A stretch of 48,890 nucleotides of DNA from the IMG/VR virus record IMGVR_UViG_3300046168_000056, positions 1 to 48,890 of that record. The stretch is one strand, 5' to 3'. The stretch is from a virus. The position numbers were made by a program, and so were the translations under genes. The first letter of the stretch is position 1. Each line of letters begins with the position of its first letter. This document shows, piece after piece, positions 1 to 48,890 of this stretch. Under the pieces are notes generated by a model that worked only from the letters and a program-made list of their open reading frames with translations, ran no database searches and was not told the DNA's origin.

Positions 1-1536
1 CTTCCGTTCTTTGTGGCTCCCAGTCGTATTTGTCACTTCCCGGTCCTGCTGGGAATCTGACAGGATGGAATTCACATCTTCCCTGAGATTCTTGCATCCC
101 CCCTTCTCCTTGTTCCTCCTTAATGCTTCCCCCTCCTTCGGTGGTAGGTGATCCATCGTATTCGGAGTCGCCCATTTGTTTGCTTCCTTCTTCGCATCCT
201 CGTATGCTTGGCACATCAATGGGTCTATCTGTTCCCTCAATTTGATGGCTTGCTCCTGTTCTTCCTGTCTCCGTGTTGAGCTTGATTCTTCATTGCCTCG
301 TAACTTCGACTCGGTAGATGATCCATTGTGTTTGGAGTTCCCCACATATCCTTGGAAGTCGATGTAAGCTTCTCCAGATTCTCCATATTTTGTTGAAGGG
401 AATCCTTCGTCATAGAGTCCTGCGAGGGTGAGGGCATAATCTGCTCCCTCTCTATCTTCTTCACTTGTATGTCCAGCTTCTCGTGTAAATTTATCCCCTC
501 CTCTGTTTTCTTCTTCTGTCTCTTCTCCCACGCTTCCAGATTCTCGTCTGCTTTGTCCCCCACACATGGAGTCGCCCATTTTTTGTTCTCCAATGCACTC
601 ACTGCTTGGCTCAACATTGCTCCGAACACTAGTCCCGACTTTTCTCTTGTCGTCCTGAATCCCTTGCTCGTCATGTCGGCTGAACTCTCCAAGCTCCCCG
701 CTTTGTCGGCTACTCTCGGAGTTGGGAACATATTCGGTGGAGTCTCCTCCTCCTCCAAGAACATTTCCATCTGACCTGATCTGTCCTTTTCCTTCTCTTC
801 TTCCTTCATCGCATGACTCTCCAGTTTCGTTTCCGACCAACCCTTTTCGGTCATCGCTGGTAAGTCCATCGCTTCCCCCTTGAAACTTCTCCCCTGTGGC
901 CCTTTCCAATCCCTTGCTTGTGGAGTCGCGAAGTTCGTGCCCTCTGTTAGATTCCCTACAGGCTTGGATGAGTTCATCAGGCTCCCTAATTCCCCACTCC
1001 CTGATGTCTGTTTTGATCGCAAAAGAAAATACTCGCTTCCTAAGATGTGGGAGTCCCACGGAACTAGCGCTTTGAATTCCTGCGTCAACACGGTAACCAT
1101 CCTCTGCCAAATCGCTGATGACGCTGTCGAATCCAAGCGACAAGTGTCCTCCGACGTTTTCTCCAATAAAGGCGGGAGCATTACATCCATTAAGCACTGA
1201 CCTTGTGTATCCCCACATTTTTCCTCTATCCCCTCCCAGACCCGCTCGCTTTCCGGCACAGCTAAAATCTTGACAGGGATAACCTGCGAGGACAAGGTGG
1301 ATTGGTATTTCTTCAGCAAGTTCTTTTGCTGGGAAGGTAGTGATATCTGGCCAAAGAATGGCTTCATCCAGTACACCGTCTTTAATTTTTTGAGCCAAAA
1401 GCGCGAGAGCGTATGCTTCCCGTTCCACGTAAGCGACGATTCGCATATTTGGGATCGCAGCTCTGACACCTGTTTCGAGTCCTCCGAAACCGGCGAACAA
1501 ACTGACTGCATTAATTGTTTTGTTGGTATTATCCAT
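1..1536 (-). CDS. DNA (cytosine-5-)-methyltransferase, partial (runs off window edge)
   Basis: C5-cytosine DNA methyltransferase that would methylate phage DNA, probably against host restriction. Read from the ATG at 1536 the frame stays open to base 1. Residues 11-23 (VSLFAGFGGLETG) are SAM-binding motif I, PCQ at 87-89 carries the catalytic Cys (motif IV), ENV at 126-128 is motif VI, and 154-170 ending in GLPHLRKRVF is motif VIII. Target recognition and motifs IX-X are not identified and may lie beyond the edge. After about residue 170 the protein becomes Ser/Gly/Glu-rich and low in complexity. An overlapping same-strand frame (237-1541) is also open and there encodes motifs such as ATPQARDWKG and TPNTMDHLP that fit this family better, so the tail may be frameshifted. 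The region is GC-richer than its surroundings, which suggests transfer. Methyltransferase call is firm; the tail reading is not. Confidence 0.85.
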   Translation of the reverse strand, partial: MDNTNKTINAVSLFAGFGGLETGVRAAIPNMRIVAYVEREAYALALLAQKIKDGVLDEAILWPDITTFPAKELAEEIPIHLVLAGYPCQDFSCAGKRAGLGGDRGKMWGYTRSVLNGCNAPAFIGENVGGHLSLGFDSVISDLAEDGYRVDAGIQSASSVGLPHLRKRVFSFAIKTDIREWGIREPDELIQACRESNRGHELRDSTSKGLERATGEKFQGGSDGLTSDDRKGLVGNETGESCDEGRREGKGQIRSDGNVLGGGGDSTEYVPNSESSRQSGELGEFSRHDEQGIQDDKRKVGTSVRSNVEPSSECIGEQKMGDSMCGGQSRRESGSVGEETEEENRGGDKFTREAGHTSEEDREGADYALTLAGLYDEGFPSTKYGESGEAYIDFQGYVGNSKHNGSSTESKLRGNEESSSTRRQEEQEQAIKLREQIDPLMCQAYEDAKKEANKWATPNTMDHLPPKEGEALRRNKEKGGCKNLREDVNSILSDSQQDREVTNTTGSHKERK

Positions 1537-1559
1537 GTCATGTGTGTGTTGGTTTATTG

Positions 1560-1880
1560 TTATTCTGGTTTATGATTAAAGTTTAAATGTAACCGTTGGC
1601 AAACCTTTTTTTTAAATATTATATCTATGGTTATCCATTTATTGCCTGATTCTGACCTTAACCTTAATGGAGTTAGCCCCGTCATTGCCTCAACAGGATC
1701 TAAATCTAATTTATATATTAATGCCTCAATACCACTCATAATCCATTTATGTATTAAGATTATTATTTCAGGGTCAGTAATTTTACATTTTTTTAACCCT
1801 TTCGCAATATTTAGGAATAATCCTACTTTCTTAACTTCTTCTTCTTCTTCTTTAAATTTTTCTGTGTTTAAGCAAATCAC
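1560..1880 (-). CDS. hypothetical protein
   Basis: Not recognised. A 106-residue protein with a Glu/Lys-rich N-terminus, a predicted helical hydrophobic middle (KITDPEIIILIHKWIMSGIE) and no signal peptide. Its start overlaps the end of the upstream gene by 29 bases in the same co-directional operon, and it ends 24 bases before the methyltransferase start. A later start is possible. Confidence 0.55.
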   Translation of the reverse strand: MICLNTEKFKEEEEEVKKVGLFLNIAKGLKKCKITDPEIIILIHKWIMSGIEALIYKLDLDPVEAMTGLTPLRLRSESGNKWITIDIIFKKKVCQRLHLNFNHKPE

Positions 1881-2175
1881 GTTCTTGTAGTTTATCCATG
1901 TTGTGTTTTAAGAAAACTGCAAATTTATCATTTCCTCCACTTATAGCCCTATCAACTGTGGTGTGATAAATTGTTCCTGACATAAGGTCATTTATATAAA
2001 TATACTTAGCTCCATTGTTTTTCGCACTTTGAATGTGCGCCTTAGATAATTTACCCTGACCATCTGGCCAGAATTTAATCTCATCAGCTATTATAAAATA
2101 TACATTATTCTTAAGAGAACCTTCCTCCATGAAAAGCGAGTCCTCATATATTTGTTGATCATTTATTTCGTCCAT
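1852..2175 (-). CDS. hypothetical protein
   Basis: Not recognised. A 107-residue soluble protein with mixed alpha/beta character (NVYFIIADEIKFWPDG near the middle) and a basic C-terminus (LLKHRKI). It overlaps its upstream neighbour by 13 bases and its downstream neighbour by 29, so translation is probably coupled within the minus-strand replication operon. Confidence 0.6.
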   Translation of the reverse strand: MDEINDQQIYEDSLFMEEGSLKNNVYFIIADEIKFWPDGQGKLSKAHIQSAKNNGAKYIYINDLMSGTIYHTTVDRAISGGNDKFAVFLKHNMDKLQERDLLKHRKI

Positions 2176-2417
2176 AATTTAAAAGCCTCCAACGCATCTA
2201 GTAGTGAATCATAGCAATTCAACATTGGTAATCCAACTGTAGGTGAATTATCACCCACAGGCCAAAGTTGATTATCTATTAAGTCTGTATTCATTTGTTC
2301 TAATATAAAGCACTTAACATGCCATTTATCTGAATTTGCTTTATAAGTTATCTCGCAACTTCTTTTGTTTTCTGTATTTCTAAATATTACTCTCAAGCCT
2401 TTAGATCTTACTTCCAT
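2163..2417 (-). CDS. hypothetical protein
   Basis: Not recognised. I chose the ATG at 2417 (MEVRSKGLRVIF), giving about 84 residues. The longer frame to 2510 would translate straight through a GC-rich hairpin at 2454-2483, producing a Gly/Ser/Pro-rich N-terminus (GRGSEALPPSSS) that looks non-coding. The protein has several aromatic and hydrophobic beta-like stretches (KWHVKCFILEQM) and a C-terminal amphipathic helix. It lies just downstream of the primase-helicase. Confidence 0.5.
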   Translation of the reverse strand: MEVRSKGLRVIFRNTENKRSCEITYKANSDKWHVKCFILEQMNTDLIDNQLWPVGDNSPTVGLPMLNCYDSLLDALEAFKLWTK

Positions 2418-2453
2418 ATTTATCCAATTGCTAACTGACAACCAAACACTAGA

Positions 2454-2483
2454 GGAAGGGGGGAGAGCTTCGCTCCCCCTTCC
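2454..2483. promoter_or_regulatory. GC-rich hairpin between primase-helicase and downstream gene
   Basis: A strong inverted repeat: GGAAGGGG arms enclose an inner GAGC/GCTC stem around a three-base loop. No T-run follows on either strand, so it is not a classical intrinsic terminator. It sits in the leader of the gene that starts at 2417. An mRNA-stability or attenuation element is plausible; function is inferred. Confidence 0.5.
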
Positions 2484-2521
2484 ATCTATGGTTGTCACAT
2501 TTTTGTTCACTTGTTCAATTC

Positions 2522-3071
2522 CTATATAAGGGTTTTGACCAAGTCAAGCATCATAGAAGATTCCTCACAAACCTCTAATGTACAACGATTTCCAGTAGAT
2601 TTTGTTTTAGACACCTTTTTTTGTTCTAAAAGCTCCCTAATTCGTCTTCTTATTGTAGAATCTGTGAACCCATCCTCTTTCAATCTAGCAATTAAATCTT
2701 TCTGATCTAATGGCTTTTTCTCACTCTTTAAGTGACCCATAATATAAGGTGTAAGATCATCTTTTTTACGCCCTCCAGCACCTTTAAGTTTTTTCGGATC
2801 AGCCCCACCTTTTCTAATAAATAATGGGAAGTCCATCTGTACGACAAATGGCTCAGGACTAAGATAATTTCTTACGGTACTTTCTACGGTAAAACAATCA
2901 TCATCTTCATGTTCAGTCATGACTAATATTGTATCAGGACTTCTTGCAAAAACACCCTGAGCCTGATATACGATCAATAGAACTTTTCGCAGCTTGATTG
3001 CCCTTAGAGAAGTGTGCCGCAAATACAACTGCCGCACCTGTTTTTATTGCTATTTCCTCCATCTCATTCAT
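2522..3071 (-). CDS. primase-helicase, C-terminal part (separated by frameshifts)
   Basis: Continuation of the RecA/RepA-like helicase that begins at 4576. From the ATG at 3071 the frame reads MNEMEEIAIKTGAAVVFAAH, the expected segment after the Walker B strand. It then switches frame at the GGG run at 2955-2957 and continues as GVFARSPDTILV down to the stop at 2522. Removing one G at 2955-2957 and adding one A near 3071 restores a single protein. The last 100 residues hold a basic linker (KKLKGAGGRKKDD) and a winged-helix-like segment (DLIARLKEDGFTDSTIRRRI). Taken as a separate gene it would start within an ATGA overlap with the upstream piece. Confidence 0.75.
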
Positions 3072-4576
3072 AATGAATTAATATCTCCAGCCGCATTCTC
3101 ATCTCTATTACCTAGTGTCTTATAGATAGGATCAAGTATCACGAGGCTAAAGTTTCCATTAGCCATCAACTTAATAAACTTAGGAGCAATTGCTTCTAGA
3201 GCCTGAGCTTTGCCACGAAGGTTCCATATCATGAGATTCTCACTTGGTAATTTTATACCTTTTTTGTCACAAATCATGTTAATTCTTTCCCTAAAGAAGT
3301 AATCATGAATCTCAAAGTTGATATATAATACCTTTCCGGCATGAGTATTTTGCCCCCAAAAGGGAGTTCCATTCGCAACTGATATAGCAAGATCGAGTAG
3401 TGTAAAACTCTTAAATGTCTTACTACCTCCACCAAGAACCATTGATAATTGCCTATTTAATATGCCCTCTACGATTACAGGAGGCTCATGAAGTTCAGCA
3501 GTCTCAAGCTCCACCTGATTCATGATCGGTGGGAAGTCATCATTTATATAATCAACCCAAGAGTCCCATGTTTTTAGACCTGAATCAACTTGTAATAATA
3601 GCTGTTTTTTTCCTGTGTCTCCCCTCGTACAACCGGGAAGTCTAGTCAGCCTTGATGGATCTTTATTTTTCTCATCAACCTCATAGGCTGAGAAGTGATC
3701 CATAAGCATGGCTACCCTTTCGGTATACTCCTGCTCATTGCGAGCATCTACACGAACCATTGCATGCAGACTTCTATTTCCCGAATATGATATCGTGGAA
3801 CATGGGAGCTTTGACTCCTTCAATAGTTGCCATTGTTGTTTTAAGGAAATCGTATCAAACTCAATAAGTGCATACTTAAATTGTTTGACATTCCTTTTAA
3901 CTCGTCCAGCTTTCGCATCAATGAGTGGATTGATTGATATAAACACGCCGCATTGTTGTGATCCATTCTCATCAACTATAGTAAATACATCACCAATTTC
4001 ACCTTCACCTATCTTCTCTAACCACTTATCTCTAGTTAGGGTCAAACCTTTACCAATTGGCTTCTCTTGACCATCTGAATCAATGTCAGCCCTGACAATA
4101 CATAGGAAGTCATCTGGGTCATAGTTCTCCTCAAGATATAAATATGTAGAGCCTTCTAAGGGTTCAGGTAGCTCATCACTTTCATCAAGTGTATAGATTT
4201 TTTCTTTGAGTTTTGGCTCTTCCTCTTTAGCTTGAAATTCATACTTCGCATTACCGATCTTCAAGGGAGAACTACCATTTCCATTTGATTGTGGCTCGAT
4301 TGGATCTCTCGCTGGTCTACTATAGCATGATCTGATTGTAGCTCTAGCCTCAGACTCGGAAAGCCCATCCAAAGACGCCCGCGCCGAACATAACTGAAAA
4401 ACTTCAACTTCAGGAATTTTTGCATCCCTTAATTGAATTGCCGCAGCTAGTAACTCATCATTTCTAGAACCCTCACTCGCGCCATGTCTTAAGTATTCTA
4501 GGGTACGTGTTGGGATAAGATAGTCCGACCTGACTCTTCCCAAACTTTCTACTATTCTTCTTTCTGCTTGAGCCAT
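3068..4576 (-). CDS. primase-helicase (AEP-like primase plus RepA-like ATPase), N-terminal and central part
   Basis: Likely primes and unwinds phage DNA during replication. Residues 20-90 match the small helical domain found at the start of many phage primase-helicases (RTLEYLRHGASEGSRNDELL). Residues 235-330 look like an archaeo-eukaryotic primase core: IEFD at 238-241, SGNRSLHA at 265-272 and NKDPSRLTRLPGC at 304-316. The ATPase domain has Walker A GGGSKTFKS at 382-390 and Walker B FSLVILD at 476-482. The gene breaks at TTATGA (3068-3073), where one missing A ends the frame; the helicase continues in the next entry. A strong GGAGG lies about seven bases before the ATG. The start overlaps the resolvase-like gene by 25 bases. 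Confidence 0.85.
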   Translation of the reverse strand: MAQAERRIVESLGRVRSDYLIPTRTLEYLRHGASEGSRNDELLAAAIQLRDAKIPEVEVFQLCSARASLDGLSESEARATIRSCYSRPARDPIEPQSNGNGSSPLKIGNAKYEFQAKEEEPKLKEKIYTLDESDELPEPLEGSTYLYLEENYDPDDFLCIVRADIDSDGQEKPIGKGLTLTRDKWLEKIGEGEIGDVFTIVDENGSQQCGVFISINPLIDAKAGRVKRNVKQFKYALIEFDTISLKQQWQLLKESKLPCSTISYSGNRSLHAMVRVDARNEQEYTERVAMLMDHFSAYEVDEKNKDPSRLTRLPGCTRGDTGKKQLLLQVDSGLKTWDSWVDYINDDFPPIMNQVELETAELHEPPVIVEGILNRQLSMVLGGGSKTFKSFTLLDLAISVANGTPFWGQNTHAGKVLYINFEIHDYFFRERINMICDKKGIKLPSENLMIWNLRGKAQALEAIAPKFIKLMANGNFSLVILDPIYKTLGNRDENAAGDINSL

Positions 4577-4914
4577 TGCGACACCTCCATAAAGTAATAA
4601 AAAGTTTTCTGAGATAGAACAAAAAATGGATCTTTTCTATCATCTTTTGCGACTACAATATCATTACCACCTTCTCTATCTAGTACATCGTAGATGGTCT
4701 TGAACCCCCTTTTTCTCCGAATTGCTTCCACTTCCAGTTTCGGTAAGGGGAAGTTTTTTCTAATGGGAGAATCTCTATTTGGGGATATCCAAATATCACC
4801 ACTTGTATTTTTTGTCCCTGATAAGGGAGCTTTTTTTGCCTCAAGTCCCAATTGTTGTAGCTCATGTATAATCTCTCTTTCAAACTCAGCTCCCTTCGCT
4901 CTTGGACTTGTCAT
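4552..4914 (-). CDS. PD-(D/E)XK nuclease, resolvase-like
   Basis: Small basic 120-residue protein with the layout of phage Holliday-junction-resolvase-like PD-(D/E)XK nucleases: an N-terminal KGAEFEREI helix (E10, E12, E14), a GD at 39-40 and an acidic strand LEVEA at 60-64. The usual lysine of the ExK motif is not obvious here, so catalytic detail is uncertain. It sits between an SSB-like protein and the primase-helicase, which fits processing of recombination or replication junctions. Its ATG overlaps the upstream stop as ATGA at 4911-4914. A second, RuvC-like candidate lies at 16109. Confidence 0.65.
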   Translation of the reverse strand: MTSPRAKGAEFEREIIHELQQLGLEAKKAPLSGTKNTSGDIWISPNRDSPIRKNFPLPKLEVEAIRRKRGFKTIYDVLDREGGNDIVVAKDDRKDPFFVLSQKTFYYFMEVSQWLKQKEE

Positions 4915-5159
4915 CTTTCTTTACCCCCTTCTACTAAATCTTTGGCTTCTTGCTCTAATTCAGCCATTAATTTTTTTAAATGAACTTTCTTCATTTCTGG
5001 GTTGAGCTTCGCAAGTAGTGCTTCGGTTTCCCTTTGGTTCTGAAGTTTAGCTTTTTTGGAAACTAACAATCCATATATAAATGCTATAACAATTAATATT
5101 GTAATAAACATACCCATTCCAGCGAATATGTCGTATATAATTTCTAATGATTCTTTCAT
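4911..5159 (-). CDS. small membrane protein with coiled-coil tail
   Basis: Not recognised by family. From the ATG at 5159 it has about 82 residues: one N-terminal transmembrane helix (MGMFITILIVIAFIYGLLV) followed by a charged coiled coil (KKAKLQNQRETEALLAKLNP). The frame is open further upstream to 5231, but that extension would cross the 3' spacer of the SSB-like gene, so the shorter start is preferred. Orientation predicts the coiled coil in the cytoplasm. Its place among recombination genes is unexplained. Confidence 0.6.
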   Translation of the reverse strand: MKESLEIIYDIFAGMGMFITILIVIAFIYGLLVSKKAKLQNQRETEALLAKLNPEMKKVHLKKLMAELEQEAKDLVEGGKER

Positions 5160-5255
5160 AATTATTTTTCTCTTGATGTTATATAAAGTCCCGCTAGGAG
5201 GAAGATGGCAATTAATGCCATCTCCTCCCACGAGATAGTAAGATGTTCTATAAAA

Positions 5256-5744
5256 TCAAAAAGGAACATCATCCTCGTCCTCATCCGATGTTAAATCGAA
5301 ATCATCTATAGGACTTGGTTTATCCATTTTCTCAACAGCAGGAGCTGGTAGCTCACTTGGAACAATCCAATTAGCAACTCTGTTACTCTTTTTACCATTG
5401 TACTCATGCACAACGATTTCAGCTTTAGCGACTCCTCCAATAATATACTTAAGCATAAACTCATCATCAATCTTTACGCTCATTCCAGCTTTTGGAAGTG
5501 GTAGTTTCTTAGATGCACTAAATGCTTTAAGAATGATATCCATCTTCCACATAGCTTTCTCTGTGAAGATAATGTTTTCATAAGCAATTGGACCTTCTTT
5601 AATTTGTATATGAAGAGTAATCTTGTCGTTATTATTTGAGGTGAATCCCGTTTCAAACTTTACAGCTTTAACAGCATAAGTGCCGGGTTCTACGAGAGAG
5701 GGAGCGCCCTCTGAATCATTATATGTATAATTTATATTAGTCAT
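5256..5744 (-). CDS. single-stranded DNA-binding protein-like
   Basis: A 162-residue protein with an OB-fold-like beta-rich body (TYAVKAVKFETGF; KITLHIQIKEGP; KAEIVVHEYNGKKSNRVANW) and a C-terminal acidic tail ending DEDEDDVPF. That tail is characteristic of SSB proteins, which use it to recruit partners. It resembles phage DUF669-type proteins that replace SSB. It lies between the Cas4-like nuclease and the primase-helicase operon and overlaps the nuclease stop by 8 bases. It probably coats ssDNA for RecT-mediated annealing and replication. Confidence 0.75.
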   Translation of the reverse strand: MTNINYTYNDSEGAPSLVEPGTYAVKAVKFETGFTSNNNDKITLHIQIKEGPIAYENIIFTEKAMWKMDIILKAFSASKKLPLPKAGMSVKIDDEFMLKYIIGGVAKAEIVVHEYNGKKSNRVANWIVPSELPAPAVEKMDKPSPIDDFDLTSDEDEDDVPF

Positions 5745-6717
5745 TGGTTTGTATTAGTTTTTTTATGTTAGGTTTTTTGTCGATTGGTAAAAGATCTACT
5801 ATTGCTTTACCATAAACATTTTCGAGTTTGGATATTGAAAGACTTACGCATTCTAGAAAACGCTCAATGCTACCTTCTCCCGAAGCTAAGTCAAGTGTTT
5901 CATATGCCATCTTAATATCTGTTATGAATCGCTGTCCATTTTGTTCCTTCCATTTGTAATTTGGAATCTCTTCAAAATCTTTTGTGCGATTCATTATTTC
6001 CTTACCCCACTTCTCCATAGCTTTTGCGATTGGAATAAGAGTTGCGATTCGATTTGCCTGTTCTTCATTTATCTCTCCTGTCAAAAGATAATCTTCAACC
6101 TCTAATTCTTTCTTAGAAAGTTTAGTAGCAAATTCAAGTACATCAGGACAATTTAGAATTTTATCACACCACGCACAATATTCATTTGGGCTTCGTGGTG
6201 GGTTCGGTTGACTTGTTTTGATAAGTAAATTATCAATCAATGTTTTTGCCTGTAATCTTCCAATATTATAAGTGACATGCTTGCGATACTTAGAGTATAG
6301 AATGTGGCACTCGACCTCATCTATTTCAAAGTCCATATCCATAATAGCTAATGCATATGCACACATTTGCATATAGTAAGGTCTTTCTTCACCTGTCTTT
6401 AGATCGAAAAGCCTTTGTTTATTTACGACGTCGGCTGTACCAAAATAATGATCCCCATATGAGACTTTCATTTCAGTATTAATATCATGTGAGGCATCAA
6501 CATTTATATTGACTATATCACAAGCCCAATCAATCCCAGCGATTTCATATTCACTAAACTCGAAATCTGTTACAGGTTCTCCATTGATTTTCTTTTCAAA
6601 TAAAACGTGTAAATCATTTCCCTTCTGAGCCGCATCTCCAGCGGGAGCTGATTTGAATGCTGAACACTTTTCTTTCGCTGGGAACGAACTTGGAGAGTTC
6701 TCAGGATGGTGCTCCAT
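5737..6717 (-). CDS. PD-(D/E)XK exonuclease, Cas4/RecB-like, with putative Fe-S cysteines
   Basis: Probable recombination exonuclease partner of RecT. Catalytic signatures: H37 in GNDLHVLF, GTADVV at 93-98 (D96), FDLKTG at 104-109 (D105, K107) and the QMCAYALA helix around 117-124. Cysteines C181, C184 and C190 (EYCAWCDKILNC), together with C18 near the N-terminus, are arranged like the iron-sulfur cluster of Cas4/AddB-type nucleases. The family also resembles DUF2800 phage proteins. It shares a one-base overlap with recT upstream, so the two are probably co-translated. A C-terminal extension (about 200-326) is of unknown role. Confidence 0.8.
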   Translation of the reverse strand: MEHHPENSPSSFPAKEKCSAFKSAPAGDAAQKGNDLHVLFEKKINGEPVTDFEFSEYEIAGIDWACDIVNINVDASHDINTEMKVSYGDHYFGTADVVNKQRLFDLKTGEERPYYMQMCAYALAIMDMDFEIDEVECHILYSKYRKHVTYNIGRLQAKTLIDNLLIKTSQPNPPRSPNEYCAWCDKILNCPDVLEFATKLSKKELEVEDYLLTGEINEEQANRIATLIPIAKAMEKWGKEIMNRTKDFEEIPNYKWKEQNGQRFITDIKMAYETLDLASGEGSIERFLECVSLSISKLENVYGKAIVDLLPIDKKPNIKKLIQTND

Positions 6718-7496
6718 TAATCAAGCCCCCCTGTAGCCTTCATTGCTGTAAGTAAAAATGTATCAAAATTATCTGCGGCTCTTTTGATCGTTTCCAGAGG
6801 CATCCCTTTGGGCCACTTCTCATGAATGTAAGCCTGAATTTTTTCTTTCTCCAAATCAGATCTTTCATTAACTAACCCCGCGAATTGTGCTTGAAATGAA
6901 ACCTGATTAATTTCCTTTCCTTCTTTAATATTAGTGGGAATTTCATCAGGATCATAGATTCCAGCCGCAATTTCAGGTACATACATCCTTAATGCTTTTG
7001 TAGCACATCTTGCTCGCAACATTGCTCCCGGTTGTTTTATCCAATTATCCTTATTTGTAAGCCCAAGTTTTTTAGCCTCTTCAATTGTGAAGCTAACTGG
7101 CGATTTCTTTCTACCATTATGCTTGAGAACCAATGTGGCTTTTTTGCCATCCTCTCCATCTGCTGTCCAATCAAAATCTCCACCATGAAGTTGCCTAAAC
7201 TCAGCCAACATAACCGCAGCTTTCTTTGTTGGGCGACCCTGTATGATGTCATATTTCTGAGCGAAGTCCAATGGAGTAATTTTTTCAGCCATACAGGTAA
7301 ATGCAATAATTACACCCTGTTCAACTTTGGAACAATTATTAAATCCTGATCTAGCTATTATATTACCAAACGCCTCAATAGCTGTCATTTGTGCGTTAAG
7401 GTCATTGAACACAGCCCCTCGCTCTGTTTGTATATTGGGGTTAGTGACCATATCGGGAATAGGATCAGGCTCTTTTTTTACAATTTGATTTTTCAT
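6717..7496 (-). CDS. recT: RecT-family single-strand annealing protein
   Basis: Promotes annealing and strand exchange of ssDNA during phage recombination. The central region matches the RecT family: KITPLDFAQKYDIIQGRPTK (about residues 73-92), MLAEFRQLHGGDFDW, and the IKQPGAMLRARCATKALR segment followed by VPEIAAGIYDPDE. At 259 residues it is a normal length. It is the first of the recombination genes (recT, exonuclease, SSB, resolvase-like), and a palindrome at 7568-7588 lies upstream of its start and may be an operator. Confidence 0.85.
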   Translation of the reverse strand: MKNQIVKKEPDPIPDMVTNPNIQTERGAVFNDLNAQMTAIEAFGNIIARSGFNNCSKVEQGVIIAFTCMAEKITPLDFAQKYDIIQGRPTKKAAVMLAEFRQLHGGDFDWTADGEDGKKATLVLKHNGRKKSPVSFTIEEAKKLGLTNKDNWIKQPGAMLRARCATKALRMYVPEIAAGIYDPDEIPTNIKEGKEINQVSFQAQFAGLVNERSDLEKEKIQAYIHEKWPKGMPLETIKRAADNFDTFLLTAMKATGGLD

Positions 7497-7567
7497 TTTT
7501 ATTGTTGTTATTAGTGTGAGCCAACATCAAAACCAAAAAAGGGTTGACTTTACAAGCTTTATTTTTT

Positions 7568-7588
7568 TTACTCAACTTAGTTGAGTAA
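7568..7588. promoter_or_regulatory. perfect palindrome upstream of recT (putative operator)
   Basis: Two 9-base arms (TTACTCAAC and GTTGAGTAA) flank a 3-base centre, in the AT-rich leader about 70 bases upstream of the recT start. There is a T-run on the plus-strand side, but no plus-strand gene needs terminating there. A regulator-binding site for the recombination operon is the simplest reading. I saw nothing else in the 7497-7695 spacer. Confidence 0.45.
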
Positions 7589-7695
7589 GTTTTTTACAAA
7601 ACATTGAAATGATAAACTGGAGTAACAATAAAAACCTAAAAACAGTAACTGTATTTGAGGGAGAGATTTATATTTTTATAGCTGATTGCTCAAAG

Positions 7696-7881
7696 TTATA
7701 AATCTATCTCTGATGTAAATTCTACATCTTCTTCTTCCATAAATTCTATCACAGCTACAAGACCTGCATAGATGATCTGCATTCTATCTAAGTCTGACTC
7801 TTGATCGAACTGTTTGAGTATTTGTATTACACCAGCCCTGACTTGCTCAGTAGCTTGCTCTCCATTTTCTTCTTCTTCCAT
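7696..7881 (-). CDS. small acidic protein
   Basis: Not recognised. A 61-residue acidic protein with a Glu-rich N-terminus (MEEEENGEQATEQ), an amphipathic helical middle and an acidic C-terminus. It is upstream of recT in the same direction and separated from it by the palindrome-containing spacer, so it may be on its own transcript. Confidence 0.45.
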   Translation of the reverse strand: MEEEENGEQATEQVRAGVIQILKQFDQESDLDRMQIIYAGLVAVIEFMEEEDVEFTSEIDL

Positions 7882-7926
7882 GATGATTGGTGTTGACTTG
7901 TATTTTTAATATTTTAAAAAGATTAC

Positions 7927-8034
7927 ATGACTGAAGCTGAAAAAGAAATCTTTAAATTATTACTAGAAGAATTAAAAGCCATAAATTGGAATCTTGATCG
8001 TATTGCGAAGGTAGTAGAAAAAACTAAGAAGTAG
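7927..8034 (+). CDS. possible 35-residue helical peptide
   Basis: A short plus-strand frame, MTEAEKEIFKLLLEELKAIN onward, ending KTKK. It would form one charged amphipathic helix resembling small phage coiled-coil proteins. It is isolated between minus-strand genes, has only a weak purine-rich leader (AAAAAG), and its end overlaps the end of the minus-strand gene at 8024. It may not be real. Confidence 0.3.
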   Translation: MTEAEKEIFKLLLEELKAINWNLDRIAKVVEKTKK

Positions 8035-8185
8035 GCTTCCACTTACTTACCCATTTGTAACTCTGTACTCTAGCTATTGACTCCGCAGCTTGTGGGGCTG
8101 CTTTCTCTAGTGCAGACATAGCTGATCTTAAGTTTGCTTGCAAGGTATCAATTAGTACCAATAAGTCGTTTATGTCGTGTTTCAT
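8024..8185 (-). CDS. small helical protein
   Basis: Not recognised. A 53-residue protein (MKHDINDLLVLIDTLQANLR at its start) that is mostly amphipathic helix. Its ATG at 8185 follows directly after the TAA of the upstream sulfotransferase-like gene, so translation is likely coupled. Confidence 0.45.
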   Translation of the reverse strand: MKHDINDLLVLIDTLQANLRSAMSALEKAAPQAAESIARVQSYKWVSKWKPTS

Positions 8186-8659
8186 TTATGATTTTAAGTA
8201 TGCTATGGATTTAGTGTCACCATTGATATGAACACTTGGGAAATCTAAATTTGGTATATCGCAGCCTACGATATCACATAAAGGCTTCCAACCATCATCT
8301 GGATATATTATTGGTATATTTAAAGTTTCTACTAATTTATGATGGTCGTGATACGCTTGTGTGTAAATATCCTTATCAAAGGTCAAACTACCAAGTTGTT
8401 TTCTAACTAAACCCCCTTTTGGCTTTGAGTAATAACTTTCACAGCTTCTTATCCAATTTTTATATTTTCTAGAACTACAAAAATATATAGCGTCAGGGTA
8501 TTTGTTGGTTAAATTCAACAAATCATGGGAGTGCATACCTGAATAACAGGCATCCTTTTTGATATTTCTTTTGTCGTGATATGCGTCAAAACCCAACATA
8601 CGCAACGCCTTTGTAAATGTCGCGGTAGCTGTTTTAGGAAGACCAACATTAATTATCAT
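8186..8659 (-). CDS. sulfotransferase-like protein (P-loop family)
   Basis: Probably transfers sulfate from PAPS to an acceptor. From the ATG at 8659 the protein begins MIINVGLPKTATATFTKALR, which contains the 5'-phosphosulfate-binding loop (GLPKTATATF) of the Sulfotransfer_4-type family. YFCSSRKYKNWIRSCESYY corresponds to the 3'-phosphate-binding segment, and WKPLCDIVG...FPSVH matches the family's C-terminal signature. A longer frame to 8752 would overlap the upstream glycosyltransferase by about 100 bases, so the shorter start is preferred. It belongs to a run of sugar- and sulfate-transfer genes. Confidence 0.75.
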   Translation of the reverse strand: MIINVGLPKTATATFTKALRMLGFDAYHDKRNIKKDACYSGMHSHDLLNLTNKYPDAIYFCSSRKYKNWIRSCESYYSKPKGGLVRKQLGSLTFDKDIYTQAYHDHHKLVETLNIPIIYPDDGWKPLCDIVGCDIPNLDFPSVHINGDTKSIAYLKS

Positions 8660-9383
8660 GATACAATGATGTCCCTGAATTTTTTTGCCAAATAACTTTT
8701 GGGCGATCTTTTGGAAGAGATTGCCAAGGCTTACGATCTCTGGTAAAAACAAATTTTACAGGGCATATGTAATGATCAACAGGCGGAGTGCCTATTTGAC
8801 CTTGTGGAAATTCGGGCCAACCCTTGTCTTCAGCACCCGTGCCGGCAACAATTTGTATTTTATACTCACGGTCAGGATGCTTCTTTTTATTATCGCGATT
8901 ATGCGACTTCCAATTACAAGGACCTGTAACTGATAAAGCAGAACCATCAACACGATTTTTTAATTTTCTCATAATCGACATCAGCGTGTTTTCTACATAA
9001 ATATTTTGGGGTACAGCTCCACATAGGTTAAAGTCAACACGTTGTAGTCCATTCATGCCTACAACACACTCCGCATCAGGGTGTAACCATTCATTTATTG
9101 GTTCTACTAATATATTATCTAAATCCATGTAGAATCCACCTTCGTGATATAAGATTAACATTCTAAATAAATCTGCTTTAGCAGGTCCAATTGCTATGGA
9201 GTTAAAGTAATTAAGCTCCTCAGTCAGGCCTTTATCCTCTAACCAATCTATTATAAGATCATCACTCCAAAGCTTATATTCCCAATCTGGGTTCTGCGTT
9301 TTATTGTTTTCAATTCTTTCGGCTAATTCAGGATGTGGACTTGAAGTGTACCAAGTTTGATGGAATGTTTTAGGTATTTTCAT
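8649..9383 (-). CDS. glycosyltransferase with DxD motif (Gly_transf_sug / OCH1-like)
   Basis: Predicted nucleotide-sugar-dependent glycosyltransferase. It starts with IPKTFHQTWYTSSPHPELAE, the classic N-terminus of this family. Around residues 68-93 it has KADLFRMLILYHEGGFYMDL followed by DN; the DLD supplies the DxD metal/nucleotide-sugar site. At 244 residues it is close to normal family length. It lies directly between another glycosyltransferase and a sulfotransferase-like gene with overlapping ends. The acceptor is unknown: host surface polysaccharide, virion glycan and modified DNA are all possible. Confidence 0.8.
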   Translation of the reverse strand: MKIPKTFHQTWYTSSPHPELAERIENNKTQNPDWEYKLWSDDLIIDWLEDKGLTEELNYFNSIAIGPAKADLFRMLILYHEGGFYMDLDNILVEPINEWLHPDAECVVGMNGLQRVDFNLCGAVPQNIYVENTLMSIMRKLKNRVDGSALSVTGPCNWKSHNRDNKKKHPDREYKIQIVAGTGAEDKGWPEFPQGQIGTPPVDHYICPVKFVFTRDRKPWQSLPKDRPKVIWQKNSGTSLYHDN

Positions 9384-10009
9384 TAAAAAGGCTTAATTTG
9401 TTTCATTTTGTCACCACGACCTGCTGTATGATAAATATATCCATTGTAATTTGCAAAGGATTGTAGTTTACCGTATTTAATAATTTCACTATTTGATTCT
9501 ATGTTATTAAGGTTATTTAAAAACATCCAACGTAATGCATTCTGATCCTGAAATCGCCATATTTTTCCTAATGTCTGACCAAGTTCAAAATATTTTCTTT
9601 CAAACTTTGAATTTTGATCCCATAAATCTAAAAAATCATGACTCCAAGGTTCGTTTTTTAAAATAAAAACCCCAGCATTCACTTGGTCATAGCGCTGGTA
9701 ACCTTTGTCTTCGCTTATAGTTAATGGTTTTTTTAATTCAACAAGAAATTTACGAAAATCATCAGCATGTTCACTCACGAAATGTGCATCGGCATCAATC
9801 CACATTATCATATCATGTTCACTCAACAATTTTTTTGCATAAACTACTTTTTCCCAAGTGGGTGTGAATTTCGCAATAGTTCTGTCTGTAAATATCTCAT
9901 AATCATATCCATATTGCTGGCAATATTCCTTGTTTCTGCTCAACCAATAGTCATATTTATCAAGACTGTTACACCAAGTATAAATTTTAAAATTATCTAA
10001 TGAATTCAT
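9383..10009 (-). CDS. glycosyltransferase, GT34 (GMA12/MNN10)-like
   Basis: Predicted galactosyl/mannosyl-type transferase. It shows MIMWIDADAHFV with a DxD-type DAD, then VNAGVFILKNEPWSHDFLDL, a DQNALRWMF segment and a C-terminal YHTAGRGDK; this order is typical of GT34. The 208-residue length is compact. Its start is one base from the upstream sulfotransferase end, and its stop shares a base with the next gene's start, so it is one cistron of a tight operon. Confidence 0.75.
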   Translation of the reverse strand: MNSLDNFKIYTWCNSLDKYDYWLSRNKEYCQQYGYDYEIFTDRTIAKFTPTWEKVVYAKKLLSEHDMIMWIDADAHFVSEHADDFRKFLVELKKPLTISEDKGYQRYDQVNAGVFILKNEPWSHDFLDLWDQNSKFERKYFELGQTLGKIWRFQDQNALRWMFLNNLNNIESNSEIIKYGKLQSFANYNGYIYHTAGRGDKMKQIKPF

Positions 10010-10010
10010 A

Positions 10011-10643
10011 TTAAAAATCTTTATTAAATTCGTATCCGAATAGTTCTAAATCTTCTTTAAACAGATTACCTATCTCTTCCCTAAGTTCATCATCATAATA
10101 TAGAGAATAATGACCATGTTTAGTGGCTGTCCTTTGATTTATGCTACTCATATCAGTTTTAAATCTTTTTTCGATTTCCTCCATATCTTCCTCGATTTTA
10201 TAATACTTACAAGCAACCTCACCATCAGCATCAACAATCCAAGATTTTTGGGTGTCTTGATTAACCCATTTTCGTAAAGTATCTTCATTCCTCCCTTCCC
10301 TACGGAAAAAACCTTCCGGCATCCATGCTCCCTTAAAACCTTGTGAAGTTAGTAGTGCATGGTGATTATGATTAACTTCTTCGCAATGTTTTATTGTAAA
10401 AAGATATAGAGATAAAGCACGAGAAAACGGATTTCTTACAAAAGCAAAAACTTCTTTATGTTCAAGTAGTCCCTCTTCTTTAAAAAAAGCATATTTATTA
10501 TGATGTGGTGATCCTTTCTTTGTCAGGTGTTCAAATATCTTCCTAGAGTGCGCCCCCCTTCCATGTAAAGACTGTATAAAAGTAGTCCCCGCGTTTTTTG
10601 GTATATGAATAAAGGCCCACTTTTCTTTTTCTGAATAATACAT
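10011..10643 (-). CDS. sulfotransferase (Sulfotransfer_2-like)
   Basis: Predicted PAPS-dependent carbohydrate sulfotransferase. WAFIHIPKNAGTTFIQSL (about residues 9-26) is the 5'-phosphosulfate-binding loop, and VFAFVRNPFSRALSLYLF (about 65-82) is the 3'-phosphate-binding motif with its conserved Arg and Ser. No transmembrane anchor is visible, unlike the eukaryotic Golgi enzymes of this family. It is the second sulfotransferase-type gene in the cluster and is flanked by glycosyltransferases, which suggests that a sulfated glycan is made. Confidence 0.85.
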   Translation of the reverse strand: MYYSEKEKWAFIHIPKNAGTTFIQSLHGRGAHSRKIFEHLTKKGSPHHNKYAFFKEEGLLEHKEVFAFVRNPFSRALSLYLFTIKHCEEVNHNHHALLTSQGFKGAWMPEGFFRREGRNEDTLRKWVNQDTQKSWIVDADGEVACKYYKIEEDMEEIEKRFKTDMSSINQRTATKHGHYSLYYDDELREEIGNLFKEDLELFGYEFNKDF

Positions 10644-10646
10644 AAT

Positions 10647-11468
10647 TTAAATCTTTTTTTGCCAGTCTTCTAAAAGACCTTTTGCTCTTACTTTAATAAC
10701 TTCATCACATTTAGCCATCCATAAATCATATACTTTTGTCAATCCGGCATCTGCCCTAGCTTCGTAAAACTTAGTCATGTGCACGTGGAGTGACTTAGCA
10801 CCATCAAAAGCATCTGCTGTGATGTCTATATAGGGGCCGGGTTTAAAAGGGAAATCTTTATAATAAACTTTAGCTCTCCAAAATCCAATATTGTGTGTTC
10901 TATCAAAATGATGAACATCCATATATTGATTAAAGTATATCATGCCTTCTTGTTCAAAAAATGTAGATCTATGTTTGTAGATTTCATCCCAAACAGTTCC
11001 AACATATCCATTACTAGCATACAAATAACCAGCGTTATAAACTCCATATTTTTTTGTTTGTTCTAACCTGTCGTGAACATGGTAGTGTGGTGATAAAGTT
11101 ACATCATTTTTTATATCATTATGTACTTCATCTAAAAATATGATATCACTATCAATAAAAAAAGTATCTCCATACAATGCTGTAGCCTGTTTTATGCAGT
11201 GCATTTTTGCCGCAATGCAATCAACCCTGTGAAAGCGATTTGCGACGGCAACTGAACTATATTGTTCTTGTAATTGCTGAAGATTTCGTGGATCACAAAA
11301 CAGATCAAAGGCAACATCCTTTACTCTTGAATCTAAGAAATTACGAGTAATTGTATCGGTAAATAATAATATAGGAACGTTAGGATAAATTGCCCTGATA
11401 GACATGATACACAAAAGGCATTCCTCTTTTAATTCATGTGTTCCTACTAAAGAAAAGCTTTTAATCAT
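10647..11468 (-). CDS. glycosyltransferase-like protein with DSD motif
   Basis: Probable nucleotide-sugar transferase of GT-A fold. The N-terminal half has an alpha/beta pattern (PNVPILLFTDT), then AAKMHCIKQATALYGDTFFI ending in DSD followed by IIFLDE; the DSD is the likely metal/nucleotide-sugar site. A later NAGYLYA segment and a C-terminal LHVHMTKFYE fit the fold. The exact CAZy family is unclear (GT8-like is one option). It overlaps the upstream small gene by an ATGA-type junction at 11465-11468. Confidence 0.65.
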   Translation of the reverse strand: MIKSFSLVGTHELKEECLLCIMSIRAIYPNVPILLFTDTITRNFLDSRVKDVAFDLFCDPRNLQQLQEQYSSVAVANRFHRVDCIAAKMHCIKQATALYGDTFFIDSDIIFLDEVHNDIKNDVTLSPHYHVHDRLEQTKKYGVYNAGYLYASNGYVGTVWDEIYKHRSTFFEQEGMIYFNQYMDVHHFDRTHNIGFWRAKVYYKDFPFKPGPYIDITADAFDGAKSLHVHMTKFYEARADAGLTKVYDLWMAKCDEVIKVRAKGLLEDWQKKI

Positions 11469-11722
11469 TTTTTAATTCTGTACCAAATTCTCTTCTTTAA
11501 TGCGCCAGTAACATCAGGCTCACTTCCTACAAAAACATCAACTCTTCCCTCTTTCAGTAGTTGTTTAACCACCATTCTGGTTTTATCTCTTCCTATCTGT
11601 AAGTATTCTCTAAGCTGGCACATTCTTTTCCACCCCTCACCATTCGGCATTATCGCGTCTTTTTTGTTCGCATCTTGGTATGCTTCTATCCAATCATCTT
11701 TATATTTGTCGCGATTCGCCAT
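11465..11722 (-). CDS. small basic protein, possible winged-helix domain
   Basis: An 85-residue basic protein. Residues 30-70 (WKRMCQLREYLQIGRDKTRM, then VVKQLLKEGRVDVF) look like a winged-helix DNA-binding fold with a recognition helix and wing. It overlaps the metallophosphoesterase end by 37 bases with GGGGA upstream of its start. A longer fused reading with the phosphoesterase is conceivable because a run of A lies at the junction, but the two-gene reading is simpler. Confidence 0.5.
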   Translation of the reverse strand: MANRDKYKDDWIEAYQDANKKDAIMPNGEGWKRMCQLREYLQIGRDKTRMVVKQLLKEGRVDVFVGSEPDVTGALKKRIWYRIKK

Positions 11723-12420
11723 TTTTTATCTTCCCCACGTTTAGCTGTAAAAACTTCCCATTCTTTTTTATCTACAAATCCATAAGCCCATCCATTACCA
11801 TGCATTAAACCTGCTGTATGCGCGCGATTGTAATCCATGTCAAGCTGAACTAAAGCGCCTATGCCGATTCCCTCTGTTCTTTTTAGCTTACTAATTGTAT
11901 GTGTGGAGAAAGCATGATTGTGTCCATGTAGTACAGCACCACCTTCAGGAGCATACACCATCGCGGTTGATCGAGTTGCACTAACTCCTGAATTAAACCC
12001 ATGTACAAAACGTAAAGAGCCTAATTGATATATACCCTTTCTTTTGCAATATGGAAGCATCTTACAGCTTATAAAGTTTACCCTGTTAGTTATCTGCCTA
12101 ACAGCTAATTCGCACCAATCTTTTAATACTCCCTTGCCATTTTTTGCGCTATCCCACAATCTCTCATCATGATTCCCTCTTAAAAAAACATGAGGCTTAA
12201 ATTTCTTTAAAAATTCTAAGCCCATTTCTATGTCACCCCTAAGTGACATTTCTCTTTCTTCTGGCGAGGCCCCCTTCCTAAAATTCCTAAAATCAAATAA
12301 GTCACCACCAAAAATACGCACATCAGGTTTGTATATTTTTATAAAATCATACAGAGCCAAAACAGTGCTCGGATCTTGCATGTCTCCATGTAGATCCGTG
12401 GCAAATACAAATTTCTTCAT
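11686..12420 (-). CDS. calcineurin-like metallophosphoesterase
   Basis: Metal-dependent phosphoesterase. The four signatures appear in order: DLHGD at 9-13, GGDLFD at about 39-44, RGNHDE at about 81-86 and HGHNHAF at about 165-171. These are the di-metal ligands of the family. Phage members have been proposed to act as nucleic-acid phosphatases or nucleases, but the substrate is not readable. It is co-directional with the small membrane genes upstream and the transferase cluster downstream. Confidence 0.85.
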   Translation of the reverse strand: MKKFVFATDLHGDMQDPSTVLALYDFIKIYKPDVRIFGGDLFDFRNFRKGASPEEREMSLRGDIEMGLEFLKKFKPHVFLRGNHDERLWDSAKNGKGVLKDWCELAVRQITNRVNFISCKMLPYCKRKGIYQLGSLRFVHGFNSGVSATRSTAMVYAPEGGAVLHGHNHAFSTHTISKLKRTEGIGIGALVQLDMDYNRAHTAGLMHGNGWAYGFVDKKEWEVFTAKRGEDKKWRIATNIKMIG

Positions 12421-12423
12421 AAA

Positions 12424-12615
12424 TTACAAAAATGGCCTTTTGGGGGTATCCTTTGGGGTAGGGCTATCTTTTTTGTTTTGCTTATATAGCGCGATACTTA
12501 CATGGGTTAGTGTCAACAATCCGCATACCAGTGCTAGAATCGTGTTGATCTCGTTTAAGAAAAAAGTACCTCCAGTGCCAACTGCGGCTAAGTAATATTG
12601 TGATTCCATGTTCAT
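12424..12615 (-). CDS. small membrane protein
   Basis: Not recognised. A 63-residue protein with hydrophobic segments (YYLAAVGTGGTFFL; TILALVCGLLTLTHVSIAL) and a short basic, Pro-rich cytoplasmic tail (KQNKKDSPTPKDTPKRPFL). Size and position next to a three-helix-type holin candidate suggest a lysis accessory role, which is inference. Confidence 0.5.
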   Translation of the reverse strand: MNMESQYYLAAVGTGGTFFLNEINTILALVCGLLTLTHVSIALYKQNKKDSPTPKDTPKRPFL

Positions 12616-12623
12616 GATTAAAA

Positions 12624-13088
12624 CTATCTTCGCCCTCCCGGTGTAAAATAAAAACCTATTATAAGAGGTAAAACTACGGTCGCCTCGAAAAGCGCAATGT
12701 GTCCTGTTGTAACGACCAGAGGGGCTTGCTCTGCTGGAAAACTGATGAGTCCGAATAAAAATTCACGCCTCCCCTCTCCTGTAATGTTTGTTGTACTGAT
12801 GAGCGGTACTGAGGGGTAGATGGTGGTGATACAGGTGATGAACGAGAGGGTGCACATGCCGATAAGAGCAAGCATGCGACGAGTAGCACGAGTGAAAGCT
12901 CCACTAGGTCCACTAGCAAGCGCTTGTTGAAATTTAATTGCTTGTTCATTATTTCGGCACTCCCTTGCCATTTCCATTTCATGTTTCGCAGATCGAGAAT
13001 CAGTAATCATTCCAAATACACCCTTCAAGATGCTCCCCATTGCTGCAGAGCCACCACCCGTTAAGAAAAGTGTAAGTAGTTCAAACAT
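12624..13088 (-). CDS. holin-like membrane protein (3TM type)
   Basis: A 154-residue membrane protein starting MFELLTLFLTGGGSAAMGSI, followed by a charged helical loop (SAKHEMEMARECRNNEQ) and two C-terminal hydrophobic segments (MLALIGMCTLSFITCITTIY; VVTTGHIALFEATVVLPLII). This order matches a phage 3TM-holin-like family that permeabilises the inner membrane. Its ATG overlaps the upstream TAA. No endolysin is visible in the window, so the lysis role rests on architecture alone. Confidence 0.6.
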   Translation of the reverse strand: MFELLTLFLTGGGSAAMGSILKGVFGMITDSRSAKHEMEMARECRNNEQAIKFQQALASGPSGAFTRATRRMLALIGMCTLSFITCITTIYPSVPLISTTNITGEGRREFLFGLISFPAEQAPLVVTTGHIALFEATVVLPLIIGFYFTPGGRR

Positions 13089-13408
13089 TATGGTTTATCA
13101 GTTCCTTTATATCGTAGACTATCTACATGCTCGTCAAGTTTATCCACGCGGTTTTTTAGGTGCTCAATATTCATATCTTGAGTTGCGTCTGCTGGTAATG
13201 CTCCAATTTCTCCACGAGGCCACTTTATACGAAACTCACTATTAAGCTCCATCGTGTGATTCATGCGAATTATGTCATTTTCTATGGTACTTATTTTGTT
13301 CCAAATTACTGAATATCCCCAAACCGCAGTTCCTACAAGAGCTATAGTTTTTGCCATAAATGCAAGATTTGCCTTAACTTGCATATTTTCATTAATTTCT
13401 TTAGCCAT
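13088..13408 (-). CDS. single-TM protein of putative lysis/membrane cluster
   Basis: About 106 residues from the ATG at 13408 (MAKEINENMQVKANLAFMAK). One transmembrane helix (IALVGTAVWGYSVIW) is followed by a coiled-coil-prone exterior region. A WPRGEIGALPAD segment resembles one I associate with small marine-phage membrane proteins of unknown function. It overlaps both neighbours slightly. Role unknown; spanin- or holin-associated function is possible. Confidence 0.55.
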   Translation of the reverse strand: MAKEINENMQVKANLAFMAKTIALVGTAVWGYSVIWNKISTIENDIIRMNHTMELNSEFRIKWPRGEIGALPADATQDMNIEHLKNRVDKLDEHVDSLRYKGTDKP

Positions 13409-13619
13409 TTTTCTCAAATAAGTTTTTAATATCCTGCCTACGATCTTCTAATAGCTTTTCAACATTTGCTAATCTTTCAAAGTTTCTTGCTTGATTAATT
13501 TCAAGCCTTGTACATTTTTGTTTCATAAAGTCCACTTCTTCTTTTATTCTTTTTAAGAAAAAACCCAGAACCGAAACGGCCATCCCGATCCCGATTAATA
13601 TATAATTATCATAATTCAT
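13401..13619 (-). CDS. small membrane-anchored coiled-coil protein
   Basis: Not recognised. 72 residues: an N-terminal transmembrane helix (YILIGIGMAVSVLGFFL), then a charged coiled coil (RLEINQARNFERLANVEKLL). It is the first gene of the minus-strand membrane/transferase operon. A divergent plus-strand gene begins 27 bases away, so promoters for both directions must overlap here. Confidence 0.5.
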   Translation of the reverse strand: MNYDNYILIGIGMAVSVLGFFLKRIKEEVDFMKQKCTRLEINQARNFERLANVEKLLEDRRQDIKNLFEKNG

Positions 13620-13646
13620 TAATAAAGCTCTATAAATATAAGTATC

Positions 13647-14639
13647 ATGTCAACGAGAGTACTTTTAAAACAATTCCAAAGCCCCGGTGATATATTAATG
13701 CTGACAGCCGCGGTTCGTGATTTAAAAACCCACAAGCCCGAATGGAAAATTAACGTAGAAACTAGTTGCCCTGAGATTTGGTTAAATAATATTAATTTAA
13801 GCCCTTCTGTAACAGAAAGTAATGCAGACTTTGTGATAAACTCAGATTATAAGCATGAGGTAAATAAAAGCAATCAAAGGGGATATCATTTTTCACGAGC
13901 ATTTACCGACAACTTAAGTGAGGTTTTAAAAATAAATATTCCAATATCGGGTCATGGGCCTGATATATATTTCTCACAAGATGAGATAAATCATGATTTA
14001 GGTTTGGGTGAATACTGGATAATAAATGCTGGTGGTAAATATGATTTTACTGCTAAATGGTGGAATCCTGATCATTATCAAGAGGTGGTAAACCACTTTA
14101 AGGGTAAAATAAAATTCATACAAGTTGGAGCTAGGGAGCATCATCATCCTCAACTAAATAATGTACAAAATTTAATTGGAAAAACAAGTATAAGAACCCT
14201 CATGCTTATGGCTAAGAAGTCGCAGGGTGCTATAACTCCTGTTAGCTTCTTAATGCATGTAACTGGAAATATGGACAGCATTTACGGCGGGAAAGTTCCA
14301 GCTATAGTGTTAGCTGGTGGTCGTGAGCAGACTAGTTGGGAATCCTATGATAATCACAATTATATATCTAGGGTTGGAATGTACAAATGTTGTGATATGG
14401 GGGCTTGCTGGAAAACAAAAGCTACGGAAACGTTTTGTGAGCAAGAAATTCAGGAGAAAAAAACCCTAGATGACACATCAATATGCGAAGATAGGGTTGA
14501 CCTTGGTGGTAAAATTAGTTCTCCTAGTGGGGAAGCTAAATTTTACATAGCAAGATGTATGCACGAAATAACACCAAAAGAAATAATAGAGAAAATAGAA
14601 CTAATACAAAACAATAGATATGAACGACAGTATAAATAA
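13647..14639 (+). CDS. glycosyltransferase family 9-like (heptosyltransferase-like)
   Basis: Predicted GT-B-fold sugar transferase related to ADP-heptose:LPS heptosyltransferases. The N-terminus (LLKQFQSPGDILMLTAAVRD) carries the family's GDILM motif. The C-terminal domain has IINAGGKYDFTAKWW, a GAREHHHPQL loop, KSQGAITPVSFLMH and GGREQTSWESY. Several cysteines near 250-275 (MYKCCDMGACW; ETFCEQE) may bind metal or form disulfides. It starts the plus-strand operon running to 17172. Confidence 0.75.
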   Translation: MSTRVLLKQFQSPGDILMLTAAVRDLKTHKPEWKINVETSCPEIWLNNINLSPSVTESNADFVINSDYKHEVNKSNQRGYHFSRAFTDNLSEVLKINIPISGHGPDIYFSQDEINHDLGLGEYWIINAGGKYDFTAKWWNPDHYQEVVNHFKGKIKFIQVGAREHHHPQLNNVQNLIGKTSIRTLMLMAKKSQGAITPVSFLMHVTGNMDSIYGGKVPAIVLAGGREQTSWESYDNHNYISRVGMYKCCDMGACWKTKATETFCEQEIQEKKTLDDTSICEDRVDLGGKISSPSGEAKFYIARCMHEITPKEIIEKIELIQNNRYERQYK

Positions 14640-15171
14640 GATAATTGACTTTGATTTTTTCAGTTATAGCCCAATATTTGCTCAAGGTCATGTGCAGATT
14701 GCAGCACCAATACTTGAAAGGTTGGATGGCTGGAAGCAAGTTGGTATACACCTTGAAGTGCCACTAGAAGATTTAAATATAAAGTTGCCATTTGGAGACG
14801 CTGAAGCTTATGCAATTAAGATTCCAAAGGGGCAAGCCACGAAAATTTCTTATGATGGATACTTGGGAATATACACTCCTAAACTGGCCCCAACACTAGG
14901 TGGTGTTGCCAATTACAATGTAGGTAGAATATATCCAAAAGAAGATAATATCATAATATTTGAGTCAAAAAATTCTGAAATAAATATAGAGCAAAATCTA
15001 GTAGAGGACTACCATCATGTCATTTTTAAATTCGGTAAAGAAATTCAGAAATCTAGTGTCATTACGGAACCAGTTAAGGAAGTTACCCCAGAGCCTGAAA
15101 TCCTTTCTGAATCAGAAAAACGTGTCCGCGAGCTTGAGGAAGAACTCAAAAGACTTAAAGGAGGAATCTAA
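14620..15171 (+). CDS. hypothetical protein with C-terminal coiled coil
   Basis: Not recognised. 183 residues: a beta-rich N-terminal two thirds and a Pro/Glu linker (TEPVKEVTPEPEILSE) leading into a short coiled coil (VRELEEELKRLKGG). It overlaps the family-9 glycosyltransferase by 20 bases. Its last codons contain the strong Shine-Dalgarno sequence of the next gene. Confidence 0.55.
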   Translation: MNDSINKIIDFDFFSYSPIFAQGHVQIAAPILERLDGWKQVGIHLEVPLEDLNIKLPFGDAEAYAIKIPKGQATKISYDGYLGIYTPKLAPTLGGVANYNVGRIYPKEDNIIIFESKNSEINIEQNLVEDYHHVIFKFGKEIQKSSVITEPVKEVTPEPEILSESEKRVRELEEELKRLKGGI

Positions 15172-15172
15172 T

Positions 15173-15880
15173 ATGAAAATTTTGATATGGGGTGAAACAA
15201 GAGAGAGGGTTTGGACAACAGCAGGTTCAGCAAGAGATTTATTTCCAGACAGTCAAATAATAATAGGATCTGGGGATGAGTTTCAGCAAGAGAACAGAAT
15301 GCTAGAAAGTTTTGCAGCTTTTGGGAAATTCGATTTTAAGGGCGGATATGATGGAAAGCTAGACTTCATTGCGGATCATAAGGATGATCCTTTTCTGTTT
15401 GCTATGGAAGGTGTATTACTAAATGAATCTATAAAAGAATATACAAATACAGAACTTGGGGGATTAACATTTTTTAATATTGCCCTAGATGACGGAAGGT
15501 TTCTTGCGAAATGCAATCCAGCTCAAGGGGGATTCTCTGAAGCCTTTGATGTTCCACAGGAATTTGAGGGGGGGCAAAACCTTCTATGTTTTCATAGTGG
15601 TGGAGGGATTAAATATCCCAAATTCTTTTCAGGTAATTTTGGTGAAGGATTAACACTATCATTTATTAATGAATCTAGGATAGTTAAAGGTCATGTTAGG
15701 TATATAGGAAACCTTGATCTTCAAATTACTCAAAAAGGATTTTTTGTACTAATGATGGGGTTGAAGTCTACTGGTTTATTTGATGAATACCAAAAAGAAA
15801 GTGGTCAAATTGTCGAAGACGAAGTCCGCGAAAGGGTTTTATTAAAAGTTGAAAAAGAACTCATCAATCAATTGTCCTGA
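15173..15880 (+). CDS. hypothetical protein
   Basis: Not recognised. About 235 residues from the ATG at 15173, chosen because AAGGAGG lies just upstream (about 15158-15164). An upstream frame to 15017 would overlap the preceding gene fully. The protein has an alpha/beta start (MKILIWGETRERVWTTAGSA) suggestive of a Rossmann-like fold, then beta-rich regions with many Gly and Phe (LTFFNIALDDGRFLAKCNPA). It may belong with the neighbouring surface-sugar genes, but nothing proves this. Confidence 0.6.
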   Translation: MKILIWGETRERVWTTAGSARDLFPDSQIIIGSGDEFQQENRMLESFAAFGKFDFKGGYDGKLDFIADHKDDPFLFAMEGVLLNESIKEYTNTELGGLTFFNIALDDGRFLAKCNPAQGGFSEAFDVPQEFEGGQNLLCFHSGGGIKYPKFFSGNFGEGLTLSFINESRIVKGHVRYIGNLDLQITQKGFFVLMMGLKSTGLFDEYQKESGQIVEDEVRERVLLKVEKELINQLS

Positions 15881-15899
15881 TATTCCTGACATAGTTAAC

Positions 15900-16112
15900 A
15901 TGCATGATACCGTTGAGGATCGGTTATCCGCAGCTATTGTATGGACTGAAAAAAATTGCCCACAGAAACAATGGACACTTGCTGAAATTGCTAAGGTCAC
16001 AGGTGTTACTAGAGAAAGAATAAGGCAGATTGAATTTGAGGCATTAAAGAAAGTAAGGCGTGCATTAACTTTGATTTTAAAGAAGGACGGAATTGACCCC
16101 GAAACAATATGA
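15900..16112 (+). CDS. sigma-70 region 4-like mini-protein
   Basis: Small HTH protein of about 70 residues. WTLAEIAKVTGVTRERIRQI and the following EFEALKKVRRAL closely match region 4.2 of sigma-70 factors, which reads the -35 element and contacts RNA polymerase beta. No region 2 or 3 is present, so it is not a whole sigma factor. It may be an anti-sigma, co-sigma or promoter-redirecting factor. The ATG at 15900 is preferred; a TTG at 15849 would add 17 residues and overlap the previous gene. Confidence 0.7.
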   Translation: MHDTVEDRLSAAIVWTEKNCPQKQWTLAEIAKVTGVTRERIRQIEFEALKKVRRALTLILKKDGIDPETI

Positions 16113-16567
16113 AAAATATTATCAGTTTAGACCTTGGTACAAAAACAGGATGGGCAAGCAGATGCGATGGAGTTATTAACTCAGGAACTATGGATTTCAA
16201 GCTTAGTCGATTTGATGGTCGAGGAATGCAGTTTTTAAAATTTAGAAAGTTCTTAAAAAAACTATGCGATGCAGTAAATCCAGAGGTTGTATCGCTAGAA
16301 GAAGTTCGCAGGCATCTTGGAGTTGACGCAGCCCACGCGTATGGGGGGTATCTAGCCCATGTAGCTTCCTTATGTACTGAGCTTGAAATTCCTCATACTG
16401 GAGTTCCTGTTGGAACAATCAAAAGATTTGCGACTGGAAAAGGAAACGCAAGTAAGGATATGATGATAGAGTATGCGAAAGATTTATTTCCTGATCAAAT
16501 TATTGAAGATGACAATCAGGCAGACGCCCTTTGTTTGTTACATTATACGATTAATGAAATAATATGA
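16109..16567 (+). CDS. RuvC-like Holliday junction endonuclease
   Basis: RNase H-fold resolvase. IISLDLGTKTGWA (about residues 4-16) carries the first catalytic Asp, VVSLEEVRRHLG supplies the second-strand Glu, and DDNQADALCLLHY near the C-terminus supplies the final acidic pair. This is the standard RuvC layout at the usual phage length (152 residues). It probably resolves branched DNA before packaging. It overlaps both neighbours through ATGA junctions. Confidence 0.8.
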   Translation: MKNIISLDLGTKTGWASRCDGVINSGTMDFKLSRFDGRGMQFLKFRKFLKKLCDAVNPEVVSLEEVRRHLGVDAAHAYGGYLAHVASLCTELEIPHTGVPVGTIKRFATGKGNASKDMMIEYAKDLFPDQIIEDDNQADALCLLHYTINEII

Positions 16568-17172
16568 CATACCAATGTCCTTTAGATTCTAAAATTTTTA
16601 AAGAGTATGTAAATAAATATATTACTGAAGTTGATGAAGTAATAGAAACTGGAACATATTTAGGACAGGGAAGTACTAAAGTTTTCGCAGATACCGGAAA
16701 ACCTGTAATTACTATAGAAAGTTGCTTGGATCACTACATTGGGGCAAAACATAATTTAAAAAACTATAACAATGTAACGCAATTGTTTGCTTCATCTTTA
16801 AAGAGAGATGATATGGAATTACATATTGAGCGAGTAGAATATAATGGTACTTATGAGGGAGGTAGTAACCCAATTGAATTTTATAAAAATGAGATCAATG
16901 GTTGGAATCAAGATCCCCCGATCATTGAGGATATTTTACTTCCATTAATAAATAATTCAAAAAAACAATTAGTATTTTTGGACTCTGCTGGTGGAGTTGG
17001 GTATTTAGAATTTTTGGAGTTTCTTAAAATAGGAAAAAACAAAACCCAAAAGATATTAATGCTTGATGATGTATGTCATGTAAAGCATCAAGAGTCTGTA
17101 AAAAAACTCAATGAATTAAATGTTTGGACGAAAGTCGTAGATAATAGATTTTCAATTTCTAAATTTGAATAG
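16564..17172 (+). CDS. methyltransferase-like protein (class I fold)
   Basis: A 202-residue protein with EVIETGTYLGQGSTKVFADT and PVITIES near residues 25-52, an arrangement like motif I and the acidic motif II of class I SAM-dependent methyltransferases. A later QLVFLDSAGGVGYLEFLEFL and KILMLDDVCH fit the later beta strands. It is similar in layout to small-molecule or sugar methyltransferases linked to glycan synthesis, which suits the neighbouring transferase genes. Substrate unknown; enzymatic activity is inferred from the fold. Confidence 0.6.
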   Translation: MTYQCPLDSKIFKEYVNKYITEVDEVIETGTYLGQGSTKVFADTGKPVITIESCLDHYIGAKHNLKNYNNVTQLFASSLKRDDMELHIERVEYNGTYEGGSNPIEFYKNEINGWNQDPPIIEDILLPLINNSKKQLVFLDSAGGVGYLEFLEFLKIGKNKTQKILMLDDVCHVKHQESVKKLNELNVWTKVVDNRFSISKFE

Positions 17173-17176
17173 TATA

Positions 17177-19255
17177 TTATCTGGTTTTTTCATAAGGCAA
17201 ATTGTACTTTACCTCATTTGACTGTAAGTGTCCTCTATTTAGTTTTGTATCAATAAATCTTAAATCTTCTATACCACCATGTCTTTCAATGGTCATATTA
17301 GCTTTAATTAATTGGACTGGATTTTGTCCATATCTTGGGTCATCTTTAACTTTATTACCGTAAGGTTTTAGTAAATCATTAAAAGTGTTTTCCGCATCTT
17401 TTGCTGTCATGAAAGCCCAAAGATCTATGGAATTGTCCATTTTTTCTAATATATTTCCTGTTTTGTAATCCCTTACATAGATACATAAATATCTTTGTTC
17501 GTTACCTTCTATATGATGTCCATCAAGCACACCCTCATTTCCGCCCAACAAGAAGGGGGCGTTTTTCGTGTATGTTACTTCTATAAGTAATTTTGCCCTG
17601 CCAGTATTAGTCCAAGTTGGAGATGGTGGTTGCTTTTGGAGTTTACCCGGACTGCAATTGGTAACAGTTCTTGGTTTCTCGCTAGACTTGCTGTAATAAG
17701 CAGGCTTGTAGCTTCTGTAGGAGAAGCTACTATATGAAGAACTCTGCGAAGGTATGCTAAAAGATACACAACTGCTTGCTGAAGATAAAGAAAATGAAGA
17801 GGCATAACAGGTTTTTTCATAAGGAGTAATATTAGGAGTAAGCCCTGCAATATGATTATTCGCGGTTATAGTTACTGTACTAATATAGCTACTCATAGAT
17901 GTGCTGTAAGTCGCGCAATCAAAATAAAAAGTTTCTGTTGTGGGTGGCTTTGGTACTTTAATAGTGCTGCACTTTATTTTTGGTATTTTTATATTCGCAT
18001 CTATTTTTCCTAGATTTATATTTAGGTCACCTGATATTGGAGCAGTTTTTTCAACATTGCTAATAACTGGTATTTCACAATCCTCTATTATAGTCTTTTT
18101 AAATGTAGCATGAGAGTAGTTTAGCCTTCCAGTCTTTAGATTATTTTTATAAACAGGAATATTTAGATCTGTAGTGAATGGTATTGTTTTTTTAGTAGTT
18201 TCTAAATCGTAACTATTAAAAGAACATTTTATTATACGCTTTTTCGGTGTTAAGTAATAACTCTGTACATATTCTGTCGCTCCCTCAGAAGTATATGAAT
18301 ATGTATCACAGGATGGTATATTTATATCAAGTTCAACCTTTTGAATAGAAGTACTTATTTTATATCCATCATAATATAAAGTTCTGCTTTCATCATGCGT
18401 ATAAGAAGGAACACTAAATTTACATTCTGGAATCGTAACATCAGCACCCGTTATGGTGAGAGGTTCAAAACCACCTAGATCGTAGGAATATAATGTTTTC
18501 GATCCTGTACTGGAGGGTAAATTTAAATCTACACTAGATGTACCTAATGTAAAATTAGGAACTGAACTATAATTTCCTGTTTCTTTTAATATAGGAACGG
18601 TACAGGCGGGAATATTTATATCATCTATAGTACCGGTTACCTGTTGGGTGGCAGTAGTAGAAGTATAGATAGGTATAGTTACCTTAACATCTTGTTGTGT
18701 TGTGGTTGTTAATTTCTTCGCATAACTTAGTGTAGAAGTACTACAATCTGATTGTATGCCAGTTAAAACAGACGTGGTCGTACTTGTTACATCAGTTAAT
18801 AAATCTAAATCTAAATCCGCGGAGAATGGTACTGTAGTTGTGCTTGCCGCCCCCAATGTGTATTCTTGGGTTGTAAATGTTGTAGTCTGATTTTGTGTAC
18901 CATTTGTTTTAGCATAGCTAAGTGTGGTTGACTTAACATCAGGTATATTGAGAACCTCTGTTGATTTGTCTAAGGAAACTATAGCCTCTGCCTTTTCCGT
19001 AGTTACATCTGTTACTACATCAACACTAATATCTGCGGAGAAGGCGTATGACTGAGTTGATGCAGTAGTTAATGAATAACTTGGAATGGTTACTGTTACA
19101 GTTTGTTGCTCAGTTCCATCCTTTACTGCAAGTGTTTTTGTTGTGGTCGTACTGGTAATTCCAGCCAGTACAGATATAGGTGAACCTCCAGACGTACTAA
19201 CAGTAGGTACACTTATAGTTATACAACAATTTGGTGCTTCTTCTTCTTCTGGCAT
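17177..19255 (-). CDS. large beta-repeat structural protein (putative tail fibre/tip)
   Basis: A 692-residue Thr/Ser-rich protein starting MPEEEEAPNCCITISVPTVS. Most of it is irregular beta-strand repeats of the type SADISVDVVTDVTTEKAEAI or KVTIPIYTSTTATQQVTGTI, alternating hydrophobic strands with Ser/Thr turns and occasional Cys. The last 120 residues differ and look globular (FLLGGNEGVLDGHHIEGNEQ). It follows a similar protein one base downstream; a GGAGGAATAAT ribosome-binding site is embedded in that gene's last codons. The pair lies downstream of the tape measure, so a tail fibre, spike or adhesin is likely. No receptor-binding fold is recognised. Confidence 0.6.
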   Translation of the reverse strand: MPEEEEAPNCCITISVPTVSTSGGSPISVLAGITSTTTTKTLAVKDGTEQQTVTVTIPSYSLTTASTQSYAFSADISVDVVTDVTTEKAEAIVSLDKSTEVLNIPDVKSTTLSYAKTNGTQNQTTTFTTQEYTLGAASTTTVPFSADLDLDLLTDVTSTTTSVLTGIQSDCSTSTLSYAKKLTTTTQQDVKVTIPIYTSTTATQQVTGTIDDINIPACTVPILKETGNYSSVPNFTLGTSSVDLNLPSSTGSKTLYSYDLGGFEPLTITGADVTIPECKFSVPSYTHDESRTLYYDGYKISTSIQKVELDINIPSCDTYSYTSEGATEYVQSYYLTPKKRIIKCSFNSYDLETTKKTIPFTTDLNIPVYKNNLKTGRLNYSHATFKKTIIEDCEIPVISNVEKTAPISGDLNINLGKIDANIKIPKIKCSTIKVPKPPTTETFYFDCATYSTSMSSYISTVTITANNHIAGLTPNITPYEKTCYASSFSLSSASSCVSFSIPSQSSSYSSFSYRSYKPAYYSKSSEKPRTVTNCSPGKLQKQPPSPTWTNTGRAKLLIEVTYTKNAPFLLGGNEGVLDGHHIEGNEQRYLCIYVRDYKTGNILEKMDNSIDLWAFMTAKDAENTFNDLLKPYGNKVKDDPRYGQNPVQLIKANMTIERHGGIEDLRFIDTKLNRGHLQSNEVKYNLPYEKTR

Positions 19256-19256
19256 A

Positions 19257-21869
19257 TTATTCCTCCGGGATGTAACAGCAAGCGGTTGCTGATTTAGACC
19301 CTACACTAACTGATGGTACTGTTATGGTAGTATTATTACCACTTACTGATGTAACAAATGTTACAGATTCATCAGCGATTTTGTCCATAGTAACCGTTGC
19401 GGTAACATCTTGAGTGCTTGAGGTTAAGCCTGTTGGCATGTCCACATCAATCGTACCATCTATTGTATCACCAACGCTGGATGTAACTGGAGTGACATCT
19501 GTAACGAAACTCATCATCTCATATGGAGCAACATCTGTAACAACTGTCTTCTGACTATTTCCTTCCAATACAGCAATATCCAAAGTCGCATCTAGAATTT
19601 GTGGTATTGGTAGGGTTACAGTTTTCGTAACGGGAGTTGGAACTATTGTAGTTGGAAGATCAACAGTAATTTCACCAGCAACTGTATCACTATATGGCTC
19701 TGTTACTGGAGTAATTGTTTTAACAACATCTTCACTAGAGAATGTCGCGCAAGATGTGACTATATTCGCTGTTGCATCTTCAAAATCTGGAATATCAACT
19801 TTCGCGGTTACTTCTTTTGTTGATTCACTTATACCATCAATTATATCAAGTGTCGCATTAATGTTAATACCAGTTGCGGTAAATGGATCACATTTGTGTG
19901 TGCTTGCTTCATAGAGGGGAATTGTAATGTCCTGCTCTTGTGCAAGTGACTGAAGGTTAATTTTCTTATCAGAATTTGCATAAGTTGTTATCTTGCCAAT
20001 TGATGTTGAAATTATCTGTGTTGGTATGTTTGTATCAACATTAATATCTACAGTTGTATCAGTTCCATCACACTTAACATCTCTTGTGCCAAAAACTGGA
20101 TAGTCATAAGTTGTAGTTTTTTGTTCTGAAATTAATGCTACAGGGATTGTAATATCTGCTTCAACCTTATCCTGATAACCGGGGCATTTTTTTGGAGTCT
20201 CCGTAATCTTTTTTACATAACTGAATGAGCTATTTGTAGCACTACCAAGTGTGTAATCATATACTGTATTACTACAAACATATGGAATTTTTTTAAGACC
20301 TACAGGAACATTTACCTCAATATCTCCCGTGATTGGTGTAGTTATTGGAGTGTCCTGTGCGATATCATTGTAAGTATAATACAATGGTTTTGTTGCAAAC
20401 TTATCAAATGTATAAAATTCTCCACCCTTACATTTATCATATGAAATCAATGACGCTGTTGGTACGGTAATATATCCACTAACTGGAGATTTAGCATTTC
20501 CATCAAGATATATTCTTTCATATTTTTCACCATCACATACAGCTACATCATATTCATCCACACATGGATCTGTCTCCTTCCAAAATATATCATCATCTGG
20601 GGTAGGTTCAGTCGTGTTTGTAGTTTGTGTGTTTACGAAAAACGTTCCATTCCGATTTACTATTTCTCCCGGATTGTAAGTTGTGTTTATATTCCAGTTG
20701 GCTATGTTTCCTTTAATATTAGCACAAGGGTCAACTAGAGAGTCCCACTCATATGAACATTTACCCTGACTGGTTGATATTGAATAGTATGGGACTTTAA
20801 CTGATAATGTTGTGGGATTATTAGTATTTGTTAAATTATAATATGGAACATTTACGGAAATCTTACAGCTTTGCTGTGAGCCTGATAGGGAGTAACTATT
20901 TACACAAACGCTTATACTTGAATATGAAGTCGAAAAAGAAGGTATTGAGAAACTTACAAGACTTGATTCGCAATCTTTTTCCTCATCCTGACCCTTATCT
21001 AGAACAAAAGCACATTCCGTTTCTTCAACTTGCGTGAAATTACAATCTCCTAAATACTTAATTCCAGCTTTAGTTTTTAATCCTACATTTTTTTCCTCAT
21101 CATAAAGGGTGACAATTGCATTTGCATCATTTGGAAGCCTTTGCTTACCATGTAGTGTGTACTGTACGAAAGCATTCTGTGGATGTATAACTTTTAAAAG
21201 TTGTCCAGACCTTGAAGTATTTCTAAACATTCTACCCTGCAACCAATCCCAGCGCTGTCTGTACATTTCCCATACGGGAGATTTTCCTTTATTACCAATT
21301 GCCGGATAAAATAATAAATCAAAACTATGTGTATTTTTTTGCCACTCACAAGCACTTGTCTTATGCATTGCAGTGTATTCAAACTCTAACTCGTAACAGC
21401 CCGGTTTAGTAAATATAAAGTGATCCCCTTCATCCTGCATAAAATCAGCACCTATTTGATAGGTCTGCTTCATGGAATCCCAGACATTTAGGGGCTTCTC
21501 AGGAAAAGGCTCGCAGTTTATGTCGAAAATATTATCTGGTCTTGGAAGTGGTATGTCTAAGCCTTCAAGATCTCTGTAAGGCTGATAGTCGGGTCTACCA
21601 TTATAACTAATTTGACGATCTGTATCATCAGCCGAATAATTCCACTCCTGTATTTGTCTTTTTTTTGTCGTGTCTTGGGGTAATGCTGCACTTATGTTTA
21701 CAGCTCCATTTTGATGAATAGTACGTATATTATCACCAGCAACAATATTTCTACCCCTCGCAAGTTCTTTTATCGCATCTTGAATCGCATTAATTCTGTC
21801 AGCGGTAATAGTATTAAATAGATTAGCCCCAGTTTGGATGGGGCTTAATTTATGTAAATTTATATTCAC
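19257..21869 (-). CDS. large beta-repeat structural protein (putative tail protein)
   Basis: An 870-residue protein. The N-terminal 80 residues (NLFNTITADRINAIQDAIKE; RNIVAGDNIRTIHQNGAVNI) resemble the virion-attachment start of environmental-phage structural proteins. A globular, Trp-rich domain follows to about residue 270. The remaining 600 residues are Thr/Val/Ser-rich beta repeats (PTGLTSSTQDVTATVTMDKI type), ending ATACCYIPEE. The neighbouring 692-residue gene shares the repeat style and Cys-Cys motif. Tail fibre or tip component is the best guess. Confidence 0.6.
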   Translation of the reverse strand: MNINLHKLSPIQTGANLFNTITADRINAIQDAIKELARGRNIVAGDNIRTIHQNGAVNISAALPQDTTKKRQIQEWNYSADDTDRQISYNGRPDYQPYRDLEGLDIPLPRPDNIFDINCEPFPEKPLNVWDSMKQTYQIGADFMQDEGDHFIFTKPGCYELEFEYTAMHKTSACEWQKNTHSFDLLFYPAIGNKGKSPVWEMYRQRWDWLQGRMFRNTSRSGQLLKVIHPQNAFVQYTLHGKQRLPNDANAIVTLYDEEKNVGLKTKAGIKYLGDCNFTQVEETECAFVLDKGQDEEKDCESSLVSFSIPSFSTSYSSISVCVNSYSLSGSQQSCKISVNVPYYNLTNTNNPTTLSVKVPYYSISTSQGKCSYEWDSLVDPCANIKGNIANWNINTTYNPGEIVNRNGTFFVNTQTTNTTEPTPDDDIFWKETDPCVDEYDVAVCDGEKYERIYLDGNAKSPVSGYITVPTASLISYDKCKGGEFYTFDKFATKPLYYTYNDIAQDTPITTPITGDIEVNVPVGLKKIPYVCSNTVYDYTLGSATNSSFSYVKKITETPKKCPGYQDKVEADITIPVALISEQKTTTYDYPVFGTRDVKCDGTDTTVDINVDTNIPTQIISTSIGKITTYANSDKKINLQSLAQEQDITIPLYEASTHKCDPFTATGININATLDIIDGISESTKEVTAKVDIPDFEDATANIVTSCATFSSEDVVKTITPVTEPYSDTVAGEITVDLPTTIVPTPVTKTVTLPIPQILDATLDIAVLEGNSQKTVVTDVAPYEMMSFVTDVTPVTSSVGDTIDGTIDVDMPTGLTSSTQDVTATVTMDKIADESVTFVTSVSGNNTTITVPSVSVGSKSATACCYIPEE

Positions 21870-22705
21870 GGAAGAGAGACGCTTCCTTTATTTTGGTATA
21901 ATAATGGATTCCAACCTCCAGGCCCACTCGCTAGGAATTCTAAATTTGTCGTGAAGTATTTAACATTCCCACCATTTTGGGTTTTAACATCTTCAGAAAT
22001 GTTTGATAAAATCCAATTAGCACCTTCATATGGTGGGGAAATGTAAGGGATCGAGCGAGAACTTGGATGAACTATACTTCCAAGCTTACTCATATGTCTT
22101 TGCGCTAATCTCCCACTTTGTTGTTTTGTCATTTTAGGGCCACAGTTCGCGTTTCTTCTCTGTGTGTTTATTGCTGAATACTTAAAGACTAATTGCCCCG
22201 GTTGTAAAAAATTTTCTACACCCTCCAATTCTCTCGCGCCAGCCGCACCAGATGGTTGTGGTCTTCCATGTTGACCATCTGGTAAAGGCCCAAAAGCCTT
22301 AAAGCCCCCATCTTCATGTAGTATTCTGCCAAATTCATTAGGGCTTGTTCCAAGACCAATAGGGCCGGCAAAAGATCCTGTAGTACCTTTATAATTAGGG
22401 TGCACGGGAATAGGGGACTGCATAGTACCTATTGCATATCCACCAGTAGGCATAGAATGTTGTGATAAACCTTCGTATGTAGCATTAATTATATCAAATG
22501 CTCCATCATTTGTATGTACTACATTACTACAGAAAAGCCAATTTTCACGAGGGTGTGTGTGTCCCGGCCCAATCCTCATGGTAGAGGCTAATGAGCATGA
22601 GCGCCTACGATCGCATTTGTATTGAATTGTACCTGAACCCATTCCATTTAGGTTCATATTAATTGTTGCCCCCGGTTGTTCGAGAAGATAACTTAAACAG
22701 CTCAT
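21866..22705 (-). CDS. putative virion structural protein
   Basis: Not recognised by family. 279 residues, rich in Gly, Pro and His, with short aromatic strands (GPGHTHPRENWLFCSNVVHT; GPLPDGQHGRPQPSGAAG; EFLASGPGGWNPLLYQ). This suggests a beta-structured, secreted-like virion component rather than an enzyme. It overlaps the 870-residue protein by 4 bases and lies just downstream of the tape-measure gene, where distal tail or baseplate-type proteins are usual. Confidence 0.5.
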   Translation of the reverse strand: MSCLSYLLEQPGATINMNLNGMGSGTIQYKCDRRRSCSLASTMRIGPGHTHPRENWLFCSNVVHTNDGAFDIINATYEGLSQHSMPTGGYAIGTMQSPIPVHPNYKGTTGSFAGPIGLGTSPNEFGRILHEDGGFKAFGPLPDGQHGRPQPSGAAGARELEGVENFLQPGQLVFKYSAINTQRRNANCGPKMTKQQSGRLAQRHMSKLGSIVHPSSRSIPYISPPYEGANWILSNISEDVKTQNGGNVKYFTTNLEFLASGPGGWNPLLYQNKGSVSLP

Positions 22706-22707
22706 AA

Positions 22708-22827
22708 TTATTTTACGTCAAAGTTTAATCTATTGTCTATAACCTCTTTAGTGTCGAGTTGAATGCCCTTCATGTCTCTAGTAAGTTCAGCTAAGGCTGA
22801 TAAAGCTTCTGTTCTTTTTCTCGCCAT
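22708..22827 (-). CDS. small 39-residue protein downstream of tape measure
   Basis: Short frame MARKRTEALSALAELTRDMK continuing to a C-terminal RLNFDVK. It is helical and fits neatly between the tape-measure stop and the next tail gene, leaving almost no untranslated sequence. It could be a small tail component; it could also be the true end of the tape measure if another indel lies near 22830. Confidence 0.45.
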   Translation of the reverse strand: MARKRTEALSALAELTRDMKGIQLDTKEVIDNRLNFDVK

Positions 22828-22840
22828 AATTACTTGAGGA

Positions 22841-23190
22841 TCAGTTGATGCCGCGCCTCCCCCAGGCTCCTATTTTTCTAAAACCATCAGTTACTGTTTT
22901 CATTTCAGGAACTTCACCAAGCTTTTGAGTCATTAGCTCAGACAGAGCCGCACTTTTCGCAGTGGTTACATCAAACGGATCTTTTGAGTCTCCCAAGTTT
23001 TTTCTAAATGATGCTTCAAGAAAATCTCTATCCTTCATCGCGGTAGCTTTTTTCTTAGCTCCAGAGTCACCCATCCTTGCGGCAAGTTCTAATTCAGCTA
23101 AATCTTGCGCTCTTCGGGCTTTCGCAGCATTGCCTTGTACTTTTTCACTTTTCGCTCTTTTGTTTTCTGCCAATTCATCTCGTGCCATTT
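22841..23190 (-). CDS. tape-measure protein, C-terminal fragment
   Basis: Last part of the tape measure after the final frame break. The sequence runs from EMARDELAENKRAKSEKVQG to the C-terminus GFRKIGAWGRRGIN. It joins the preceding fragment at AAATG (23188-23190), where one added A restores one reading frame. Lys/Ala/Glu-rich helix, as expected for this protein. See the entry at 25198 for the whole gene. Confidence 0.7.
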
Positions 23191-24576
23191 CGCAGCTTCT
23201 TTATCTCCCATTTTTTTAGACAACTCTTCAGTTCTTCTTTCTAAAAACTTACTATCTTCTGCTTTCCCTAGCGCTTCCATCATGTCCATAGCGCCAGATA
23301 AGTCACCGATGTCAAAGCGAAAATCTATTTCATTATTCATCGCAAGCATTTCAAGATCTTCCTTTAAACGATTGAAAGCTTTAATCGCAGTTCTGTCCAT
23401 TTTTGCTATTGCATCTTCTAGTTTTTTATTCGCATCAGCAAGCTTCTTTGTTTTTTGTTCTGCCTGATCAAAAGTATCAAGGACACCCTTCAATTCAAGA
23501 ATATCTCTCTCAACTTGAACAAGAGCTTTAGATGTTTTTTCTAACTCAACATCATCCAAACCACCTTGATTTAATTTAGCCTGCAAAAGCGCGGCTTCTT
23601 CCTCCATTCCCGCAAGATCCTCTCCAGCTCTTTTTCTACTCTGACCTCCATCTTTTGCGAAAGATCTTTCTTGTGCACTAATTCTTGATTTATTAGCACG
23701 CATCATAATTTCTGCTTTTTCTCTTTCGGCATCAAGTGTTTCTTTGGTGATTGCTCTTAGGGCTTCTATTTCGGCTGTATCAATTAATCGAATAGCTGCG
23801 GCATTTTGTAAATTATCTTTAATGACTTCAATTTGGTGGATAATTTGATCCTGCTCCTTGACCATATTTTCATATTCTTTACCCATATTTTGAAGCTCTT
23901 TCTTTGCGGCTTCTAGGGCTTGTACCTGTCGCTTGGTCATATTTACTCCCCCCTCGTCTTCGCCTCTCGCGGCTGACTGTAGGGTGCTCTCTAGTGCCCC
24001 AAGCTTCATTCCATCTTCTACTCCCGTGTAATCAATATTGCCCGACTTATCAAATCCTACTGTTCCTGTTAAAGCTTCTCTTTCTTTTGCCATAGCAATA
24101 TCAAGATCTTTAAACATTTGTTTTTTCTCTTCGGCAATTTGATCTGCCCCAAAAACACCATCTGCCTTAAATTGATCGGTCTTCATTAAGTCTTTAACGA
24201 AGGCATCTATATTGAACTTTCCAACTCCTGTGTCTTCATTGTCACTTATAGCCGCATTAAGCAAAGTTACCGCAGGGATTGCGTTAAATGCTCTTTCCCC
24301 ATCACTACGATCGTATTTACCACTAGCCTTAGCTTCATTTAATGCTTTTTCACCTTCTGCAGTAGCAAACCAATCTTCTATGACATTTTCCATGTCATCA
24401 CCCTCTTCTACCCTTTTTCGCCTAGCTTCGGCTGAAGACTCTCTAATCCCCATCTCAAGCTCAATCTCTGCTTTCTTTACAGTCTTTCTTTGCTCCAATC
24501 TTTGATCTATTTCCTTTGAAGCTACCTGTCTTTCATTAGTCCCCTGCAGCTTCCTGAATAGAATCTTTAAGTTCAT
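23098..24576 (-). CDS. tape-measure protein, long coiled-coil fragment
   Basis: The longest fragment of the broken tape-measure gene. The true frame enters near 24541 (TNERQVASKEIDQRLEQRKT), because the preceding fragment runs out at a four-G run (24541-24544) that needs one G removed. The product is almost entirely charged alpha-helix (EALRAITKETLDAEREKAEI; KTKKLADANKKLEDAIAKMD), typical of the extended coiled-coil rod that sets tail length. It ends out of frame at 23098 after the A-run at 23188-23190. Confidence 0.75.
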   Translation of the reverse strand: MNLKILFRKLQGTNERQVASKEIDQRLEQRKTVKKAEIELEMGIRESSAEARRKRVEEGDDMENVIEDWFATAEGEKALNEAKASGKYDRSDGERAFNAIPAVTLLNAAISDNEDTGVGKFNIDAFVKDLMKTDQFKADGVFGADQIAEEKKQMFKDLDIAMAKEREALTGTVGFDKSGNIDYTGVEDGMKLGALESTLQSAARGEDEGGVNMTKRQVQALEAAKKELQNMGKEYENMVKEQDQIIHQIEVIKDNLQNAAAIRLIDTAEIEALRAITKETLDAEREKAEIMMRANKSRISAQERSFAKDGGQSRKRAGEDLAGMEEEAALLQAKLNQGGLDDVELEKTSKALVQVERDILELKGVLDTFDQAEQKTKKLADANKKLEDAIAKMDRTAIKAFNRLKEDLEMLAMNNEIDFRFDIGDLSGAMDMMEALGKAEDSKFLERRTEELSKKMGDKEAAKWHEMNWQKTKERKVKKYKAMLRKPEERKI

Positions 24577-24797
24577 TTCTGCGCTGTATTAATAATGAGA
24601 CTTTTTCCGCATCATTTGCTGTACTCATCGCTTGATCAAAATTCTGCTTGGTGAGAGCTTTTTGCAAATCAAGTTCTCTTTGCATTAAATCAAGTCTAGC
24701 TTGGGATAACCTAAGTCTATTTTCATCAATTTCTGCAGCTTTTTTCATGTCCATCACAATTGCGGCAACTCTATTACTCATAGCTTCAGCTGCGGCT
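24536..24797 (-). CDS. tape-measure protein, internal fragment
   Basis: Internal piece of the tape measure, AAAEAMSNRVAAIVMDMKKA to DSIQEAAG. It joins upstream at GGTTA (24797-24800), where one added T restores frame, and downstream at the four-G run at 24541-24544. Strongly helical. It is not an independent gene. Confidence 0.7.
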
Positions 24798-25038
24798 AAC
24801 CCTCGTCTACAAATATACCAGCATCAACATTAGCTAAGGCTTCTCCGGCCTCACTTGCTGCAGAACTTACAGACTCAAGCATTGTAGTAAGTAGTTGAGT
24901 TTTTTCAGTCATGTTCGTGACAGCCGCAGCCTGTTCTTCATATTTATCACGAAGCTCTCTTGTTGCTGCACTCACTTTAGCGCCAGCTTCAGCTTCAGCA
25001 TTGTGAGCTTGAACTACTTGGTAAATAGCTGCGCCCAA
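24796..25038 (-). CDS. tape-measure protein, internal fragment
   Basis: Internal piece, ALGAAIYQVVQAHNAEAEAG to GIFVDEG. It joins upstream at GCCT (25043-25044), where one C is extra, and downstream at the missing T near 24798. The only start here is TTG, consistent with a fragment rather than a gene. Confidence 0.7.
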   Translation of the reverse strand: MGAAIYQVVQAHNAEAEAGAKVSAATRELRDKYEEQAAAVTNMTEKTQLLTTMLESVSSAASEAGEALANVDAGIFVDEG

Positions 25039-25201
25039 TGCAGGCTAAACCAGCAATAATTGCGGTGATTGGATTTGCTAACATCGCACCAAACGCGGCT
25101 CTCAATGCTCCTGTAAATTGTTTTACTAAAAATCCCGCAAGCTTAAACGCCCCCCCTGTTGCGATTGCTGTTATTCCAGTCAATTTTTGGGCTATGGTCA
25201 T
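24995..25201 (-). CDS. tape-measure protein, internal hydrophobic fragment
   Basis: Internal piece with a membrane-insertable stretch (AAFGAMLANPITAIIAGLA), of the kind tape measures use during DNA ejection. It joins upstream at AGGGGATGA (25198-25205), which needs one more G. The frame leaves the protein at 25043; the residues after GLAC are out-of-frame. Confidence 0.7.
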   Translation of the reverse strand: MTIAQKLTGITAIATGGAFKLAGFLVKQFTGALRAAFGAMLANPITAIIAGLACIGRSYLPSSSSSQC

Positions 25202-26346
25202 CCCCTTAATGAAAGTATCGCAGCTTTTAACCCATTTTTATATACATTTACAGCAGTAGCCGCGAAAATAGAACCTTTTCCATTAGCCATAAGTGCAACT
25301 GTTAATCCACGCATTCCAGCAATCGCTGTGTAAATTTGTGCGGAAGCAATAGCTGCGGCAAAAACTATAAATGACTGTATGGTAAATTGAAGTGCATCAC
25401 TTAACCCTTTTGCTCCACCAGCTACTTTTAAAAATATACCAGCTATTCTACTACCTACTTTTGCTACTGCTCCAAATATTTCACCTAATGTTTCTAGTGG
25501 TGCTTGCAACGCTATTGCCATGTCTCTCGCGCGCTCAAGTGATTCTTTTTCTGCCTCCATAAAACCTGCGGCAAATCCAGCTTGCATCTTATCTTGTGCA
25601 TCAGCTAATGTTGTTTCAAGACCCGTTATTGTTTGCGAAAGAGTTTTCATTCCTCCTTCGTTTTTCTTTAACTCTTCCGAAACCACTCTCCATGTTTCAC
25701 TAAAACTATTCCCAGCTTTAGTCATCTCCTCTATCTTAGCTCTTGCTTGACCACTCATTAAGCCTAGCTCTTGAAGTCTCGCAGCTGACTCTCCTACAGG
25801 TCTGCCACTCTGTAATCCATCATACATCCTACCTACATGCATGGAAACATTAGCAAAGTCAGCCCCAGCAGTTGCCGCGGCATCGCCTATTATTTTTAAA
25901 TTTTCCGTGGTTGCTAATGCTCCTTTTGTAAGAACCTGAAGCATTCTAGAGGCTTCAGCGACCTGCCCCATTTGAAATGGAGTGTTGTTCGCAAAATCAT
26001 ATAACTCTTCAACCCTCTCTCTTGCTAGTTCGACACCACCCAAAAGTCCTTTGAATTGAGCTTGAGTAAATTCCACTTGTTTTAGCTTCTCCATGCCCTT
26101 TCTGAGCATTTCTGTGTTACCAACTAAAAGCTTAACCGCCCCAATTACTCCAAGTACAGCTCCAGAAAGTAAACTCATTGGGCCAAGTACATTATTAAGA
26201 ATGATAGCTTTCATCCCCCCCCAAATCGCAGCTGATTTACTACCAGTACTCGCAAAGATCAATGCGGGTTCTAGAGCGCCTGCAAACGCGGCTTTTAATT
26301 TTTCAGCCCCTACACTACTAAAAACTGTTCTAAAATCAAACCCCAT
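25198..26346 (-). CDS. tape-measure protein, N-terminal part (gene continues to 22841 through frame breaks)
   Basis: Tail tape measure: sets tail length and helps DNA enter the cell. This start (ATG at 26346, MGFDFRTVFSSVGAEKLKAA) has GAGGAG six bases upstream and overlaps the end of the tail-assembly gene. The fragment holds the conserved tape-measure N-domain (LRKGMEKLKQVEFTQAQFKG; NNTPFQMGQVAEASRMLQVL) and hydrophobic stretches (FTIQSFIVFAAAIASAQIYT). Five single-base indels split the rest; corrected, the protein would have about 1,168 residues. The pieces are at 24995, 24796, 24536, 23098 and 22841. Confidence 0.85.
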   Translation of the reverse strand: MGFDFRTVFSSVGAEKLKAAFAGALEPALIFASTGSKSAAIWGGMKAIILNNVLGPMSLLSGAVLGVIGAVKLLVGNTEMLRKGMEKLKQVEFTQAQFKGLLGGVELARERVEELYDFANNTPFQMGQVAEASRMLQVLTKGALATTENLKIIGDAAATAGADFANVSMHVGRMYDGLQSGRPVGESAARLQELGLMSGQARAKIEEMTKAGNSFSETWRVVSEELKKNEGGMKTLSQTITGLETTLADAQDKMQAGFAAGFMEAEKESLERARDMAIALQAPLETLGEIFGAVAKVGSRIAGIFLKVAGGAKGLSDALQFTIQSFIVFAAAIASAQIYTAIAGMRGLTVALMANGKGSIFAATAVNVYKNGLKAAILSLRG

Positions 26347-26947
26347 TTTTTTGCTCCTCAATTTTTTGTTTCATAACCCGTTCAGCTTCAGCCATATCAG
26401 CAAGTATTTTATCTTTATTTGCTTGCATTTCTCGCTCTTCTTGTGTTACGAAATCAATCTCAGCCCCCTTCAAAAGCGCTGAAATTGCAGTGTACCAAAA
26501 GGCTTTACCTATAGCCATATTCCATGAATCATGCTCACTAAAACCTAACTCTATTAATTGAACAGTCATTGATAGAGTCTCAGGTGCTGACGAAGATTTA
26601 GAACCTTCTTTGCTTTCCCCATTCCATAAATCAGGAAAAGCTGCATAATCTTCTATATAATTCATGAAGTTCTTGGATTGCTTTTCAGCATCCCAACTTC
26701 TACATAGAAGATTTAATTTGGAAAAAACACTCTGTTTCTTTGGGTAATCTGGATAAGATACTCTACAGATAGATATAGCTTGTAATATGTGGGATATATT
26801 AGCTTTTTCATCTCCCCCAATTAAAGGAGAGTTAAAAAATTCTAATAAAAATCTATGCCATATTGAGAATGGCTTAAGCTTATAACCTAGTACTTTATGC
26901 TGTTCAAGATTTACAAAAGCTTCAGCAAACTTTTCATCAAGGGCCAC
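26336..26947 (-). CDS. putative tail assembly chaperone
   Basis: 203 residues directly upstream of the tape measure and overlapping it by about 11 bases, the usual place for tail-assembly chaperones. The protein is helical with a charged C-terminus (EEREMQANKDKILADMAEAE). No slippery sequence or second overlapping frame between this gene and the tail-tube genes was seen, so there is no evidence for the lambda G/GT-type programmed frameshift. Function rests on position and size. Confidence 0.55.
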   Translation of the reverse strand: MALDEKFAEAFVNLEQHKVLGYKLKPFSIWHRFLLEFFNSPLIGGDEKANISHILQAISICRVSYPDYPKKQSVFSKLNLLCRSWDAEKQSKNFMNYIEDYAAFPDLWNGESKEGSKSSSAPETLSMTVQLIELGFSEHDSWNMAIGKAFWYTAISALLKGAEIDFVTQEEREMQANKDKILADMAEAERVMKQKIEEQKNGV

Positions 26948-26951
26948 ATCA

Positions 26952-27299
26952 TTAGCAGTTATTAGTAGTCCCTAAAGTATCAATACCTTCCCAGAACTTG
27001 CCAGTCAATTCACATTTCTGAAAGTCCGTATTGCTTTGCGTCTTACTAACTTTATCAACAAAAAATGATTTTCCACTAATAGTAAGCTTTTGGTTTACCG
27101 TAGGAAGTTGATTAAAGAAATAACCACTAACAGAACAAGTGCCAGTATGCTTTCCAAGCTTTATTGCTTTTGTACGACCGCAAGCGTCTTTAGCTTCTGC
27201 CACATATTGTGGTCCGGTGTCAGCATTTTGTGATTCCACCTTGATGCCTGCGATGTTGCCATCTACACCATATATATATCCATTACAAGTACTAGCCAT
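26952..27299 (-). CDS. tail-tube-like protein, paralogue A
   Basis: 115 residues, beta-rich, with five or more Cys. It shares a pattern with the adjacent upstream protein: VAEAKDACGRTKAIKLG, then SGYFF, then QSNTDFQKCELTGKF near the end. The position between head-tail genes and the tape measure suggests a tail tube or tube-associated protein. The two genes look like a tandem duplication. Confidence 0.55.
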   Translation of the reverse strand: MASTCNGYIYGVDGNIAGIKVESQNADTGPQYVAEAKDACGRTKAIKLGKHTGTCSVSGYFFNQLPTVNQKLTISGKSFFVDKVSKTQSNTDFQKCELTGKFWEGIDTLGTTNNC

Positions 27300-27311
27300 A
27301 ATAAATTCCCT

Positions 27312-27704
27312 TTATGTGTTACAGCAAACACTACCATTCGGATAAAACACCGCGGTTAGCTCTGCTTTTTTAAAGTCTGTGTTTGATGCATTGATAGAAA
27401 ACTTTTCTACAAACGCTTCAGATATACTTCCAAGCTCTTTGTCTTCAAAAGATACCTTACAATTACCACCATTGAATGCATCTAGAGTGGCCCCAGCTTC
27501 TGCGTAACCTGAAAAATTAAAAGTATGCTTTAATGGCCCACGAACAACACATGATGTATTCCCTGTGTCATCTTTGGCTTCTGCTTCAAATTCTACTGTA
27601 GTTTCTTTTGAGTATGATTCTACAATTATAGATGATACGGTTTGACTTTGATCATCAATTCCGAATACATAACTCGCGTCTCCTGTAAGTTTTGTTAATC
27701 CCAT
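27312..27704 (-). CDS. tail-tube-like protein, paralogue B
   Basis: 130 residues, beta-rich. FEAEAKDDTGNTSCVVRG, FSGYAEAG and ASNTDFKKAELTAVF align with the same blocks in the gene at 26952. It is separated from that gene by 12 bases. One of the two may be the major tail tube and the other a decoration or connector; the sequence does not say which. Confidence 0.55.
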   Translation of the reverse strand: MGLTKLTGDASYVFGIDDQSQTVSSIIVESYSKETTVEFEAEAKDDTGNTSCVVRGPLKHTFNFSGYAEAGATLDAFNGGNCKVSFEDKELGSISEAFVEKFSINASNTDFKKAELTAVFYPNGSVCCNT

Positions 27705-27724
27705 ATATATTATCTCCTTGTCAA

Positions 27725-28405
27725 CTACACGCAGGCTATTACGCCTGCTCGCATATTAAATACATCTCCATAAGAGAAATCTTCCTGCGATGAACCGATG
27801 CTTTCAACATGAATTCCATCTATTTTTAGAACATCTCGATATATCCTACATTGCACATTATTTTTAGCTCTGCTGTATATTTTATCAGTAGCTAAATATT
27901 TTTTACTTGGTGTTGTACTGATATGATCAACTCTTACAATTTCTTTTACATCTTTATTAATTGTAAGCTCGCAGTAATCTCCCGCAGCTACTCTTGTGAC
28001 ATCTAATTCATCAAAATACAAATGACCCGTTCTTGCCATAATTCTACACTTACCTTCATGTAAGTCATACTGCCTCAAATATGATTTCGTATATTCTTTA
28101 TTAGCTACAGTATTTAATCCATCCTGTATCCTCGCTACATTTTCAGAATGTAATTGTGAGCCAACTTCATTTATGTGACTTACATACACAATTTTTATAT
28201 TCATCAAATACGCACGGGGTGTTCTATCACCTATCGTAGGTTGTGATTCTTCCACATAAACCGAACCAAATGGTAGCTCTTGTTGTTGATCCGCATTTGA
28301 TGGAAAGAACTCAGCTCCCTTTACATAATTATTTAAAACTTCGCAGAGTATCTGCTCGGTCATTCGTCTTGCATCTGTGCGATAAGGTGGGTTCAACTCA
28401 GTCAT
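27725..28405 (-). CDS. putative tail completion or connector protein
   Basis: About 226 residues from the ATG at 28405 (MTELNPPYRTDARRMTEQIL), with GAGG/GGAG upstream. The N-terminal half (PFGSVYVEESQPTIGDRTPR) resembles the alpha/beta fold of phage tail-terminator or minor tail proteins. A beta-rich C-terminal half follows. It lies between head-completion candidates and tail-tube genes, the standard place for tail terminators. Family not recognised with certainty. Confidence 0.5.
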   Translation of the reverse strand: MTELNPPYRTDARRMTEQILCEVLNNYVKGAEFFPSNADQQQELPFGSVYVEESQPTIGDRTPRAYLMNIKIVYVSHINEVGSQLHSENVARIQDGLNTVANKEYTKSYLRQYDLHEGKCRIMARTGHLYFDELDVTRVAAGDYCELTINKDVKEIVRVDHISTTPSKKYLATDKIYSRAKNNVQCRIYRDVLKIDGIHVESIGSSQEDFSYGDVFNMRAGVIACV

Positions 28406-28676
28406 CTCCAACCTCTACTTTATTTACCTTGTTGATATTTTTATCAACCAGATCAATGACCTCACTTCTTGTTTCTTTTCCCAAAGCCTTACGTAAAGCC
28501 TTTTGATTTTGATCTTTAGCTTGCATTTGCATCTCTTCGTTTTTTTCTTTTTTCAGTTTTTCAATTTCTTTAATTTTCTTTTTAGAAATCTCAACCTGTT
28601 TCTCGTATTCTGAAACAATAGATTGCAGGTCTTTTTCAACCTCCCTTTTGAACTGATCAAAGTTTGTACTAAACAC
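28398..28676 (-). CDS. small coiled-coil protein
   Basis: Not recognised. 92 residues, highly charged, with a long helix (YEKQVEISKKKIKEIEKLKK) and a Lys/Glu repeat pattern suggesting a coiled coil. It overlaps both neighbours by 8 bases and sits in the head-tail joining region. It may be a connector-region structural protein. Confidence 0.5.
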   Translation of the reverse strand: MFSTNFDQFKREVEKDLQSIVSEYEKQVEISKKKIKEIEKLKKEKNEEMQMQAKDQNQKALRKALGKETRSEVIDLVDKNINKVNKVEVGDD

Positions 28677-29001
28677 GTGGCACTACTCCTGTTAATAATC
28701 CAGTAACCTGTAGGACAATCAAATTAGTATCATCATCGGTTATCTGTAATATGCGACCCTTGAATGCTTTTTCATTCTGAGTGAACTCCAGCCTATCTCC
28801 AACCTTTGGTATTATATCAGTCTTCTTAATATATACATTTGTACCAACAGAGTTTTCCCTACCTCCAAGTATCCTTTTTTCATCTCTTTCTATCGGGTCG
28901 TAGATAGCTTGATACTCTTCATCATTAATAACAATCGTCTCAGACATTACTGAAAACGCTGGATCATTTGATAAATCCATACACGTATTGAAGTAATTCA
29001 T
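28669..29001 (-). CDS. putative head-tail joining protein
   Basis: About 110 residues from the ATG at 29001 (MNYFNTCMDLSNDPAFSVMS), preferred over a TTG at 29028. Beta-strand-rich (ETIVINDEEYQAIYDPIE; VGDRLEFTQNEKAFKGRILQ), resembling small head-closure/stopper proteins. It is the first gene after the capsid terminator, so it needs its own promoter in the AT-rich spacer at 29030-29085. Family assignment is by position and fold pattern only. Confidence 0.5.
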   Translation of the reverse strand: MNYFNTCMDLSNDPAFSVMSETIVINDEEYQAIYDPIERDEKRILGGRENSVGTNVYIKKTDIIPKVGDRLEFTQNEKAFKGRILQITDDDTNLIVLQVTGLLTGVVPRV

Positions 29002-29085
29002 ACGCTTTGTACCCCGCGGGTTACACAATTTGTATAAAATAATATATATTCTATATCCATATATATAAAGGTCATGTCAATCTAC

Positions 29086-29111
29086 AAAAAAGGCTACCCC
29101 GAAGAGTAGCC
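29086..29111 (-). terminator. intrinsic terminator after major capsid gene
   Basis: On the minus strand GGCTACTC and GGGTAGCC pair around a TTCG tetraloop (one G-T pair), followed directly by six T. It lies 26 bases past the capsid stop and would limit readthrough into the head-tail genes, so capsid protein can be made in excess. Confidence 0.85.
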
Positions 29112-29137
29112 AATTTTGAGAGATGTGGTTAGAAAAA

Positions 29138-29527
29138 TTAGTCTGTCCAAGTAGCCCCTGATGTGAAGTCGATCAAGCATCCAGCATTGCCATTTACGAC
29201 AAGCTCAGATGTGTGATGACGTACTCGGATCATGTCTCCACGACGTGGCTCAGAACGATAAGTTTCGGTATTGAACAATCCGCCGTCTTTCGACCATACG
29301 AAAGTTCTACCAAATCCACCACCGCTGATCTCGCCACCTTGAACATTTCCAAGCCAAGCATTGTCCTTAAGCCACATAGCTTGGAGAGCAGTACCTGAAG
29401 ACATCCTTGGATTAGCATCGTAATAAGAATGAGTAATGTAAACATTCTGAATTCCAAATGCTTTTCCAATATCAGTATCATTGATAAGCTTATACCCAAC
29501 TCCAGCTCCAAGATTACCATAAAGGAA
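29138..29527 (-). CDS. major capsid protein, C-terminal part (after frameshift)
   Basis: Continuation of the capsid protein: FLYGNLGAGVGYKLINDTDI, then VYITHSYYDANPRMSSGTAL, then GGGFGRTFVWSKDGGLFNTE, to the stop at 29138. It joins the N-terminal part at TTT (29526-29528), where one T is extra. The C-terminal residues RGDMIRVRHHTSELVVNGNA fit the final beta strands of a HK97-fold capsid protein. Confidence 0.8.
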   Translation of the reverse strand, partial: FLYGNLGAGVGYKLINDTDIGKAFGIQNVYITHSYYDANPRMSSGTALQAMWLKDNAWLGNVQGGEISGGGFGRTFVWSKDGGLFNTETYRSEPRRGDMIRVRHHTSELVVNGNAGCLIDFTSGATWTD

Positions 29528-30134
29528 AGTATTGAGCTTTAGTCAATCTACGGATATAATTCCATTGAGTGGAAGACAAGACCAAAGTATTTGGAGTTTC
29601 ACCAAGCTTGGTCATTTCCTTAATAGAATCCATAAGAACCTTTGCAAAATCCCAATTGTCGATCTCAAGTTCATCACCCCAATGGTTGGCGCTACCATAA
29701 GCACTTGCCTTGGCAGTAACTGTGGAAGTGTTGCCACTACCCTGAAGTACTCCAAATACACGTGATTCGTAATCCATCTTCAAGGTACGCATGATTAGCT
29801 TTGAAGTAAGAACCTCAACGTCGAAGAACTTGTCATAGTCTTTTACAAGAACATCATCAATACGTTCTTCAAGACCACGATCTAAGCACTCATAAGTGGA
29901 GGTCTTAAACTTACGAGTTGTCTCATTATAAGTACCGGTTGGCGCACGGAGAGTTGAATCCTTCTTGAGCAACTCGCCAGTAGCGATTTCAATCTTTGGA
30001 TAAATTCCCGCACGAGCGTTTGTAGAATACGTGGGCAAAATTTTGTTTCCAAAAAGATGCTCATCTGACTTCGCGGCTTCCTCAACGAAAGCGTTTAAGT
30101 CATGGCGAATTATAGCTGCAGTATTTTGATACAT
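29514..30134 (-). CDS. major capsid protein, N-terminal part
   Basis: Main shell protein, probably HK97 fold, expected to be one of the most abundant phage proteins. Starts MYQNTAAIIRHDLNAFVEEA. Residues about 85-105 (ECLDRGLEERIDDVLVKDYD) and 110-135 fit the long spine helix and P-domain. The frame ends prematurely at 29514 after LTKAQYFPLW because of one extra base; corrected, the protein has about 331 residues. It follows the decoration-like gene and the protease-scaffold gene, the standard order, and is followed by a strong terminator. A frameshifted isoform of biological use is unlikely, as the short form would lack the shell core. Confidence 0.8.
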   Translation of the reverse strand: MYQNTAAIIRHDLNAFVEEAAKSDEHLFGNKILPTYSTNARAGIYPKIEIATGELLKKDSTLRAPTGTYNETTRKFKTSTYECLDRGLEERIDDVLVKDYDKFFDVEVLTSKLIMRTLKMDYESRVFGVLQGSGNTSTVTAKASAYGSANHWGDELEIDNWDFAKVLMDSIKEMTKLGETPNTLVLSSTQWNYIRRLTKAQYFPLW

Positions 30135-30146
30135 AATAAAAAATGA

Positions 30147-30524
30147 TTAAGAGTTACTAATTAAAATGGCTCTAATTACACCACCGGTTTTGCCTACTTC
30201 CAATGGAATAAAGCGCTTAGTCAACGCAGTTGCACTACCAGCAGGGTTTGCAAGTCCTTTTGCTCCCAAATTATGCCCTACTCCGACTACTGTCGCACCA
30301 AGACAAATAATATTAAAAATACCCCCAGAATTAAAAAGGTGCACTGCGGCTGGCATGTCACTTACTGATGCATCAACGTCATGTAACAATACTCCGATAG
30401 AGTTAGCTACTGTTCCATCAACTACAAGACCAGCGTCAGTGCCCGTACCAATTCCAACAGGCGTGCCAGCGGGTGCAGAAAAAGTATTTTTTAGTGGTAA
30501 AGAAATTACTCCATTATGATTCAT
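30147..30524 (-). CDS. head decoration-like protein (DUF2190-like)
   Basis: 125 residues, Gly/Val/Ala-rich beta protein typical of small capsid-decoration proteins that sit on the shell surface as trimers. IGVLLHDVDASVSDMPAAVH and LFNSGGIFNIICLG are the family-like core. A divergent relative with an inserted domain is encoded at 39059. It lies directly between the protease-scaffold and capsid genes. Confidence 0.7.
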   Translation of the reverse strand: MNHNGVISLPLKNTFSAPAGTPVGIGTGTDAGLVVDGTVANSIGVLLHDVDASVSDMPAAVHLFNSGGIFNIICLGATVVGVGHNLGAKGLANPAGSATALTKRFIPLEVGKTGGVIRAILISNS

Positions 30525-30536
30525 ATTATAATCTCC

Positions 30537-31634
30537 TTAGTTTGAGAAAACACCTTGTTTGATCAACCACTCACGATGACCACGTGGGTCAGCTTCAATA
30601 GCTCCAAGAATTGCTTCAGGTTTAGATTTTGATTCGTTGTTTTGTACCTGAAACTCAAAAGTTCCTTCTTGTGCTTCAAAGCCAAAAAGTTCACCTTTAC
30701 TTGGAGCAACAGGAGATACACCAGATTCTTCAAGAGCTTCACGAAGAAGTTCATTTTCTTCTTCAAGTTCTTTTGCAAATTCAATAAGTGAATCAACCTT
30801 AGTGTTCACTTTTTCAAATTGATGTTCTTCACGAATTTTTTGCTCTGCTTGAAGTGCACCTTGTGCTTTATCTTCAAAGTATTGCATTACATCATCAATA
30901 GTAGATGGATCAGAGTATTCAACTGACTCAGCGCCTACAAGCTCTGCTTCATCCTCCTCATATTCAGAGTCATCCTCGTCGTAAATGTCTTCGCCTTCAT
31001 AGTCTTCACCATCAGCTTCCATTTCATCAAGAGCTGCGGCTTCTTCTATGGCTTCGGCTAGATCGCTTTGAAACCCTTCGATTTCCGCGAGGCGGTCTTC
31101 GATGTTAGTTGATTCTTCAGAATTATTTTCTTCCATATCTAAAGCAATGTTGTCAACTTTAGCTTCAAATAAACCATCAGGATTTGCCGCAGGGTCGGTA
31201 ACTAAATCCACAGATACTATATTTTTACACCTTGCGAAAACCCTACCATCTGCTCCAACTTCTTTGTCTCCCTGAAATGCAACAGATAGACCAATCTGAC
31301 TTGGCATAGTTTCTAATAATTCAATGGTGTGGTCATAATCCTTGTGAGTTTTTAATAAATGTAAGTCACCTTTTAGCTTTTGACCATCACGATGTATATT
31401 ATTTACATGACCGAATATAGCTTCCACACCCGTTCTGTGATTCAGTTTGGCTTTTACGCCCGGATCCTTTGCGTTATTTAAAGAAGTCTCAAGTTGATTT
31501 AATGTAGTATCATCTACTACTAAATCATGCCCTTTAGCTGTTCCTTTTGTTATTAAGCTCACTCCTTTAATTACTCCAGCCTTGGAATCAAACTGTCGTT
31601 CATTGAAACTATTAAAATATGTTAATTCTTTCAT
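30537..31634 (-). CDS. prohead protease fused to scaffold-like domain
   Basis: 365 residues with two parts. Residues 1-160 are protease-like: KAKLNHRTGVEAIFGHV (H66 candidate), QIGLSVAF (S117 candidate) and SVDLVTDPAANPDGLF, the characteristic end of phage head-maturation proteases. Residues 165-245 are extremely acidic (GEDYEGEDIYDEDDSEYEED) and 265-305 form a coiled coil, as in internal scaffolds. The C-terminus has GELFGFEAQEGTFEFQVQNN, containing an FEF motif that recurs in the basic proteins of this region. It probably directs shell assembly and is then self-cleaved. Confidence 0.8.
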   Translation of the reverse strand: MKELTYFNSFNERQFDSKAGVIKGVSLITKGTAKGHDLVVDDTTLNQLETSLNNAKDPGVKAKLNHRTGVEAIFGHVNNIHRDGQKLKGDLHLLKTHKDYDHTIELLETMPSQIGLSVAFQGDKEVGADGRVFARCKNIVSVDLVTDPAANPDGLFEAKVDNIALDMEENNSEESTNIEDRLAEIEGFQSDLAEAIEEAAALDEMEADGEDYEGEDIYDEDDSEYEEDEAELVGAESVEYSDPSTIDDVMQYFEDKAQGALQAEQKIREEHQFEKVNTKVDSLIEFAKELEEENELLREALEESGVSPVAPSKGELFGFEAQEGTFEFQVQNNESKSKPEAILGAIEADPRGHREWLIKQGVFSN

Positions 31635-31635
31635 G

Positions 31636-32274
31636 TTATTTAATTTTTAATTTTTTACCCTCATAATCTAAACCACCTACGTATTTTTTACCACCACGAC
31701 TTTTACCGGTGTATTCTTGTGATTTTTTTCCTAATTTACCTATCAAATTAGTATTGCGTAAACTAGCTCTTCCCTTCCATAGACCCAATAAACTGACAAG
31801 CCCCTTTGCTTTAAATTCCCTACCCCTTGATCCATCTTTAACTTTTTCTAAAGCATCATTAATTCTGCTTCTAGGCATATCTTCCCATTTCGTACCTGTA
31901 AGTTTAGCCACACGCTGGGCGTATTTTGAGTACTTTTTCTTTAGTGCAGGAACTTGCGATATATCTTTCGGCTTACCATCTGTTTTTAATTTTTTTCGGT
32001 TAAATTCAGCTTGAGCATTTCTATATTGAGATGACCTTGCACCATATGGTTTTTTTGTATTTGGATTTATTGGTGGTTTAAAACTAGTTCTATTATGCTT
32101 TTCCTGTAATCTAGATTTATACTGAGAAAGCATCTTACCAGCCGCACTCTCTTTTTGTTTATTCCTAGCTGCAATCCCATAGGTACTAGCCGCGCCAACT
32201 GCGCTTGCTCCAGTTGCGGCAATCCCAATATTCCTAATGTCTTTCTTTTCTTTGTCTGTTGGTTTTCGACTCAT
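31636..32274 (-). CDS. basic Gly/Ala-hydrophobic protein 1 (unknown)
   Basis: Not recognised. 212 residues, Lys/Arg-rich. A hydrophobic Gly/Ala segment (NIGIAATGASAVGAASTYGI) lies at about 15-34. The motif PPINPNTKKPYG also appears, as PPVNPKTNKPFG, in the protein at 33096. It overlaps the upstream gene by ATGA. Strong positive charge and a membrane-active segment suggest an internal virion or ejection protein, but function is unknown. Confidence 0.6.
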   Translation of the reverse strand: MSRKPTDKEKKDIRNIGIAATGASAVGAASTYGIAARNKQKESAAGKMLSQYKSRLQEKHNRTSFKPPINPNTKKPYGARSSQYRNAQAEFNRKKLKTDGKPKDISQVPALKKKYSKYAQRVAKLTGTKWEDMPRSRINDALEKVKDGSRGREFKAKGLVSLLGLWKGRASLRNTNLIGKLGKKSQEYTGKSRGGKKYVGGLDYEGKKLKIK

Positions 32275-32951
32275 TTTACAATCCTCAAGTTTTTCGCGCT
32301 TTCTTGATTACTCTTAGCTTCCTTTAGTAATTCTTTTTCTTTATTATTAGCCCTTGGACTCAAATTTGTTTTAACTCCTTTTGCTTTGAGTAAAGCTCCT
32401 CGCTTGCGACCTAATAAAGCCAGATATGCAGACAATCCTGTTGTACCAACTAATCCAGCCCCTAATCCAGCAATCAATTTGTTTTTAAAACCTACCGTTT
32501 CTGAAGTAGTTTTCTTTCTACGCTCCCTTTTGTTTCTACCCCGTCTTTGTAATTTTATGCTACTACTTGTTGGATTTCTTACTTCCCATCCTTTATCTCT
32601 TGCTGTGTCTAAATCATCAAATTCAATATCAGCATTAAAGTCATCCAAGTTTACTTCATAACCTAATTTTCTTAAATAAATATTACGCGCCCTGTTTGCG
32701 AGTAAAACCTTATTGGCTAATTTAGGCCCATACTTTAACGCAGCTCCAGTGCCAGCCATAATTGCTGCAGCTGCAACAGCGTTTTGAAATGGCTTCTTTT
32801 CCCAAAATCTTTTACGCCTTTTGTTTTCTTTTACACCTTTAACACTTTCAGCTATATCTTTTACAGCCTCACCACCCCTACGAGCTTTAGCAACAACTAG
32901 CTTCGCTTTATTGTAATTAGCTCTTGCGTCCTTGTAATCTCTGTAATTCAT
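32271..32951 (-). CDS. basic Gly/Ala-hydrophobic protein 2 (unknown)
   Basis: About 226 residues from the ATG at 32951 (MNYRDYKDARANYNKAKLVV). Two Gly/Ala-rich hydrophobic segments (FQNAVAAAAIMAGTGAALKY; LIAGLGAGLVGTTGLSAYLA) are separated by an acidic insert (FNADIEFDDLDTARD) and basic stretches (KLQRRGRNKRERRKKT). A run of seven A just before the start could hide a one-base error that would fuse it to the preceding protein. Function unknown. Confidence 0.55.
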   Translation of the reverse strand: MNYRDYKDARANYNKAKLVVAKARRGGEAVKDIAESVKGVKENKRRKRFWEKKPFQNAVAAAAIMAGTGAALKYGPKLANKVLLANRARNIYLRKLGYEVNLDDFNADIEFDDLDTARDKGWEVRNPTSSSIKLQRRGRNKRERRKKTTSETVGFKNKLIAGLGAGLVGTTGLSAYLALLGRKRGALLKAKGVKTNLSPRANNKEKELLKEAKSNQESAKNLRIVK

Positions 32952-33161
32952 TTCTTTTTTTCCTTTTTTGAAGTGCACGCGATATTCCATACCCTAACAA
33001 TGCTCCACCAGACAAATACCCTAAACTACCACCATGTAACCTTAAGTTGGCTTTTAATTTATGCTTGGGGTTTAATTTTCTTCCTTGCTCTTTTTCTATC
33101 TTATCGTACAGTCGCCAATCTCTATGTCTTTTAGTTGCAGCCAATGCTCCGAGTGTTCCCC
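32917..33161 (-). CDS. continuation of basic protein 3 after frameshift
   Basis: Not an independent gene in my reading. After the four-G run at 33158-33161, one added G lets the upstream protein continue as SGGTLGALAATKRHRDWRLY, then a Gly-rich hydrophobic segment (SLGYLSGGALLGYGISRALQ) and a basic end. The only start available in this frame is TTG. This gives protein 3 the same hydrophobic-plus-basic C-terminus seen in its relatives. Confidence 0.6.
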
Positions 33162-34565
33162 AGAAGTTGCACCAATGATATTTTCTTTCTTATCCTTTTT
33201 TCTGTCAAATTGAAAGATGAACTTTAAATTTGGATAATTTAGCTCATTATTACTAATTGGCTTAGTGCCCTCTCCATCCTTTTCAATTGGAGACTGACCT
33301 TTTTCCCAATCTTTATAAGCTTTTGTTTTTTTACCAAATGGTTTATTTGTTTTTGGATTTACTGGTGGAGAGGCTAAAAGCTTAACGCGAGCAATTTTTT
33401 TATCTTCATTTTCTTTTACTCTAATACTATTTTCATTAGCTTTTCTCATTTGAGTAAGCCTATCTGCTTCTTGTTGCTGTACCCTTGCGCTTACTTGACC
33501 ACCATATCTTTCGGGTGTATTTGCTTGTGAAATTTTCCTCGCACTGTTTTGATCGGAGGTCAATGGAGTTTCTGGCTGTACTTGATTAGCTAGATTTTCT
33601 CTTTTAATTTTATCACTTTTAGAACGACTTATAATTCTACCAACAGTTGCTTTTATTTCAGATTCAGACAGTCCACTTTCCCTCATCCCTGCTACTTGTC
33701 CCGCAACTCTTGCCACAGCTTGATCTACCTCCTCTTTTGTGCCACTTGGTAAATTTGCAGAAACTATTCGTTTCGCGTAAGCTTGATCACCCTTTGATGT
33801 AGCTCCTACATTTCTTACGGATGTACTATCTCTAGATGTTGTAGGTTTTTTTGACTCACCTTTACTCTTCGCAATACTTACACTTTTTTTATATTTAGTT
33901 ACAATTCCTTTTGAGAGTGGTCTTGGGTTTCCAGTTTCAGGATCTATATCACTAGGGTCTACAATTGACTGTACTTTTCCACCTACATAAAGTACTCGAA
34001 ATTTACTTTCTATAGAATCTTTAAATTTATTGTGATCTTTTTCACTTAGAAGTTTAGATACATTTCTATCTACCCTAGCTCTGTGTGAGCGATCTAAAGG
34101 TCTTTCTGTTAATTTTTCACCTGTAGTTTTTACACCACGCCCTTCCGCGGCTCTTTCTTGATCAATCTCAGTATCGGTGTAAGCTGGTTTTTTTAAATTA
34201 CTAATTCTAGATGATTCTGACTTTGAGGCTTTTAATATTTCTGATGTTCTTAAATTTCCTTTTGTGTCAGCCTTCATTAAGTTTCTTAAATCAGGATGGG
34301 CATATTCTTTATTTTTAGTTTTTTTATTAGCTAAAATTGAAAACTTTTTTCTTACATCTTCTTCTGTATCATCTTTATTAAAAGCTACACCACCAACTGC
34401 AAAGCCAGCTCCCGCGGCTGCAACTGGCCCAGCAATACCCGTTCCCTTGCCTCCTCCTGTGTAATATTTATGCAGAGGGTATTTTTCTAAACCCTTTTCT
34501 CGCAGTTGGCCCATTCGGCCTTCTTTCGTGAAGAAATCACGAAGGTATTTAGAGAACCCCTTCAT
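33096..34565 (-). CDS. basic Gly/Ala-hydrophobic protein 3 (long; unknown)
   Basis: Not recognised. 489 residues before the frame break, about 550 when joined with the piece to 32917. It has an early Gly/Ala segment (GTGIAGPVAAAGAGFAVGGV), a long hydrophilic Lys/Ser/Arg middle without clear fold, the PPVNPKTNKPFG motif shared with protein 1, and KFIFQFDRKKDKKENIIGAT near the end, matching the FEF-type motif of the group. It directly follows the portal gene with a one-base overlap. Possible internal head or ejection protein. Confidence 0.6.
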   Translation of the reverse strand: MKGFSKYLRDFFTKEGRMGQLREKGLEKYPLHKYYTGGGKGTGIAGPVAAAGAGFAVGGVAFNKDDTEEDVRKKFSILANKKTKNKEYAHPDLRNLMKADTKGNLRTSEILKASKSESSRISNLKKPAYTDTEIDQERAAEGRGVKTTGEKLTERPLDRSHRARVDRNVSKLLSEKDHNKFKDSIESKFRVLYVGGKVQSIVDPSDIDPETGNPRPLSKGIVTKYKKSVSIAKSKGESKKPTTSRDSTSVRNVGATSKGDQAYAKRIVSANLPSGTKEEVDQAVARVAGQVAGMRESGLSESEIKATVGRIISRSKSDKIKRENLANQVQPETPLTSDQNSARKISQANTPERYGGQVSARVQQQEADRLTQMRKANENSIRVKENEDKKIARVKLLASPPVNPKTNKPFGKKTKAYKDWEKGQSPIEKDGEGTKPISNNELNYPNLKFIFQFDRKKDKKENIIGATSGEHSEHWLQLKDIEIGDCTIR

Positions 34566-36115
34566 TAGCGAGCTGGTTGCTCTTGTTGAGGTTGCTCTTG
34601 ACCCTGTTGAGCTTGCTGTTGTTGTACTAGCATTTGTTGAAATTGTGAGATCATCTGCGTTCCATTCTGTAATCTAGTATTGATTAATTCAATCGGAATT
34701 CCATATTCTCCAGCTAAATTATTTAGAAACTGAACTTCTTTAGCAATTTTAGTAGCTTCTTCCTCAAAGTCTAAACCAAGTTCACCATAACAAGCCTGAT
34801 GCGTTTTAAGACCATTTTGTATAAGAGAAATGTTCGCATTTACTTCGTTGCCTAAATCGGCTGTTATGTATGAACCAAACTGCCATCTGCCGTTTTTATA
34901 AGCATTTGGCTTATTTGGAGCCATCGGTAATTCTCCCCTAGCAATGGCTCTACGAAAGACAGCATTTTTTATAGGATCTAAAACTCTTTCTATTAAATTT
35001 TCTTGATGCTTACTAAAAGACCTACGAGCTTGCTCAACTTCAAGCCTTGCTGTTACTCCACCGAACTGAGTCATATCCCAGACAAATGCATAGGGTAAGT
35101 TTAATCCATTCGCCATTTCTCTAACCAAAGTAGAAACAAATCCATTAAAAGTGGGACTTGGTCTATTCATTGTTTGAAAAGGTGTAATGGACTCGCCGGG
35201 TTGTAATCTTACGATTTTTCCGGGGTCAACCTTTTCAAGTTTTTTACCTTCTTCATCTCTGGTCACCTTACTAGCCCACTTGTCTGGCCCTTGATCTATT
35301 TTTGTTATAACACCAGCATGCGACGCAGCCCATTTGACTGCCTGTTTTTCCATTTTTAACAATTCATATAAGTCACGGGCGTGCGGAATCGCAGTTTCAA
35401 ATGCAGTCACACCCCTGTATTGATCAGCTCTCAATGGATCAAAATAATGTATAAATACTTTAGCTGGAATCTCTGTGCCTTTAGTATATTGACCGTGTAT
35501 AGATCTGCGATACACTTTGTATGATATTGGAGCACCGTGATCATCAATATTTACACCTGATATGTAGTTTTCTTTAGGTTTACTTGCTTCGTGTGGATGC
35601 CCAATCCTGTCAGCTTCAATAGATTGTAACTTTAATTGATCATCTTTATTTACTAATAAAAAGGCAAAATCACCATCTCTACGCATGCTCATGTGGGCTA
35701 ATTGAACTAATTGCCTAAAGCTATGCCTTCCAGTAATGTCACATTTCTTAGTCCAGTCATTCCAGTATTGTTCATAGATCGAATCTGTATATGGATCACC
35801 AGTTCCAGCCTGATACTTTACTTGACCGCAAACGTACATTGATTCCTTGTTTAGTATGCTCTTAAAAAAACTATAATTTTGAACTAAATTACGAGCCTCA
35901 CTCATTAATTTAATTCGATCACGTTGATTTGATATTGATTCTGATGCGGAATTTGTTGTAATAGAACCTATAGGCCTCGCGTGCCTGCCGGGGTTAGCTG
36001 CATCATATGAAAATTCTAACAAATCCTTATAGTGCGCTCTTTTTAGAGCATACTCAGGAGATATAAAACCTATGGCTTTCTCGAAAAGTGTTGTCTTTTT
36101 ACTGGATTCCTTCAT
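34565..36115 (-). CDS. portal protein (lambda gpB-like)
   Basis: Forms the dodecameric DNA gate at the capsid vertex. 516 residues with the lambda-type portal signature: ISNQRDRIKLMSEARNLVQN, YEQYWNDWTKKCDITGRHSF, AHMSMRRDGDFAFLL, and DPLRADQYRGVTAFETAIPH in the middle. VWDMTQFGGVTARLEVEQAR is the conserved late segment. The C-terminus is Gln-rich (QQMLVQQQQAQQGQEQPQQE). It overlaps the small connector-like gene upstream by 17 bases and the basic protein downstream by one. Confidence 0.9.
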   Translation of the reverse strand: MKESSKKTTLFEKAIGFISPEYALKRAHYKDLLEFSYDAANPGRHARPIGSITTNSASESISNQRDRIKLMSEARNLVQNYSFFKSILNKESMYVCGQVKYQAGTGDPYTDSIYEQYWNDWTKKCDITGRHSFRQLVQLAHMSMRRDGDFAFLLVNKDDQLKLQSIEADRIGHPHEASKPKENYISGVNIDDHGAPISYKVYRRSIHGQYTKGTEIPAKVFIHYFDPLRADQYRGVTAFETAIPHARDLYELLKMEKQAVKWAASHAGVITKIDQGPDKWASKVTRDEEGKKLEKVDPGKIVRLQPGESITPFQTMNRPSPTFNGFVSTLVREMANGLNLPYAFVWDMTQFGGVTARLEVEQARRSFSKHQENLIERVLDPIKNAVFRRAIARGELPMAPNKPNAYKNGRWQFGSYITADLGNEVNANISLIQNGLKTHQACYGELGLDFEEEATKIAKEVQFLNNLAGEYGIPIELINTRLQNGTQMISQFQQMLVQQQQAQQGQEQPQQEQPAR

Positions 36116-36392
36116 TACTATTTTTGTTTACGAATCTATTTAATGAATCACCTGTACCTGAGAAGTCAACATAACTTGATTCTTGATAATCTCTATCACT
36201 TCGCTCTCTTTGTATTTCTGTTACAGCCCTTAACCTTTCTTCAATCGTAGTAATTGACCTTTGGTAATTTTTAGATCCAACTGCTTGTGATAAAAATATA
36301 TTTTGCGATTCTTTTATCAGGAAATCTTTTTCAGCCGTTAATTGTACGTCTGAATAATCTCGGTATATTATTTTCCAGTTATATGTCGGCAT
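36099..36392 (-). CDS. small protein upstream of portal (possible head-tail joining, gpW-like)
   Basis: 97 residues, helical and charged (ITTIEERLRAVTEIQRERSD), placed just upstream of and overlapping the portal gene. In lambda-like order gpW sits between terminase and portal, so this is the best candidate for a gpW-type joining protein, though sequence support is weak. A divergent regulator gene begins 10 bases away. Confidence 0.5.
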   Translation of the reverse strand: MPTYNWKIIYRDYSDVQLTAEKDFLIKESQNIFLSQAVGSKNYQRSITTIEERLRAVTEIQRERSDRDYQESSYVDFSGTGDSLNRFVNKNSNEGIQ

Positions 36393-36402
36393 ATAACTAC
36401 GT

Positions 36403-36846
36403 ATGATGTCAACGCACTATGATTTAGAAAACTTTTACGAGCCTAGTGAGGACTTTCCATATGATAAGCTAGACTTCGATTATGACAAGCTTGATGGGGA
36501 TGATATATTAAATGAACTTCCTCCAGCTTTACAATATTTTGTAAAAATGAAAATACAAAATGAGATACAAGATACGCTTAGTAAAATAATCTCTATAATA
36601 TATGACTCAACTGATTATAGATTAAAAATAGCAACACTAGTAATGGCATTTGGGTTACCCATGTTTATGGGTAAATCACAAACTCAAGTTGCTCAAATGC
36701 ATGGTGTGACTAAACAAGCTTTAAGTAAATCAATAAAGAAAATGCAGAAAATTTTTGGACTAACACCAACTCGTGGTCAGAAAAGTGAAAAAGCATGCGA
36801 AAAATATCGACAACTTCAATTAGATAAAAATAATAAAAAGATATGA
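36403..36846 (+). CDS. HTH protein, sigma-like/positive regulator
   Basis: 147 residues. An acidic N-terminus (DYDKLDGDDILNELPPA) and a C-terminal helix-turn-helix (KSQTQVAQMHGVTKQALSKS followed by IKKMQKIFGL) that resembles region 4 of sigma factors or positive late regulators. It is encoded opposite to all flanking head genes, between the gpW-like/portal genes and terminase. It probably regulates transcription of morphogenesis or late genes. It overlaps the next plus-strand gene by 4 bases. Confidence 0.6.
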   Translation: MMSTHYDLENFYEPSEDFPYDKLDFDYDKLDGDDILNELPPALQYFVKMKIQNEIQDTLSKIISIIYDSTDYRLKIATLVMAFGLPMFMGKSQTQVAQMHGVTKQALSKSIKKMQKIFGLTPTRGQKSEKACEKYRQLQLDKNNKKI

Positions 36847-37349
36847 CAACAATAACAGTAGATGCAAAAATCGTAGACAATAATGTAAATAGAATACTAG
36901 CTTATCATGATAATGCTATGAAATCTATGTCAGATTCGATAAAGGATGTAGCACAGGCGGGTCTTTTATTAGCTGAAGAGAGAGACAGTCGAAGGGGGAC
37001 TTTTAGCACTTGGGTTGAAGAAAGTTTTCCATTCTCAAGAAAAACTGCTTACAAGTATATTAAGGTGGGACAACTTGTAGAGGCTGGATTAAATTTAGAA
37101 GATTACGATTCCGTAAGGCAGGCTCTTCTATCTCTAAAAACAAATGAAAAAAGTGAAATTGAGGAAAAGGTAAAAGACAAAAGAGTAGAAAGTATACCTA
37201 GTTTGTGTATGAAAATTGAAAAAGCACTAGATGATGCTGAAGAAGAAATTCCAGTAAACCATTGGGATGAGGGTCAAGTTAGGGCTATTATTCGTGCTCT
37301 TGAAAGTTTGCTTGTGAGAAAAAGCTCACTTGAAACTGTTTTAACCTAA
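36843..37349 (+). CDS. DNA-binding regulator-like protein (DUF3102-like)
   Basis: 168 residues. The middle (STWVEESFPFSRKTAYKYIK) is a HTH-type segment found in plasmid/phage DUF3102-like regulators, where an LAEERDSRRGTF-type helix precedes it. Together with the upstream HTH gene it forms a two-gene plus-strand operon that ends by overlapping the terminase stop by 9 bases, so transcription from the two strands collides here. Confidence 0.55.
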   Translation: MTTITVDAKIVDNNVNRILAYHDNAMKSMSDSIKDVAQAGLLLAEERDSRRGTFSTWVEESFPFSRKTAYKYIKVGQLVEAGLNLEDYDSVRQALLSLKTNEKSEIEEKVKDKRVESIPSLCMKIEKALDDAEEEIPVNHWDEGQVRAIIRALESLLVRKSSLETVLT

Positions 37350-39062
37350 ACAGCCCGTCACTAGGCCCGCCATTACAAGCATACATTCGCAGTCGAAGTA
37401 ATGGTTGGGTCTACGTGGTTTGTTTACCCACCTATACTTAACTTCTCCATAGGAGTTTACAATTTCCTCTCTTCTTTCGGCTTTCATTTGAGCCATGTAA
37501 TCTTGTATTATATTTTCTGGCAAAGTCCAATTAGGGCCAATGCCTTTAATATATTCACTTAGTAAATCTTTGATATTAGGATTTGAATATAAAAAAAGCT
37601 TAACAGGTCTGAGTTTGCCTTGGTCTACAGTTCCTAATGCTGGATCTATATCACTATCTTTCCACACTTGCTTAATTCCATCTACTACATACCCATTCTC
37701 GCGATCCTCTCCCTTTGCGGGCTTCCAAGCGTAATCCATTCGCATTACTTCATTGTAAACTGCGGATGTTCTGTATCCTGAGTCGATAATGACATCATCA
37801 GGATCTACACCTAGTTCTTTTGTTTTTTCTCTTAAATCCTCAAAGTCGGGAACATCTCCGCAGTCGAATAGACGAGACTCTCCATTAGGCCCAAAAGCCC
37901 TACAAACATAATATAATCTGTCTTTCTGTACGTCAGCAGACAGAAATTTTCTAAATTCAGATGGCGGTCTATCTAATAATTTATATTCTGACCTTCTTTG
38001 CTGTAACCAATCTTTATCATTATATTTTAAACGATCTTCCCACGGCTGGCCTAAACTTTCCGTTATAAATGTTTTAAGGGGTTCTGGATCTCCCCAACTT
38101 AAAGCTTTTTTGGAAGACAAAAATTCTTCAACCAAATCTCGCCACCTAACCCATGTTGGAAGCATCGCATTCCACGTGTAAGATCTTTTTGACTCAGGAG
38201 CCGTTGGGTTCATTGATACCCACTCTCCTTTTGTTAACTTTCTTCTTTCAAATGGAGTGTCATGAGTTTCATGAGCACAGAATGGGCATTCAAGCCTTAT
38301 ACTTTTAGCGAGTTTATCAAAATCATATTGACCATCTGGTTTTGTATCTTCATTAACATCCCATTTCATGTACTCCCAATCTAAAGAATGCTGTTTTCCG
38401 CACTTAGCGCATTCGATGTGCCAAACATATTGATTGCCTAAAAGATATTGTTGGTGTACGGCATCATGTTCAGCGCCGGGGGTAGAAACAATAACCTGTC
38501 TAGCATTCCAAAATGTTCGTGTTCTTTTAAGAACCATAGGTAATGCACCAGCCGGCCAGTTTCTCACCTCATCTAATAATAACCACCTACGAGGTTTTGA
38601 CTGCAGTTTTGATGGAGCATTTGACCCCACGACTTCTAATGTCATGCCGGGGAAATAAATTTCTCTACTTTTTGCCAGCCTATTAGATTGGGGTATCCTA
38701 ACAGCTACAGGTGGGCACGCGCGAAGAGATGGCATTAATCTCTCCGTTGCGAACTTTAGGGCTTCATCTTCATTTGATGTAACCCACATACATGGGCCTG
38801 GATCTTCTGCAATCAACCAACTCAATAACGCCAACATTGTTTCTGTTTTCGCGCTCTGTGCTGAACACATAATAGAAATCTGCTTAATTTTATTATCAGC
38901 AAAGTCTTCCATGAATTTACGAACCCAAGGAGAATTATCAGATCTCCAATTACCGGGGAAAGGAGAAACAGCAACCCTAAAATTATCTTCTGCCCACTCC
39001 CACGGACTTCTGCGATCGGCTGGCTTCCAAGCTTGCCGAAAGGTTTTTTCTACTATATTCAG
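37341..39062 (-). CDS. terminase large subunit (GpA family)
   Basis: DNA-packaging ATPase and nuclease. Coding sequence clearly continues upstream of the first ATG (38912): the segment FRQAWKPADRRSPWEWAEDN then VAVSPFPGNWRSDNSPWVRK is the conserved start of GpA proteins. No ATG, GTG or TTG precedes it; a CTG at 39060-39062 overlaps the upstream TGA (CTGA), so a CTG start is proposed. From that start: Walker A-like CSAQSAKT at 66-73, Walker B LLLDE at 161-165, a Cys-pair zinc-ribbon-like segment (ECAKCGKQ...CPFCAHE) and nuclease Asp candidates late in the protein (VIIDSGYRT). About 573 residues. Confidence 0.85.
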   Translation of the reverse strand: MNIVEKTFRQAWKPADRRSPWEWAEDNFRVAVSPFPGNWRSDNSPWVRKFMEDFADNKIKQISIMCSAQSAKTETMLALLSWLIAEDPGPCMWVTSNEDEALKFATERLMPSLRACPPVAVRIPQSNRLAKSREIYFPGMTLEVVGSNAPSKLQSKPRRWLLLDEVRNWPAGALPMVLKRTRTFWNARQVIVSTPGAEHDAVHQQYLLGNQYVWHIECAKCGKQHSLDWEYMKWDVNEDTKPDGQYDFDKLAKSIRLECPFCAHETHDTPFERRKLTKGEWVSMNPTAPESKRSYTWNAMLPTWVRWRDLVEEFLSSKKALSWGDPEPLKTFITESLGQPWEDRLKYNDKDWLQQRRSEYKLLDRPPSEFRKFLSADVQKDRLYYVCRAFGPNGESRLFDCGDVPDFEDLREKTKELGVDPDDVIIDSGYRTSAVYNEVMRMDYAWKPAKGEDRENGYVVDGIKQVWKDSDIDPALGTVDQGKLRPVKLFLYSNPNIKDLLSEYIKGIGPNWTLPENIIQDYMAQMKAERREEIVNSYGEVKYRWVNKPRRPNHYFDCECMLVMAGLVTGCLG

Positions 39063-39814
39063 CGAGAAATTATATGTTGATAGCTAATAAAACTAGCCGT
39101 CACATTTGTCCAATCACCAGCATTAAAAACTTTCGGTGCATTGCCTGCTGTTGACTGATAAATAACAGTAGCTGTAGAAACAAGATCTCCAGTATAGTAA
39201 GTTTGAGTTGCTGAATATGCGGGTATTTTTACCCCAGTTGTTGCAAGACCTACTCTTTTTTCAGATGATGCCGCAACGATTGCCAAAGCTGATGAATCAT
39301 CTGCTGTACCAATCGTGCTCCCAACTTTTATATAACCAACACATTTTGCATATAAAGAACCATGATTAAAAAGTTGCACACCAGATGGTCGTCCACTTTC
39401 TTTTTGGCTAACATCATGTAAATTAATTCCTATTGCTAAATCACCATCCCCTTCATGTGTTAATTTTTGAACTCCAACCGAAGTTCCACTTAACGTAATC
39501 GCAGTTCCAGCAAGCGCATTGTTTACGGAACTCGCAAGTTGTATTGTATTACTATCTACTACAATTACGTAATAAGAAGTTCCTGTTGATAATCCAGTAA
39601 CCTTAGTTCCACCCGCCGTGTACAAAAGCTTAGTAGCTGTACCAAGTCCATGATTCGCAATAGTTATTATATCGTCAGCGTTTGTGACATCCGATGGATT
39701 AAATTCAATAACACCATCTAATGCCGCAACATTTCCCGACTCCATTAAATAAATTACATCTCCACCAAGTGCTGCACCTGAAATTGGAAAACTTTGCGTA
39801 TTATTATTATTCAT
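39059..39814 (-). CDS. second decoration-like protein with inserted beta domain
   Basis: 251 residues. IGINLHDVSQKESGRPSGVQ and LFNHGSLYAKCVG align with the decoration-like protein at 30147 (IGVLLHDVDASVSDMPAAVH, LFNSGGIFNIICLG), so the two are paralogues. Between the N-terminus and this block is an inserted domain (DIITIANHGLGTATKLLYTA, then YYVIVVDSNTIQLASSVNNA) of a type common in phage tail fibres and decoration proteins. It lies directly upstream of terminase, away from the other head genes. Confidence 0.65.
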   Translation of the reverse strand: MNNNNTQSFPISGAALGGDVIYLMESGNVAALDGVIEFNPSDVTNADDIITIANHGLGTATKLLYTAGGTKVTGLSTGTSYYVIVVDSNTIQLASSVNNALAGTAITLSGTSVGVQKLTHEGDGDLAIGINLHDVSQKESGRPSGVQLFNHGSLYAKCVGYIKVGSTIGTADDSSALAIVAASSEKRVGLATTGVKIPAYSATQTYYTGDLVSTATVIYQSTAGNAPKVFNAGDWTNVTASFISYQHIISR

Positions 39815-40527
39815 CTTCTAAATAGTTTACGGGCAAATCCACCCAAAAGGTTTTTATCTTTTTTCATAACCGCCCCTGCTCTGCTTAGCATTCCTTTTGC
39901 TCCACCAGCTTTCTTAAAAGCTCCACCAGCATCCTGTGCGGTCTTTTTGGCTTTCCCCAGCATCGTACTTGCCTTATTTAATGGCCCAGTCTTAGGTGCT
40001 GGATTTTTTCCAAAAGCACCTGTTCCCGGCCCAGCAGTTGATGCGATATTTTTCTTAGGTGGCATTTTCATACCTCCTTTAAGTTTATTACCACGAAGTA
40101 AAAGAGATCCACCATATGCGGCACCACCTAAAGCTCCAACTTTTGCTACAGTCCCTAATGTTGAACGTTCCTTCTTCTCTTGTGCATAGAACTCAAAAGT
40201 ACTATCCATTTTCGCCTCAAGTGAAATTAAGTGATTCATATTAGCACTTAAATGTTTCTCCATTCCCTTGGCCTTAATCTTTTTAAATTTTAACATAAGG
40301 GCAACATGGCGTGGGTTGCTTGGGTCAAACTGTTCTCCCTTGAGCATCTTTTTTAACTCTGAGGGAACTCCCGAAACATTCGCGAATTGAAACTGATCCA
40401 TATTAGCACTCATACCGTATTGTTTTTGAATTTTTTTCTTTTTAAGAGATAGCTTACGCAGGTCGTGCTTGTATTTAGCAAGACCATCCCGTGTGTAAGC
40501 GTATTTTTTACTTCCAATCTGTGGCAT
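39811..40527 (-). CDS. basic Gly/Ala-hydrophobic protein 4 (unknown)
   Basis: 238 residues, strongly basic. FQFANVSGVPSELKKML near residue 48 and MDSTFEFYAQEKKERSTLGT near 131-150 carry two copies of the FEFA-type motif. A Gly/Ala hydrophobic stretch (VAKVGALGGAAYGGSLLLRG) and a long Lys/Gly/Ala tail follow. It overlaps the decoration-like gene by ATGA. Possible internal virion protein; see the findings. Confidence 0.6.
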   Translation of the reverse strand: MPQIGSKKYAYTRDGLAKYKHDLRKLSLKKKKIQKQYGMSANMDQFQFANVSGVPSELKKMLKGEQFDPSNPRHVALMLKFKKIKAKGMEKHLSANMNHLISLEAKMDSTFEFYAQEKKERSTLGTVAKVGALGGAAYGGSLLLRGNKLKGGMKMPPKKNIASTAGPGTGAFGKNPAPKTGPLNKASTMLGKAKKTAQDAGGAFKKAGGAKGMLSRAGAVMKKDKNLLGGFARKLFRR

Positions 40528-40544
40528 CTTACTTGTTCGTTAAC

Positions 40545-40910
40545 TCAGGAAAGATCAAGCGAACGCATGGGGTTGTCTTTTCTGCTCCCTGCTTGGAGAG
40601 TTGCCCTATCAAATTTACGTTTATTTTTTTGTCTCCGCTGGTCGCTTGCGTGCTTTTTCTTATTATAAGCACTTCTTTCCTGCCTTGGAGTCATCTTTCC
40701 CTTTACTTTCCCGCGACTTAAAAGACGGGCTGCAAGCATTCCTGCGCCAGCTACTGATGCGCCAGCTCCAGCCATTCCAACATCTCTTGCAACTGATCGT
40801 GTTGATTCAGGAGTATTAGCAAACTCAAGCTCCTCAGCTAATCTTTGCCCCCTCATTTGAATTACTTTATCAAGGGTGTTATCAAGTTCAATTAATCTTT
40901 GTAAGTCCAT
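40545..40910 (-). CDS. basic Gly/Ala-hydrophobic protein 5 (unknown)
   Basis: About 121 residues from the ATG at 40910 (MDLQRLIELDNTLDKVIQMR). Architecture: N-terminal amphipathic helix, LAEELEFANTPES, hydrophobic Gly/Ala segment (VGMAGAGASVAGAGMLAARL), then a very basic tail (YNKKKHASDQRRQKNKRKFD). It is the clearest compact example of the group. A TTG at 40931 is an alternative start. Confidence 0.6.
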   Translation of the reverse strand: MDLQRLIELDNTLDKVIQMRGQRLAEELEFANTPESTRSVARDVGMAGAGASVAGAGMLAARLLSRGKVKGKMTPRQERSAYNKKKHASDQRRQKNKRKFDRATLQAGSRKDNPMRSLDLS

Positions 40911-40931
40911 ATCTATTATTTTTGTTGTCAA

Positions 40932-41744
40932 CTATTTCTTAATAAAGCGAGCTATTTTCGCTCCCTCCATTCCTAAAGTTTTTAATAGCGTGCCAATTCG
41001 CATGCCGTCAATTATTTTCTTGGTTCTGCCTAATCCCCGGTTCACTCCCTGATTTGACATTTTGTTTCGTAGCTTTCTAGCCAACTCATTACGAGCGCTC
41101 TCTGGAAGCGTTGAAACTTTTTTCCCTGTATCTAATTCAGGTATATTTACTTTTTCACTAGGTTGTGTCCTTCCCCTTATCGCTCCCTTTCTTTCCATAC
41201 CCGACTTCTTTCCTGTAACTCGTGGGTGACGCGGGTTAATCTTTTTTGCTTGGCTGGGCTTCTTGTCAGCCTCTACTTGTATCGTAGATTTTGTAGTGCC
41301 AGTTTTTTCTAATTTTTTTGAAGCAATTTTCCTTTTTATACTAGTTGCTTTTGCTTTTGCCTCTAAGTCTCCCTTCTTTTTTCCAAATAATGGGCTGACC
41401 TTTTGTGGTCTTCTTTTCTTTCGGCCTGTAGTTTTTGCTATCTCCAGAGCTTTTGCTTCTTCTTTTTTTCGTATAAGTTCGCGTGCGTATGCTGTGGGCT
41501 TAGGGCCTGATGGAACAACAGGTTTAGCTTTACCTAACTTGTCAGGTAGATTCTTAACTCTCCTGCGACGATCAAATCTTGATCTCTCCTCGCTATCAAG
41601 TGGTTTTGGTGGCTTATTTGATGCAAATTCTAGCTTCTCATTTAATTCTGTTAGTCTACCAAACAAACTGTCGCTTGTTTCTAGTTTATTACTAAACTCT
41701 CTCGCCTCTTCCAAAAGTATGTCTCTTAAAGACCTAAATTCCAT
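40932..41744 (-). CDS. basic protein 6 (unknown)
   Basis: 270 residues, mostly Lys/Arg. LRDILLEEAREFSNKLETSD then LTELNEKLEFASNKPPKP at about 30-48 match the helix-plus-EFA start of protein 5. The rest is extremely basic (SIKRKIASKKLEKTGTTKST) with no clear hydrophobic segment. It may bind DNA inside the head. It lies between the small terminase and protein 5. Confidence 0.6.
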   Translation of the reverse strand: MEFRSLRDILLEEAREFSNKLETSDSLFGRLTELNEKLEFASNKPPKPLDSEERSRFDRRRRVKNLPDKLGKAKPVVPSGPKPTAYARELIRKKEEAKALEIAKTTGRKKRRPQKVSPLFGKKKGDLEAKAKATSIKRKIASKKLEKTGTTKSTIQVEADKKPSQAKKINPRHPRVTGKKSGMERKGAIRGRTQPSEKVNIPELDTGKKVSTLPESARNELARKLRNKMSNQGVNRGLGRTKKIIDGMRIGTLLKTLGMEGAKIARFIKK

Positions 41745-41764
41745 ACAATGGTAAATTATGTCAA

Positions 41765-42328
41765 CTACCCACTATGTAGTGAACTTAACGCATCGTCTAT
41801 GGATTCTTTTAATCTAGCTTCAGCCTCTGCTGCATCCATTGCGATTACAATTGGAGCAAGTTTAGATGGCATTGCGAGTAATGTTGTCTTTGCTTCAGTC
41901 ACCATATCGCCGACCCATCTAACTACATCTTCATTGGGAGTATAATCTCCGCGCTTTGTTTTTATTTCAAACTCTATTTTTTCACACATCAACTTAAGAT
42001 GGCGAATTTTCAAATCATGTAAATCTAACTCTTCGTCAACATCTTTTTTCTGCTGGGCTTTAAGCCATAATTTCGTGGCTGTAATATCCCACTTTCCGTT
42101 AGATAGCGGCACCGGGAAGCCTGTTTCTTTTCGCCACCTTTGTATGGTTTTGCGATCTACTCCCAGAACACTTGCCAGCTCAGTTTGATTTTTCGCATAC
42201 TTTTCGTGCTTCTGTACCTTAATATATTGATCGGCAAGTATTTGGTGAGCTTTGTCTAGGTCATCCTCGGATACATTTTTTCCGGCATCTATTTGCTCCA
42301 TTATTCCAGTAGCCCACTTAATACTCAT
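41765..42328 (-). CDS. terminase small subunit-like (Nu1-type)
   Basis: Probable DNA-recognition subunit of the packaging motor. 187 residues. TELASVLGVDRKTIQRWRKE then TGFPVPLSNGKWDITATKLW (residues about 48-90) is a winged-HTH of the kind used by lambda Nu1 to bind cos. A helical C-terminus (LHDLKIRHLKLMCEKIEFEI; AIAMDAAEAEARL-type region) follows. It is the first gene of the minus-strand packaging block and abuts the repeat-rich control region. Confidence 0.7.
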   Translation of the reverse strand: MSIKWATGIMEQIDAGKNVSEDDLDKAHQILADQYIKVQKHEKYAKNQTELASVLGVDRKTIQRWRKETGFPVPLSNGKWDITATKLWLKAQQKKDVDEELDLHDLKIRHLKLMCEKIEFEIKTKRGDYTPNEDVVRWVGDMVTEAKTTLLAMPSKLAPIVIAMDAAEAEARLKESIDDALSSLHSG

Positions 42329-42505
42329 ATGTATGTATTAAATTTTTACGCAAAAAAATCAAGCCTAATGCGCGCTTTTTTGCAACTCGTGGCATGGGTA
42401 AATATAGGAAAACTTATTAAGTTTAACTTGTTGTAAGTCGTTGAATATCAATGTCTTCTGAAATAATTCTTGACTTTCGTGGTAAAATTTGGTTGAATAT
42501 ATGTT

Positions 42506-42530
42506 CCATTGGGAGAGATGTGCCCAATGG
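42506..42530. repeat. inverted repeat, 8-base arms
   Basis: CCATTGGG and CCCAATGG separated by 9 bases, followed directly by the palindrome GGTACC. No T-run follows, so it looks more like a protein-binding or replication element than a terminator. Confidence 0.6.
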
Positions 42531-42675
42531 GGTACCTGTACACAAGCGCGTGAGCGCGTACATGCATACAAGTACTGAGCCAACCGATGAACAATCGGGA
42601 GCGCGCACCTAGCGCACACACACAAGTGTGAGCGTGGGGGTGAGCGTGCTCACTAGACCATCACCCTTTGGGGTT

Positions 42676-42705
42676 TTGACCTACACCTGTGTGTGCGCAT
42701 ATACG
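42676..42705 (+). promoter_or_regulatory. putative sigma-70-type promoter
   Basis: TTGACC at 42676-42681 and TATACG at 42700-42705 with an 18-base spacer, about 115 bases ahead of the ATG at 42820. A weaker alternative is TTGACT at 42470. Both face the plus-strand operon. Confidence 0.4.
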
Positions 42706-42819
42706 TATGCCCACCTGTGAGGATCACAGAATATTTCGTTCATGTGCACAAGCGCATGAACACAACCAAAACACACAAAGCATGCGCGTGAATACATAAG
42801 CGTGCGTGCATACACACAC

Positions 42820-43371
42820 ATGAGTGCAACAACAACACCAAAACCAAAATCCAAAAAACCACAAAGCGCGCCCAAGGCACAAGCGCCTACGATCGAGGAA
42901 GCTCTTGAGAACGCTGGCTTTACGTCTAGCGCTGGCAAGTGTGGGATCGTGAACGTTCCAACATCGGAGATTCGCACGCTCTTGAGCGCCATCTCGCCTG
43001 CTGGAGCTGTAGCCAATGCCAAAGACCTCATCGCGCTCGGAAGCTATGTCGGTGGTGATCGCGCCACCACGCTCATCGAGCACGCTAGTGAGTTCAAATT
43101 CGATAATGCTATCGTACAGGCGCTCATCATGGTGCGTAAGGACGCACATGAGGGAGCTGAAGTCGAGCGTACAGATGAAAAACTCAACCATGCGCGCTTG
43201 CATTCGGATGAGATCGACGCGCTCAGGAAGTCCAGACGTGAAGCTTCACGTGCTAAGCGCGCCGAAGCCACCGAAGCTACAGCCTCACGCGTGCATGGTG
43301 GCGCTGGTGAGCACATAGCTAACTTCTTCACGTTTGGTGCGTTCGGACGCGCACTTGACGCCAACAGCTAA
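42820..43371 (+). CDS. hypothetical protein, GC-rich gene
   Basis: Not recognised. 183 residues from the ATG at 42820 (a GTG at 42802 is possible). A Lys/Pro/Ala-rich disordered start (TPKPKSKKPQSAPKAQAPT) precedes a helical body (SEIRTLLSAISPAGAVANAK) and a basic Arg/Ala helix (SRREASRAKRAEATEATASR). Codon use is GC-rich, unlike the rest of the window. It is a one-gene transcription unit ended by a strong terminator, typical of an abundantly expressed early or structural protein. Confidence 0.65.
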   Translation: MSATTTPKPKSKKPQSAPKAQAPTIEEALENAGFTSSAGKCGIVNVPTSEIRTLLSAISPAGAVANAKDLIALGSYVGGDRATTLIEHASEFKFDNAIVQALIMVRKDAHEGAEVERTDEKLNHARLHSDEIDALRKSRREASRAKRAEATEATASRVHGGAGEHIANFFTFGAFGRALDANS

Positions 43372-43394
43372 TCCCACGCCTAGCGCATACAAAT

Positions 43395-43425
43395 GGGGGT
43401 CACGCACATGCGTGATCCCCTTTTT
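43395..43425 (+). terminator. intrinsic terminator after the GC-rich gene
   Basis: GGGGGTCACGCA pairs with TGCGTGATCCCC (one G-T pair), giving an 11-12 base-pair stem with a very short loop, followed by five T. It lies 24 bases past the stop at 43371. Confidence 0.85.
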
Positions 43426-43514
43426 GTTGTGTTTTTTTATATGTACAAGTTCATGTACAACATTCAACCACTTAAACCATTATTTGTGCGTGATTTCATG
43501 CACAGCCATTTATT

Positions 43515-43676
43515 ATGATATTATCAATAGGAGACAAATTTAACTTCAAGGGTAGCACGTACAAGCTCATTGAATTACGTAGCAAACATGAAAAGCCATT
43601 TTTAGCTACATGCGTAGAATGCCCACATCAATTGTATGCCTTTACTTGGGAACAATTCAAACAATTCACTCTATGA
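43515..43676 (+). CDS. small protein, 53 residues
   Basis: Not recognised. MILSIGDKFNFKGSTYKLIE start; beta-rich, with two Cys (ATCVECPHQLY). It begins a chain of tightly overlapping plus-strand genes. Its TGA overlaps the next ATG. The upstream spacer (43426-43514) has a TGTACA inverted pair that may be regulatory. Confidence 0.5.
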   Translation: MILSIGDKFNFKGSTYKLIELRSKHEKPFLATCVECPHQLYAFTWEQFKQFTL

Positions 43677-43798
43677 ATACCAAAACATCAACACCATTCT
43701 CACGTGTGCTTCGGCGCGCGAAGGGAAAAGCACAACAACGTCGCGCACGTAATCACATGCGCCTAACAACCAAAAGGAGAAATAATAATGCCAACTGA
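43673..43798 (+). CDS. small very basic peptide, 41 residues
   Basis: MNTKTSTPFSRVLRRAKGKA then many Arg (QQRRARNHMRLTTKRRNNN). Coupled to the upstream gene by ATGA at 43673-43676. It could bind nucleic acid. Its 3' end carries the AGGAG ribosome-binding site of the next gene. Confidence 0.45.
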   Translation: MNTKTSTPFSRVLRRAKGKAQQRRARNHMRLTTKRRNNNAN

Positions 43799-43967
43799 TA
43801 TAATATACTGCCTAGTGTGGCTTACGCACAAAAAGGATAAGCTCATCGCAACTGGTGAAATTGAATGCTATGTACCCGCAAAGTCTCGCATAGAAGCTAG
43901 TGTAAAACTGAAGAAATTATTTTCAGATTCTCTGCATCTTGAGATCACATTCCCAGAAGATGAGTAG
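43788..43967 (+). CDS. small protein, 59 residues
   Basis: Not recognised. MPTDIIYCLVWLTHKKDKLI onward, a beta-alpha-beta layout (GEIECYVPAKSRIEASVKLK). The start has AGGAGAAATAATA just upstream, a good ribosome-binding site. The stop overlaps the next start. Confidence 0.5.
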   Translation: MPTDIIYCLVWLTHKKDKLIATGEIECYVPAKSRIEASVKLKKLFSDSLHLEITFPEDE

Positions 43968-44139
43968 AATATTATTGCTAGACAAATGCGCAAAAAGAAT
44001 GAGAGAAATCATTGAATTGTCAGGTCAAGAACCCAACAAACAGATGGTAATGGCTCTATCTCTTGTAATTATGGAAGGTGATATTGTTATCATGCATTCA
44101 GACACAAGGAAAATGAATATCATACACTTAGACAAATGA
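43960..44139 (+). CDS. small protein, 59 residues
   Basis: Not recognised. From the ATG at 43960: MSRILLLDKCAKRMREIIEL, a helical start, then a short strand-rich end (GDIVIMHSDTRKMNIIHLDK). It overlaps its neighbours on both sides (8 and 4 bases). Confidence 0.5.
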   Translation: MSRILLLDKCAKRMREIIELSGQEPNKQMVMALSLVIMEGDIVIMHSDTRKMNIIHLDK

Positions 44140-44657
44140 ATATATTCGTACTACATGAATCTCCACGAATCAGTGCGCTACATATGTGCGACAAACACAT
44201 ACCCAAAATGTGTGTTGAATCAGCACAGATGTTAGCTTCCGCATTGTTGCGTCATGGCGCAAGTGTAAGTGACATGCCATTAACAAAGAAAGGAACTCCA
44301 TATAGGGGTGGATATCAATGGCATCCCTGCACTCGTTGGGTCGGAGACTCAAGAGAAAACTATGTGTGGCTACTAGCTCATGCTCTAGCATTGTGTGAAG
44401 AGTTCAAGTGGAGATATGGAAAAACACATGCCTGTTATGATCCAATAAATCATATGTGGAACATGGGAGATGTTGTAAAAAGCAAAGGTCAAACGCCGTT
44501 CGCGCAAGCGATGCCCATTAAATACAAAAACTCATGCGCCATAACAGCATACAGAAATTACTATCTAGCAGAAAAGAAAAGTTTTGCTACATGGAATAAA
44601 GGAAGACCTACACCATTGTGGTGGATAACTAAAGCATCAAGGAGGGATGCAAAATGA
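44136..44657 (+). CDS. phage protein of the 'pyrimidine-dimer glycosylase-like' group
   Basis: 173 residues with a pattern seen widely in environmental phages: MNIFVLHESPRISALHMCDK, HIPKMCVESAQMLASALL, WHPCTRWVGDSRENYVWLLA, TPFAQAMPIKYK and TAYRNYYLAEKKSFATW. Databases often label relatives as possible pyrimidine-dimer DNA glycosylases, but that role is not demonstrated here. Conserved His, Cys, Asp and Trp residues suggest an enzyme. It overlaps both neighbours. Confidence 0.6.
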   Translation: MNIFVLHESPRISALHMCDKHIPKMCVESAQMLASALLRHGASVSDMPLTKKGTPYRGGYQWHPCTRWVGDSRENYVWLLAHALALCEEFKWRYGKTHACYDPINHMWNMGDVVKSKGQTPFAQAMPIKYKNSCAITAYRNYYLAEKKSFATWNKGRPTPLWWITKASRRDAK

Positions 44658-44854
44658 CAAGAAAACAACACAGAATACGAAAAAAGCTCGACTTGTTTCG
44701 CATCTTTGAGCAAGAGCTTGAAGATGAGCTTCGTAGAGGGCTTACAAACCAACACAACAAACGTGTCGAAATAACTAAAAATATCGACACATCATACAGC
44801 AAACGTTTAGAGCGTGAATGCTTCACCTCTGAACACCCAAATCACAACAAATAG
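44654..44854 (+). CDS. small basic helical protein
   Basis: Not recognised. 66 residues, MTRKQHRIRKKLDLFRIFEQ then ELEDELRRGL; one charged helix and a disordered tail. It lies just ahead of the ATPase and overlaps the preceding gene by ATGA at 44654-44657. Confidence 0.5.
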   Translation: MTRKQHRIRKKLDLFRIFEQELEDELRRGLTNQHNKRVEITKNIDTSYSKRLERECFTSEHPNHNK

Positions 44855-44866
44855 AAAACCAAATAT

Positions 44867-46150
44867 ATGAAAATTGAATTAGATCCAAATGCTCTCGTCA
44901 AGAGTGATGCATTCCAACAAGCCTACAGGGATACAGAAGCAAAATGTAATGCCTATGTCACCAAGAAGCTTGAAGCTGTACACGATAAATTAAGTAGTGC
45001 TAGTTCTGAGGGTATGCATGAAGAGGTACAGAAAACGCTACTCGGTAGTGACTTCATACAAGCATTCGCGGACATTGTTGTTGCAAAAGCATCAAGTGCT
45101 GGAATATCATTACCAAAACTGAAAAGCTCTGTGAAAAGAAAGCTTCGTGGTAGTGCTGCATCAAAAGCAATCAACACCTATTGCAGACCAAATCAGGAAA
45201 AGCTTGAAGGCAAAAGAGCTGTCGCATTGTTCGGTGACAAAGGTTCAGGCAAGACACATGAAGCCTATCATGAATCCTTATCCCTGTATGATGGTGAGGA
45301 AAATGTAACTCTGATTGATTGTCATGCTGACATTATGCCCGAACAGTTGTTTGGTCATCCATGTGCCGAGGGTGATGGAACTCCCGCACTGGGGTGGCGC
45401 GATGGTGCTGTGACTGAAGCCTTCAGAAGGCAAATCAAAACAGGCAAACCACAGGTAATCATACTTGATGAGTTTCTGCAATTACCTAGTACATCACTAA
45501 ACTCACTCAAGTCTTTACTTGGTGGCTTAGGTGATGATTATGTATGCACGACAGGTAAGCCTACAGGAAAGATTGGAACAGCTCGTGGAGTTGAAAAACT
45601 CAAATGCCCAATAGCAAGTATAGGGTTTATCATGACGTCAAACATTGGTGGTCGCTATGAAGTCAGAGATATTGATGATGCAATGCGTTCAAGGCTTAAA
45701 ATTGTTCACATGGATTGCAAGATCACAGACATCAAGCGTGTATTGAAGCCAATTATAGAGCAACGACAAGATGCGTTTGGTTGGTCTGATGAAGCTAGTA
45801 ATTGGCTAATGTCTGCACTTACAAGTATTCATACAGACACCAAGAGGTTCTGTAACACACATGAACTTGAATCCTATGCCGGCACTCGTGAACTAATGGG
45901 TATACTCACGCAGCTTGAGCATCCTGCAGAAATATTGAATGTGTTTGACGAAAGATCAGTTCTTTGCGAAAGACCATACTTTGTTGCTGTGGATGATTTC
46001 GGTAGACCTAACGCTGACCAGAAGCAAAAATTCAAAACCATCGGCGACTCCATGAAGTCTAAAGCTAAGGCATTCAAGAATGATGAGGCGCAAACTGACG
46101 ATGACAAATCTAAATTCGATGCTCTCTTGAAGCATGTCATCATTGGATGA
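44867..46150 (+). CDS. cobS: CobS/MoxR-like AAA+ ATPase
   Basis: Hexamer-forming ATPase predicted to drive a CobT/VWA partner. Walker A GDKGSGKT at 123-130, Walker B QVIILDEF at 196-203, sensor-1 IMTSN at 255-259, and DIDDAMRSRL at 268-277 with arginine-finger candidates R274 and R276. The N-terminal 110 residues form a helical domain. CobS proper works with CobT to insert cobalt into the corrin ring; phage copies have been reported as auxiliary genes, but cobalt chelation is unproven here. It overlaps the downstream CobT-like gene by 4 bases. Confidence 0.8.
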   Translation: MKIELDPNALVKSDAFQQAYRDTEAKCNAYVTKKLEAVHDKLSSASSEGMHEEVQKTLLGSDFIQAFADIVVAKASSAGISLPKLKSSVKRKLRGSAASKAINTYCRPNQEKLEGKRAVALFGDKGSGKTHEAYHESLSLYDGEENVTLIDCHADIMPEQLFGHPCAEGDGTPALGWRDGAVTEAFRRQIKTGKPQVIILDEFLQLPSTSLNSLKSLLGGLGDDYVCTTGKPTGKIGTARGVEKLKCPIASIGFIMTSNIGGRYEVRDIDDAMRSRLKIVHMDCKITDIKRVLKPIIEQRQDAFGWSDEASNWLMSALTSIHTDTKRFCNTHELESYAGTRELMGILTQLEHPAEILNVFDERSVLCERPYFVAVDDFGRPNADQKQKFKTIGDSMKSKAKAFKNDEAQTDDDKSKFDALLKHVIIG

Positions 46151-47529
46151 GCAATGCAGTTAACAATCTATGGAGAGAAATAATCAAAAACGCATACATG
46201 AAAAAATCAAAACACCCAATACAGGCACTTGAATCACACTTCAAGTTGTCTTCTTCTATATATAGTATGGCTACGCCCAATGATGGGCTGAAATACTCAT
46301 ATAACTTCGATCATCAAGTAGGCACAGCATCATGGGCATGGAGTCCAAGTGGTCACAATGTTACATTGTATGACTACCTTCCAACTATGGATTCTGTTGC
46401 ATTCACATCCGCGAGCAAGGGCAGGCAAGCCCGAATGATTCGTGAGTATGGTGAATCAATGCTAGTTCACGAAATCAAAGGTCATGGCTCATTATCAACG
46501 AGGGATTTAGCCTCGATTGGTAAGTGGTGCAATGATCACGCAATACATCCTGAGCTTCTTAACATTATGGAGGATGCTCGCATAGAAGCTGCGCTTAGTG
46601 CTAAAAGACCAATGGACACGAAGAGTAAAGGCTCTTGGATTAATCACTTGGGCGCAGATGTTACTATACCCAAGAAGTCACATGGTGGCGACTATGGATG
46701 GAGGAAAGCATACTGGCACAGATACAACACATGCCCAAGCGTAACCGAAACCCCTGAAGGTTTACTTGCTGCGTTCATTTGGGCTGAGAAGATTAGGGGG
46801 CTTGAACATGAGATCGCAAAAGCTTGGATGGATAAGTACTTACCTTCCGTTGGTGCTTCATTCACACCTGACCCCAAAGTTTGGGGTACTCACAGACCTC
46901 ATCGCATGTACAAGTTTGTATATGATATCTTCATGCAGTGTCGTAAGTGGAAAAAATACAGGACTACCGAATCGCTTAAACCACTCATGATGCGTTGGAA
47001 ATGCTTCTTCCCAAGACCATTAGAGGGCGTAAGGCATGCTGGTGGCAAAGATGTAATAATCAAGATGATTGGTGAAGGCATTGCGTTATCAGATCCGCAT
47101 GGCAATCCTATTGACGAGAAGTACATGGATCAGCTTATACCAACTCCATCAGGTGGAACACCTATGCCTCCTGTTAGCGAGAGTGGTGAACCTAAACCGA
47201 ATCCACCCGAAGAGGGTAAGGGTGAGTCTAATGATGGCGAACCTTTACCTGATGAGACGCCCAAGGAGGAATCTGAACCACCTGAAGCACCTAAAGCTGT
47301 GGAAGAACACGAGAAACCAAAAGATGCATTGTCTGAAGAAAGTGGTGAAACTAAGCATGACTCACAGAGTGATGAACTCGGAGATGGCGCAGATTCACAA
47401 CTCAAGTATGAAACTCATGTTGTTGAGAATCCAATTCATGTTGAGTTACCCTCTTGGGTGAATGAATTCACAAAGCGCGATGCTGACTTTGGTACAGGTA
47501 ATGAGAAACTTCCAGCCGATTTCTTCTGA
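46147..47529 (+). CDS. CobT-like N-terminal protein with metallopeptidase-like motif and acidic linker
   Basis: 460 residues. LVHEIKGHG at 106-114 and LLNIMEDARIEAAL at 137-150 match the conserved core of CobT-type and VWA-partner proteins (a zinc-peptidase-like HE...EDxRIE arrangement). The His spacing is HEIKGH, one residue longer than the canonical HExxH, so hydrolytic activity is doubtful. Residues about 330-430 are a long Pro/Glu/Ser-rich acidic linker (PEEGKGESNDGEPLPDETPK), the part that precedes the VWA domain in cellular CobT. Here the protein ends and the VWA domain is the next gene, joined by a TGATG overlap. Confidence 0.7.
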   Translation: MSNAVNNLWREIIKNAYMKKSKHPIQALESHFKLSSSIYSMATPNDGLKYSYNFDHQVGTASWAWSPSGHNVTLYDYLPTMDSVAFTSASKGRQARMIREYGESMLVHEIKGHGSLSTRDLASIGKWCNDHAIHPELLNIMEDARIEAALSAKRPMDTKSKGSWINHLGADVTIPKKSHGGDYGWRKAYWHRYNTCPSVTETPEGLLAAFIWAEKIRGLEHEIAKAWMDKYLPSVGASFTPDPKVWGTHRPHRMYKFVYDIFMQCRKWKKYRTTESLKPLMMRWKCFFPRPLEGVRHAGGKDVIIKMIGEGIALSDPHGNPIDEKYMDQLIPTPSGGTPMPPVSESGEPKPNPPEEGKGESNDGEPLPDETPKEESEPPEAPKAVEEHEKPKDALSEESGETKHDSQSDELGDGADSQLKYETHVVENPIHVELPSWVNEFTKRDADFGTGNEKLPADFF

Positions 47530-48254
47530 TGAGCTATCGTATAGAAATTAGGAACGGTCAAATCTACTGCTCAGGCTCGCCTGCGCCATACGAGAAGGCT
47601 GATTTTTGGAAGTCCGAAGGTTCATTCATAGACACCACAGCAAAAGTTTTCTCACGTGTACTCGTTGGTAAACAAACCTCAAATGATCGTAAAGGGCATT
47701 GGGGTAGTGGTAGTCTACACCTCAATAACATAGCCAAATGTAACGCATCTGAAGGTTACTTTAGATCAAAACGCAAGCATGGTGGTAAGCCTCACGTATT
47801 CGTAATGATGGATGCGTCAGGGTCTATGGGTGGAGGTCACTTCGTTCATGGATTACCAATAATGGCTGCGTTCAATGAGCTTGCTGTACAAAACAAAATA
47901 CGTTTTGACTTTGTACTTACAGGTAATCACAAATCATGGTGGAACAAGAGTAAGCCAATCAAAAGAGGTTTGTGGGGTCTAATGGATTGTCGCGCAGGGT
48001 GTGAATCATTCGCGTACAATCTCCCAAGGTACAAGAAAATATGGAAGACAGCTTCCACATTCATATGCTACACAGATGGCGCAATTACAGATGGTGACAT
48101 TTCTCCATCACTTTGGCGCAAAGAAGGCTTAACGTGTATTGGCGCTTACATTGGAGATCCAAGTCAGCGAAAACAAATGAACAAGTGGTTTGACCACACA
48201 GTATCTGCAAGGAACAAAAGCTTACTTGCATCCGAACTAATAAAACTAATATAA
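47529..48254 (+). CDS. VWA-domain protein (CobT C-terminal-like)
   Basis: 241 residues. HVFVMMDASGSMGGG has the MIDAS metal site DxSxS (D95, S97, S99), and CYTDGAITDGD supplies D183 of the late MIDAS loop. In CobT and other MoxR partners this domain binds the AAA+ ring and the substrate. It is a separate gene from the CobT-like N-terminal part but overlaps it by one base, so both are made together. Residues 1-85 are a family-unknown N-terminal region. Confidence 0.75.
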   Translation: MSYRIEIRNGQIYCSGSPAPYEKADFWKSEGSFIDTTAKVFSRVLVGKQTSNDRKGHWGSGSLHLNNIAKCNASEGYFRSKRKHGGKPHVFVMMDASGSMGGGHFVHGLPIMAAFNELAVQNKIRFDFVLTGNHKSWWNKSKPIKRGLWGLMDCRAGCESFAYNLPRYKKIWKTASTFICYTDGAITDGDISPSLWRKEGLTCIGAYIGDPSQRKQMNKWFDHTVSARNKSLLASELIKLI

Positions 48255-48255
48255 C

Positions 48256-48774
48256 ATGAAAAATAAAGACCCATACAAAACAGGGGATGCATACAGCATC
48301 CCCTTCAACCCAAACGTCGAAGCTGATGGTTTTGAGCACAAGCAATGCGACGCAATTGAAATAAATAAAATCCTCAAAGACATTAACTCGCATAGCTTCT
48401 TGCAAGCCGACATGAACAAAAGAGCAGATTGGGCTTTTAGAAATGTTAAGCTCGCTGTAGAAATGGCAAAGCGTAATGTGTTCGGTGGAGACACAGATGA
48501 AGAGAAAGATTGTAGGAATGAACTCACACTTGCTATGCTTTCACACGAACGCACATTCAAGATGCTTGAGCAATTTGCCAAATTATTTGGTAAAATGAAA
48601 GATCACATCGACTGCCTACAAGATTGTGTAGGTGCAAGACTGACTGAGCTTGAAGATATGCCTGATGACTTCAGAAGTGAAAACTTCAATGAAGAATTAC
48701 AGCAAGTGCATTTGACGCAATCTTTGTTGGGATACATATGGTGTGGAATGGGAAAGGAAGATAAAGATGGCTGA
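48256..48774 (+). CDS. hypothetical protein in the CobS/CobT-like operon
   Basis: Not recognised. 172 residues, mostly helical, acidic (VFGGDTDEEKDCRNELTLAM; LTELEDMPDDFRSENFNEEL) with four Cys. It starts just after the VWA stop and overlaps the next gene by 8 bases, so it may belong to the module. It could be a substrate or adaptor, but nothing shows this. Confidence 0.5.
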   Translation: MKNKDPYKTGDAYSIPFNPNVEADGFEHKQCDAIEINKILKDINSHSFLQADMNKRADWAFRNVKLAVEMAKRNVFGGDTDEEKDCRNELTLAMLSHERTFKMLEQFAKLFGKMKDHIDCLQDCVGARLTELEDMPDDFRSENFNEELQQVHLTQSLLGYIWCGMGKEDKDG

Positions 48775-48890
48775 ACCTACATGCGACGAAAGAATATGTG
48801 CAATGTATGCTGACACCATGTTGGATATCAAAAACTTAATTAAACCAAGGCTACATCAGATTGGAACGTCTGATGAGATAGCAATGCAAT
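48767..48890 (+). CDS. hypothetical protein, 5' partial (runs off window)
   Basis: Start only: MAEPTCDERICAMYADTMLD onward, open to the window edge. The ATG at 48767 overlaps the previous stop, continuing the operon. Not recognised. Confidence 0.45.
   Translation, partial: MAEPTCDERICAMYADTMLDIKNLIKPRLHQIGTSDEIAMQ

Follow-up and report, generated by a model that had tools for sequence, protein, structure and literature searches.

CobS and CobT often appear in lists of viral vitamin B12 genes. They belong to the core genome of T4-like cyanophages (PMC8651126), and the locus described here raises the question whether a viral module composed of a MoxR/CobS-like AAA+ ATPase, a CobT-like protein and a free-standing VWA protein is a cobaltochelatase or a machine of another kind, and whether the division of its CobT-like part into two genes is real. 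The window, i.e. the whole stretch of DNA analysed, belongs to an environmental phage; it is an IMG/VR record with a length of 48,890 bases, probably a fragment, in which terminase, portal, primase, RecT-like and exonuclease genes are found as well. We consider it rather probable that this divided member of the mobile AAA+/CobT-like family remodels proteins as a MoxR/VWA machine whose substrate domain is encoded separately, and is not a cobaltochelatase.

Gene content and division of the CobT-like part

The initial annotation had placed an AAA+ gene, a CobT-like gene and a VWA gene at this locus, which was confirmed by open reading frames, motifs and profiles (Table 1). The Walker A and B motifs of the AAA+ protein (further motifs: sensor TSN at residue 257, RSRL at 274, TREL at 340) and the MIDAS of the VWA protein are intact, the latter being complete with D95-x-S-x-S, T131 and D183 (TDG at 182). 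An AAA+ protein with Walker A/B, sensor and arginine finger is encoded beside a MIDAS-bearing VWA gene, the combination found in MoxR/VWA pairs. The reading frames of genes 1 and 2 overlap in the tetranucleotide ATGA, those of genes 2 and 3 in a single base (the A of TGATG); the former overlap is uncertain, because in the closest relative (L002, see below) the start of gene 2 corresponds to M18. The TGATG junction probably couples translation of the VWA gene to that of gene 2.

Table 1. Module genes, motifs and flanking genes (positions in the window; residue numbers refer to the respective protein).
Feature	Position	Strand	Basis or remark
Small gene (66 aa) just upstream of the module	44654..44854	+	kept beside the module in L002, 45% identity
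Gene 1, MoxR/CobS-like AAA+ ATPase (427 aa)	44867..46150	+	Pfam AAA_5, E 1.8e-9; hhalign 96.7% to mobile CobS-like set
Walker A GDKGSGKT in AAA+ protein (residue 123)	45233..45256	+	
Walker B VIILDE in AAA+ protein (residue 197)	45455..45472	+	
Gene 2, CobT-like N-half (460 aa; alternative start 46198 by L002 comparison)	46147..47529	+	hhalign 88.9% to mobile CobT-like N-domains
HEIKGH (H-E-x3-H) in gene 2 (residue 108)	46468..46485	+	HEQKGH in L002
NIMEDARIE in gene 2 (residue 139)	46561..46587	+	N-x2-ED-x-RIE, common to mobile CobT-like proteins
Acidic Pro/Glu-rich tail of gene 2 (about 331-430), counterpart of the CobT linker	47137..47436	+	composition
TGATG stop/start junction of genes 2 and 3	47527..47531	+	kept in L002
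Gene 3, free-standing VWA protein (241 aa)	47529..48254	+	hhalign 95.9% to mobile CobT-like VWA domains
MIDAS DASGSM in VWA protein (residue 95)	47811..47828	+	
Downstream gene P0004 (172 aa)	48256..48774	+	kept beside the module in L002, 40% identity

The proposed division after the acidic linker was corroborated by two further IMG/VR sequences, L002 and L003, which differ by one mismatch in 14.3 kb (14,315 bases) and therefore count as one independent relative. All three genes are present in them (AAA+ 74%, N-half 53% and VWA 80% identity to the window), and the division falls at the identical place, with the TGATG junction and a conserved end NEKLPADFF before the stop. An assembly error, for which a fused gene in relatives would have spoken, is thus ruled out as the source of the split, as L002/L003 come from other IMG/VR datasets and are divided likewise. 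Fusion of genes 2 and 3 by frameshifting is unlikely: ahead of its ATG, gene 3 has an open frame of just 9-10 codons, and a canonical slippery heptamer was not seen. The AAA+ and VWA genes gave dN/dS values far under 1 (dS being near saturation). From the conserved split, the closed frame of gene 3 and dN far below dS it follows that the division is a fixed feature of this lineage. Motif-pattern searches of IMG/VR revealed no further close relatives beyond L002/L003 and one more distant relative with the fused form.

As the initial annotation had it, CobT is fused in cellular genomes; this is also true of most phages and plasmids, and divided forms exist besides the present one. The cobT of the halovirus HHTV-2 has been reported as split (PMC8651126): its HExxH/ED-bearing N-half is encoded by gene 2 and its VWA part by gene 3, so that separate N-half and VWA genes are shared with the window, whereas in HHTV-2 a gap lies between the halves, the AAA+ gene is located further off and HExxH is kept. 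Another divided form was found in this analysis in Pseudoalteromonas phage vB_Psh_XG4 (PP712099, deposited without annotation), in which the VWA gene matches positions 343-692 of phrog_459 and the next gene positions 19-268; we know of no prior description of its swapped halves. In XG4 the two halves, VWA before N-half, precede the CobS-like gene, behind which lie a sliding clamp and a clamp loader. Its N-half is of the HExxH/ED type. XG4 shares with the window the location of N-half and VWA domain in separate genes, but differs in keeping HExxH and in the order VWA, N-half, AAA+ as opposed to AAA+, N-half, VWA with TGATG. In view of these exceptions (the window, L002, HHTV-2, XG4), N/VWA fusion is not strictly defining for the mobile family, and the three different layouts by themselves suggest that the division arose more than once. 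Such apparently repeated splits suggest in turn that substrate domain and VWA adaptor can work as separate proteins, in which case each would be easy to express and assay alone.

Affiliation of the three proteins and the HExxxH motif

Single-sequence searches of Pfam and NCBIfam gave no match for genes 2 and 3 and only AAA_5 for gene 1; the Pfam CobT family (PF06213) was matched neither by gene 2 nor elsewhere in the window. No match was obtained by tblastn of the window proteins against phage records, the mobile relatives being too far in sequence, nor for the AAA+ protein in a scan of cellular genomes, and profile searches of the PDB produced at best weak dynein/AAA hits in the case of the AAA+ protein and no informative ones in that of the other two. 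PHROG hints were weak (phage CobS phrog_249, E 0.13; 'peptidase' phrog_459, E 0.25; phage CobT phrog_17276, E 0.03). Sets of CobST-like sequences were therefore gathered for hhalign: a mobile set of 17 to 19 diverse sequences from phages (cyanophages, haloviruses, and phages of Vibrio, Rhizobium, Pseudomonas, Gordonia, Tsukamurella and Stenotrophomonas), from Enterobacterial and Acinetobacter phage-plasmids, MOBH plasmids and genomic islands, and cellular sets of 28 CobT and 21 CobS sequences.

With two-member profiles (window plus L002) as queries, all three proteins were aligned with the mobile sets at the high values listed in Table 1, as compared with 1.7% (N-half), 15.3% (VWA) and 0.8% (AAA+) for the cellular CobT/CobS sets, a contrast that is indicative and not a phylogeny because the cellular sets cover less diversity. 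Reversed-sequence controls remained below 1%, and none of 100 column permutations of the query reached the observed score against the mobile sets for any of the proteins (permutation maxima versus observed scores: 20 versus 48 for the N-half, 24 versus 62 for VWA, 22.7 versus 78.9 for AAA+). On this profile evidence, all three proteins are assigned to the phage/plasmid 'CobST/peptidase' family and not to cellular CobST, and the module represents a genuine, though divergent and split, form of this widespread, poorly understood family, whose members are annotated as CobS with CobT, 'peptidase' or 'porphyrin biosynthesis'. The designation of gene 2 as CobT-like consequently does not hold in the sense of the Pfam CobT family, but does so for the phage/plasmid CobT-like branch; mobile and cellular CobT-like N-domains are themselves homologous (hhalign 97.6%). 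AlphaFold models calculated from the two-sequence alignments reached a pLDDT of 37, too low for any structural interpretation.

The CobS/'peptidase' pair of T4-like cyanophages (S-PM2, P-SSM2; PHROG 249 and 459) and other phage/plasmid CobST resemble the window in their adjacent or nearby AAA+ and CobT-like genes, N-x2-ED-x-RIE, acidic linker and VWA domain with MIDAS, with a significant profile match in all three parts; their CobT-like protein, however, is a single fused chain with HExxH, in contrast to two genes and HExxxH in the window. Cellular CobS/CobT have the general architecture, the H-[D/N/E]-x3-H spacing and an E-x-(A)R-x-E motif in common with the window, and differ from it in the PF06213 match, in D/N instead of E and in the fusion of CobT.

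The histidine motif of gene 2 combines features of both groups. Most mobile relatives contain HExxH followed by an N-x2-ED-x-RIE-like motif. In cellular CobT the spacing H-[DN]-x3-H was found in 28/28 loci, with a histidine at i+5 in 27, counts that are somewhat biased as the loci were caught by a motif pattern demanding a similar layout. In the profile alignment of the mobile and cellular groups, a one-residue gap falls exactly in the HExxH/H-x4-H motif. HEIKGH of the window and HEQKGH of L002 thereby possess the Glu of the mobile group (E, not D/N, at position 2) and the spacing of the cellular group, i.e. one residue more than HExxH. The motif had been described as off the canonical spacing, which applies with respect to zinc peptidases and to most mobile members, but not to cellular CobT. 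HExxH is not recognisable in at least three other mobile members (an Acinetobacter phage-plasmid, Pseudomonas phage phiK7B1 and Stenotrophomonas phage ANB28) and is hence not strictly defining for the mobile family. The CobT-like proteins of these three elements otherwise belong to the family.

Candidate functions and genomic neighbourhood

For tailed viruses it has been proposed that viral CobST borrow the CobN of the host for cobalamin synthesis (PMC8651126). Applied to the present module, CobST and host CobN would insert cobalt and raise the cobalamin supply, e.g. for a class II ribonucleotide reductase. Besides the published proposal, the homology of the mobile CobT-like family to cellular CobT, the H-x4-H spacing common to the window and cellular CobT, and the fact that some mobile members pass the Pfam CobT cut-off (99 bits in an E. 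coli phage-plasmid) are in its favour, as is the occurrence of a CobN/ChlH-family protein in 28/33 CobT-positive Pseudomonadota genomes (the 5/33 genomes with no match include some that may be incomplete). In the control genome of Caulobacter vibrioides, the CobT family was matched and the CobN family was not, so that a cell may keep CobT without CobN. Against cobalt insertion stand the missing Pfam CobT match and the poor alignment of the cellular profiles, and also the distribution of CobN: the family was detected in 0/22 virus and plasmid records, the window record (a fragment) gave no match, and the E. coli control genome was without CobN, yet plasmids of E. coli (as well as Klebsiella and IncC plasmids) carry the CobST-like module. 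Cobalamin genes were not recognised among the window proteins scanned (part of the set). That CobN may be present in the host, and that the window is a fragment, counts against a non-cobalamin reading; on balance cobalt insertion is regarded as improbable, and the reservation of the initial annotation on this point was borne out for the family.

The modules of other elements are frequently located near replication or recombination genes: gp46/gp45/gp44 in S-PM2, the sliding clamp and clamp loader in XG4, dnaE in Klebsiella and E. coli phage-plasmids, ssb/bet/exo in IncC pR148, recT/exo in pJZ27-cfr, and ligase and Pol III alpha in phiK7B1; this linkage was read from a few records with no background rate set beside it. 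Early regions of phages are rich in replication and recombination genes. In the window itself, the module has no replication gene next to it apart from a putative DNA glycosylase, which is missing at this place from L002. Together with the lack of CobN on the elements and in the E. coli control, these frequent neighbours make the viral B12 label doubtful.

An ATP-driven metalloprotease, in which the AAA+/VWA pair would feed a zincin-like peptidase formed by the N-half, appears equally improbable. HExxH with the downstream ED-x-R-I-E-like motif in most mobile relatives and the peptidase annotation of cyanophage members would be in line with it. In zincins, the zinc ligands of HExxH are usually located at i and i+4, to which H-E-x3-H in the window and L002 does not fit; cellular CobT has D or N in place of the catalytic Glu, the N-half gave no match to a peptidase family in Pfam, and the mobile members named above lack a recognisable HExxH. 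As the window lineage combines cellular-type spacing with the mobile-type Glu, it is doubtful that it works by a zinc peptidase mechanism. A role in defence or counter-defence, which the initial annotation had held equally open, is very unlikely. It would draw on the occurrence of MoxR-vWA pairs in bacterial ternary conflict systems (PMC7159879) and on a very weak match of P0004 to Pfam bpX0 (E 0.075, below cut-off), a domain of MoxR-vWA-beta-propeller ternary systems; this match is absent from the L002 homologue of P0004 and is probably due to chance. None of the proteins had a convincing match in PADLOC (the best hit, E 0.0074, covers some 50 residues in the AAA+ region), and neither an effector nor a third conserved component was seen.

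A protein-remodelling machine is therefore the reading we prefer. By architecture, the module is likened to the MoxR pairs NorQ/NorD and RavA/ViaA, which equally consist of an AAA+ protein and a VWA protein with MIDAS; they possess different N-domains, and their targets are known. In NorQ/NorD, the VWA domain was placed in the centre of the AAA+ ring by cryo-EM plus AlphaFold, the MIDAS of NorD was proposed to contact the target, and the N-domain of NorD, connected to VWA by a disordered linker, was proposed to give specificity (PMC9976466). This N-domain and linker resemble the arrangement that is split in the window (PMC9976466), where the gene cut falls in the equivalent of the disordered linker. 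By analogy, the AAA+ protein would form a ring to which the small VWA protein binds, the metal site of its MIDAS gripping a target that is chosen by the N-half; the latter, with only its acidic tail or co-assembly to connect it, would supply recognition and might bind a metal as well. ATP hydrolysis would then pull on or remodel the target, probably a phage or host protein complex, perhaps of DNA replication or recombination, and not CobN. The lower identity of the N-half between the window and L002, compared with the AAA+ and VWA proteins, fits a motor/adaptor core that is conserved and a recognition part that changes faster. A wider extrapolation, which we regard as rather doubtful, is that the phage/plasmid 'CobST' family as a whole is a general remodelling machine for replication/recombination complexes of mobile elements, with no cobalt chelatase among its members, and that its N-domain, a zincin-like fold now worn, has become a substrate adaptor, the window lineage showing a CobT-like spacing.

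Several further observations concern the surroundings of the module. The primase, exonuclease and RecT-like annealing genes of the window (3068-7496) are situated at the left end of the fragment on the minus strand, opposite to the module. Directly upstream of the module, the gene at 44136-44657 is similar to pyrimidine-dimer DNA glycosylases (PF03013, E 2e-7; phrog_624, E 5e-56); its place is taken in L002 by a 442-aa gene with no PHROG match. A/C-rich leaders without Shine-Dalgarno sequence precede several genes of the block (window: 44837-44866 and 48226-48255; L002: upstream of 8001, 9300 and 11341) and may bear on the translation signals of the host; unlike these, the small gene at 44654 is preceded by a clear AAGGAGGG.
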